Shown here piece after piece: positions 1 through 32,656 of a DNA stretch of 32,656 nt. The notes below the pieces were generated by a model. It ran no database searches and was not told where the DNA came from. It saw only the letters and a program-made list of their open reading frames with translations. Numbering within the stretch: position 1 is the stretch's first letter; the number at the start of each line of letters is the position of its first letter. Source of the DNA: a virus. A program made the translations under genes and the position numbers. The DNA is taken from positions 1-32,656 of the IMG/VR virus record IMGVR_UViG_3300012147_000058. The stretch is one strand, 5' to 3'.

Positions 1-66
1 GCGATCTGCATCGGGATGGTCTTCTACTTTGTCAATTTTTACGACATTTACTGAAAATTCACTCAT
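1..66 (-). CDS. Partial gene: probable RNA ligase N-terminus (DRB0094/Rnl5-like)
   Basis: Only the first 22 codons are in the window; the gene runs off the left edge. The visible peptide contains VKIDKVEDHPDADR. The pattern V-x-I-x-x-V-x-x-H-P-x-A-D-R is typical of an OB-fold domain found at the start of DRB0094-type RNA ligases and in EMAP/PheT-type tRNA-binding domains. In a T4-like phage an RNA ligase is the more likely owner. The start at 66 is supported by AGGA about 9 bases upstream, inside the end of the neighbouring gene. The ligase catalytic lysine motif lies outside the window, so the call rests on this short motif alone. Confidence 0.42.
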   Translation of the reverse strand, partial: MSEFSVNVVKIDKVEDHPDADR

Positions 67-69
67 CAA

Positions 70-231
70 TTAATTCCTACTTTCACATAGTTTAGCAATT
101 TCGATTGTCTGGGCATTCTCTAAGCACTTATACTGTAGTCTGGTGTCATAGCTTGAAAAAAAGAAATACAGCATTACAACCGTTACAATAAATAGCATAA
201 AAGAAATACAGCATGTTAAGTCATCATCCAT
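70..231 (-). CDS. Small single-pass membrane protein (53 aa)
   Basis: The frame starts with MDDDLTCCISFMLFIVTVV. A short acidic N-terminus is followed by one hydrophobic segment (about residues 6-25, ending in a run of F) and a polar tail. This fits one transmembrane helix. The start is backed by AGGAG 6-7 bases upstream, and the stop lies 3 bases before the next gene's ATG, as expected inside an operon. No homology is recognised. Small phage membrane proteins often alter host membrane functions, but nothing here indicates which. Confidence 0.6.
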   Translation of the reverse strand: MDDDLTCCISFMLFIVTVVMLYFFFSSYDTRLQYKCLENAQTIEIAKLCESRN

Positions 232-261
232 TATTCACTCCTATCTTCTTAATTTCATTAC

Positions 262-423
262 TTATACTTCACCATTACTCTTTACTACTTTAACAATATC
301 TGGATTATTCATCAATTCTTGAAATCTATGTTCATATCTATTACCAATATCATTATGTGGTAAAAATGATTCTAGTATAATTCTACCATCTTTATTCGCA
401 TACTCTATATTTCTAACTCTCAT
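262..423 (-). CDS. Small protein of unknown function (53 aa)
   Basis: A 53-residue charged protein beginning MRVRNIEYANKDG and ending KVVKSNGEV. It has a strong ribosome site (AGGAGTAAG) just upstream, and its ATG shares one base with the stop of the gene before it (TGATG), a translational-coupling arrangement. No signal peptide, membrane segment or recognised motif is visible. It is real by coupling and ribosome-site criteria; function is unknown. Confidence 0.6.
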   Translation of the reverse strand: MRVRNIEYANKDGRIILESFLPHNDIGNRYEHRFQELMNNPDIVKVVKSNGEV

Positions 424-614
424 CACTTACTCCTATTATTCGGTTTAATAGTAATTTCCATACACTCAGTATTAATAGTCTGTGCTCTTACTGTACCCGA
501 GTAATATTCTTGTTTAGCTTTTAACCTAGCTTCTTCTTCATTAGTAGCTTCTATCAATACTGTATGATATTTAATCACTTGTACCTCTTTAATAAAGGCG
601 AAATACTTATTCAT
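423..614 (-). CDS. Small protein of unknown function (63 aa)
   Basis: I chose the start at MNKYFAFIKEV. A longer frame begins 11 codons upstream at 647 but has no ribosome site, and it would run through the small gene that precedes this one. The region FIKEVQVIKYHTVLIEATNEEEA looks like a beta strand followed by an alpha helix (T-x-E-E-A-x-x-x-A), a pattern seen in small phage proteins annotated only by length. The gene overlaps the 21-residue frame upstream and the gene downstream by one base. Function unknown. Confidence 0.62.
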   Translation of the reverse strand: MNKYFAFIKEVQVIKYHTVLIEATNEEEARLKAKQEYYSGTVRAQTINTECMEITIKPNNRSK

Positions 615-672
615 TTGACCACTCACTCTCTTTATTAGAAATAGCATCAGTAAGAGTAATATTCTTGTTCAT
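607..672 (-). CDS. Micro-ORF, 21 aa, translationally coupled
   Basis: Sequence MNKNITLTDAISNKESEWSNE. Three things support such a short frame: a good ribosome site (GGAGAGG) about 8 bases upstream, an ATGA overlap with the preceding gene, and an overlap of its end with the start of the next gene, which otherwise has only a weak ribosome site. It may act as a coupling peptide that delivers ribosomes to the next gene. No function is recognised. Confidence 0.45.
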   Translation of the reverse strand: MNKNITLTDAISNKESEWSNE

Positions 673-983
673 CTTTTCAGCCTCTCCAATATATAATCTA
701 AAGTCTGTCCCGTAATCTTATGTGCTGTTACATAACCACTACCAGCCTTTAACTCTTCATAGTTTATATAACCACTTATATCGTGCTTTTTAATGGTTGT
801 AAAGTGTTCTTTCATATATAAACATAATTCATCATACTCAGAGTCTGGTATAATGTTTGTATCCTTTATGTAGTATGCATAAGAATGAAGACAATATTCG
901 CGGATAATGACAGTACATAACTGTTTTTCCACACTCAGCGGGAATGGTCCTTTATCCGCGAATAAGTCTCCGATCACGCTCAT
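669..983 (-). CDS. Small protein resembling the N-terminal (Ia-like) part of NAD+ DNA ligase
   Basis: 104 residues. The stretch HSYAYYIKDTNIIPDSEYD matches the LigA N-terminal pattern Y-Y-x-x-D-x-x-I-x-D-x-E-Y-D, but there is no adenylation domain, so it cannot be a ligase. Stand-alone proteins with this signature are common in phages and have no assigned role. Binding of a nicotinamide nucleotide is conceivable from the parent domain but is inference. The start at 983 overlaps the previous gene's stop as TAATG. The tail YILERLKR overlaps the next start by ATGA. Confidence 0.65.
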   Translation of the reverse strand: MSVIGDLFADKGPFPLSVEKQLCTVIIREYCLHSYAYYIKDTNIIPDSEYDELCLYMKEHFTTIKKHDISGYINYEELKAGSGYVTAHKITGQTLDYILERLKR

Positions 984-1294
984 TACAGAATAAGACCAGA
1001 CTTATCTGGTGTGATAATTTGTTTCCGCCCTGTTACATCTTTAAAAAACTCTGTTAAGTCTTTATTTGCAGTGTCCATAAACATGATATCATCCTCACGA
1101 AGCGTAATCTCATTCTGTTCGGTAAAAGGCGCAAAAGGAAGGAGATTAATCTGATTATTTTGTGTGTCTTTCATTGGAGTTACAAAAACCAAGGCAATGT
1201 CTTTAACAAATGTGTGTGTTCCATCGTCTGTAAAGCTTTTTTGCTCTCCAACCAAGTCTTGTCCGTTTTTTAGTTTAATATATTTAATTGTCAT
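983..1294 (-). CDS. Sm/LSm-like small phage protein
   Basis: 103 residues starting MTIKYIKLKNGQDLVGE. The pattern of an early beta strand, K-x-K-N-G-x-D-L-V-G/A-E, then a central NNQINLLPFAPF, is what I associate with the Sm-like fold proteins common in T4-like phages. These resemble Hfq-type RNA-binding folds but mostly have unknown function. The ribosome site is weak (AAAGAAAGA upstream). The stop TAA shares its last base with the following ATG. The Sm-like call is from pattern memory and needs profile confirmation. Confidence 0.5.
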   Translation of the reverse strand: MTIKYIKLKNGQDLVGEQKSFTDDGTHTFVKDIALVFVTPMKDTQNNQINLLPFAPFTEQNEITLREDDIMFMDTANKDLTEFFKDVTGRKQIITPDKSGLIL

Positions 1295-1311
1295 AGTGGT
1301 CTTTCTTTCTT

Positions 1312-1638
1312 TTATAAGATTATTACAAGTGTGTTTTCAATGGTGATGAAGTCTGATACTGGATATGAGAATGAAGAAGTGTCTTGTGTACTCTCAATTT
1401 CAGCCAAAGGCTTATCCTGATACATTTCTCTAAATTTTGATATTTTTGCTGTTTGAAACTCTTTTACGTGAACCCAAACAGGCTCTACAATAACAGAATA
1501 AGTGTCTAGGAATGCATCGCACTTATCAAAAACGCCTAAAGGCTGTTTCAAAGAATATTCTTTTGAGTGACAGGATACCAAGACTTCGGTATCATCTGGA
1601 AAGTCTTTTGTATCGGTGATAAAGTCTTTTAGAAGCAT
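1312..1638 (-). CDS. Phage protein of unknown function (108 aa)
   Basis: The start was set at MLLKDFITDTKDFPDDTEVLV because AGAGGAA lies 8 bases upstream; a longer frame reaching 1704 lacks a ribosome site and overlaps the upstream gene heavily. The N-terminus (L-L-K-D-F-I..F-P-D-D-T-E-V-L-V) resembles small phage proteins with a short helix followed by a beta core. No catalytic motif or membrane segment is seen. Function unknown. Confidence 0.6.
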   Translation of the reverse strand: MLLKDFITDTKDFPDDTEVLVSCHSKEYSLKQPLGVFDKCDAFLDTYSVIVEPVWVHVKEFQTAKISKFREMYQDKPLAEIESTQDTSSFSYPVSDFITIENTLVIIL

Positions 1639-1652
1639 GTTATTTATTCCTC

Positions 1653-1844
1653 TTATGTAAAGTAAAACAAAGAGGCAATTCCCCAGATAATTATAGACCA
1701 CCACGCAAGAATACGAAGGTCTGAATGGTCTTTGTAGATAATTGCTTCTTTAATGCTTGTATAAAGCATAAAAACGATACTCGTTGCCATTACAGAAAGT
1801 AAAATAATCAGCGGCAAGAGCATGATGTAGTCTAATAATAACAT
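1653..1844 (-). CDS. Two-helix membrane protein (63 aa)
   Basis: Two hydrophobic segments are clear: residues 3-28 (a run of L, I, V, M) and about 45-62 (AWWSIIIWGIASLFYF), separated by a short charged loop with K, D and H. This suggests a hairpin inner-membrane protein. AAGGA lies 9 bases upstream of the ATG, which overlaps the stop of the preceding gene as TAATG. The size would also fit a holin or an immunity-type protein, but there is no lysis gene beside it, so no role is assigned. Confidence 0.6.
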   Translation of the reverse strand: MLLLDYIMLLPLIILLSVMATSIVFMLYTSIKEAIIYKDHSDLRILAWWSIIIWGIASLFYFT

Positions 1845-2347
1845 TAAATTAATCCTTTTTCAAGCATGTAAAGAATTTTTTTGGGTGAGTATTGGGCAAT
1901 GATATCTTCACAGTCTTTTTTACTACTAAAGGTTGTTCTAATATAAATCCAACCAGCCGCCATAGCAATTGGGGTTTTGTAGTCTTGATCATAGCTTATT
2001 GTGTAAACCGTACCAAAACGCTCGGCATTGAATTTTTTCATACTCTCAATGGATTTTTGTTTAATGTCCCAAGCTTGGGCAACTAATTCAAGATGATATA
2101 CAGCTTCTGCGCGAGTCTTGAAGACATTATTATTCATAAGGCTATATCTATGGACATCACTGTCTACTAGCTCGTACCACTCAGATTCTCTAACTTCGCC
2201 TTCATCATTAATATGGAAATACCGATCACCGTCATCAAGATTATTTACATCAACCGTCTGTTCACTTTCAATTAACAAACGCAAGGATTCTAATTCTTTG
2301 GCATATTTTTCTTGAAAGTCGTCTAACCGTTTAATTAAGTCTGTCAT
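1844..2347 (-). CDS. Phage protein of unknown function with N-terminal coiled coil (167 aa)
   Basis: The first 30 residues (LIKRLDDFQEKYAKELESLR) have the heptad pattern of a coiled coil. The middle is acidic and aromatic (DDGDRYFHINDEGEVRESEW). The ATG overlaps the preceding stop by ATGA, so the start is well fixed. No enzyme motif is seen. It sits in a run of small genes read from the promoter at 2735-2763, so early expression is likely. Confidence 0.62.
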   Translation of the reverse strand: MTDLIKRLDDFQEKYAKELESLRLLIESEQTVDVNNLDDGDRYFHINDEGEVRESEWYELVDSDVHRYSLMNNNVFKTRAEAVYHLELVAQAWDIKQKSIESMKKFNAERFGTVYTISYDQDYKTPIAMAAGWIYIRTTFSSKKDCEDIIAQYSPKKILYMLEKGLI

Positions 2348-2700
2348 AGTACGAAGTCTTTCTTTTTAGTTGGTTTAAAATTTAAATTGAAGCAAACGCT
2401 AGATAATGAGACATATTCTTCTGTATGATCGTCAATAAAAGACTCTTTACCTTTGAAGCCCACCTTATTGTCTAGTCTGTATATTCCTATATGAAGTCTC
2501 ACTTCAGTATTAAATCTAAACACTTCCCTGATCTGACATTTTCTTCCAGCGTACTTACCGCTTCTAAGAATGCAATCAATACCTTCGAGGCGCGCCTTCA
2601 GCCTAATTACTTCTTCTTCAATTGCATGTTGAAGTTTTCTGATATCGTCAATGGGTTTAAGTATGCTTGACGTTATTTTAGTTTCTCTATCGCATGACAT
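2344..2700 (-). CDS. Phage protein of unknown function (118 aa)
   Basis: Starts MSCDRETKITSSILKPID with AGAGGG 8-9 bases upstream, directly downstream of a near-consensus promoter at 2735-2763. Residues 17-42 are predicted helical (RKLQHAIEEEVIRLKARLEG), followed by a beta-rich half ending FNLNFKPTKKKDFVL. This looks like a dimerising helix with a small beta domain. It is the first gene of the transcript from that promoter. Function unknown. Confidence 0.62.
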   Translation of the reverse strand: MSCDRETKITSSILKPIDDIRKLQHAIEEEVIRLKARLEGIDCILRSGKYAGRKCQIREVFRFNTEVRLHIGIYRLDNKVGFKGKESFIDDHTEEYVSLSSVCFNLNFKPTKKKDFVL

Positions 2701-2734
2701 TTTTCAATTCCCTCTTAATGATAGTATGTATAGC

Positions 2735-2763
2735 ATTATCTATCATTCTGTGTTGATTGTCAA
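2735..2763 (-). promoter_or_regulatory. Sigma70-like promoter
   Basis: On the minus strand TTGACA (2758-2763), a 17-base spacer and GATAAT (2735-2740). The -35 box is a perfect consensus and the -10 box matches 5 of 6. It lies in the 97-base gap upstream of the gene starting at 2700. Confidence 0.8.
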
Positions 2764-2797
2764 TAACTAATTTTTTATAATCTTTAAGAATCTGTCA

Positions 2798-3115
2798 TTA
2801 TTCATCATCCTTCGGTTGTGGCAGTAATGGCATCCAGTGGGTTGGTGTTACATACTTATTTGTAATCCACGACTTGTAGCCCTTTGTTTCATTATTCCAA
2901 ATTACAGGCTGAGGGGAATAATCTTCAAAAAGAAGAGCAAGAACCATTCCTTTTTTCGCGCTGTCGCTCATCGGCATCCAGCCATCCTCGCCCAAAAACT
3001 TCACAGCCATATCAAGTGCAAGTTCTATCTCAAACACATCAGGCATAGTCTGTTCTTCGCTTTTAAGCCATTTACTATAATGTGTTAGAGTTTTAATTGT
3101 GTCTGATTTATTCAT
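2798..3115 (-). CDS. DUF551-like small protein (105 aa)
   Basis: The second half reads as a DUF551-like domain: WMPMSDSAKKGMVLALLF, a central PQPVIWNNETKGYKSW, and the closing PTHWMPLLPQP. The terminal T-H-W-M-P-L-P signature is the best-known feature of that family, which is widespread in phages and prophages with unknown function. The first 40 residues form a separate helical part. It follows the tRNA-Arg gene by 20 bases and may share the transcript from the promoter at 3492-3519. The ribosome site is weak. Confidence 0.65.
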   Translation of the reverse strand: MNKSDTIKTLTHYSKWLKSEEQTMPDVFEIELALDMAVKFLGEDGWMPMSDSAKKGMVLALLFEDYSPQPVIWNNETKGYKSWITNKYVTPTHWMPLLPQPKDDE

Positions 3116-3135
3116 CTTAAATGTCTTTCATTAAA

Positions 3136-3211
3136 TGGCACACTCTACAGGATTCAAACCTGTGACCTACCGCTTAGAAGGCGGTTGCTCTATTCGCTGA
3201 GCTAAGAGTGC
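3136..3211 (-). tRNA. tRNA-Arg (anticodon UCU)
   Basis: A 76-base cloverleaf on the minus strand. The acceptor GCACTCT pairs with AGAGTGT (one G-U), the D-stem is GCTC/GAGC, and the anticodon stem ACCGC/GCGGT encloses loop CTTCTAA, giving anticodon UCU for AGA codons. The T arm is CAGG-TTTGAAT-CCTG, and CCA is encoded. AGA is common in the AT-rich genes here, so the tRNA may supplement a codon that is rare in the host. Confidence 0.92.
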
Positions 3212-3215
3212 GTAA

Positions 3216-3290
3216 TGGTGCGCGAGACTGGAATCAAACCAGTGACCTACCCATTATGAGCGTGCAGCTCTATCATTGAGCTACACGCGC
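3216..3290 (-). tRNA. tRNA with CAU anticodon (elongator Met or Ile2), imperfect stems
   Basis: A 75-base tRNA on the minus strand with acceptor GCGCGTG/CTCGCGC (one U-U mismatch), D-stem GCTC/GAGC, T arm ACTGG-TTTGATT-CCAGT and encoded CCA. The anticodon loop CTCATAA gives CAU. The anticodon stem GCACG/TGGGT is poor: one A-G mismatch and two G-U pairs. The paired first base argues against initiator tRNA. Met or lysidine-modified Ile2 cannot be told apart by eye. It lies 4 bases upstream of tRNA-Arg. Confidence 0.82.
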
Positions 3291-3296
3291 ATAGTA

Positions 3297-3449
3297 TTAA
3301 TTCGATAACCACTCATCGTATGTTTTTAATGGTTGACCTGTCATAAACTCGAAGCCTGTGCCATCATCTGCACAGTCTAAGTAAATCTGGTATTCTTGAT
3401 CGTGTGTTCCACGAAGCTTTGTTTGAGTGTCTGGCTGAGTAAATTGCAT
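3297..3449 (-). CDS. Small protein of unknown function (50 aa)
   Basis: Begins MQFTQPDTQTKLRGTHDQ and ends PLKTYDEWLSN. It is acidic, with no membrane segment. It is the first gene after the repeated promoter/leader module at 3450-3520 and ends 6 bases before the tRNA-Met gene, so one transcript should carry this gene and both tRNAs. The ribosome site is AGAAAGAGA about 9 bases upstream, the same as in the other copies of the module. Function unknown. Confidence 0.6.
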   Translation of the reverse strand: MQFTQPDTQTKLRGTHDQEYQIYLDCADDGTGFEFMTGQPLKTYDEWLSN

Positions 3450-3491
3450 AATGTATTCTCTTTCTACTGGTTAAATCTTTCTTACAAGACT

Positions 3492-3519
3492 ATAATAGCA
3501 TACTGTCAAACTATGTCAA
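3492..3519 (-). promoter_or_regulatory. Sigma70-like promoter, copy 1 of a repeated promoter/leader module
   Basis: Minus strand TTGACA (3514-3519), 16-base spacer, TATTAT (3492-3497). The 39 bases at 3482-3520 are identical to 26210-26248, and the following leader resembles the leaders at 26177-26205 and 11281-11309. It drives the 50-residue gene and the tRNA pair. Confidence 0.82.
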
Positions 3520-3523
3520 GGCT

Positions 3524-3814
3524 TTAATTTCTATTTCCAATGGCAATCTGATAGTCTACCAGACCATTATCATATTCGTCTTTTTCAGCATTCCAAGATA
3601 GAAAGATACTCTTTTCGTAGTCTTGCGTAGCGTCTAAACCTTCTGCGCGAAGAATAACTTCTTGCATACCTTCACCATACTCTTCAGACTCGTAGGCAAG
3701 GTTTTCAAAATAGTCTCTGGTACTCTCTAACACTTCAGACAATACATAACCATCGAAATAGCATACACTTGAAGCTTCGGGATCGTGCGTAGAATATAAA
3801 ATGTCTTGTGTCAT
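3524..3814 (-). CDS. Acidic phage protein of unknown function (96 aa)
   Basis: Starts MTQDILYSTHDPEASSVCYF. Strongly acidic (LAYESEEYGEGMQEV), with no membrane segment or known motif. AAAGAGA lies 9 bases upstream of the ATG, and a promoter at 3852-3880 precedes it. It ends 4 bases before the -35 box of the next promoter, so it is probably a one-gene transcription unit. A DNA-mimic role would fit the charge but is speculation. Confidence 0.6.
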   Translation of the reverse strand: MTQDILYSTHDPEASSVCYFDGYVLSEVLESTRDYFENLAYESEEYGEGMQEVILRAEGLDATQDYEKSIFLSWNAEKDEYDNGLVDYQIAIGNRN

Positions 3815-3851
3815 GGTGTAATCTCTTTCTTTATTATTAACTCATAAATAC

Positions 3852-3880
3852 AGACTACACCAAGTCTTATAGAGTGTCAA
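3852..3880 (-). promoter_or_regulatory. Sigma70-like promoter
   Basis: Minus strand TTGACA (3875-3880), 17-base spacer, TAGTCT (3852-3857). The spacer and -10 region resemble the promoter at 27491-27519 (both contain CTATAA and GGTGTAGT), suggesting a second promoter family. It lies between divergent genes (3814 leftward, 3908 rightward). Confidence 0.65.
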
Positions 3881-3889
3881 TAACTTTTT

Positions 3890-3911
3890 ACAAATAATGG
3901 ACAAATAATGG
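3890..3911 (+). repeat. Tandem 11-base repeat at a start codon
   Basis: ACAAATAATGG occurs twice head to tail (3890-3900 and 3901-3911). Each copy contains ATG. The first ATG (3897) opens a three-codon frame, M-D-K-stop, that ends just before the second ATG (3908), the start of the plus-strand gene. No clear Shine-Dalgarno site precedes either. Confidence 0.7.
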
Positions 3912-4741
3912 ACATAGCCTTTATACTATCTTCGGCACAACACCAACGAGCGTGGGGTAGCCTTATGCGAAAAGGTATAGAGGCTGTAGAAGGCTCAAAT
4001 GCTGTGTGTAAAATGTTTACTGATAATTTTGACAGTGCAAACTATGATCTTTGTATAACATGGGGCCATCGTAGAACGCACGTCTATAACCATCAGAGAA
4101 AATGTCGAAAGCCCTATCTTATTATGGAAAGGGCTTATATGGGTGATAGGTTTAAATGGACTTCACTGGGCTTTAATGGTCTAAACGGTCAAGCAACATT
4201 TAACAACTCTGATATAGTCTGTGATAAACGATGGGAAGAACACTTCAAACAGTATGTAAAGCCTTGGAGAATTAGAGAATCTTTGCCTGTACTGCTGATA
4301 GGACAAGTTCCTAACGATATGAGTCATAGGCATATCAACATTCAAGAATGGTATCTGAAGATTATAAAAGAGTGTAATGATAAAAATATTCCTGTAATAT
4401 TCCGAAAACATCCTTTAGACCGTAGTTCAACAAATTTCCTGAATCATAGCAATCTAAAGTATGAATTAGATACTTGCCCGTCACTCGAAGAGTCTTTAGA
4501 GTCTGCGCGAGCCTGTATTACATTTTCGTCTAATAGTGCGGTAGTATCTGTATTAGAAGGCATACCTACAATTACTTACGATCCTATATCAATGGTCTAT
4601 AACCATACACCACACTCTTTAGACAATCTTGATTATACCTTTGATAGAGAATCTTGGGGTATTAAAATGGCTTATACACAATGGCTTGCAGAAGAAATAG
4701 AGTCTGGACAAGCATGGAAGCATTTAAGATCATTTATTTAA
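3908..4741 (+). CDS. Glycosyltransferase-like protein (capsule-synthesis GT-B type)
   Basis: 277 residues and one of only two plus-strand genes. The C-terminal half carries IFRKHPLDRSS and CITFSSNSAVVSVLEGIPTITYD. A conserved K-H-P followed by a Ser-rich loop, then E-G-x-P, is the nucleotide-sugar site pattern of capsule polysaccharide/KDO-type GT-B transferases, where E and P contact the donor. Such proteins in phages may glycosylate DNA, proteins or host surface sugars; the target cannot be told here. No membrane segment. It starts in a tandem 11-base repeat with a poor ribosome site. Its stop codon overlaps the stop of the convergent gene within TTAA. Confidence 0.6.
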   Translation: MDIAFILSSAQHQRAWGSLMRKGIEAVEGSNAVCKMFTDNFDSANYDLCITWGHRRTHVYNHQRKCRKPYLIMERAYMGDRFKWTSLGFNGLNGQATFNNSDIVCDKRWEEHFKQYVKPWRIRESLPVLLIGQVPNDMSHRHINIQEWYLKIIKECNDKNIPVIFRKHPLDRSSTNFLNHSNLKYELDTCPSLEESLESARACITFSSNSAVVSVLEGIPTITYDPISMVYNHTPHSLDNLDYTFDRESWGIKMAYTQWLAEEIESGQAWKHLRSFI

Positions 4742-5127
4742 AATGGGATATCATTATCTTCTTCTACCCAAGGTTTTTTTTCTTGTGCGGCGTAATCGTC
4801 ATATGAAAAACCATACTTAACTTTAAGTCGTCTTTTCATATGAGTTATTTCATCGTTAAGAGTCTTCCGCACGTTCTCACACAGTTTGTTATTAATTTCC
4901 TCTATCGTAGCGGGTGCTACGTACTTATTAACAAAACCACCAATAAAAGCGGGGTGCATCTGTAAGATATATCCATCATTAGTAGTAGAGAGTTTGTTAA
5001 GATCATATTCAGCCTGTGTAATATCTTTAACAGTGCCGAAGAGTTCGTTATACATTTCAGGTGTTATTGCCAAAGACTTTTCAGCCTTGGGTGTTAGAAA
5101 CGTATCAATATCTTCTTCATTTTTCAT
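4738..5127 (-). CDS. Unknown protein with SSB-like C-terminal tail (129 aa)
   Basis: Starts MKNEEDIDTFLTPKAEK with AGGAG 8 bases upstream; the ATG shares one base with the rnh stop. The last residues are VEEDNDIPF. This acidic tail ending D-I-P-F is nearly the same as the bacterial SSB C-terminus that recruits SSB partner proteins. I see no convincing OB fold in the body, which looks helical in its second half (TIEEINNKLCENVRKTLND). Lying directly after rnh, it may be a replication accessory or an SSB mimic. In T4 the rnh neighbourhood holds dsbA, 33, 59 and 32, but I cannot match it to any of these. Confidence 0.6.
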   Translation of the reverse strand: MKNEEDIDTFLTPKAEKSLAITPEMYNELFGTVKDITQAEYDLNKLSTTNDGYILQMHPAFIGGFVNKYVAPATIEEINNKLCENVRKTLNDEITHMKRRLKVKYGFSYDDYAAQEKKPWVEEDNDIPF

Positions 5128-5981
5128 CAAAAATCTCCTACATCTTTTAAAAGCAAGCTCATTCTATTTTTAACCAAGTAATTATATACACTACCTTTAT
5201 CGCTTTGCTCAGCCTCTGTATAGGCTTTAAGAATCTTTCCTTGCAGTGAACTTGGAATCTTTTCAAAGGATATCAATTCTTCATTTCTACGATAGTTTTC
5301 TAACATTCTCTTACTCTCACAGAACATTTCTGGAGTCTCTAATTTAGACCATAAGGCAATTTCTGTTTTCTTTATAGGAGACTGTCTTTTAGTCTGAACC
5401 ACAAAAGTATCGGAGTCTGATTTAATATTTGGAATACCATCACCACCATCACCTGTAATAATCAGTTCTTTTAATTGTTGAGCAGGGTCTATACAGACTA
5501 CCATCTTTTTCTTAGCTGGTGAATACTGCCTGACATTCTTATGTTGTAACAATTGACAATAATCTTTATCTGCGCCGACAATTAGCGTAGGCTTCAATTC
5601 ATTCTTTGCAATGATTGCAATTACATCATCAGCTTCGGCTTCGGGAACTTCCACTACCTTATACGGAAAATAGTTTGTCAAGTCTTCTTTCATTTCAGAG
5701 ATTGCGCCAAAGACTTCATTCCAGTCAAAAAGAGACTTTTTATTTTTTGATTTTCTATTAGCCTTATAGTGCGGAAATATACCGTGTCTCCAATAATCAC
5801 CACGCGCATCACAGCATATCACAAGCTCGCCATATTCTTTACCGAAGAGTCTTTTATACTTTTTAAGACTGCTTAGAATCATATGTTTAACAAGTAGGGT
5901 ATCTACGTCACCCTTCTTCAAGCCCGGTGTTACCATAATATTACTTACCGCAACGTGTGACAAATCAATTAAAATTGGCAT
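5127..5981 (-). CDS. rnh: RNase H (T4 Rnh-type 5'-3' exonuclease)
   Basis: 284 residues (T4 Rnh is about 305). It belongs to the FEN1/5'-nuclease family that removes RNA primers from lagging-strand fragments. Visible motifs: acidic D6 (ILIDLS), D58 with GDYWR then YKANRK (the basic arch region), EAEADDVIA at 114-122, IVGADKDYCQL at 134-144 and ITGDGGDGIPN at 175-185. These supply the acidic residues that bind the two metal ions. The start at 5981 follows the 66-residue gene by 2 bases, and its stop overlaps the next start (TGATG). Likely partners are the phage SSB and polymerase, outside this window. Confidence 0.9.
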   Translation of the reverse strand: MPILIDLSHVAVSNIMVTPGLKKGDVDTLLVKHMILSSLKKYKRLFGKEYGELVICCDARGDYWRHGIFPHYKANRKSKNKKSLFDWNEVFGAISEMKEDLTNYFPYKVVEVPEAEADDVIAIIAKNELKPTLIVGADKDYCQLLQHKNVRQYSPAKKKMVVCIDPAQQLKELIITGDGGDGIPNIKSDSDTFVVQTKRQSPIKKTEIALWSKLETPEMFCESKRMLENYRRNEELISFEKIPSSLQGKILKAYTEAEQSDKGSVYNYLVKNRMSLLLKDVGDF

Positions 5982-5983
5982 AC

Positions 5984-6184
5984 TTATCCCTTCAGTGCGC
6001 GTACAGAATAATAATAGTCTAAAGTCTGTTCGAGATCGTTATAGCATGTTACAATGTCTGTATGCTTTAACATCTCTTCAGCCATTTTTGAAATATGTCC
6101 AGAGTCGTACTGATACTTCATAGACATTTTTTTGATAATAGTACGCATTTTATAGTCTGCGTATGACGCGACATTACTCTTCAT
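5984..6184 (-). CDS. Small helical protein of unknown function (66 aa)
   Basis: Starts MKSNVASYADYKMRTIIKK with AGGA 9 bases upstream, downstream of a strong promoter at 6215-6243 and 2 bases before rnh. The sequence is almost wholly helical and rich in K, Y and M. Position upstream of rnh in a T4-like order could suggest a small replication or late-transcription factor such as gp33 or DsbA, but there is no sequence match I can support. Confidence 0.6.
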   Translation of the reverse strand: MKSNVASYADYKMRTIIKKMSMKYQYDSGHISKMAEEMLKHTDIVTCYNDLEQTLDYYYSVRALKG

Positions 6185-6205
6185 TATATGTTCCTATGGT
6201 TTAGG

Positions 6206-6340
6206 TTATACTAGATTATAGTTGAAAATTACACACAAGTCAAGTGACAATTCGTTATTCTTAGTACGTCTTGTCTTATCCTCGTGCGCTCTTTGAAGAT
6301 AGTGGGTATAGGTATTAAATGTAAAACTGACTTTATTCAT
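6206..6340 (-). CDS. Possible small gene (44 aa)
   Basis: An open frame starting MNKVSFTFNTYTHYLQRAHE and continuing with a Lys/Arg-rich stretch (DKTRRTKNN). It fills most of the gap between the genes at 6349 and 6184 and starts 8 bases after the preceding stop. It lacks a good ribosome site, and the promoter at 6215-6243 lies inside its 3' end. It may be real or chance. Confidence 0.35.
   Translation of the reverse strand: MNKVSFTFNTYTHYLQRAHEDKTRRTKNNELSLDLCVIFNYNLV
6215..6243 (-). promoter_or_regulatory. Strong sigma70-like promoter for the rnh operon
   Basis: Minus strand TTGACT (6238-6243), 17-base spacer, TATAAT (6215-6220, perfect consensus). It stands 31 bases upstream of the gene at 6184 and should drive that gene, rnh and the SSB-tail gene. 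Confidence 0.82.
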
Positions 6341-6348
6341 AATAATAT

Positions 6349-7383
6349 TTAGTAAACTTTCAATAATATGCAATGTTCGTTAATTCTTCCTTTTGGTGGT
6401 TTACTTTTACCAGAGACCATTTTCATGATATTTCTCTGTTCAACTTTACCAGCCTTATTCAATGCCATGAAAAACTCTTCAGGCTTGCGTAGTGTTTTTT
6501 CCTGCGATAAGTCTATATCATAGTTTTTAACGGTACTTCCCGATACAAGAAGTCCTACCTTATCCTGTGAGACAAACTGAAGAATCTTGCGAGTCTTGGT
6601 ATTAAAGACAAAAAGTACATCAGCCGTAACTATCTTAGAGGGTAAAACAGACTTGATTTTATAGTCTTTATCGTCTTTCTTATATTTAAGCTTTGCAACC
6701 ATCTTAGTCGGAATGATTTTATTTGCTTTAGCCTTGCGCACAACCTTACGTTCAGCCTTTTCAGTCTTTTTCTTAGTGTGTTTATCGAGTTCAGAAAGAA
6801 AGACTCCAATTAAGCCTACAACAATCTTTTTATCATTCTTTGTATAGTCTTCTGGATTATTCTTAATATCTTTCAGCGTCCGTTTAAAATGATCTTCAAC
6901 GAGTCGGTGTTTAAAAACGCCTGCACAAGAATATAATTCAAGTGGATTTTTCAAGTCTTTCACACCTGTATAGACATCATCAAGAATGCCTTCAAGCTCG
7001 GCAATAATAATACCAGCCTTCTCAGTCTGAATATCTACAACATACGGCGCAGAATCTTCTACAGTCTTTTTATACTCTTTAATGAGTAGTCGTAAAGCTT
7101 TCTTAATAGCTGCTTCGTTTTGTGGAATATCTGCTCCATTCATAGACAACCAACATACAATACCTATATTCCGAAACTCATAGTCTGGCACAGAGTTCAA
7201 AGACTCTTCAATATATTCATTTGCAAAGCCTTTAAGATCACTCAGTTGAAATGTATAGTTGGCATAGTTATAAGCGTGTAACAACTCTGTCTTATACTTT
7301 GAATGCTTACAGTCTCCTAGAATATCAAACTCTGGGTGACGAAGATCACTGACAAGTGCCTTTTTTAAATTCTTCTTACGCAT
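6349..7383 (-). CDS. Conserved T4-like phage protein of unknown function (344 aa)
   Basis: Starts MRKKNLKKALVSDLRHPEFD. The N-terminal half is helical, with a stretch HAYNYANYTFQLSDLKGFANEYI that resembles unknown proteins of marine T4-like phages. Residues about 200-240 are extremely Lys-rich (TKKKTEKAERKVVRKAKANK), a likely disordered linker. The C-terminal part (YKIKSVLPSKIVTADVLFVFN..) looks like a beta domain. The basic composition hints at nucleic-acid binding. It shares one base with the end of the upstream gene (TAATG). Confidence 0.6.
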   Translation of the reverse strand: MRKKNLKKALVSDLRHPEFDILGDCKHSKYKTELLHAYNYANYTFQLSDLKGFANEYIEESLNSVPDYEFRNIGIVCWLSMNGADIPQNEAAIKKALRLLIKEYKKTVEDSAPYVVDIQTEKAGIIIAELEGILDDVYTGVKDLKNPLELYSCAGVFKHRLVEDHFKRTLKDIKNNPEDYTKNDKKIVVGLIGVFLSELDKHTKKKTEKAERKVVRKAKANKIIPTKMVAKLKYKKDDKDYKIKSVLPSKIVTADVLFVFNTKTRKILQFVSQDKVGLLVSGSTVKNYDIDLSQEKTLRKPEEFFMALNKAGKVEQRNIMKMVSGKSKPPKGRINEHCILLKVY

Positions 7384-7601
7384 TAATGTATGTCCCTTGC
7401 CTTATCGGTTGAAGAAAACAGTTCAAGCTGTTTATTTCTCCAGTGTATATATGTTTGAAAACTTTGCAAGTGTTTATTTATCCCTATGGCAGATATTTTA
7501 TGTTTTTCGAGTATTCTTTTTTCTTTAATATAGTCTTTCTTATAGTCACTAAGCGTATAAGCATATTTAAGTCTGATGTAGTCTTGTTTTTCACTGTTCA
7601 T
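7383..7601 (-). CDS. Small basic helical protein of unknown function (72 aa)
   Basis: Starts MNSEKQDYIRLKYAYTLSD with GGGGAT 6 bases upstream. Repeated charged helices (YKKDYIKEKRILEKHK) suggest an alpha-helical bundle. Translationally coupled to the 344-residue gene downstream. An inverted repeat (7617-7658) lies just upstream. Function unknown. Confidence 0.6.
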   Translation of the reverse strand: MNSEKQDYIRLKYAYTLSDYKKDYIKEKRILEKHKISAIGINKHLQSFQTYIHWRNKQLELFSSTDKARDIH

Positions 7602-7616
7602 AATTATCCCCGTTAT

Positions 7617-7658
7617 GCGATAAGATATGGGGTAAGATCATTATATAGTTCTTATCGC
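7617..7658. repeat. Inverted repeat upstream of the 72-residue gene
   Basis: GCGATAAGA (7617-7625) and TCTTATCGC (7650-7658) form perfect 9-base arms around a 24-base centre. The centre contains, on the minus strand, a TATAAT hexamer (7640-7645) with no good -35 box. It could be an operator around a -10 box or a structured leader. The 3' arm is followed closely by the ribosome site of the gene at 7601. Confidence 0.6.
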
Positions 7659-7660
7659 GT

Positions 7661-8290
7661 TTATACTACTTTAACACTTTTTTCAGTCTTTGTCAAGCTA
7701 TTATATTCTTTTATAGCGTGAACAATGGCGTGACATGCCCATTTAAAGGAATCGTTATAGTCGTCTGTATCATAATCCCAAAAGTCTTCAAAAAGAATTG
7801 GACCATTATAAGCAGAAATATTCTCATACGCCGCATATTTTTGATAATCGGAATCTGAGTGGTTTTCAACATCGGCAAAGATTTCTTCTTCAAGACTATG
7901 TCTCAGTTCCTGCGCTTCAGACTCGGATAGTAGATTATTATTAATAAACTCGTGATAATAATTCTCTACCTCTTTTTTGAATTTATCGAAGGAAAAGGCT
8001 TTAGCTGGACTGTAGATACATTGCGCCTGAAGTTTTTGCGCCCAGTAATAATAATTAATTTTATCTAAGTCTTCGCCAAAGAATGAAAACATATCATAGA
8101 CTCTGGAGAAAGTGTACGATCCTACATCACCATTAAAGCATAGTGAATCAGACCATGTAACAATCTCATACCACATGAAATGAGTGTTCACTGCTCTAAT
8201 TCGTAAGTGTCTATTAACACCACTGTCATTTAAGACATTTAGTTTATGAGTGTTTACGTCTCTTAAAAAGTTACTCTTTGATACAGTCAT
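7661..8290 (-). CDS. Conserved phage/prophage protein of unknown function (209 aa)
   Basis: The N-terminal region HLRIRAVNTHFMWYEIVTWSDSLCFNGDVGSYTFSRVYDMFSFF matches a family common in phages and prophages (H-L-R-F..Y-W-F-x-I-V-T-W-P-G-x-L..G-D-M-G-x-x-x-F-S-R-x-x-D-M-F-x-F-F); these have no assigned function. The C-terminal half is acidic and helical. The start overlaps the preceding gene by ATGA, with GAGGAA as ribosome site. No signal peptide, so cytoplasmic. Confidence 0.72.
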   Translation of the reverse strand: MTVSKSNFLRDVNTHKLNVLNDSGVNRHLRIRAVNTHFMWYEIVTWSDSLCFNGDVGSYTFSRVYDMFSFFGEDLDKINYYYWAQKLQAQCIYSPAKAFSFDKFKKEVENYYHEFINNNLLSESEAQELRHSLEEEIFADVENHSDSDYQKYAAYENISAYNGPILFEDFWDYDTDDYNDSFKWACHAIVHAIKEYNSLTKTEKSVKVV

Positions 8291-8502
8291 TCGTATATTT
8301 CCTCAAACTCTATGGATTCTTCGTCATACTCTTCTTCAGTCTCCAACCATTTGTCTGGACACCATTTAGGAGTCTCGATAGACTCAGTACATAATATGTA
8401 TGCGTCTTCGTAGCTTATAATCTTAGCAGTGATAGGAAGGCGCGTTTCTGCACCATACGCAACTCCACCGCTAAGAATTAATAATAGTAATAGTATAGGC
8501 AT
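8287..8502 (-). CDS. Small exported protein with signal peptide (71 aa)
   Basis: MPILLLLLILSGGVAYGAETRL is a short signal peptide with a probable cleavage after AYGA. The mature part has two cysteines (C38, C48: YILCTES..KWCPDKW) that could form a disulphide in the periplasm, then a very acidic tail (ETEEEYDEESIEFEEIYE). The ATG shares a base with the upstream stop (TAATG); the ribosome site GAAGAG lies in the upstream gene. Exported early proteins may act at the cell envelope, for example in superinfection exclusion, but no evidence decides this. Confidence 0.65.
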   Translation of the reverse strand: MPILLLLLILSGGVAYGAETRLPITAKIISYEDAYILCTESIETPKWCPDKWLETEEEYDEESIEFEEIYE

Positions 8503-8885
8503 TAAAGCTCTTCAAGTTTTTTAAGAATATCGGCTTTAGACATGCTTTTCAACTCTTCGTTCTCTTTAGAAGACAAGGCATCAAGCAATACTCTACGCTT
8601 TTCAGCCTTCTCTTTAATATTCTTAGCCTCATCACGCGCCTTAACTTTAACGGCAATTACATGCTTTAGAATATCAAGACGAAGTGTATTTTCAGTATTC
8701 TCTTTATTCTCGCGCAAGTCTTCGACAAATGATTCCTCTTCTGTAGTCTTCAATGTACGATTGACATGCTTTGCTGCACTGTCAAGACTAGCAAGCGACA
8801 TATCCCATAGTTGTTCGGTTGTCAATAGTCCACGATCAGACTGAAAGCGAAGTTTTTGTTTGGTAGCTTTTTCAAAAATAGTCAT
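8502..8885 (-). CDS. Conserved phage protein of unknown function (127 aa)
   Basis: The N-terminus MTIFEKATKQKLRFQSDRG, followed by GLLTTEQLWDMSL, matches a family widespread in phages (K-L-R-F..G-x-L-T-T-E-x-L-W-D-L-P-L). The rest is a long charged coiled coil (HVIAVKVKARDEAKNIKEKA). It has no assigned function and is typically found with other accessory phage genes. The ribosome site AAAAGGAAAACAAACT is identical to that of the gene starting at 28090. Confidence 0.7.
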   Translation of the reverse strand: MTIFEKATKQKLRFQSDRGLLTTEQLWDMSLASLDSAAKHVNRTLKTTEEESFVEDLRENKENTENTLRLDILKHVIAVKVKARDEAKNIKEKAEKRRVLLDALSSKENEELKSMSKADILKKLEEL

Positions 8886-8900
8886 AGTTTGTTTTCCTTT

Positions 8901-10910
8901 TTAGAAGTTTACATTATAAGTCTGGTTCATCTTATCTGATTTTACACGTAATGTCAAGCATTCTTTTTTAGTCGATGAGAATCCAAGACCAGATAATTGT
9001 TCTTCGGTTGGTGGACATTTAGTCTTTTCTCCAACAATTTCAAAGACTTTGCGGTGTTTGTCAAGTTCTGGATTTAGAAACTCGTTGTAAATTCCGCGCG
9101 TAGGTTCAGGATTGTTACAGTCTTTGAGAATGAAGAACCAATGCTTGTTACCGTTTTTATTCTTGCCCCAATAGTTTGGACTTAGAACAACACTAGACAC
9201 TGGTACAAAAGTCTCTGTTTTAATTCCCCACATATCTTTAGACATTGAAGAGCTTGTGATAGCCTGATCTAATACTTTGATATCTAACAGTGTCTTATTC
9301 TTGACATACAACTCAATACAAGAGATTTTTACGCTGTCTGGTACTGGTTTATCATATACAAAAGTATGGACCATTCCACCAGATTCTACTTCAAGCGCGA
9401 AACCTACGTCAATTGATTCTCTTTTTGAAAAGTTTTTAACTTTGATAGTGTAAACACCATCTTGAATATTCTTTTCATTCCAACGGAGGTTTTCTACCGC
9501 GTTTCGTGACTTTTCCCCGCCCGCATTCATATCAATGTCCAGAATACCACATTTGTTACTGTAAGAGACTATATCACCATCTGGACAGCGACAATGAATA
9601 TCAAGATCGTCTGTGTTATTCCACGCTAGAGAGCATCGGAGTAACGAATCTACCTCACCTCCAGCACTCTTCACGCGCTGTTTAATATCAGAGTCTGCTA
9701 CATTACCAGAGTAAGACCACGCAAAATTGTTATCCCATTTGAAGAGACTCTTTACATTCTCATTTACAGGCGCAGTAAGACTTGCGAGATTTGTCGTAGT
9801 CTTATTTGTAACAAGAGCTTCAATCTCGTGTGCCTTTGGTAGTACAGCACTGATAAACTCTTCAACACTAATGTCTACAGTATTTTTAACATTAACTGCC
9901 TTTGGCTTAACTGTTTTTAACAATTCGCCTTCAAGACCACCAATCATTTGACCCCTTACACAGTTATCAACAAACAATACATCTTCAACTGAAATATCTG
10001 AAAGTTTGGCGTGTCTCCGCTCCAAGGCAGACTCTAATTCCAATTCTTTAATAGTATCCATAGCCTCTTCAATCATTTTAGGAGTGATAAGAGACTGCGG
10101 CCGTTTGTAATTTTGTGGGGCTACTTTTGATTCAAACATCTTAACTGCATCTTCAAGGTCAATGCCATTTGACAAGTCTTGAACAAGCGTACCGATTACA
10201 GTATTGCGGAATCTTGCAAGACCACCAGTTCCTAGATTTTGCCAGATAAACAAGTCTTTGTCATTCTGTTTAAATGCGTCATATTCTTTTTTCAGCTTTG
10301 AAAAGGATTTAACCAAAGCGGCATGTTCTTCACCGCGATACAGAAGCTTACCTTTAATCAAGTCTTGAACAGTCTCTAAGGAAGATACCGACAATTCATC
10401 AAGACCACGCTTCAACACTTGAAAGTCTGACTGAAGACTTGATAAAGCAGAAGTTGCGTTGCCGCTCAGATGTTTACGGTCTAAGACTCCTACAAAGTTA
10501 TCCCAGCGTTTCGTAGTCTTATCTTCTAATAATTCAAGAATAAACTCTGTGCCATATTTTGCAAACTTTGAAAGGTACACAGACTGAATACGTTGCTTTC
10601 CTACAAACTCAGCCATTTTCTGCGCTACAATGTCATATGGATAATCTAATTCGAGGTTATCCCACACTGAGACCATTTTGTCATCAATAATTGATACAAC
10701 CTTACCAAGATTTTTAATAAAGTGACGATCTGCCGAACAATCATAATAGGGTCTAACCCGATAAATTTCATTTGTACCCTCTGGATAGGCATCAAGATAT
10801 GTCTGATACAAAAGATCGGAGTCTACATCAACTTTGTAGAGTGTATTCTTTTGTAGAATATTAAACTGGTTCTGTACTGCCTGTGAAAAGTCTTTAAAAT
10901 TGTAGTGCAT
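8901..10910 (-). CDS. Large DUF2135/YfaP-like protein (669 aa), role unknown
   Basis: The N-terminal 400 residues are mostly helical. From about residue 395 the protein follows a pattern I recognise from conserved phage and bacterial proteins: FKWDNNFAWSYSGNVADSDI, then a DUF2135-like beta domain (LAWNNTDDLDIHCRCPDGD, GILDIDMNAGGEKSRNAVEN), then WGIKTETF, LSPNYW, HWFFILKDC and LDKHRKVFEIVG. DUF2135 domains often occur beside von Willebrand A proteins. Here a VWA/MoxR operon is on the same strand 6-8 kb upstream, so a link is possible but not shown. Ribosome site AAAGGAATAG. No signal peptide is seen, so it is probably cytoplasmic. Confidence 0.7.
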   Translation of the reverse strand: MHYNFKDFSQAVQNQFNILQKNTLYKVDVDSDLLYQTYLDAYPEGTNEIYRVRPYYDCSADRHFIKNLGKVVSIIDDKMVSVWDNLELDYPYDIVAQKMAEFVGKQRIQSVYLSKFAKYGTEFILELLEDKTTKRWDNFVGVLDRKHLSGNATSALSSLQSDFQVLKRGLDELSVSSLETVQDLIKGKLLYRGEEHAALVKSFSKLKKEYDAFKQNDKDLFIWQNLGTGGLARFRNTVIGTLVQDLSNGIDLEDAVKMFESKVAPQNYKRPQSLITPKMIEEAMDTIKELELESALERRHAKLSDISVEDVLFVDNCVRGQMIGGLEGELLKTVKPKAVNVKNTVDISVEEFISAVLPKAHEIEALVTNKTTTNLASLTAPVNENVKSLFKWDNNFAWSYSGNVADSDIKQRVKSAGGEVDSLLRCSLAWNNTDDLDIHCRCPDGDIVSYSNKCGILDIDMNAGGEKSRNAVENLRWNEKNIQDGVYTIKVKNFSKRESIDVGFALEVESGGMVHTFVYDKPVPDSVKISCIELYVKNKTLLDIKVLDQAITSSSMSKDMWGIKTETFVPVSSVVLSPNYWGKNKNGNKHWFFILKDCNNPEPTRGIYNEFLNPELDKHRKVFEIVGEKTKCPPTEEQLSGLGFSSTKKECLTLRVKSDKMNQTYNVNF

Positions 10911-10939
10911 TATCTATTCCTTTGTTTGTTAATTGTTCG

Positions 10940-10968
10940 AGTCTATGACATTATACTTAGATTGTCAA
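10940..10968 (-). promoter_or_regulatory. Sigma70-like promoter for the DUF2135-like gene
   Basis: Minus strand TTGACA (10963-10968), 17-base spacer, TAGACT (10940-10945, 4 of 6). The TATAAT-like sequence closer to the -35 is too near to serve as its -10. Confidence 0.55.
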
Positions 10969-11162
10969 GCTTTATATTCTACAACTTCACAGCCCTGCCA
11001 ACCACGAATATGTAATAGAGCCTCTTCAGCCGAAGCAAAGAGTTTAACTTGTCTGTGAAGACAGTCTTCGGAGTCTAAAAAACTATATTCTGTTAGATAT
11101 AACCAGAAGCTATCATCCACTTCATTTACACCAACTTTTACTGCATACTGTTTATGTTTCAT
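10965..11162 (-). CDS. Small protein of unknown function (65 aa)
   Basis: Starts MKHKQYAVKVGVNEVDDSFW with GAGGGAT 5-6 bases upstream, below a promoter at 11187-11215. The ending LFASAEEALLHIRGWQGCEVVEY gives a beta-alpha-beta pattern typical of small phage proteins. No homology is recognised. Confidence 0.6.
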   Translation of the reverse strand: MKHKQYAVKVGVNEVDDSFWLYLTEYSFLDSEDCLHRQVKLFASAEEALLHIRGWQGCEVVEYKA

Positions 11163-11186
11163 AATCTAATCCCTCATTATTAAACA

Positions 11187-11215
11187 AATTTATCACAGAC
11201 TGTATATAATGTCAA
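11187..11215 (-). promoter_or_regulatory. Sigma70-like promoter
   Basis: Minus strand TTGACA (11210-11215), 17-base spacer, TAAATT (11187-11192, 4 of 6). It diverges from the plus-strand promoter at 11239-11266, with 23 bases between the two -35 boxes. Confidence 0.6.
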
Positions 11216-11238
11216 GCATAATTATTTTTATTTTTTAT

Positions 11239-11266
11239 TTGACAATATGGTCCAAGGTGCTATTAT
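11239..11266 (+). promoter_or_regulatory. Sigma70-like promoter, plus-strand copy of the repeated promoter/leader module
   Basis: TTGACA (11239-11244), 16-base spacer, TATTAT (11261-11266), followed by AGTCTTGTAA as in the copies at 3482-3520 and 26210-26248. Leader positions 11281-11309 are identical (29 bases) to the minus-strand leader 26177-26205 of another gene. Confidence 0.82.
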
Positions 11267-11310
11267 AGTCTTGTAAGAACGATTTAACACAAAACGAAAG
11301 AGACTATATC

Positions 11311-11760
11311 ATGAGTTACGAAAAAACAAAGACAATCACTATCAATGAAAAAAACGGTACAGTGTTTATCACCAGTGCCTCAAATAATTGCTTTCCTATT
11401 ACATATAGAAAATGGCAGTGTCGATATCTTGAAGATATGATGAAAGAGCATGGACGTGAAGCTGTAGATAGTTATATCCTTGAACAGTATAATGGCGGGA
11501 TGATGCAAGGCGGTGTTAATGAGTATAACCAGACTCTTCAAGTCTTTAAGTATGGTACACTTGATAATCTTGAAAAGCTTCGTAAGATGAAAAAAGACTC
11601 GCGCGGCAAGAAGTTTATCGTTGCCACCGAGTCTGGTGATATGTTCCTTTTCAATAATAAACGATTGACACTCAATAAAGAAAAAGCCGCAACCTTTACA
11701 CAGATTGAGGCTATCATTAAAGCGCGTAGATATCATGGACTTCAGGCTCTTGAAGCCTAA
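11311..11760 (+). CDS. Plus-strand accessory protein of unknown function (149 aa)
   Basis: Starts MSYEKTKTITINEKNGTVFI with GAAAGAGA about 9 bases upstream. The middle is Gly/Met/Gln-rich (QYNGGMMQGGVNEYNQ). No recognised domain. It is inserted against the direction of all its neighbours, carries its own promoter/leader, and its stop codon directly abuts the stop of the convergent PAAR gene with no spare bases. That is how a self-contained moron-like accessory gene would look. Function unknown. Confidence 0.65.
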   Translation: MSYEKTKTITINEKNGTVFITSASNNCFPITYRKWQCRYLEDMMKEHGREAVDSYILEQYNGGMMQGGVNEYNQTLQVFKYGTLDNLEKLRKMKKDSRGKKFIVATESGDMFLFNNKRLTLNKEKAATFTQIEAIIKARRYHGLQALEA

Positions 11761-12051
11761 CTATCCTGCAAAGACATTGACAGACCCCTTGGCAACGGCT
11801 GAACCGCATGAAACGGGGTCTCCAATTCTCGAAACTGGCACACCACCGACAAAGACTGTTCGTGAGCCTCGCGCAAGTGTTCCAGCATGACAAGAATCTT
11901 TACAACAATGCACTGCCCATCCCTGACCTTGTAGGTGAAGAGTAATCCCATTGGCAAATACATCATCGCAAGACTCTATATTTGGTCTTGGTGGATAACA
12001 TGCATGTCCAGAACACGTATCACCATGCCTACATATATTTCTGCTAGTCAA
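11761..12051 (-). CDS. PAAR-repeat spike-tip protein (T4 gp5.4-like)
   Basis: 96 residues, the size of T4 gp5.4. PAAR proteins form the sharp metal-binding cone on the central tail spike. Evidence: RHGDTCSGHACYPPRP at the N-terminus, then DVFANGITLHLQGQGWAVHCC and SRTVFVGGVPVSRIGDPVSC, ending AKGSVNVFAG, with the His and Cys residues needed for metal binding. The start is TTG at 12051 with GAGGG 6-7 bases upstream; the TTG overlaps the stop of the tail-fibre gene by 8 bases, so the two are coupled. Confidence 0.9.
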   Translation of the reverse strand: MTSRNICRHGDTCSGHACYPPRPNIESCDDVFANGITLHLQGQGWAVHCCKDSCHAGTLARGSRTVFVGGVPVSRIGDPVSCGSAVAKGSVNVFAG

Positions 12052-14251
12052 GATAACCCTCGCTTTTCACCTTCAGTAAATAATCTTCAGGCGTAAATAA
12101 CTCTCCATCAAACTCTAAAAGCTTGCCATCAAAATAATCAAGAATGAATGAGTCTCTATCAGAAGACCAGTTATTCTCTACAAATATGGAAAACTCTCTA
12201 TCAGCATATTTATTAGGAAGACCATTTGAGTCTACAATATACTGCAAGTCTCCATTAGAGTCTGTATAAGACTGTAGGGATGATGCATCATATCCGCGTA
12301 TGGTAAATGTAAAGGTATGACCACCACTTAAAGCCGAACCAAACGTAGCGTAGTTTCCACCACCAGTATCTTCAGTATCCCATACAAAATTATCGGGCTT
12401 GGCGTATTCTGGTACATATTCGTCTAATTCTCGTACAATAGGCGTAATATGTAAATAGCCTATATTTGTCTCTGTGTGTACGAATTTATAATAGTGTGGT
12501 ATTTCTCCAGCAATTAATCTATAATATATCGGACTTGTAGACTGCGTTACATAGTCTTCAGGAAGGGTATTAGAGTCTGCAAGTATCCCAGACTGAACAT
12601 TCAAAGTCTGACTAAAGACTGGTGTTCCTGCGCGCAATTCTAGTACAGTGCCTAATTGTTTTGAGGCTGGAAATACCCACTGCATAGAGTCTGAACCAGA
12701 GTCAAAAGGCGGTAATATTTCAGTTGGTGTTGTAATACTATTATGTAAAAACGAGCTTGTACTCTGTGTAGATATTGAGAATGAAGACTCTTCTCCAGCC
12801 CCAACAGCAAACCCATTTAAGTCGGTGTTTGTTGTGGTGGATATATCAAATGTCGAATCGAGAGTTCGTAAGGCTAACCCAGAATACGAAAGAGTGGTAT
12901 TTGTATTTAAAGAGAATGTTTGACTCTTTATAACACTGGCATCGAAATTGGTAATAGTATTTGTGTTGATTGAAAAGGCTGTATTAGAGGCTTTATCAAG
13001 ACTCGAAGATAAAGTTTGATTGTTTTGTGTGCTATAGACTTCTATATCTATAGGATTGATAATAGTCGCAGATACTATATCTCCAGCCTGTGTATAGTCT
13101 ATGGTAGAGTCGGTACTTACAGGCGATGTAAGCTGTGATAAGTCAATTACACCGTATCGCGCTATGACATTATTACCCGCCCTGTGAACCCAGTGTGTGA
13201 TTGTGCCTGTGGGGTCTGTAATTCTTGTACCAAGACAGCCACGCATCCATGCTGTACCTGTACCAGACGTTGAAACATACCATTCAAGCGAAAGCTGATC
13301 TATATTTCGTGTAGTCGATGCCCCAGATGGCCAGTCTGTAGTACCATACGAACCGTTCCCTTCTGGTATGCTTGTATCATAACGCCGCGTAACAATCAAG
13401 TCTTCGTTTTTTAAAACATGAACGTATCCATTACCATCACACCTTGCACTTCCGTCTCCAGAAGTAATATCAAAATGAACTTGTGTTGTACCGTTTTCCG
13501 TAGGATACACTAAGGCTTGTAAATCTGCCAAACCCGATTCACTGGTATCACCTTGCATAGAAGCTTCAATGAAAGCCTTCGACCAGTCTCCTACATCATA
13601 TGCAACCCCGCCTGTACCAGTAGAATCTCTATTCAGTGTAACGGTACTTATAGACGAATCGTGATTTGTTGATATTCCATGACCAATAGACCAGTTTGAC
13701 CCCGTAAATTCTACAACATCGACATATACTGTAGCAGAGCTTCCTGTAGCCTGTCTTGTAGCCTGAAGATTTCCTGAAGAGTCTAAGTAAACTCCAAAAC
13801 AGACTTCATCATAATCATTAACGTTCGTGTTATCGGTAGTCCATCCTGTTAAGAATGGAACACAATCGTCTTTATTTGTCAAGCCTGAAACGGCTACAGA
13901 GGCTGAAGTATCGGTATTACCAAAAGACAATTCATATGAACCTCTTTTAATAAACTCATTGATTCCACCTGAAGAACCTGTATATCTCCAGACTTCGCCT
14001 ACAACTTTTGTTGTATTATTACTACCGCCTCTATTGAAAGAGACTGTATCAGTGTCGGTAAGCTTAACACCAACTCCACCAATATCTGGACCAGTATTGC
14101 CCGTACTGCCAGTTGGACCAGCAGAAGCTTTTATTGTAGAGTTATTTAATTTGACAAAAGCCTTTGACACACTGCCAATATCATTGGATAGTGTGTGCGT
14201 TGTGTTTGCACCACAATCAACATCAAAACTCTCAATTAAAATATCTGAAAT
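12044..14251 (-). CDS. Tail fibre or baseplate-attached structural protein, probable AUU start
   Basis: 735 residues. The Gly-Pro-Thr collagen-like stretch SAGPTGSTGNTGPDIGG (about residues 43-59 counted from AUU) is followed by a beta-rich, Ser/Thr/Asn-rich body typical of fibres, and by a C-terminal beta domain ending FTPEDYLLKVKSEGYLD. An ATG is missing. I place the start at ATT (14249-14251) because AGGAGG lies 5 bases upstream, an in-frame stop sits just before it, and the extra 27 residues (SDILIESFDVDCGANTT..) read naturally into the fibre N-terminus. The alternative is GTG at 14170, which lacks a ribosome site. It is coupled to the PAAR gene downstream. Confidence 0.8.
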   Translation of the reverse strand: MSDILIESFDVDCGANTTHTLSNDIGSVSKAFVKLNNSTIKASAGPTGSTGNTGPDIGGVGVKLTDTDTVSFNRGGSNNTTKVVGEVWRYTGSSGGINEFIKRGSYELSFGNTDTSASVAVSGLTNKDDCVPFLTGWTTDNTNVNDYDEVCFGVYLDSSGNLQATRQATGSSATVYVDVVEFTGSNWSIGHGISTNHDSSISTVTLNRDSTGTGGVAYDVGDWSKAFIEASMQGDTSESGLADLQALVYPTENGTTQVHFDITSGDGSARCDGNGYVHVLKNEDLIVTRRYDTSIPEGNGSYGTTDWPSGASTTRNIDQLSLEWYVSTSGTGTAWMRGCLGTRITDPTGTITHWVHRAGNNVIARYGVIDLSQLTSPVSTDSTIDYTQAGDIVSATIINPIDIEVYSTQNNQTLSSSLDKASNTAFSINTNTITNFDASVIKSQTFSLNTNTTLSYSGLALRTLDSTFDISTTTNTDLNGFAVGAGEESSFSISTQSTSSFLHNSITTPTEILPPFDSGSDSMQWVFPASKQLGTVLELRAGTPVFSQTLNVQSGILADSNTLPEDYVTQSTSPIYYRLIAGEIPHYYKFVHTETNIGYLHITPIVRELDEYVPEYAKPDNFVWDTEDTGGGNYATFGSALSGGHTFTFTIRGYDASSLQSYTDSNGDLQYIVDSNGLPNKYADREFSIFVENNWSSDRDSFILDYFDGKLLEFDGELFTPEDYLLKVKSEGYLD

Positions 14252-14279
14252 TTTAGCCTCCTAATAAGTTAGCGAGACT

Positions 14280-14687
14280 CTATGCGTTTCCAGCACTTAT
14301 TGAAAACGCGCTTACTGTAATAGATTGTCCAGACGCTATACTCGTATTCTGAATAATCATATCCCCACCACCTGCGGCAACCGTAATTGTACCTTGAATA
14401 TGACAAGTCGTACCGTCTGAGGCGTATATTCTAAAGTATCCAGCCGTTCCCGTGGCATTTGCCGAAGCATCTTCCCATGTTCCCGACAATGCTTTACTAC
14501 CCGCCGAAGCGTTTGCCATCCAATTAGACGGTAAATCAAGCTGGGCTAAGAGTGTGCCAGAGTCTGAAGCCGCTACGTTTGCTGGGGCTGTTCCTGAAAA
14601 TATCTTCAAGACTGCTGAAGTTCCAATTTCAGTCTCCAAAGCATCTAGCTGGGCATTTCTCACAGCCGTTGAATATTGAATTGCCAT
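14280..14687 (-). CDS. Conserved tail-region structural protein (135 aa)
   Basis: MAIQYSTAVRNAQLDALETEI followed by IFSGTAPANVAASDSGTLLA, then YFRIYASDGTTCHIQGTIT, matches a family often found among tail-fibre genes of phages and prophages: a small Ala/Ser/Gly-rich beta protein, probably a virion adhesin or fibre component. AGAGGA lies 8 bases upstream. It sits between two other tail genes on the same strand. Function inferred from context. Confidence 0.7.
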   Translation of the reverse strand: MAIQYSTAVRNAQLDALETEIGTSAVLKIFSGTAPANVAASDSGTLLAQLDLPSNWMANASAGSKALSGTWEDASANATGTAGYFRIYASDGTTCHIQGTITVAAGGGDMIIQNTSIASGQSITVSAFSISAGNA

Positions 14688-14690
14688 TTA

Positions 14691-15119
14691 TTAATCCTCT
14701 GTAATAGTCGATGAAGTGGTGATTCTAGGTGTTACCCCTGCATTCACTGTGATGGAACTATTTAAAGCCCCGTGAAACAGTAGCGTACCGCTCCCCGTGG
14801 CGTTTAAGCCTATTCCAATATGTGTAATAGTATTCGTCCCACCCGAAGCTTCGGGGAATGATATACTTGCAGTAGGCGATACGCTATTGTTTGTAATCGT
14901 CCAGCCGCCTGAATTTCTATTTACAGAGACTCGCGCGTAGTCTGCATACGTAGCCTCATTTGAAGACTGTGTTCCAGTCTCCGAAGGTGAAGCAGTGTGT
15001 AGAGATATGAAAAACGCCGTTGCTGGTGATGAAGAAGCATTCTGAGCAACATTTGCAATAGTTGTGCCATTAAACAATAGATTCAATATAGCATTTTCAA
15101 GATAGTTTGATTTTGACAT
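14691..15119 (-). CDS. Tail fibre-like structural protein (142 aa)
   Basis: The family pattern is visible in SNYLENAILNLLFNGTT, then ATAFFISLHTASPSETG, ARVSVNRNSGGW, ITHIGIGLNATGSGTLLFHG and the closing ITTSSTI. Proteins with S-N-x-L-E-N-x-x-L-N..H-x-G-I..L-L-x-H-G are common phage tail-associated beta proteins. AGGAT lies 8 bases upstream. It ends 3 bases before the next gene. Confidence 0.7.
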   Translation of the reverse strand: MSKSNYLENAILNLLFNGTTIANVAQNASSSPATAFFISLHTASPSETGTQSSNEATYADYARVSVNRNSGGWTITNNSVSPTASISFPEASGGTNTITHIGIGLNATGSGTLLFHGALNSSITVNAGVTPRITTSSTITED

Positions 15120-15127
15120 TATATATC

Positions 15128-15607
15128 CTAAACTGTTATGTTACGTCTTTTTTCAGTCTTCACTACAGCATTTACCAGCCTTGGTTTAAATGCTTCTAAG
15201 TCAAGCTTCGGGAATGCCGCGATAAATTCTTTTTTATTATACATAATAAGGTGCGAGCATAAATGTAAAGCATACGGAAACTCGGTGGGACTATTCAACA
15301 TTGATTCAAAGTCTTTTTCAGACCATGTGTAAGTGTGTGTTTTTTCGATCTTAGACTTAGACACATCTACAGTTGTACTTGAAATTTTATAGTGACCCCT
15401 GCCAAAAGATACAAACTGCGCTACAGCATACTTATCTTTCGAGACTTTACTAATCCCTATAGGCTTTTTCCAGCCTGAGACATAAAATGCATTAAGCCTA
15501 CCTGTATTGTTTTGAAGAGTCTTATCTTTATCTACAGACTGAATAAGTTCAACATAAAAATTTTGTTGTTCCATAGCTTCGACAAACATGCGAAAGGTTG
15601 GTATCAT
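15128..15607 (-). CDS. Late protein with possible capsid-targeting N-terminus (159 aa)
   Basis: I chose the start at MIPTFRMFVEAMEQQ because AAGGAAATTAAAT precedes it and a late promoter (15631-15638) lies 24-31 bases upstream; the longer frame to 15676 would run through that promoter. The N-terminus T-F-x-x-F-V-E-A recalls the T4 internal-protein capsid-targeting sequence (MKTYQEFI-x-E), cut by the prohead protease. The rest is a basic alpha/beta protein of unknown fold (KPIGISKVSKDKYAVAQFV). If the motif is real the protein would be packaged in the head and injected. Confidence 0.55.
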   Translation of the reverse strand: MIPTFRMFVEAMEQQNFYVELIQSVDKDKTLQNNTGRLNAFYVSGWKKPIGISKVSKDKYAVAQFVSFGRGHYKISSTTVDVSKSKIEKTHTYTWSEKDFESMLNSPTEFPYALHLCSHLIMYNKKEFIAAFPKLDLEAFKPRLVNAVVKTEKRRNITV

Positions 15608-15630
15608 ATTTAATTTCCTTGTTATATGTA

Positions 15631-15638
15631 TATTTATA
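15631..15638 (-). promoter_or_regulatory. T4-type late promoter box TATAAATA
   Basis: A perfect match on the minus strand. With T4 spacing, transcription would start near 15625, giving an 18-base leader that includes AAGGAAATT before the ATG at 15607. Confidence 0.72.
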
Positions 15639-16229
15639 TTAATTATTATAGTACACATGCCACATACTCGCAACAACGACTTCCTTATTCTTATTCCAAT
15701 AAGGCTCTACAGCGTGTGTGTGGTAGTATATGCTATTGTCTGTCAAGTCTTCAAGACCATAAACCAAAGCGTGTTCGACAAGTTTTTCAATCTCCACCAG
15801 ATTTTGTAATTCTGTAGGATCGTTTTTATATTTATTACGAATACTTTGTGTGACTTTATCCTGTTCGAGTGTCCAAGAGAATTGCCTATACTGGTGAATA
15901 ACGGAACAGACTGTATCAGGGAATCTATTATGTTCTTTTCTATTCAGTGTGACGTTTATGATTTTAATCCTATCTTCAAGAATATTCCTACGCAACTCTC
16001 TTTTAGATAATTCGTACCTATTTTCAAGTGTAGGGAAGTATCTTGGGCCCTCGTAGAATACATTCTTCACAAGACACTCTTTAGTCTTCTCAAAGTTTGT
16101 GTATCGATTCTTCCATTGCGGCTGAACAATTTCTTGAACACTTGTTTCGGGTGTTGAAACGTATGGCAGAATTAAAAGCGTCAATAGAAGCTGTAGAACC
16201 AAGGCTGAATATAATATCATATCTTTCAT
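15639..16229 (-). CDS. SleB-type (Hydrolase_2) cell-wall hydrolase, probable endolysin
   Basis: The N-terminal segment MKDMILYSALVLQLLLTLLILPYV is a signal anchor or signal peptide. The domain follows: ECLVKNVFYEGPRYF (the catalytic glutamate of the E-A/G-R motif), VTLNR, FPDTVCSVIHQYRQFSWT (the most diagnostic stretch: F-P-x-T-V-C-x-V-x-x-Q..Q-F-S-W) and NSIYYHTHAVEPYWNK. SleB-family enzymes cut peptidoglycan as lytic transglycosylases or amidase-like enzymes. The membrane-targeting signal suggests SAR-type or Sec-dependent release rather than a pure holin pathway. It has a late box upstream, as expected for lysis. 196 residues. Confidence 0.82.
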   Translation of the reverse strand: MKDMILYSALVLQLLLTLLILPYVSTPETSVQEIVQPQWKNRYTNFEKTKECLVKNVFYEGPRYFPTLENRYELSKRELRRNILEDRIKIINVTLNRKEHNRFPDTVCSVIHQYRQFSWTLEQDKVTQSIRNKYKNDPTELQNLVEIEKLVEHALVYGLEDLTDNSIYYHTHAVEPYWNKNKEVVVASMWHVYYNN

Positions 16230-16255
16230 AATATAATCTTTCTGTTTATATTTAG

Positions 16256-16284
16256 ATATTACGCGAGTATTTATATAGTGTCAA
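16256..16284 (-). promoter_or_regulatory. Overlapping sigma70-like promoter and late box upstream of the lysin
   Basis: Minus strand TTGACA (16279-16284), 17-base spacer and TAATAT (16256-16261). A perfect late box TATAAATA (16268-16275) sits inside the spacer. The lysin gene may be read both early and late, with a late start near 16262. Confidence 0.65.
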
Positions 16285-16288
16285 GACT

Positions 16289-16531
16289 TTACAAAAATAT
16301 TAAATACTGTTTCCTTTTTGATAAAAGAAACGTGCCATATCCTCCGTAACCGCCCGGCCCGACACCGTCGTAACCTCTATTACCAGCATATTCCAGCGCG
16401 TTGATATTTCTATCGTAACCGTAGCCTCTATTACCAGCATGTACCTGCGCGTTGATATTTCTCTCGTGATAAGATAGCCCGTAATTAGGGGGTATTAATA
16501 TTTTTATTGTATGCTGTTTATCTTTACTCAT
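16289..16531 (-). CDS. Gly/Tyr-rich small protein 7 of the MoxR-VWA operon (80 aa)
   Basis: Last of a chain of short Gly-rich frames. It contains an internal duplication: NRGYGYDRNINA and NRGYDGVGPGGYGGYG, with AGNRGY twice and (E)RNINA twice. It starts inside AGAATATGAG, where the previous gene's R-I-stop overlaps this ATG. It ends in a basic, hydrophobic tail (LLSKRKQYLIFL). No homology is recognised. Low-complexity Gly/Tyr composition suggests a disordered peptide. Confidence 0.62.
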   Translation of the reverse strand: MSKDKQHTIKILIPPNYGLSYHERNINAQVHAGNRGYGYDRNINALEYAGNRGYDGVGPGGYGGYGTFLLSKRKQYLIFL

Positions 16532-16716
16532 ATTCTATGCTTATCTGGTGCGTATCGCCTATAGCCGGACCCGAATACTTTACCTTTTCCTGAATAGTTT
16601 CCAGTGATTTGAATATATGTAGTTGATTGACCAAACAACGCGCCCGGCCAACCCCCAGCGCCCCAACCACGGTTGGTTGTAGTGGCAGTTGCACCATATC
16701 CTCCATAAGTCTTCAT
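16528..16716 (-). CDS. Gly-rich small protein 6 (62 aa)
   Basis: Begins MKTYGGYGATATTTNRGWGA, sharing the M-K-T-(E/Y)-G-G start with its neighbours, and ends KHRI-stop within the shared AGAATATGA junction. Rich in G, Y, T and W (GAGGWPGALFG). Overlaps both neighbours by 4 bases. No signal or membrane segment. Function unknown. Confidence 0.62.
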   Translation of the reverse strand: MKTYGGYGATATTTNRGWGAGGWPGALFGQSTTYIQITGNYSGKGKVFGSGYRRYAPDKHRI

Positions 16717-16868
16717 ATTCTTGCTCGCTTTTTCATATCTTCATGACCTTGCTGTCTTCCTTCGCTATGTCTTCCCGCACCGTAACAAGAGCCACGGCCT
16801 ATTCCAGCGGTTATATGAGTTTTATAAGAATAGTTCATTACTTTTGGTATCCCACCTTCAGTCTTCAT
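16713..16868 (-). CDS. Gly-rich small protein 5 (51 aa)
   Basis: Begins MKTEGGIPKVMNYSYKTHIT and continues AGIGRGSCYGAGRHSEGRQ before the ending RARI-stop. It has the same conserved ends and the same ATGA overlap on both sides as its neighbours, so it fills the gap in the chain exactly. Less Gly-rich and more basic than the others. Function unknown. Confidence 0.62.
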   Translation of the reverse strand: MKTEGGIPKVMNYSYKTHITAGIGRGSCYGAGRHSEGRQQGHEDMKKRARI

Positions 16869-17059
16869 ATTCTCTTACTCTCACAGATGTTATGGTAACG
16901 TAAGATAGACGCACATCCTAAGCCTCGATCATCGCCGTAGCCTTTGCCGCTGTAATCGGAAAAACCGACACCCATACCATTGACATAGCCATAGCCATAG
17001 CCACGACCAGTATTACATTTGTTACTTGCGTCAAGTGGGCGACCGCCTTCAGTCTTCAT
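16865..17059 (-). CDS. Gly-rich small protein 4 (64 aa), paralogue of protein 3
   Basis: Begins MKTEGGRPLDASNKCNTGRG, followed by repeated Y-G pairs (YGYGYVNGMGVGFSDY) and the C-terminal ILRYHNICESKRI. The first 20 residues and the (A/D)ILRY..HNIC segment are nearly identical to the next upstream gene (17056-17247), showing tandem duplication followed by divergence of the Gly-rich middle. Cysteines are kept at the N- and C-terminal blocks. ATGA overlaps on both sides. Confidence 0.68.
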   Translation of the reverse strand: MKTEGGRPLDASNKCNTGRGYGYGYVNGMGVGFSDYSGKGYGDDRGLGCASILRYHNICESKRI

Positions 17060-17247
17060 ATTCTCATAACTCCACAGATGTTATGGTAATAACGTAAGAT
17101 ATCCGCATATCCTGCACCATCTTGACAGCCCCAGCCAATACCGCCATAATCACTCATACCGCCGCCTATACCATCGACATATCCCACTCCACGACCAGTA
17201 TTACATTTGTTACTTGCGTCAAGCGGTTGGCCACCTTCAGTCATCAT
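17056..17247 (-). CDS. Gly-rich small protein 3 (63 aa), paralogue of protein 4
   Basis: Begins MMTEGGQPLDASNKCNTGRG, then VGYVDGIGGGMSDYGGIGWG and the ending ILRYYHNICGVMRI. Its ATG overlaps the stop of the VWA gene by ATGA, so its translation depends on the VWA gene. Two Cys in fixed blocks flank a variable Gly-rich core. This layout looks like conserved recognition ends with a changeable body. Confidence 0.68.
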   Translation of the reverse strand: MMTEGGQPLDASNKCNTGRGVGYVDGIGGGMSDYGGIGWGCQDGAGYADILRYYHNICGVMRI

Positions 17248-18293
17248 AATTTGAATACTTCACAGTTTTGTAAAGGCATATGTTTACCAATACTAATAAT
17301 AATCACTTTCTTCTTTTTATGGTGTTCTAAAAAATCAAACGAAAATTCACAGTCTGTAATAATCAACGCAACGTCTGAAGAGTCTGTAGAATGAAAACTA
17401 TTAAAAGACGTTCCACCATCTGTTTCTACTTTTTTGTAATTATCTACTGCCACGGTTGAAGTGTTAAACACATAACGACTTTGGTTATATGCAATTAAAG
17501 TATTATTCAAATCTTCCATAACTCCCAAAGCCTTTGATATATTACTACCACCCATTGATCCAGAAACATCCAAATAAATAGACAAAGACGGTTTACGGAC
17601 AATCGCCCGACTAGATGGAATCATTACGCCTGTTTGTCTAAATCTGCTCGGGCGCGTGTATGTTCTACTAAATTCTGGTTTTAAAAATCTACCTAGCACT
17701 CTGTCAATAGACTGCACAAGCGAAGACTTAGAATTAAAGGAACATCTTTCTTTTATAGCTTCTTGTTTTTTATATTCACTGTCTGTAAAAATAGACTTTA
17801 CCAGTCTTTGCAACTCTTCTGCATCGACTTCCACTATTTCACAATCTTCTGGCAGAGTGTGCGATAATTCCAGCGTAATCTGCATATCTTCTGGCGGGGC
17901 ATTCTGCATTAAGTATTCGTAAATTTCATCACTTGTCTTCAGTGTTCGCGGAACTTTAACAGTCTCGTATGTGCAACCACCATTAGGCAAGGTGTAACCA
18001 TACTGCATAACAAGATCATTAATGATAATGTCTTGCGCAATGTTTGCAATTCTATGATTATCGTGTTTTCTATTGACATGATCGAAGTATATGTGAAGAG
18101 ACTCGTGAAGAATAAGACCAACCATATGGTCTTTTTCTTTTTCGTAAAAGGAACGATTAATAAAGAATTGACCTAAGCGATTTACTCCAGCCGTTGGAAC
18201 ACGATCTGTTTCGATGATGTGACAAGCGGCAATAAAATCATAAAGTCTTGATTCTTCGGCTTCTACACAAATATTTAATAGAGTGTTTTTCAT
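17244..18293 (-). CDS. VWA-like protein with metallopeptidase-like (DUF2201-type) N-domain
   Basis: 349 residues. The N-domain has LILHESLHIYFDH, an HExxH zinc motif (H63, E64, H67). The C-terminal von Willebrand A domain keeps the metal-site (MIDAS) residues: D242-x-S-x-S in LDVSGSMGG, T295 in TDGGTSF and D314 in ITDCEFS. This two-part design is the known partner of MoxR AAA+ ATPases, which remodel or insert cofactors into targets. It has its own promoter (18320-18347) and AAAAGGAAATAT ribosome site. It lies between two groups of Gly-rich peptides and is coupled to the one that follows. Proteolytic activity is not proven: these domains may be inactive scaffolds. Confidence 0.85.
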   Translation of the reverse strand: MKNTLLNICVEAEESRLYDFIAACHIIETDRVPTAGVNRLGQFFINRSFYEKEKDHMVGLILHESLHIYFDHVNRKHDNHRIANIAQDIIINDLVMQYGYTLPNGGCTYETVKVPRTLKTSDEIYEYLMQNAPPEDMQITLELSHTLPEDCEIVEVDAEELQRLVKSIFTDSEYKKQEAIKERCSFNSKSSLVQSIDRVLGRFLKPEFSRTYTRPSRFRQTGVMIPSSRAIVRKPSLSIYLDVSGSMGGSNISKALGVMEDLNNTLIAYNQSRYVFNTSTVAVDNYKKVETDGGTSFNSFHSTDSSDVALIITDCEFSFDFLEHHKKKKVIIISIGKHMPLQNCEVFKL

Positions 18294-18319
18294 GATATAT
18301 TTCCTTTTTAATATTATTC

Positions 18320-18347
18320 ATTATAACACAGCGTAGAAAAGAGTCAA
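18320..18347 (-). promoter_or_regulatory. Strong extended -10 promoter for the VWA gene
   Basis: Minus strand TTGACT (18342-18347), 16-base spacer ending in TGT, TATAAT (18320-18325, perfect). The TGn extension strengthens it. It allows the VWA protein and peptides 3-7 to be made independently of the ATPase. Confidence 0.82.
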
Positions 18348-18545
18348 CTACATTCTTGATGATTTGCTAAGAGATCGGTAGCGTATGAGCGAATGAGGCA
18401 TGTACCATTTCCGTCTTACGCCCCGCGCCCGCGCTTTGCCGCACCCCATACCCCCCTCGTGCGCTATCCCGATTTCAGTGGCGGGCAACCCTATACCATC
18501 GCCATTACCATAGTTTTGATCTGGATATACTGTGTAAGTTTTCAT
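18348..18545 (-). CDS. Gly-rich small protein 2 (65 aa)
   Basis: Begins MKTYTVYPDQNYGNGDGIGL, continues EIGIAHEGGMGCGKARARG and ends in a basic, Ser/Arg-rich tail (LIRYRSLSKSSRM). The ATG lies in the AGAATATGA junction with the previous Gly-rich gene. The codons are GC-rich and include runs such as CGCGGGGCG, unlike the neighbouring AT-rich genes. Function unknown. Confidence 0.6.
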   Translation of the reverse strand: MKTYTVYPDQNYGNGDGIGLPATEIGIAHEGGMGCGKARARGVRRKWYMPHSLIRYRSLSKSSRM

Positions 18546-18787
18546 ATTCTTGTCGATTGGACTGCTGTTTTAATGAATTTATTACCAAAAGCCTTATACC
18601 AATCATACGGCACACTCTGAAATGCGGCTTTGCCTTGTCCAGTGCCGTTGCAACCCGAAAAAGACGTGCCGCCTCCACAGCCGCCCCCGCCGATGGCATT
18701 TGTCGTGCCGTGTCCAAATGAATCAAATCGGTGATTGTAGTAGATTACCAATTTAGGATATCCACCATATGTTATTAAGGCTTCCAC
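18542..18787 (-). CDS. Gly-rich small protein 1 (81 aa)
   Basis: A GTG start (18785-18787) lies inside the end of the MoxR gene (13-base overlap). LITYGGYPKLVIYYNHRFDSF is followed by the Gly/Cys core AIGGGGCGGGTSFSGCNGTG and the ending KTAVQSTRI. T-Y-G-G-Y-P-K and the final R-I match the other peptides. Start choice is uncertain, since no ATG is available, but coupling to MoxR is clear. Confidence 0.62.
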   Translation of the reverse strand: MEALITYGGYPKLVIYYNHRFDSFGHGTTNAIGGGGCGGGTSFSGCNGTGQGKAAFQSVPYDWYKAFGNKFIKTAVQSTRI

Positions 18788-19473
18788 GAGAATCCGTTTC
18801 GGTCTTGAATTTTCTTATGCTTCACCGCTTTGATAAGATCATCTGCCTGTGTTGAACTGCCATTTTCGATATACTTAATTAGCGTCATACCAGCCTTTTT
18901 AATAGCCAAGTCTTTCATTCCTGCCTGATATGCAATAATACCTTGTTCTGTATCACGAGGACTATTTTCCAACTCTTTTAAATTTAAATTATATTTTTGA
19001 TTTAAAAACTCCAAGGCTGGAGCAGGATCGTGAACATAATCCATAACATAAAAACGATTAAGCAACGGTTGCATAATCTCAGTCAAATGTGGGTTTTCAT
19101 CGCTCATATTACCTGCTGCAACAACTCGCATCAGTGGATTTCGTACACCATGCAATTCTCGTTTCTGCACAAGACCATATATGGCGTGAAGAACTTGTGG
19201 TGGGGCTTGGTTAATCTCATCGAGAAATAACACAAACGGTTTATCCTTTCGAGAGTGAAACCATTGCGGTAGGAGATAGCGAAAACTATCCCCCTCAGCT
19301 TGCGGAACACCACCAATATCTTCTGGTAAACACAAAGCCAAAGAGATTGTAACAACCTCCAGACCTAATTCTGCGCTTGCTTGTTCTACTTGTGCCGTTT
19401 TACCCCACCCACTTTTACCGACAAGGAGAATAGGTAAATCATTATCAATAGCTAATTTGATCTGATCTTTCAT
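18775..19473 (-). CDS. MoxR-family AAA+ ATPase
   Basis: 232 residues, shorter than typical MoxR (about 300-350), so the C-terminal lid is reduced. Walker A GKSGWGKT (19-26), Walker B VLFLDE (81-86), sensor-1 region VVAAGN (117-122) and an arginine finger in LLNRF (R140). MoxR ATPases work with VWA proteins as chaperone-like remodelling machines. Here the VWA partner follows after two Gly-rich peptide genes. Ribosome site AGGAATA. It is read from the promoter at 19830-19857 together with the small gene before it. Confidence 0.88.
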   Translation of the reverse strand: MKDQIKLAIDNDLPILLVGKSGWGKTAQVEQASAELGLEVVTISLALCLPEDIGGVPQAEGDSFRYLLPQWFHSRKDKPFVLFLDEINQAPPQVLHAIYGLVQKRELHGVRNPLMRVVAAGNMSDENPHLTEIMQPLLNRFYVMDYVHDPAPALEFLNQKYNLNLKELENSPRDTEQGIIAYQAGMKDLAIKKAGMTLIKYIENGSSTQADDLIKAVKHKKIQDRNGFSWKP

Positions 19474-19488
19474 AATATATTCCTTTGT

Positions 19489-19794
19489 TTATGGTTTTGC
19501 AAATTTCGACAGTGTAGGAATAACAGAGTCGTTACATTCTACAACCTGAGCAACATCTGTAATAATTGTTTCTTTTTCAATAAGTGTAATAGAACCGCCT
19601 GTTACATCACCATTTGCCAAAGAGTGAAACGCTCCGTGAGACTTGTCTGAATATTCCCAGCTTGGGCAAAAAAAGCTTCCTGCCTCGAATAGAATAGCAG
19701 TGCCTTCCATTCCTGCACAACGTCCTACATTAATACCCGAACCAATTCCGCGAACTGCAACTGATTTACCAATAAATTTATCTGTAATAGCCAT
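19489..19794 (-). CDS. Small conserved protein (DUF6948-like), partner of the MoxR operon
   Basis: 101 residues. SVAVRGIGSGINVGRCAGMEG, then ILFEAGSFFCPSWEYSDKSHG and the ending ITDVAQVVEC fit a family I recall as V-R-x-x-x-S-G-V-x-x-G..L-x-x-A-R-x-L-x-x-W..H-x-L (DUF6948-like), seen in phages. A small beta barrel is likely. It is the first gene of this operon, under the promoter at 19830-19857, with AAAAGGAAA upstream. Family naming is tentative; the operon link is clear from spacing. Confidence 0.6.
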   Translation of the reverse strand: MAITDKFIGKSVAVRGIGSGINVGRCAGMEGTAILFEAGSFFCPSWEYSDKSHGAFHSLANGDVTGGSITLIEKETIITDVAQVVECNDSVIPTLSKFAKP

Positions 19795-19829
19795 AGTGTT
19801 AGTTTCCTTTTCATTGTTAATATCATTCT

Positions 19830-19857
19830 ATTATAATCAATTGTAGTATAAAGTCAA
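19830..19857 (-). promoter_or_regulatory. Strong sigma70-like promoter for the MoxR operon
   Basis: Minus strand TTGACT (19852-19857), 16-base spacer, TATAAT (19830-19835, perfect), 36 bases before the ATG at 19794. Confidence 0.82.
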
Positions 19858-19864
19858 GCTATAT

Positions 19865-20141
19865 TTAAAAATTAAATGAAGTTTCTTCGTAGTTATCACA
19901 GGTTATACACAGAGCGTATTGACCCTTATTTAAAATATTAAGTTTTGTTCCACAACAATCGCAATGGTCTGTCATACTTAAATAGTATGCGTAAGGATCA
20001 GCACACGCTTCATATGGTGGATACTTATCGAATAGTGTGTGGTACAAATCCACAAAAGCGGCATTAAGCTTGGCAACTTCATATTTAAAGGAAGTGGAAT
20101 TTCTTTGATTTAAGAATTTCGAAGTATTTGTTAGTCTTCAT
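19865..20141 (-). CDS. Zinc-ribbon protein that appears to need a +1 frameshift (about 91 aa)
   Basis: ATG at 20141, with AGAGAT 8 bases upstream, opens MKTNKYFEILKSKKFHFL and then meets TAA in the context CTT-TAA. Moving +1 there joins it to a long frame, KYEVAKLNAAFVDLYHTLF, which runs through PYAYYLSMTDHCDCCGTKL and CITCDNY (C-C..C-x-x-C zinc ribbon) to 19865. The downstream frame alone has only a GTG at 20053 with no ribosome site. The CUU-stop context is the classic +1 slippage site of prfB. A true programmed shift, a sequencing indel and a decayed gene are all possible. Confidence 0.5.
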
Positions 20142-20146
20142 TGACT

Positions 20147-20614
20147 TTAATCTCTAGGTTTTTCATAGCGTAATAATTCCTCTATTAATAATGATCTTTT
20201 CTCATCAAATACTCTTTTAGGTGTAAAGTATCTTGAAAGTATATTATCATTATAATACAACTTATTGCCAGACTTGTCAAGTGTTTCTAAAACATTTAAT
20301 TGAAATTGTAATTTAGTTTCACTAAAATTAACTTGACCCTTTGATTCGTGTAGAGACAATATCTCACGCTTGAAAGAGTCTTGTCCTATAGTCTTTATAT
20401 CTTCTAATAAAGGCTTACACGATCCGTAATAAGTCTTCCAGTCTGATTCAAGTTTTTGTCTACGCTTCTTGCCTTTGACTTTACGTACAGACCAGAAATA
20501 TTTTCTGCCTACATAAAGTTTACCAGTCTTCAGATTTGTAATAAGATATACAAACCCATAATAGTCTGATATAAGCGTTTCGTCAAATTCTTTATTATTA
20601 AATAACCACGTCAT
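20147..20614 (-). CDS. GIY-YIG-like nuclease (Seg/I-Tev-related fold)
   Basis: 155 residues. The start GFVYLITNLKTGKLYVGRKYFW carries the variant Y-x(n)-Y of GIY-YIG domains followed by the conserved arginine (GRKYF). Next come W-x-x-Y-Y-G-S (WKTYYGSCKPLLEDI) and a helix with the family glutamate (SETKLQFQLNVLE). This set occurs in many T4-like phages as stand-alone GIY-YIG-related nucleases; homing activity is not shown. The ribosome site AGGAG lies in the 3' arm of a perfect hairpin that contains a late promoter (20621-20646), so the gene is probably translated only from late transcripts. Confidence 0.72.
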   Translation of the reverse strand: MTWLFNNKEFDETLISDYYGFVYLITNLKTGKLYVGRKYFWSVRKVKGKKRRQKLESDWKTYYGSCKPLLEDIKTIGQDSFKREILSLHESKGQVNFSETKLQFQLNVLETLDKSGNKLYYNDNILSRYFTPKRVFDEKRSLLIEELLRYEKPRD

Positions 20615-20620
20615 AGAAAA

Positions 20621-20646
20621 ACTCCTCTACATATTTATAGAGGAGT
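20621..20646 (-). promoter_or_regulatory. Hairpin sequestering the ribosome site, with a late promoter in its loop
   Basis: On the minus strand ACTCCTCTA, loop TAAATATG, TAGAGGAGT: a perfect 9-base stem and 8-base loop followed by TTTTTCT and the ATG at 20614. The AGGAG ribosome site is in the 3' arm. TATAAATA (20632-20639) spans the end of the 5' arm and the loop. T4 spacing predicts a late start near 20626, leaving AGGAG free. The U-run could also end upstream transcripts. Confidence 0.8.
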
Positions 20647-20670
20647 CTTGTATAGCATATGTTATATTGT

Positions 20671-20895
20671 TTATCTACCGCGTCTACGCCAACGGACAAT
20701 ATCAAATTCTGCCTTAGTCTTTTTGCCAGTTTGACGATCTTCTGAAGCCTGTTTCAAGTCTTCTTTAGGCTCTTTAACTTCTTTAGCTTTAACTGGTTTT
20801 TCAACCTTTGTTTTAGTCTTTTTAGTTTTTGTAGCCTTTTTAGGCGTTTCAATAGGCTCTTCAACCTTTACAACTTCTTCTTCGTTACTATCCAT
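20671..20895 (-). CDS. Lys/Glu-rich late protein (74 aa)
   Basis: Low-complexity sequence: an acidic start (MDSNEEEVVKVEEPIE), a long Lys/Thr/Glu/Pro middle (TKTKKTKTKVEKPVKAKEVK) and a basic end FDIVRWRRRGR. It has a late box at 20926-20933 and AAAGGAT upstream. Composition resembles small head-core or DNA-condensing proteins, but I recognise no family. It is probably disordered. Function unknown. Confidence 0.62.
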   Translation of the reverse strand: MDSNEEEVVKVEEPIETPKKATKTKKTKTKVEKPVKAKEVKEPKEDLKQASEDRQTGKKTKAEFDIVRWRRRGR

Positions 20896-20925
20896 TTTTG
20901 ATATCCTTTAATTCGATTATGTATA

Positions 20926-20933
20926 TATTTATA
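20926..20933 (-). promoter_or_regulatory. T4-type late promoter box TATAAATA
   Basis: A perfect minus-strand match; predicted start near 20920, 25 bases before the ATG at 20895 and upstream of its AAAGGAT site. It overlaps the stop of the zinc-ribbon gene ending at 20929. Confidence 0.75.
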
Positions 20934-21072
20934 CAACTTCAATATTTTCACTACCACAAAAAGAACAAAATAGAATCTCTTTTTCAAGTCTCTCTTTATG
21001 GTCTAAATCATCGGCATAGACTTCTAACTCTTCGCCACAATCATGACAGATTACACTAAACTTTATGGACAT
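20929..21072 (-). CDS. Small zinc-ribbon protein (47 aa)
   Basis: MSIKFSVICHDCGEELEVYA carries the first C-x-x-C (C9, C12) and EILFCSFCGSENIEVV the second (C36, C39), separated by a charged helix. It is a classic rubredoxin-like zinc ribbon of the size seen in many phage genomes. It overlaps the end of the dCMP deaminase gene by 17 bases. The ribosome site is weak (GTGTGG), so translation probably depends on coupling. Confidence 0.7.
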   Translation of the reverse strand: MSIKFSVICHDCGEELEVYADDLDHKERLEKEILFCSFCGSENIEVV

Positions 21073-21460
21073 ATATACCACACTTTATTAAATGATTAAG
21101 ACCCTTCTCGCAACGATATTTATTGCTATAATATAAACCTGTAATACCACAATTTACCAGAATCTTTGCACACTCTAAGCATGGGCTATGTGTTAAAAAG
21201 ACTGTAGAATCTTCTGAAGATATGGTACTCTTTGCAAGCTTTGCAATCATATTTGCCTCTGCATGAATAACCACTTCGTTTGTAGTATTATCGGAGTCTT
21301 CACAGACATTTGACCAGTTTGGTGGAGTTCCGTTATAACCGAGGCTAATAATTTGATTATCTTTTACACACACTGCCCCAACTTGAAGTCTAAGTGCATA
21401 AGACTGTTTTGAGACTCTATGGGCAATATCCATATATAAGGCTATGTCACGATCTTTCAA
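21056..21460 (-). CDS. dCMP deaminase
   Basis: 134 residues. It converts dCMP to dUMP to feed thymidylate synthase. The zinc site is plain: HAEAN (H66, E68) and SPCLECAK (C94, C97). The N-terminal part has the usual LQVGAVCVKDNQIISLGYNGTP. Length is a little shorter than T4 Cd (193), lacking its insertion. The start is TTG (21458-21460) with AAAGG about 9 bases upstream; the first ATG (codon 10) has no ribosome site. It overlaps the preceding 52-residue gene by 14 bases. Confidence 0.88.
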   Translation of the reverse strand: MKDRDIALYMDIAHRVSKQSYALRLQVGAVCVKDNQIISLGYNGTPPNWSNVCEDSDNTTNEVVIHAEANMIAKLAKSTISSEDSTVFLTHSPCLECAKILVNCGITGLYYSNKYRCEKGLNHLIKCGIYVHKV

Positions 21461-21605
21461 GATGTAATGCCTTTCGTATATTTTGTTTTAGTCTTGCGCG
21501 CCCACGCGGGTCTTGTAAAAGTTTTCTGATATCATATGACATTTTACCAGAATTGCTAACCTTTATAAATCCGCGCCTTACGCCGTATCTCAAAAATGTA
21601 TCCAT
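21447..21605 (-). CDS. Small basic protein of unknown function (52 aa)
   Basis: MDTFLRYGVRRGFIKVSNSG, followed by KMSYDIRKLLQDPRGRARLK and an Arg/Lys-rich end. It starts 3 bases after the preceding stop, with GTAGAG upstream, and runs into the dCMP deaminase gene. The strong positive charge suggests nucleic-acid binding. No family is recognised. Confidence 0.58.
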   Translation of the reverse strand: MDTFLRYGVRRGFIKVSNSGKMSYDIRKLLQDPRGRARLKQNIRKALHLERS

Positions 21606-21608
21606 ACT

Positions 21609-21977
21609 CTACCACGAAGCCTGATAGAAGACTTTATCGCCATCGTGTTTGACAGCCGCAAGAGCCTCTTTAAATGCTTCTAAGTCTTGGGCTTTCTGTG
21701 CCAATGCGTATTTACGCTCATCTTTATCAGCACTATCTACACTTGCACTTTGTCCGAAAAAGAAGCCTGAAGTTTGTGGCAATTTATCTTCACTAATGGC
21801 TTTTAGAGTCTGTTCAATGTCTTCAGCCGTAAGTGGGATTTTTTGACACTCATCAACACCAGCGGCAAAACTCTTAACAATAAAACCGTGAAGGTTTGGA
21901 TGCTTGCGCCAATAAGAAAGCTCAGTCTTCATTAAGTCTTCGGTAGACTCTTTAAACATATACATATCTAATCCCAT
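21609..21977 (-). CDS. Conserved phage/bacterial protein of unknown function (122 aa)
   Basis: It begins MGLDMYMFK and contains ELSYWRKHPNLHGFIV, GVDECQKIPL, LPQTSGFFFGQS and the ending KVFYQASW. This set (M-G-L-D-M-Y..Y-W-R-K-x-x-x-x-H-G..G-V-D-x-C..G-F-F-F-G..Y-Q-x-S-W) is a well conserved family in phages and bacteria without assigned activity. Conserved H, C and W suggest a small enzyme or metal site. Ribosome site AGAGAAAG. Confidence 0.75.
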   Translation of the reverse strand: MGLDMYMFKESTEDLMKTELSYWRKHPNLHGFIVKSFAAGVDECQKIPLTAEDIEQTLKAISEDKLPQTSGFFFGQSASVDSADKDERKYALAQKAQDLEAFKEALAAVKHDGDKVFYQASW

Positions 21978-22008
21978 AATAATAAACTTTCTCTAATTGT
22001 TTCTATAC

Positions 22009-22039
22009 ATTATAGTATCATATTATATAAGTTTGTCAA
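22009..22039 (-). promoter_or_regulatory. Possible sigma70-like promoter
   Basis: Minus strand TTGACA (22034-22039) and TATAAT (22009-22014), both perfect, but with a 19-base spacer, which is longer than ideal. It would drive the gene at 21977 and dCMP deaminase. Confidence 0.5.
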
Positions 22040-22068
22040 GATAAAATTCGTCTTTTTTTATCGTTTAA

Positions 22069-22085
22069 TATCAGATAGTTACAGA
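22069..22085. repeat. 17-base direct repeat, copy 1
   Basis: TATCAGATAGTTACAGA here is identical to 32640-32656, the last bases of the window. It lies in the non-coding gap downstream of nrdA. Confidence 0.7.
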
Positions 22086-22110
22086 GACAAAAATCATTTA
22101 AAATTCACTT

Positions 22111-22128
22111 ATGGTACTACCCTACCAT
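22111..22128 (-). terminator. Weak possible terminator hairpin after nrdA
   Basis: ATGGTA and TACCAT (6-base arms, 6-base loop) directly after the nrdA stop. The stem is short and no long U-run follows, so it may only be a weak stop or chance. Confidence 0.25.
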
Positions 22129-24236
22129 CACGCTTCACAAGACTTACAACCCTGTGTTTTTTGTCTGGCAAGTTGCTGTGATGCATTCATATTATACTGA
22201 TAATACAATGTCTTAACACCTAATTGCCACGCCATAAGATACAATTTGTTAATTTCTTTAGGATGCATATCAGGATCAATCATAATGTTTAAAGATTGTC
22301 CTTGATCTATGTGTGGTTGTCTAATCGCCGCCTGATTAATAATAGACTCTGGAGAAATTTCATATATAGTCTTAAATACATTTCTTTCATGCTCAGACAA
22401 GAATCCAATATGCTGAACCGAACCGTCTGCATCTCTAATAGAATCCCAAGTATTTCTATTGTCTTGATTATATTTCTGTAAAACTTTCTTTAGATACTTA
22501 TTCTTAACGGTTGTCTCACTCTTCGCAAGACTCTTTACATAATAGTTAGAAAACTCTGGTTCGATTCCCATAGAGACTTGTTCTAGGATCGCCGAAGAAC
22601 TCTTTGTGGGGGCGACTGCCGTTAGTGTTGTATTTCGTCTCCCGTATCCTGCCAGCACCTCAGGCTCGCCCCACCATTCTGCCATATCGCGTGAAGCTGT
22701 CCATGCGCGTTCGTTAATAGTCTCAAACAATTCTTTATTAATGTCTGAAGCCTCTTCAGACTCAAACGCAATTGATTTAGACTGTAAATATGAGTGCCAG
22801 CCTAGTACACCCAAACCCAAGGCGCGGTGATTCTTCGCAAATTTTAGTACACGCTTCATAAAGTATTGGACTTCTGGAGTCATTTGTTCGACTTTATCAA
22901 TAAACTCTGTAACAACCGTGTCAAGGAATATAGTCATAGTCTCTACAGCGTCTGTATTTTTCCAATCATCGTAATACAAAGCATTCATAGACGATAAGAC
23001 ACATACAAAAGACTCGTCTTTGTTTGACGGTAAGGCAATCTCGGAACAATTATGCACCAGTATATTATTAGCGTAAAAGTTATGATTATCCTTAACAGTA
23101 ATATCATAGACTGGTGTAGGCTGTACGCTAAGTTTTACTATTTTATAAGCGCGTTGGAAACTTGAAGAGTCTGAAGAAAGGAGAGTATCGTCTAGTAACA
23201 ATTCATCTGCACGAACATAGCCCCTATTTCCAGTGAATATTTTGTGGTTTCCAGTACACTCTAATAGTTTATCATAAGCACTATAAATCTGAAACAACTC
23301 TTCCACTACATCAGTTTTAGCTGAGACTTCAACCTCTTTCCATTCCGATTTTTCAGTCTCTGTATTATACGAAAGTGTGTAAATAGGCTGAGTAAATAAT
23401 TGAAGATTGAAGAAAAGGTCGAATAAGTCAATATCCATTTCAAACTCAGAGTCCAGATATTTCAACTTCAGTGTAGTGTCGCCTTTAACACACATATTCG
23501 ATGCATAGATTTTCATATTCTTATTTTTATACACATCCACCGTATTGTTATTTACATTGTCTGTGAAGAATACGTAAGGATACCCAGCCTCGGTGCGATT
23601 TTGAATAACCTTAGCCCATCTACGTCTATTCTCGGTATTACCATCAATCATATCATTTAAGAATGTATCTGTAACTGTCACACCATTTGTTAGAGTCTGA
23701 ATAGCATGTCCGTCACTACCAAAGCCTACAAATTCATCGAAGTCACCGTGTTCAATAGGCAAATATGGTGTAAAGAATCCTCTACGAACTGAGCCTTGTG
23801 ATACAATGTCTGTAAGCTTATCAAACAGTTCCATAAAATGCACAGCCCCAAAAGACTTTCCATAATCTTTGATATCCGCGCCGCGCTGTCTTAATTCTCC
23901 GATATAGCCTGAACAGCCCCCGCCAAACTTACTAAGCATACCAACTTCTGAAACAGTATATAGAATAGAGTCCATAGAGTCTCCAATCCATGAACCAAAA
24001 CAGGAAACAGGCAAGCCACGATCTGTAGCATAATTGGACCATACGGGTGAAGATAATGAATACCAGCCTTTACTCATATAAGAATAAAACTTATCGGCAA
24101 AGCCTTTAATACCAGTTAAGACTTCGGCATGGTCTGCAATAATACGAACCCTCTCTTCAACCGTCAAGCCATCGGGAAGATATCCCCTACTTAAAAATTG
24201 GCGAGTCTCTTCGTTAGCCCATTTGAACTTTGTCAT
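22128..24236 (-). CDS. nrdA: Ribonucleotide reductase class I large subunit, interrupted by an intein
   Basis: 702 codons, leaving 554 residues after splicing. It reduces ribonucleotides to deoxyribonucleotides with NrdB. Landmarks: redox C79 (LPVSCFGS), the active-site N-x-C-x-E formed only after splicing (N247, C397, E399), redox partner C412 (VCVLSSMN), radical-transfer pair Y678-Y679 (KTLYYQYN) and the C-terminal C697-x-x-C700 that passes electrons from glutaredoxin. No N-terminal ATP cone is present; that domain is on NrdB instead. The gene follows nrdB by 14 bases. The intein is annotated separately. Confidence 0.93.
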   Translation of the reverse strand: MTKFKWANEETRQFLSRGYLPDGLTVEERVRIIADHAEVLTGIKGFADKFYSYMSKGWYSLSSPVWSNYATDRGLPVSCFGSWIGDSMDSILYTVSEVGMLSKFGGGCSGYIGELRQRGADIKDYGKSFGAVHFMELFDKLTDIVSQGSVRRGFFTPYLPIEHGDFDEFVGFGSDGHAIQTLTNGVTVTDTFLNDMIDGNTENRRRWAKVIQNRTEAGYPYVFFTDNVNNNTVDVYKNKNMKIYASNMCVKGDTTLKLKYLDSEFEMDIDLFDLFFNLQLFTQPIYTLSYNTETEKSEWKEVEVSAKTDVVEELFQIYSAYDKLLECTGNHKIFTGNRGYVRADELLLDDTLLSSDSSSFQRAYKIVKLSVQPTPVYDITVKDNHNFYANNILVHNCSEIALPSNKDESFVCVLSSMNALYYDDWKNTDAVETMTIFLDTVVTEFIDKVEQMTPEVQYFMKRVLKFAKNHRALGLGVLGWHSYLQSKSIAFESEEASDINKELFETINERAWTASRDMAEWWGEPEVLAGYGRRNTTLTAVAPTKSSSAILEQVSMGIEPEFSNYYVKSLAKSETTVKNKYLKKVLQKYNQDNRNTWDSIRDADGSVQHIGFLSEHERNVFKTIYEISPESIINQAAIRQPHIDQGQSLNIMIDPDMHPKEINKLYLMAWQLGVKTLYYQYNMNASQQLARQKTQGCKSCEA
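23049..23492 (-). other. Mini-intein within NrdA (148 aa)
   Basis: Residues 249-396. It starts with Cys (CVKGDTTLKLKYL, block A), has block B T-x-x-H (CTGNHKIFTGN, H331), block F VYDITVKDNHNFYANN and block G ILVHN, followed by C397 as the first extein residue. All residues for Cys1, penultimate His, terminal Asn and Cys+1 splicing are present. At 148 residues there is no room for a LAGLIDADG homing endonuclease, so this is a splicing-only mini-intein. It splits the N-M/C-S-E active-site motif exactly before the catalytic cysteine. Confidence 0.92.
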
Positions 24237-24250
24237 GTAATTATCTTTCT

Positions 24251-25501
24251 TTAAAATAAGTCGTCTTCTGTGATAGACTTTGATCTTTTTGTGTATGAGG
24301 TGTTTCTAGTATTGAAAAAGTCTGTATTCTTTGTTACAGAGATTTCATCGGTAAACCATTCTGTCTGTTCTATTAAAGACTCATCAAGTCCAAAAATAGC
24401 CTTGCAACCAATAGCAACCAAAGACTGGTTAAGCCTGAGTTTAACGTATTCAAGTGTAACAGCTTTTGGTATGATTGTCAAGTCTCCTTTTTCATAAATC
24501 CACTCTACGACCTCTTTTTCTGCATCATATGCCTGATATGCAATCTCTTTAATATAATCAACTAACTCATCATCAAACCAGTCGGGGTTCTCTCTTTTAA
24601 TGATATTAACCAAATCAAAGCCGAACATTGCATGAATATTCTCTTCTTTACTCGTAGCAGATACGGCGTTGGCAATTCCCTTTAGTTTATTATCATGTTT
24701 CTTAAATGACATCATGATAATAAACTGACTGAAGAGTGACACATTCTCTATGAACATTGAAAAGAGTATGATAGTCTCGAAGAAGTCTTTGTTATCCGTT
24801 GCTTTTGAGTTTTTATTTACTTTTTCAAGATACTTAATTCTCTTATCAATACACGGAACATTCTTCAAGTCTGTGAAACGATCATTAAGTCCAAGCTTTT
24901 CCAGCAACTCTGAGTAAGCGTCTTTATGCCTAACTTCAGACTCTGCAAAAGTGTCGCCTACGTCTGTGATCTCAGGCTTAGGAAGCTTATCGCCAATTCT
25001 ACCCCAGAATTTCTTTACAGCATTTTCAATCTGTGAAATGGCTAACATAGAGCGTATTACAGCCTCACGTTCCTTTTCATTCATATGAACTTTAATGTCT
25101 TGAATATCTGAATCATAATTGAACTCTGTGTGAATCCAATAAGAATGGCGAATCGCTGTGACATACTCCATTAATTCTGGGTATTCATAAGGCTTAATAT
25201 TTGCGCGATATCTAAAAATATCTGGTTTATTTGCGTCCCTATATGTAATATACTCACGCGCAATGTCATACAGTTTTGCATCCATAAGCGAATGTTCAAC
25301 CAAAGTATGAATTTGATCTACATGCGGCTTGACAGTTTTCCAGTCTTTAAGCTTTCGTAAGACTCTATTCTTGATCTTTGTAGCAGTCTTTAAAGATTCT
25401 TCATCGTTGATATCAGAATCCATAGCCCTTAAAATTGCATACACAATTTTATCAGGATTAAAGACCACTTCAGTATTATTTCTTTTAATTACATATTCCA
25501 A
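24251..25501 (-). CDS. nrdB: Ribonucleotide reductase class I small subunit with N-terminal ATP cone
   Basis: 416 residues. Residues 1-90 form an ATP cone (VIKRNNTEVVFNPDKIVYAI.. REYITYRDANK), an allosteric domain normally on NrdA. The ferritin-like core follows: E159, E189 with H192 (SEVRHKDAY), tyrosyl-radical candidate Y196, E252 (FIENVSLF), and E287 with H290 (EENIHAMFG) as metal ligands. The C-terminus TEDDLF is a typical NrdA-docking tail. The start is TTG (25499-25501), with GAAGAG 8-9 bases upstream, one base after the glutaredoxin stop. The order grx-nrdB-nrdA forms one operon. Confidence 0.92.
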   Translation of the reverse strand: MEYVIKRNNTEVVFNPDKIVYAILRAMDSDINDEESLKTATKIKNRVLRKLKDWKTVKPHVDQIHTLVEHSLMDAKLYDIAREYITYRDANKPDIFRYRANIKPYEYPELMEYVTAIRHSYWIHTEFNYDSDIQDIKVHMNEKEREAVIRSMLAISQIENAVKKFWGRIGDKLPKPEITDVGDTFAESEVRHKDAYSELLEKLGLNDRFTDLKNVPCIDKRIKYLEKVNKNSKATDNKDFFETIILFSMFIENVSLFSQFIIMMSFKKHDNKLKGIANAVSATSKEENIHAMFGFDLVNIIKRENPDWFDDELVDYIKEIAYQAYDAEKEVVEWIYEKGDLTIIPKAVTLEYVKLRLNQSLVAIGCKAIFGLDESLIEQTEWFTDEISVTKNTDFFNTRNTSYTKRSKSITEDDLF

Positions 25502-25502
25502 A

Positions 25503-25730
25503 TTATTTACTCTTCAATTTCTGTAGTTTATCAATATCAAAGCCTGACCAATGGTTATGACCATTTACCACAACTGGCATAGATTTATAACCTAGTGCCA
25601 AGACTGTTTTTAACCCTGCGGGGTCTTTCGTAACATCAACCTTCGTGTATGGTATGGCATTATTTTTTAAATAGTTTTCGGTTGCGGTGCATTGTGGACA
25701 AGCAACTTTTCCATAAACAATAAGCGTCAT
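25503..25730 (-). CDS. Glutaredoxin / NrdH-like redoxin
   Basis: 75 residues with redox motif CPQC (VACPQCTATENYLKNN), the cis-Pro region SMPVVVNG and a final GFDIDKLQKL, the compact NrdH/Grx fold. It reduces the C-terminal C-x-x-C of NrdA. It is the first gene of the grx-nrdB-nrdA run. Upstream are AAAGGAT and a late box (25761-25768), plus the terminator of the preceding gene. A late box on a nucleotide-synthesis gene is unusual. Confidence 0.88.
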   Translation of the reverse strand: MTLIVYGKVACPQCTATENYLKNNAIPYTKVDVTKDPAGLKTVLALGYKSMPVVVNGHNHWSGFDIDKLQKLKSK

Positions 25731-25760
25731 GGCGTATCCTTTGTGTGTTCTGTGAAAGTT

Positions 25761-25768
25761 TATTTATA
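25761..25768 (-). promoter_or_regulatory. T4-type late promoter box TATAAATA upstream of glutaredoxin
   Basis: Perfect minus-strand match; predicted start near 25755, leaving a 25-base leader with AAAGGATACGCC before the ATG. Confidence 0.68.
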
Positions 25769-25801
25769 CGTTTACGTTTGTCATAATACGTATTTTTGAT
25801 T

Positions 25802-25832
25802 AAAAAATATATCCCATACGTGGGATATATTT
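25802..25832 (-). terminator. Rho-independent terminator
   Basis: AAATATATCCCA (25805-25816), loop TACG, TGGGATATATTT (25821-25832): a perfect 12-base stem. On the minus strand the 3' arm runs straight into further T residues (six in a row). It ends the transcript of the gene at 25849-26175 and insulates the nrd operon. Confidence 0.85.
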
Positions 25833-25848
25833 AAAGTCTAAGAGTCTC

Positions 25849-26175
25849 TTACAGGCTGTACTGTACTTTAACAGCGGCAAGATGCTCGGGCACTAATTCA
25901 AGTGCGGCTTTGTGCGCTTCTTCTACAGTCTTTGCAGTGGCGCGCGAGATTGTATTTCTGGAGACAGTCTTGTTATAGTCTGAAAACATCTCAAAAACCT
26001 CGCTTACAAACACACCACCAGTTTCTTGAATTAAGTAGCTGGCATTGGTGTAGCCTTTAGTGGTAGAGATTTTCAGAAAAGCGGTTTTAGTCTCTGTGAT
26101 AGTCTGAAGCTTGATATATGTCTCAGCTACCCAGCCGCCGTGTAATGATTTTCTAGTCTGTGTTGTGTAAGTCAT
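25849..26175 (-). CDS. Accessory protein of unknown function (108 aa) in a self-contained unit
   Basis: Starts MTYTTQTRKSLHGGWVAETY. It is beta-rich, then has a helix (TVEEAHKAALELVPEHLAAV). The gene has its own promoter (26220-26247), a leader almost identical to that of the plus-strand gene at 11311, and its own terminator, forming a complete one-gene cassette. No recognised domain. The cassette design is typical of moron-type accessory genes. Confidence 0.65.
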   Translation of the reverse strand: MTYTTQTRKSLHGGWVAETYIKLQTITETKTAFLKISTTKGYTNASYLIQETGGVFVSEVFEMFSDYNKTVSRNTISRATAKTVEEAHKAALELVPEHLAAVKVQYSL

Positions 26176-26219
26176 AATATAGTCTCTTTCGTTTTGTGTT
26201 AAATCTCAGTTACAAGACT

Positions 26220-26247
26220 ATAATAGCATACTGTCAAACTATGTCAA
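26220..26247 (-). promoter_or_regulatory. Sigma70-like promoter, copy 3 of the repeated promoter/leader module
   Basis: Minus strand TTGACA (26242-26247), 16-base spacer, TATTAT (26220-26225). Identical over 39 bases (26210-26248) to 3482-3520; the leader 26177-26205 is identical over 29 bases to 11281-11309. Confidence 0.85.
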
Positions 26248-26255
26248 GACTTTTT

Positions 26256-27137
26256 TTACACACTCATAGGATATTTTAATGGTGGGTGATGCTCGTATCC
26301 AGTAACGACAATTCCCAACTCTCCTACATTATTAATAGACTCTACATCTTCAAGTGATTTGATATGGCTACCGATTGTCATAACTGGATTGCAGTCTACG
26401 AGTTGTCGTGAAGCTTCGATTAATGCTGTTTCGTATTGATCTTCATAGATATGCGCGTTTACAATTTTATGATAGACTGTTCCTGCCTTATTTCCTGTAA
26501 TCTGCGCCATTAACTGAAGAAAGAAATAACACTGCACCAAATTAAATGACAGGCCAAGCGGGACATCGCACGATCTTTGTTTACTGTGTAAGTGTAGTGT
26601 ACCATCTAATAAAGAGAATTGATGATCGTACACACAGGGTCTTAAACAGCCCATATGAAACTCGCCTACATTGTAGAAAGATAAAATCTCTCCGCGATCA
26701 TCTGTTCCAGCTTTCAAATTGTCGTATATCTTTCTAAGCTGGTCTACAGTATTACCTTTAATATTGAGTCCAGTAGAACCGTTTATATAGTAACTTGGCT
26801 TTCGCCATTCTCTTCCTTGTGCGCCATATACACGCCCCATATCATCTACGCCTGATCTGGCAAAATTGTCTAACCACGCTTTATTTTCATTTGCGTTGGC
26901 ATTCCAAGTGTTTGTTCCCATCGCGCGAAAGTCTTCGGCTGAGGTGTAGCCTTTGATATAGCCTACAAATTCTGCAACGGCTGATTTCCAATATGATTTG
27001 CGTGTTGTAACAAGCGGAAGCGTAGAGTATTCCATATCATAGTTGATAATTGTCTTACACTTTTTGTCAGTTCGTTTATTTTCAACCCATGTTCCATTAT
27101 CAATAATATGGTTTAAGAGTTCGCTATACTGTTTCAT
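26256..27137 (-). CDS. thyA: Thymidylate synthase
   Basis: 293 residues. It methylates dUMP to dTMP using methylene-tetrahydrofolate. Visible: catalytic C168 in [15 protein letters not shown], phosphate-binding R188 ([14 protein letters not shown]), N199 in L-S-F-N, which favours dUMP over dCMP (hydroxymethylases have D here), and NAHIYEDQ near the C-terminus. The N-terminal KRTDKKCK and [15 protein letters not shown] follow the phage-type variant. The ATG touches the stop of a 24-codon leader frame (TAAATG) and has only a weak ribosome site of its own, so translation is probably coupled. It works with dCMP deaminase and NrdAB. Confidence 0.92.
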
Positions 27138-27212
27138 TTAATACATTCTTTCGTTGTTTCGATTGCAGAAAGAGTAAACCAATACCACTAACAATAAGTT
27201 ACGATCATTCAT
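27138..27212 (-). CDS. 24-residue leader peptide coupled to thyA
   Basis: MNDRNLLLVVLVYSFCNRNN and four more residues. A good ribosome site (TGGAG, 8 bases upstream) lies in the end of the preceding gene, whose stop overlaps this frame, and its TAA abuts the thyA ATG. A hydrophobic core (LLLVVLVY) could insert in the membrane. Its main role may be to bring ribosomes to thyA. Confidence 0.45.
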   Translation of the reverse strand: MNDRNLLLVVLVYSFCNRNNERMY

Positions 27213-27456
27213 TATGCAACTCCACGTAAGTTTTTGCCAGTCTCTCATACTTTTTCACATAGTTCATCGCCGCTTGATATTTGCTTTCTGAAATTCTGAT
27301 AAACTCTTGTTTAAACATACCATATTTTGTACCAAATACCGCTTTAATGGTATATATAGGAATATCTTTAGTGAAAGGATATATTTCAGTGATAACCCCA
27401 ACTACGGGATTATCCTTATTAGTACATACCTTGTCACCAATTTTAAAGTCTGTCAT
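27205..27456 (-). CDS. Small KOW/SH3-like protein of unknown function (83 aa)
   Basis: The start MTDFKIGDKVCTNKDNPVVG, with VITEIYPFT after it, has the F-x-x-G-D-x-V..G-x-I-x-E pattern of small SH3-like barrels, then a helical tail (YVKKYERLAKTYVELHNE). AGAGAG lies close upstream, beneath a promoter at 27491-27519. Function unknown. Confidence 0.62.
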   Translation of the reverse strand: MTDFKIGDKVCTNKDNPVVGVITEIYPFTKDIPIYTIKAVFGTKYGMFKQEFIRISESKYQAAMNYVKKYERLAKTYVELHNE

Positions 27457-27490
27457 AATCTCTCTTTTTGTGTAATCAGTCTATATAAGA

Positions 27491-27519
27491 ATACTACACC
27501 ATCTTTATAGGCTTGTCAA
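27491..27519 (-). promoter_or_regulatory. Sigma70-like promoter
   Basis: Minus strand TTGACA (27514-27519), 17-base spacer, TAGTAT (27491-27496). It shares CTATAA and GGTGTAGT with the promoter at 3852-3880. It should drive the small gene, the leader peptide and thyA. Confidence 0.7.
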
Positions 27520-27800
27520 TCAATATATGTATATTGATTAGATTCTATTACAGACTGCGCGTGAGACATAACAGCCTTCTTTTTCGTTTCACAATTAATT
27601 CTTGTCTCAATGATACGAGTTGCATACTCCATCTTGTGCTTAAAAGACTCATCAAACTCTTCTACAGACCTTATAGACCCATAATGCAGATATGTTGCCT
27701 TTTCTACAAAAACAAAATTGTCGCTGGAGTTTGTACGCACAACCTCAAAATAAAGCATCTCGTATTTTACATCATCTCGCAGTCTTATTGCATATTTCAT
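27516..27800 (-). CDS. Phage protein of unknown function (94 aa)
   Basis: Starts MKYAIRLRDDVKYEMLYFEV. Beta strands are followed by a helical, basic C-terminal half (EYATRIIETRINCETKKKAV). AGAAGAAG lies upstream, and it overlaps the end of the preceding gene by 4 bases. No recognised family. Confidence 0.6.
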   Translation of the reverse strand: MKYAIRLRDDVKYEMLYFEVVRTNSSDNFVFVEKATYLHYGSIRSVEEFDESFKHKMEYATRIIETRINCETKKKAVMSHAQSVIESNQYTYID

Positions 27801-28090
27801 AATAATACTTCTTCTGTTTGTGCAAATTCTTCAATTAATTTTTGCATTTTCTGAGTTTCTGTCCCGCCTCTAGCGTATTCTCTAATATACTCTAGCGCAA
27901 GCTTGCGATTAGCGTCAAGACTTTTCTGTAAACCTTCGACTGTTTCGTAATCATTTTTATGAACAATGCTAACGCAAAATCTCGCCGTGTGGGTAGAGGA
28001 CGACTTTACCATCCAAAAACGGAAGGCTGGGCCCAGTCTTGCGCACGATACGTCATACGTTGTCTCTAATTGATATTCAGTCTTTGTCAT
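27797..28090 (-). CDS. Phage protein of unknown function (97 aa)
   Basis: I set the start at MTKTEYQLETTYDVSCARLG because AAAAGGAAAACAAACT directly precedes it; the same 16 bases precede the gene at 8885. The longer frame to 28144 has no ribosome site and overlaps the upstream gene. The C-terminal half is helical (LQKSLDANRKLALEYIREYA). Function unknown. Confidence 0.6.
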   Translation of the reverse strand: MTKTEYQLETTYDVSCARLGPAFRFWMVKSSSTHTARFCVSIVHKNDYETVEGLQKSLDANRKLALEYIREYARGGTETQKMQKLIEEFAQTEEVLL

Positions 28091-28116
28091 AGTTTGTTTT
28101 CCTTTTAATTGTAAGC

Positions 28117-28560
28117 CTATTTCGTAAGGTGTTGAACAGCCCACATAACAGCCTCTTCAACTCTCTGTTCGGCAATCTCTAATTCTCTGTTATATTCGTA
28201 ATTATCATCCATTCTGCGCAGAAGTTCGAAAAACTCTAATCCTAAGTCTTTAACCTCTTGCATATACTGTTTTTCAGTTTCTGTCAAGACTCTATATTCA
28301 TGGCTCATTACATTATTAACAACTCTCTCATCGCGTGTAGAGTCTACAGAGACTTCTTCATCTACCAGTGTAAAAAACTCTGGTGGGTAAACGGCTAAAA
28401 TATCAGAGAAGATATAATTACCATCATCTGTAATTTGGTGAATTGTGTATTCTTGACCTAGCACAAGATATCTTTTAGCGCAAGTTTCATATGAAGTATG
28501 TTCATATCTGTTTGTATTATCGAAAATTACTTTTCTACCAATTAAAGAGTCTTTTTTCAT
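28117..28560 (-). CDS. Possible Acb2-like anti-CBASS protein with an N-terminal SH3-like domain
   Basis: 147 residues from MKKDSLIG (AAAAAAGGAATACG upstream; the longer frame to 28617 runs through a promoter). The C-terminal 55 residues, LTETEKQYMQEVKDLGLEFF to NRELEIAEQRVEEAVMWAVQ-HLTK, match the helical hairpin of the Acb2 family (L..R-x-L-A-x-A-x-x-x-L-E-E-A-x-M-W-A-V-K-x-I-T). These proteins sequester cyclic nucleotides and blunt CBASS immunity. The N-terminal 65 residues (LGQEYTIHQITDDGNYIF..PPEFFTLV) look like a separate small beta barrel. The hairpin match is strong by eye; ligand binding is untested. Confidence 0.6.
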   Translation of the reverse strand: MKKDSLIGRKVIFDNTNRYEHTSYETCAKRYLVLGQEYTIHQITDDGNYIFSDILAVYPPEFFTLVDEEVSVDSTRDERVVNNVMSHEYRVLTETEKQYMQEVKDLGLEFFELLRRMDDNYEYNRELEIAEQRVEEAVMWAVQHLTK

Positions 28561-28588
28561 TATGCGTATTCCTTTTTTAATTTGTATT

Positions 28589-28617
28589 ATACTAACACCG
28601 TGTTTACAGCGTGTCAA
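28589..28617 (-). promoter_or_regulatory. Sigma70-like promoter for the Acb2-like gene
   Basis: Minus strand TTGACA (28612-28617), 17-base spacer ending GGTGT, TAGTAT (28589-28594). It resembles the promoters at 3852-3880 and 27491-27519. Early expression would suit an anti-defence gene. Confidence 0.7.
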
Positions 28618-28808
28618 CCGTTATCTAGCCCTACAAGTCTTACAAGACCGTAAATAAGACATGCCATAAGAAAGAAAAAACCCACAACTGGCAATAGTCC
28701 AACCTCAATAATTATAACACAAAGAAGGGTAAGAAAAATCCCACCAGCAAATGCAGACATTACATAACCTACAATGAAGTCTAATGCAGTGATAATAAAT
28801 TTATTCAT
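28614..28808 (-). CDS. Two-helix membrane protein (64 aa)
   Basis: Hydrophobic residues fill most of the sequence: about 6-34 (IITALDFIVGYVMSAFAGGI..) and 38-58 (LLPVVGFFFLMACLIYGLV), ending RLVGLDNG. AAAGGA lies 7 bases upstream. It lies directly before the Acb2-like gene. Size fits an inner-membrane hairpin protein; function unknown. Confidence 0.62.
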   Translation of the reverse strand: MNKFIITALDFIVGYVMSAFAGGIFLTLLCVIIIEVGLLPVVGFFFLMACLIYGLVRLVGLDNG

Positions 28809-28941
28809 AATATGGTCCTTTATAATCGTTTTTCATAGTGTGTAACTGTTTTTCACAAAAACTTTCTAATACGTTGCGGTGTTCCTGATTCGTTTTAATA
28901 GTGTCAGCGGCGCACTATTAGGTGAGTAAAATTTTACTTTT

Positions 28942-29637
28942 TCATTTATTTTTTCCTCTAAAACTTGTTACTGTATCAAAACCGGCCTTATGAATTTTAT
29001 CTTTGTTGGACAATTCAACAGGCGGGTCACTGTCGGGACTGTCTGTCAGCATACTTGATATAAACTGAACAATCTCTTTATATGCTTCATAAGGCTCTAT
29101 AATCGAAGACAATCCCAAATCATTTAATATAGGGTATTCATCACTCAAATATACACTAAAAGCGTCTACCACGTCAACTATAAAATATGGCTGGTTTACA
29201 AATGAATACACATATTCAATTGCCTGATTATTGTTCAAGTCAACTTCTCTCTCCCAGCCAGTGTGCATTTTATTAAATTCTAGCTGATGATTATGCTGGT
29301 TAATATCGGGAACAAACTCTGATAATTTTAGGGTTTTATAAGCTCTGTCCCCGTACCGAACAATCTTAAAATTATAGCTATTTATTGGCGATGCTAATAA
29401 ATAATATCTGCCGCAAAACACTAGAATTTTTAATCTCTGTGTGAGCGGACCTCGACCGTAGTGGTCTTTGCTCATTCTAAAAACTGATTTCAGAGCCGCC
29501 GCAAAATGCTTACTCGTCTCTGGAAATTTGAATGATGATACAGAATTTGATCTTCTATCTAAAACCATTTTCGGATCTTCACCATAAATCTTTGTGAAGT
29601 AATCATAATAATCTTCGTGTTTTGAAATAATTAACAT
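28942..29637 (-). CDS. Conserved protein of unknown function (231 aa)
   Basis: The opening MLIISKHEDYYDYFTKIYG, a central LKILVFCGRYYLLASP and the closing DKIHKAGFDTVTSFRGKNK match a family common in phages and plasmids (M-L-I-I-S-K-x-K-D-Y-Y-D..F-C-G-K..H-G-F-D-x-x-x-S-F-R). No catalytic role is known. The conserved Y-Y-D and closing H/K-G-F-D suggest a shared fold. It has a promoter at 29672-29700 and a weak ribosome site. Confidence 0.72.
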   Translation of the reverse strand: MLIISKHEDYYDYFTKIYGEDPKMVLDRRSNSVSSFKFPETSKHFAAALKSVFRMSKDHYGRGPLTQRLKILVFCGRYYLLASPINSYNFKIVRYGDRAYKTLKLSEFVPDINQHNHQLEFNKMHTGWEREVDLNNNQAIEYVYSFVNQPYFIVDVVDAFSVYLSDEYPILNDLGLSSIIEPYEAYKEIVQFISSMLTDSPDSDPPVELSNKDKIHKAGFDTVTSFRGKNK

Positions 29638-29671
29638 ATTAATTAACCTGTATTATTGTTCTATGCATATA

Positions 29672-29700
29672 ACATTACACTGTATTTAACAAGAGGTCAA
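29672..29700 (-). promoter_or_regulatory. Sigma70-like promoter
   Basis: Minus strand TTGACC (29695-29700), 17-base spacer, TAATGT (29672-29677), 35 bases before the ATG at 29637. A moderate match. Confidence 0.5.
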
Positions 29701-29713
29701 CCTATTTTCTCTC

Positions 29714-30076
29714 TCACGCTTGGTGTCTGTAAAAGTATATTTTGTTATCGTCTACAGTCTGGTTATAGTCTTTAAGGATAGGGTCTTTACAACCATTGAT
29801 AAACTTCAAATATATACGAAGCTTTTTAGGATCATCTGTCTTGAAGTGAAAACAGTATGGTTTAGTCTGTCTAACCCATGAAACGATCTCATCTCTAATC
29901 TTTCTGAAAACTGGTATGGCACACTTCAAATCATTAAGAGTCGCGGCACTATATGAGTCATATGTCTCAAAGTTCCAAGCGTCTACTAAAGTCTCTTTAC
30001 GACAAAACGCAACTTCGCCATCAGCGGCAACGATGATTAAATATTCTTTGTCATGTAAAGTAAATGTATGTTGCAT
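29714..30076 (-). CDS. Conserved T4-like phage protein of unknown function (120 aa)
   Basis: The start MQHTFTLHDKEYLIIVAADG was preferred over a GTG five codons upstream because GAGG lies 9-10 bases before the ATG and the GTG would use it up. The segment VFRKIRDEIVSWVRQTKPYC, followed by HFKTDDPKKLRIYLKFIN, fits a family in T4-like phages (V..I-x-x-F-I-x-x-x-x-P..I-x-F-x-A-x-x-x-x-R-x-x-x-Y-x-R). No function assigned. It is driven by the promoter at 30099-30127. Confidence 0.65.
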   Translation of the reverse strand: MQHTFTLHDKEYLIIVAADGEVAFCRKETLVDAWNFETYDSYSAATLNDLKCAIPVFRKIRDEIVSWVRQTKPYCFHFKTDDPKKLRIYLKFINGCKDPILKDYNQTVDDNKIYFYRHQA

Positions 30077-30098
30077 AATTAATAACCTCACTATATAT

Positions 30099-30127
30099 AC
30101 TATAGCAAGAATTATAGGCTATGTCAA
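30099..30127 (-). promoter_or_regulatory. Sigma70-like promoter
   Basis: Minus strand TTGACA (30122-30127), 17-base spacer, TATAGT (30099-30104, 5 of 6). It overlaps the last codons of the upstream gene and gives a leader of about 16 bases. Confidence 0.8.
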
Positions 30128-31261
30128 TAGGTTATTTAATGTTTCTTGTAGAATTTCTTCAGATAATTGCATAAGACTATCAACAATCTCATCTTCTGTA
30201 GACTCTTCCAGAGATTCTCTTACACCTTGCGCGAATAGTTTACGACTCATTGCGAGTTCGTGTTCACTCGCACCAGTGTCTCTAGTGGCTGTATATATCT
30301 TATGCGCTAAGGCTTTTTTCTTATACACACCTTTTGAGAAAATCTGAATTTCAGCGGTAATGCCATCATAATCTAAGTCAATATGATACGCACCCTGATA
30401 TCCTGCGCGGTTATTACCACCAGTGGTCTTTTTCTCAAACGAAAGGATATTTGAACGCATCTTTCTTTGAATATCTTTAGCTACACTTTCGGCATCTTCC
30501 GAACTCTGTGTAATAATCATACCGCCAATAAGATCAGGCGCATCGGCTAAAGACTTGCCGCGTTTGACAACCTTTGAAATGACAGAATCAAGGGGCTTTA
30601 CGCGAGTCTTGATATCAGTGTTTTTATATTTCTTAGATAGTTTTTGCAGTGTATTTTTTAATTCCCTATCACGTTTATTAAGATCAGGCAACACCGCTTT
30701 ATATATACTCTTTATAGCCTCTTCCTCAGACTTACTATCTAATCTATTTGAAGCTTTATTCTTTACGTAGTCTATTACATCTTTGTTTTTTCTCAATAGA
30801 CTATTGACAACTCTTTCTGTAATCAATACAGACTCACTATAGTATTTGACATCGGGGAAGGTGCGAAGTTTCTCTAAAGCCTGTTTAATATTCAGATCAA
30901 TGATAATGGCTTTGATAGACTGGTCTTTAATTCTTGCGCCTAATACACGATGATGACCATCTAAAACATATCCGTCTTTAGTTGTAAGAACGGGTCTGGA
31001 GTCTTTATTGCCTTTATCGACAACAATCTTAACAGTATCGGCGTTTAGATTCTTCTGTGTAGCCTTCAAAGACTTTGCAGGAATGTCTTTTACGGTGGTT
31101 TTAATCTTCTCAGTCTTTAACCATTTTTTAAAGTCTTCGAAGTATGCCGATTTAATTTGCGGCATATCCCGTCTACTGATATTGATGTTAGTCTTTGTAA
31201 AGGCTTTAATCTCAGCCTCTACAGTTTTCTCTTCGTTTATATATTCGATAAAGCTTTTCAT
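30119..31261 (-). CDS. ParB-like plus RelA/SpoT-like two-domain protein, candidate injected head protein
   Basis: 380 residues. The N-terminus MKSFIEYINEE closely resembles the T4 capsid-targeting sequence MKTYQEFI-x-E, with I-N-E as a possible prohead-protease site. Residues about 55-125 are ParB-like (PVLTTKDGYVLDGHHRVLGA; the D-G-H-H-R is typical of ParB/sulfiredoxin-fold nucleases or NTPases). Residues about 215-325 follow the RelA/SpoT synthetase pattern: IKTRVKPLDSVISKVVKR, PDLIGGMII, GYQGAYHIDL and AEIQIFSK, then H320. It is the only gene here with a late box 6 bases before its ATG, and has no Shine-Dalgarno site. Enzyme activity and packaging are inferred. Confidence 0.72.
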   Translation of the reverse strand: MKSFIEYINEEKTVEAEIKAFTKTNINISRRDMPQIKSAYFEDFKKWLKTEKIKTTVKDIPAKSLKATQKNLNADTVKIVVDKGNKDSRPVLTTKDGYVLDGHHRVLGARIKDQSIKAIIIDLNIKQALEKLRTFPDVKYYSESVLITERVVNSLLRKNKDVIDYVKNKASNRLDSKSEEEAIKSIYKAVLPDLNKRDRELKNTLQKLSKKYKNTDIKTRVKPLDSVISKVVKRGKSLADAPDLIGGMIITQSSEDAESVAKDIQRKMRSNILSFEKKTTGGNNRAGYQGAYHIDLDYDGITAEIQIFSKGVYKKKALAHKIYTATRDTGASEHELAMSRKLFAQGVRESLEESTEDEIVDSLMQLSEEILQETLNNLLT

Positions 31262-31266
31262 TATTC

Positions 31267-31274
31267 TATTTATA
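31267..31274 (-). promoter_or_regulatory. T4-type late promoter box TATAAATA
   Basis: Perfect minus-strand match. T4 spacing places the start at about 31261, which is the A of the ATG, predicting a leaderless late message for the ParB-RelA-like gene. Confidence 0.72.
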
Positions 31275-31289
31275 CATTAAAGAAAATTG

Positions 31290-32300
31290 TCATATCTTTC
31301 TCCATAATGTAAATTTGTGGCGGGCCATCAATCCTGAATAACAATACTCTTTCAGTATAGACATTAATTCAGACTTGTCAAGTCCATTTTCCATCATTGC
31401 CCCAATATCTTTTTCTTTTATCATATCAGGCAATAAGACTATACGAGCCTTTGAGTTATTATGTAAAAGCCTATCAATAATCTTTACAATCTCTTTATTT
31501 CTTGGCTGATTATCAAAAACATATACAAAATTACCGCGATCATATGACGCAAGCTTCATCAATGCGCTTCCCGCTACAGCAAGACTATTATCCACATACA
31601 TACTATCAATTGGTCCTTCGAGGATATAAACGTCTTTGGCAAAGTCTACCATTTCAAGACCATATATCAGTGTTTTTTTACTCTCATTAATGGTAATGTA
31701 ACGCAAAGAAGAATCTTCTTCTAACGATCTTCCTTGGAATGCGTAAGGCTTGCTTTCACTGTCATAAAACGGTATAACAAGTCTCTTATCAGTCTTATAA
31801 ACATTTTTAAACTTTTTCGGAGATATGTAATCATTAATCCATTGTTGATAATTATCTGTATAGAATAGCTTACTATAATAAGACTCTGGTATCTTACGAC
31901 TCTTAACATATTTCATAGCAAAGGGATTATCGACAAGTCTTGACAACCCTTCTATCTCATACCGCACAGGCTCACAGACATTTAAAACTTTAGGCTTATA
32001 CACAGTTTTACGACTCTTACTCATATATATCTCTTTAAGAAACTCTCCAGCCAGCGAAGGCTCTTTAAACATAAGAAAGTCATATACGCCCATTCCAGTT
32101 CCACAATTATGACATTTGTAACTATAATTATCATTTTTAGTCTTATAGAAGTATCCGCGAGTCTTATACTCAGACTTTTCAGAGTCTCCGCACATAGGAC
32201 AACGAAAGGTTGCCGTATCTTGTCCAGAGCCTATCCACTGAAACTTATCAAGCTTCGGTGAAATGAGTCTGATGTATTTTTCTTGGATGTATAATGACAT
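31290..32300 (-). CDS. 61: DNA primase (T4 gp61-type)
   Basis: 336 residues (T4 gp61 has 342). It makes RNA primers for lagging-strand synthesis with the gp41-type helicase. The zinc-binding domain has C34/C37 (FRCPMCGDSEK) and C63/C66 (YKCHNCGTG). Collinear with gp61 are VKSRKIPESYYSKLFY, RLVIPFYDSESKPYAFQGRSL, YITINES, the TOPRIM glutamate in DVYILEGPIDSMY, the FVYVFDNQPRNKE motif and the C-terminal GLMARHKFTLWRKI. It has no ribosome site, and the promoter at 32307-32335 predicts a leaderless message. Confidence 0.92.
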   Translation of the reverse strand: MSLYIQEKYIRLISPKLDKFQWIGSGQDTATFRCPMCGDSEKSEYKTRGYFYKTKNDNYSYKCHNCGTGMGVYDFLMFKEPSLAGEFLKEIYMSKSRKTVYKPKVLNVCEPVRYEIEGLSRLVDNPFAMKYVKSRKIPESYYSKLFYTDNYQQWINDYISPKKFKNVYKTDKRLVIPFYDSESKPYAFQGRSLEEDSSLRYITINESKKTLIYGLEMVDFAKDVYILEGPIDSMYVDNSLAVAGSALMKLASYDRGNFVYVFDNQPRNKEIVKIIDRLLHNNSKARIVLLPDMIKEKDIGAMMENGLDKSELMSILKEYCYSGLMARHKFTLWRKI

Positions 32301-32306
32301 TCGCTA

Positions 32307-32335
32307 AGTATAGCAAACTATAGGCTACTTGTCAA
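32307..32335 (-). promoter_or_regulatory. Sigma70-like promoter for the primase gene
   Basis: Minus strand TTGACA (32330-32335), 17-base spacer, TATACT (32307-32312). Only six bases (TAGCGA) separate the -10 box from the ATG. Confidence 0.8.
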
Positions 32336-32624
32336 GCGGAGATTCGTAAAATTCTTTATATTTTTTGATAATAGTGTCATACAGTTTAAGTCTGTTTTGA
32401 GTGTCTTCAGCATTCAAAGCAAGATTCTCAAAGCCTTCGGTATCAAGTGCATACAATGGCTTTCCGTCTTGCAAGATTACAGACCATTCCATAGGTCTTA
32501 ATTTTAAAGGCGAGGGATTAGACACATTAAGCGAGACTCTTTCAGTCTCAGCGACTAATACCGAAGTGTTTGCACACCCTGCAAGGAATGGTAAAAATAG
32601 TATTGTAATGATTAAAATTCGCAT
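32325..32624 (-). CDS. Phage lipoprotein, possible spanin component
   Basis: 99 residues. MRILIITILFLPFLAGCANT is a lipoprotein signal with lipobox L-A-G-C (C17 becomes the lipidated first residue), placing it on the periplasmic side of a membrane. The middle, PSPLKLRPMEWSVILQDGKP, then YALDTEGFENLALNAED and a helical end (NRLKLYDTIIKKYKEFYE) resemble a marine-phage family I associate with Rz/Rz1-type spanins (P-x-P-L-x-L..V-x-W-x-V..A-L-x-x-x-x-Y-x-N-L-A-x-N). The spanin role is inferred. The ribosome site is weak (AAAGAA). Confidence 0.62.
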   Translation of the reverse strand: MRILIITILFLPFLAGCANTSVLVAETERVSLNVSNPSPLKLRPMEWSVILQDGKPLYALDTEGFENLALNAEDTQNRLKLYDTIIKKYKEFYESPLDK

Positions 32625-32639
32625 ATTTTTATTCTTTAT

Positions 32640-32656
32640 TATCAGATAGTTACAGA
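32640..32656. repeat. 17-base direct repeat, copy 2, at the window edge
   Basis: Identical to 22069-22085. The repeat may continue past the end of the window, so its full length is not known. Confidence 0.7.

Follow-up and report, generated by a model that had tools for sequence, protein, structure and literature searches.

A small orphan phage protein encoded directly after rnh carries a C-terminal tail similar to that of bacterial SSB

Gene P0001 and its neighbours

The window, i.e., the whole stretch of DNA that was analysed, is a 32,656-base IMG/VR virus record with T4-type genes. These include rnh, a gp61-type primase, ribonucleotide reductase subunits, thymidylate synthase and dCMP deaminase. 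Gene P0001 is on the minus strand, with its coding sequence at positions 4741–5127 and its stop codon at 4738–4740. Translation of this reading frame (4738–5127 in the ORF list) gives a protein of 129 aa with the C terminus ...EKKPWVEEDNDIPF-stop, i.e., VEEDNDIPF. The codons for EEDNDIPF, a tail similar to the C-terminal tip of bacterial SSB (SSB-Ct), are at positions 4741–4764 (minus strand).

P0001 is immediately downstream of rnh (positions 5127–5981, minus strand), which encodes a T4-type RNase H / 5'-3' flap exonuclease. The rnh product matches the Pfam families 5_3_exonuc_N (E = 1.2e-17) and RNaseH_C (E = 1.1e-9) and a PHROG exonuclease (E = 2.2e-45). The rnh stop codon and the P0001 ATG have one base in common (TGATG), which bears out the statement of an earlier note on this DNA that P0001 directly follows rnh. 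A Shine-Dalgarno-like GGAG can be read at positions 5135–5138 (minus strand), with the ATG 7 bases on. With the TGATG overlap and the GGAG at this spacing, P0001 is convincing as a translated gene, as opposed to a chance ORF, and the two genes are probably translationally coupled, judging from this arrangement of signals. The longest ORF starts with a TTG at position 5130, which is a less likely start than the ATG at 5127.

A 66-aa ORF (positions 5984–6184, minus strand) is located upstream of rnh in the same gene run. Its product has no accepted relative in Pfam or PHROGs, and on comparison it is unrelated to the small genes that precede rnh in Vibrio phage 2.058 and in four cyanophages. On the other side of P0001 is a convergent gene of 277 aa (positions 3908–4741, plus strand) with no confident family in Pfam or PHROGs. 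Its stop codon overlaps that of P0001 by 4 bases, and the leftward run of genes thus ends with P0001.

The rnh product is at best ~42% identical to those of named phages (cyanophage S-WAM1, by tblastn) and 45% identical to those of the 80 IMG/VR loci kept. Identities of at most ~42–45% indicate that the window represents an isolated lineage within the collections searched. Single-protein scans with the rnh product and with a 344-aa neighbour returned no relatives.

Several other minus-strand genes of the window were noted. The large subunit of ribonucleotide reductase (positions 22128–24236) contains a small intein, apparently without an endonuclease, that matches Pfam Intein_splicing (E = 3.7e-12). 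A SegE-type GIY-YIG homing endonuclease is encoded at positions 20147–20614 (Pfam, E = 5.8e-48). Small glycine-rich ORFs are clustered at positions 16289–18787, and two of these, at 16865–17059 and 17056–17247, begin alike (GGxPLDASNKCNTGRG) and appear to have arisen by tandem duplication.

Properties of the C-terminal tail

The C-terminal tip of bacterial SSB is DDDIPF in E. coli. The earlier note had described an SSB-like tail on P0001, and comparison of VEEDNDIPF with DDDIPF confirms the description: P0001 ends in acidic residues and IPF, and its body is not recognisable as that of an SSB. The window has a single occurrence of DNA for DIPF-stop (GAYATHCCNTTYTAR), which coincides with the end of P0001; none of 100 dinucleotide shuffles has one. 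From the amino acid composition, 0.00025 DIPF endings are expected among the 46 minus-strand genes, and ~1.6e-5 endings of the form [DE][ILV]PF with at least three of the four preceding residues acidic. The tail is not a chance ending for this window. In an AlphaFold2 single-sequence model, residues 116–125 and 127–129 have pLDDT values below 50, and the tail is predicted to be unstructured.

The protein body

The body had been called unrelated-looking, and the searches agree with this. It has no accepted match in Pfam, PHROGs, NCBIfam or PDB sequences, and no homologue was found in INPHARED (tblastn to E = 10), in IMG/VR (single-sequence scan) or in GTDB contigs. At relaxed thresholds, none was accepted in 100 whole records, of which the first 50 consist of 37 of the 80 IMG/VR rnh loci and 13 phage records, and the second 50 of 49 out of a set of 80 loci and one phage. 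The failure to find a homologue, by which the tail of P0001 itself could be shown to be under selection, is the main weakness of the interpretation given below.

Several weak matches were set aside. One (E = 0.002, 30% identity) is inside a 559-aa frame of a Campylobacter phage, and another (E = 2.5e-4, 25%) falls within a frame of 299 aa whose sequence shows it to be a different protein. A match within the window (positions 30869–31105, E = 4e-4, 29%) is inside a 380-aa protein with a RelA/SpoT-like domain (positions 30119–31261, minus strand; Pfam E = 7.6e-8), possibly a phage-encoded enzyme of the (p)ppGpp type. A match to the NCBIfam AcrIIA4 family (E = 0.064) is far below the family cutoff. 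The family phrog_12518 matches P0001 with E = 0.027, or 5.9e-4 for the window alone, and is a weak lead; it matched none of the 14 phage records also searched. A T4 DsbA profile does not match P0001, but it is a poor profile that apparently mixes two unrelated families, with members mostly annotated as 'transcriptional regulator' or hypothetical.

The earlier note offered two possibilities, a divergent phage SSB or a mimic of the SSB tail that captures host SSB partners. The second is probably the better reading of the sequence, and the first finds no support in the searches, which gave no SSB or OB-fold match in Pfam, PHROGs, NCBIfam or PDB. When a gp32 profile was run on the ORFs of the window, P0001 was not reported and only weak matches to other ORFs appeared (E of 0.22–3.5), so that the window has no gp32 detectable by this search for comparison. 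Prediction of the body with AlphaFold2 without an alignment gives an all-helical model (helices at residues 23–48, 53–57, 59–69, 75–105 and 109–115). With a pLDDT of 55.8 this low-confidence model is a weak test of the fold and counts weakly against an OB fold.

The C termini of T4-like gp32 proteins are mostly acidic, with other sequences. None of 12 complete proteins ends in PF (two that were truncated at contig ends were excluded). The absence of the tail from T4-like gp32 indicates that the peptide copied is that of the bacterial SSB.

Genes found after rnh in other phages

In T4 and Aeromonas phage 25 the gene order after rnh is dsbA-33-59-32; in T4 a homing endonuclease gene is located between 59 and 32. 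Six Kyanoviridae records (S-WAM1, Melnitz, S-PM2, HTVC008M, S-H38 and S-CREM1) have a protein of 143–153 aa encoded directly after rnh, which is named "T4-like GC 313" in the S-PM2 record. Of the 80 IMG/VR rnh loci, 73 have a relative of GC 313, and none of these 73 proteins ends in PF. P0001 shows no similarity to the GC 313 profile (-0.9 bits by hmmsearch and a probability of 0.3% by hhalign). P0001 thus occupies a place where other phages of the group carry a different gene.

Two other small proteins were noted for their ends. One is a frame of 122 aa located upstream of rnh in a T4-like phage of IMG/VR (L024, positions 5557–5925), which ends EEDSPEVPF and has no Pfam match. An 85-aa hypothetical protein of the Melnitz phage (L004, positions 7730–7987) has the end ANDKIPF.

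Distribution of the tail among viral proteins

A scan of IMG/VR for DNA that encodes DNDIPF-stop found at least 119 viral stretches, versus one for the permuted control DNDPIF-stop, which has equal degeneracy and length. One reading frame was extracted per stretch, and the at least 119 frames were clustered. A length of 40 aa or more is found in 110 frames, 65 of them non-redundant at 90%; the nine shorter frames represent contig ends or doubtful frames. A 13-aa frame, KKRY(T/N)TTDNDIPF, was seen in four stretches (L197, L198, L205 and L212).

The largest groups among the matches listed are AEP-TOTE-type primases (17, 7 non-redundant), Toprim/DnaB primase-helicases (16, 5 non-redundant), small phage ssDNA-binding proteins (15, 6 non-redundant), AAA ATPases (9, 8 non-redundant) and classical SSBs (8, all non-redundant). 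These are followed by Pam3 gp34-like proteins (7), phrog_862 (6), phrog_37570 (5), BT4734-like proteins (3, 2 non-redundant) and smaller groups. The family names rest on tested representatives and singletons and not on each protein; one SSB found in the AAA cluster (L143) was counted as an SSB. The SSB families together account for 28 of the at least 119 proteins, and judging from the cluster representatives, most of the bodies that bear DNDIPF among the matches listed are not SSBs. A narrower scan for [DE][DE]DNDIPF-stop gave six stretches in all, encoding a Pam3 gp34-like protein, three BT4734-like proteins, an AEP primase and a 90-aa orphan, and none is P0001-like.

Similar ends are present on replication proteins of named phages. 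The three primase-helicases fetched share 31–37% identity with the query and have the ends NKEIPF, EDEVPF and DDFPF. None of three AEP primases fetched from named phages, relatives of the tail-bearing ones, ends in IPF. The end is SEF in two of them and GSPF in the third, and this speaks against a tail rule that holds universally.

A further example is the gp45-type sliding clamp of Vibrio phages, identified by a match to PDB 1b77 over residues 1–224 (E = 6.6e-13). The clamp gene of Vibrio phage 2.058 (L015, positions 5019–5726) is directly after an rnh-type gene, the place of P0001 in the window, and has counterparts in henriette 12B8 (L315) and V6Aob (L314). The clamps of 2.058 and henriette 12B8 end DEDIPF and that of V6Aob, 75% identical overall, ends DDSIPF. 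T4 gp45 ends STHDF and is without the short C-terminal extension of the Vibrio clamps. The gp32 proteins of 2.058 and V6Aob end ANIPV and ANLSI, respectively.

Interpretation of the tail

The tail of P0001 is most likely a borrowed docking tag on a protein that is not a true SSB, a reading suggested by the presence of the same ending on many unrelated phage replication proteins. SSB-Ct is described in the literature as a transferable docking signal, some nine residues in length, to which SSB-interacting proteins such as RecO bind. P0001 may be a small phage-specific adaptor, itself not an SSB, whose tail plugs into the pocket with which enzymes of the host, or of host type, bind SSB, in the vicinity of the phage RNase H; for this more specific proposal the chances appear about evenly balanced. 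The body, which is probably helical, would perform phage-specific work or hold a phage partner, possibly the co-translated RNase H. The disordered acidic EEDNDIPF would represent a graft of the bacterial SSB tip, and its terminal Pro-Phe would enter the pocket for SSB on SSB-interacting enzymes of the host or of host type. The enzyme would then either be brought to phage DNA ends or flaps, or be kept off SSB-coated DNA. Pocket binding, the identity of the partner and the choice between recruitment and inhibition are points that we infer from the sequence.

A tail that is real but serves a phage partner is an unlikely alternative that still carries some weight. P0001 would in that case act within the phage replisome, where its SSB-like tip would be used, for example, by the RNase H of the phage or by a phage helicase or polymerase in which an SSB-Ct pocket has been kept or has evolved. 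The coupling of the gene to rnh is compatible with this, as are the tails on phage clamps and primase-helicases, the binding of T7 gp5 by the acidic C-terminal tail of gp4 as given in an excerpt of one report (PMC12593628), and the requirement of the phage protein Sak4 for the phage SSB tip NDYPPF as given in an excerpt of another (PMC5928155). However, with IPF on none of the 12 T4-like gp32 proteins there is no evident reason for phage enzymes of this group to own such a pocket, and the window offers no gp32 for comparison. The ending could also be neutral or due to chance, with NDIPF having come about by accident at the short acidic C terminus of an unrelated phage protein. The lack of a homologue, which prevents a demonstration that the tail is conserved, and the fact that the feature was singled out by a reader from many both favour this, but the very low expectation for DIPF endings, the shuffles without a single DIPF-stop and the excess over the permuted control of at least 119 to 1 make it quite improbable.

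That P0001 is a divergent phage SSB with an OB fold is less credible still. The tip itself and the share of DNDIPF proteins assigned to SSB families by cluster and representative speak for it, against which stand the absence of an SSB or OB match by sequence, the silence of the gp32 profile and the helical, though low-confidence, model. A late-transcription or clamp-binding protein similar to gp33, with its C terminus on the sliding clamp, is hardly to be expected. T4 and Aeromonas phage 25 have the gp33 gene two genes after rnh. At its C terminus gp33 has a short hydrophobic motif that is also found at the end of T4 polymerase and that we take to be the clamp-binding motif. But these ends are of the LDFL type (LDFLL in T4 gp33, LDFLFG in T4 gp43 and LDFLM in phage-25 gp33) versus NDIPF in P0001, and P0001 is absent from the full match list of a cyanophage gp33 query (P0008).

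The preferred reading, a borrowed docking tag, can be extended to phages in general. Phages may repeatedly graft the host SSB tip onto replication proteins other than SSB, such as primase-helicases, primases, AAA ATPases, sliding clamps and small adaptors, so that a phage protein that perhaps does not coat ssDNA at all could address every host enzyme with an SSB-Ct pocket. P0001 would be the minimal case, an orphan adaptor made together with a flap nuclease and consisting of nothing but a body and the docking code of the host. This generalisation is tentative, and we hold it with less than even confidence. In bacteria, the SSB tip serves as the address by which numerous enzymes of replication and repair are brought together on ssDNA, and a phage with this tip on non-SSB proteins could recruit or block the whole enzyme set by a few residues. 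The survey suggests that such tails are common, and they can be found simply by the protein end. The idea is directly testable in named phages, e.g., Flavobacterium elemoA, Cellulophaga phi10:1 and Vibrio henriette 12B8.

Comparison with known systems

That phage SSBs can have SSB-Ct and acidic tails is known already. In the literature searched, which included few subscription journals, no paper was found that describes primase-helicases, clamps or orphan adaptors of phages with an SSB-Ct tip, the T7 tails apart. P0001 resembles bacterial SSB, as represented by the E. coli tip, in its NDIPF, its acidic and probably disordered end and its terminal Pro-Phe. It differs in the short linker before the tip and in its 129-aa orphan body, in which no OB fold was detected. 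GC 313 of the Kyanoviridae is comparable to P0001 in gene position only.

Another parallel is the clamp of Vibrio phages 2.058, henriette 12B8 and V6Aob. Like P0001 it is a non-SSB protein encoded right after an rnh-type gene and has a similar tip, but its body is a sliding clamp, which the P0001 body is not. The SSB of HK620 has an SSB-Ct-like tip, NDYPPF, that is required for a partner protein according to the excerpted report (PMC5928155), but this tip is on a genuine SSB. In T7, as far as excerpts of two reports describe it, an acidic tail is present on both the SSB, gp2.5, and a non-SSB replisome protein, gp4 (PMC5686142, PMC12593628), and the C-terminal tail of gp4 holds T7 polymerase (PMC12593628). 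The partner of the T7 tails in these excerpts is the phage polymerase, whereas the tail of P0001 copies the bacterial SSB peptide.
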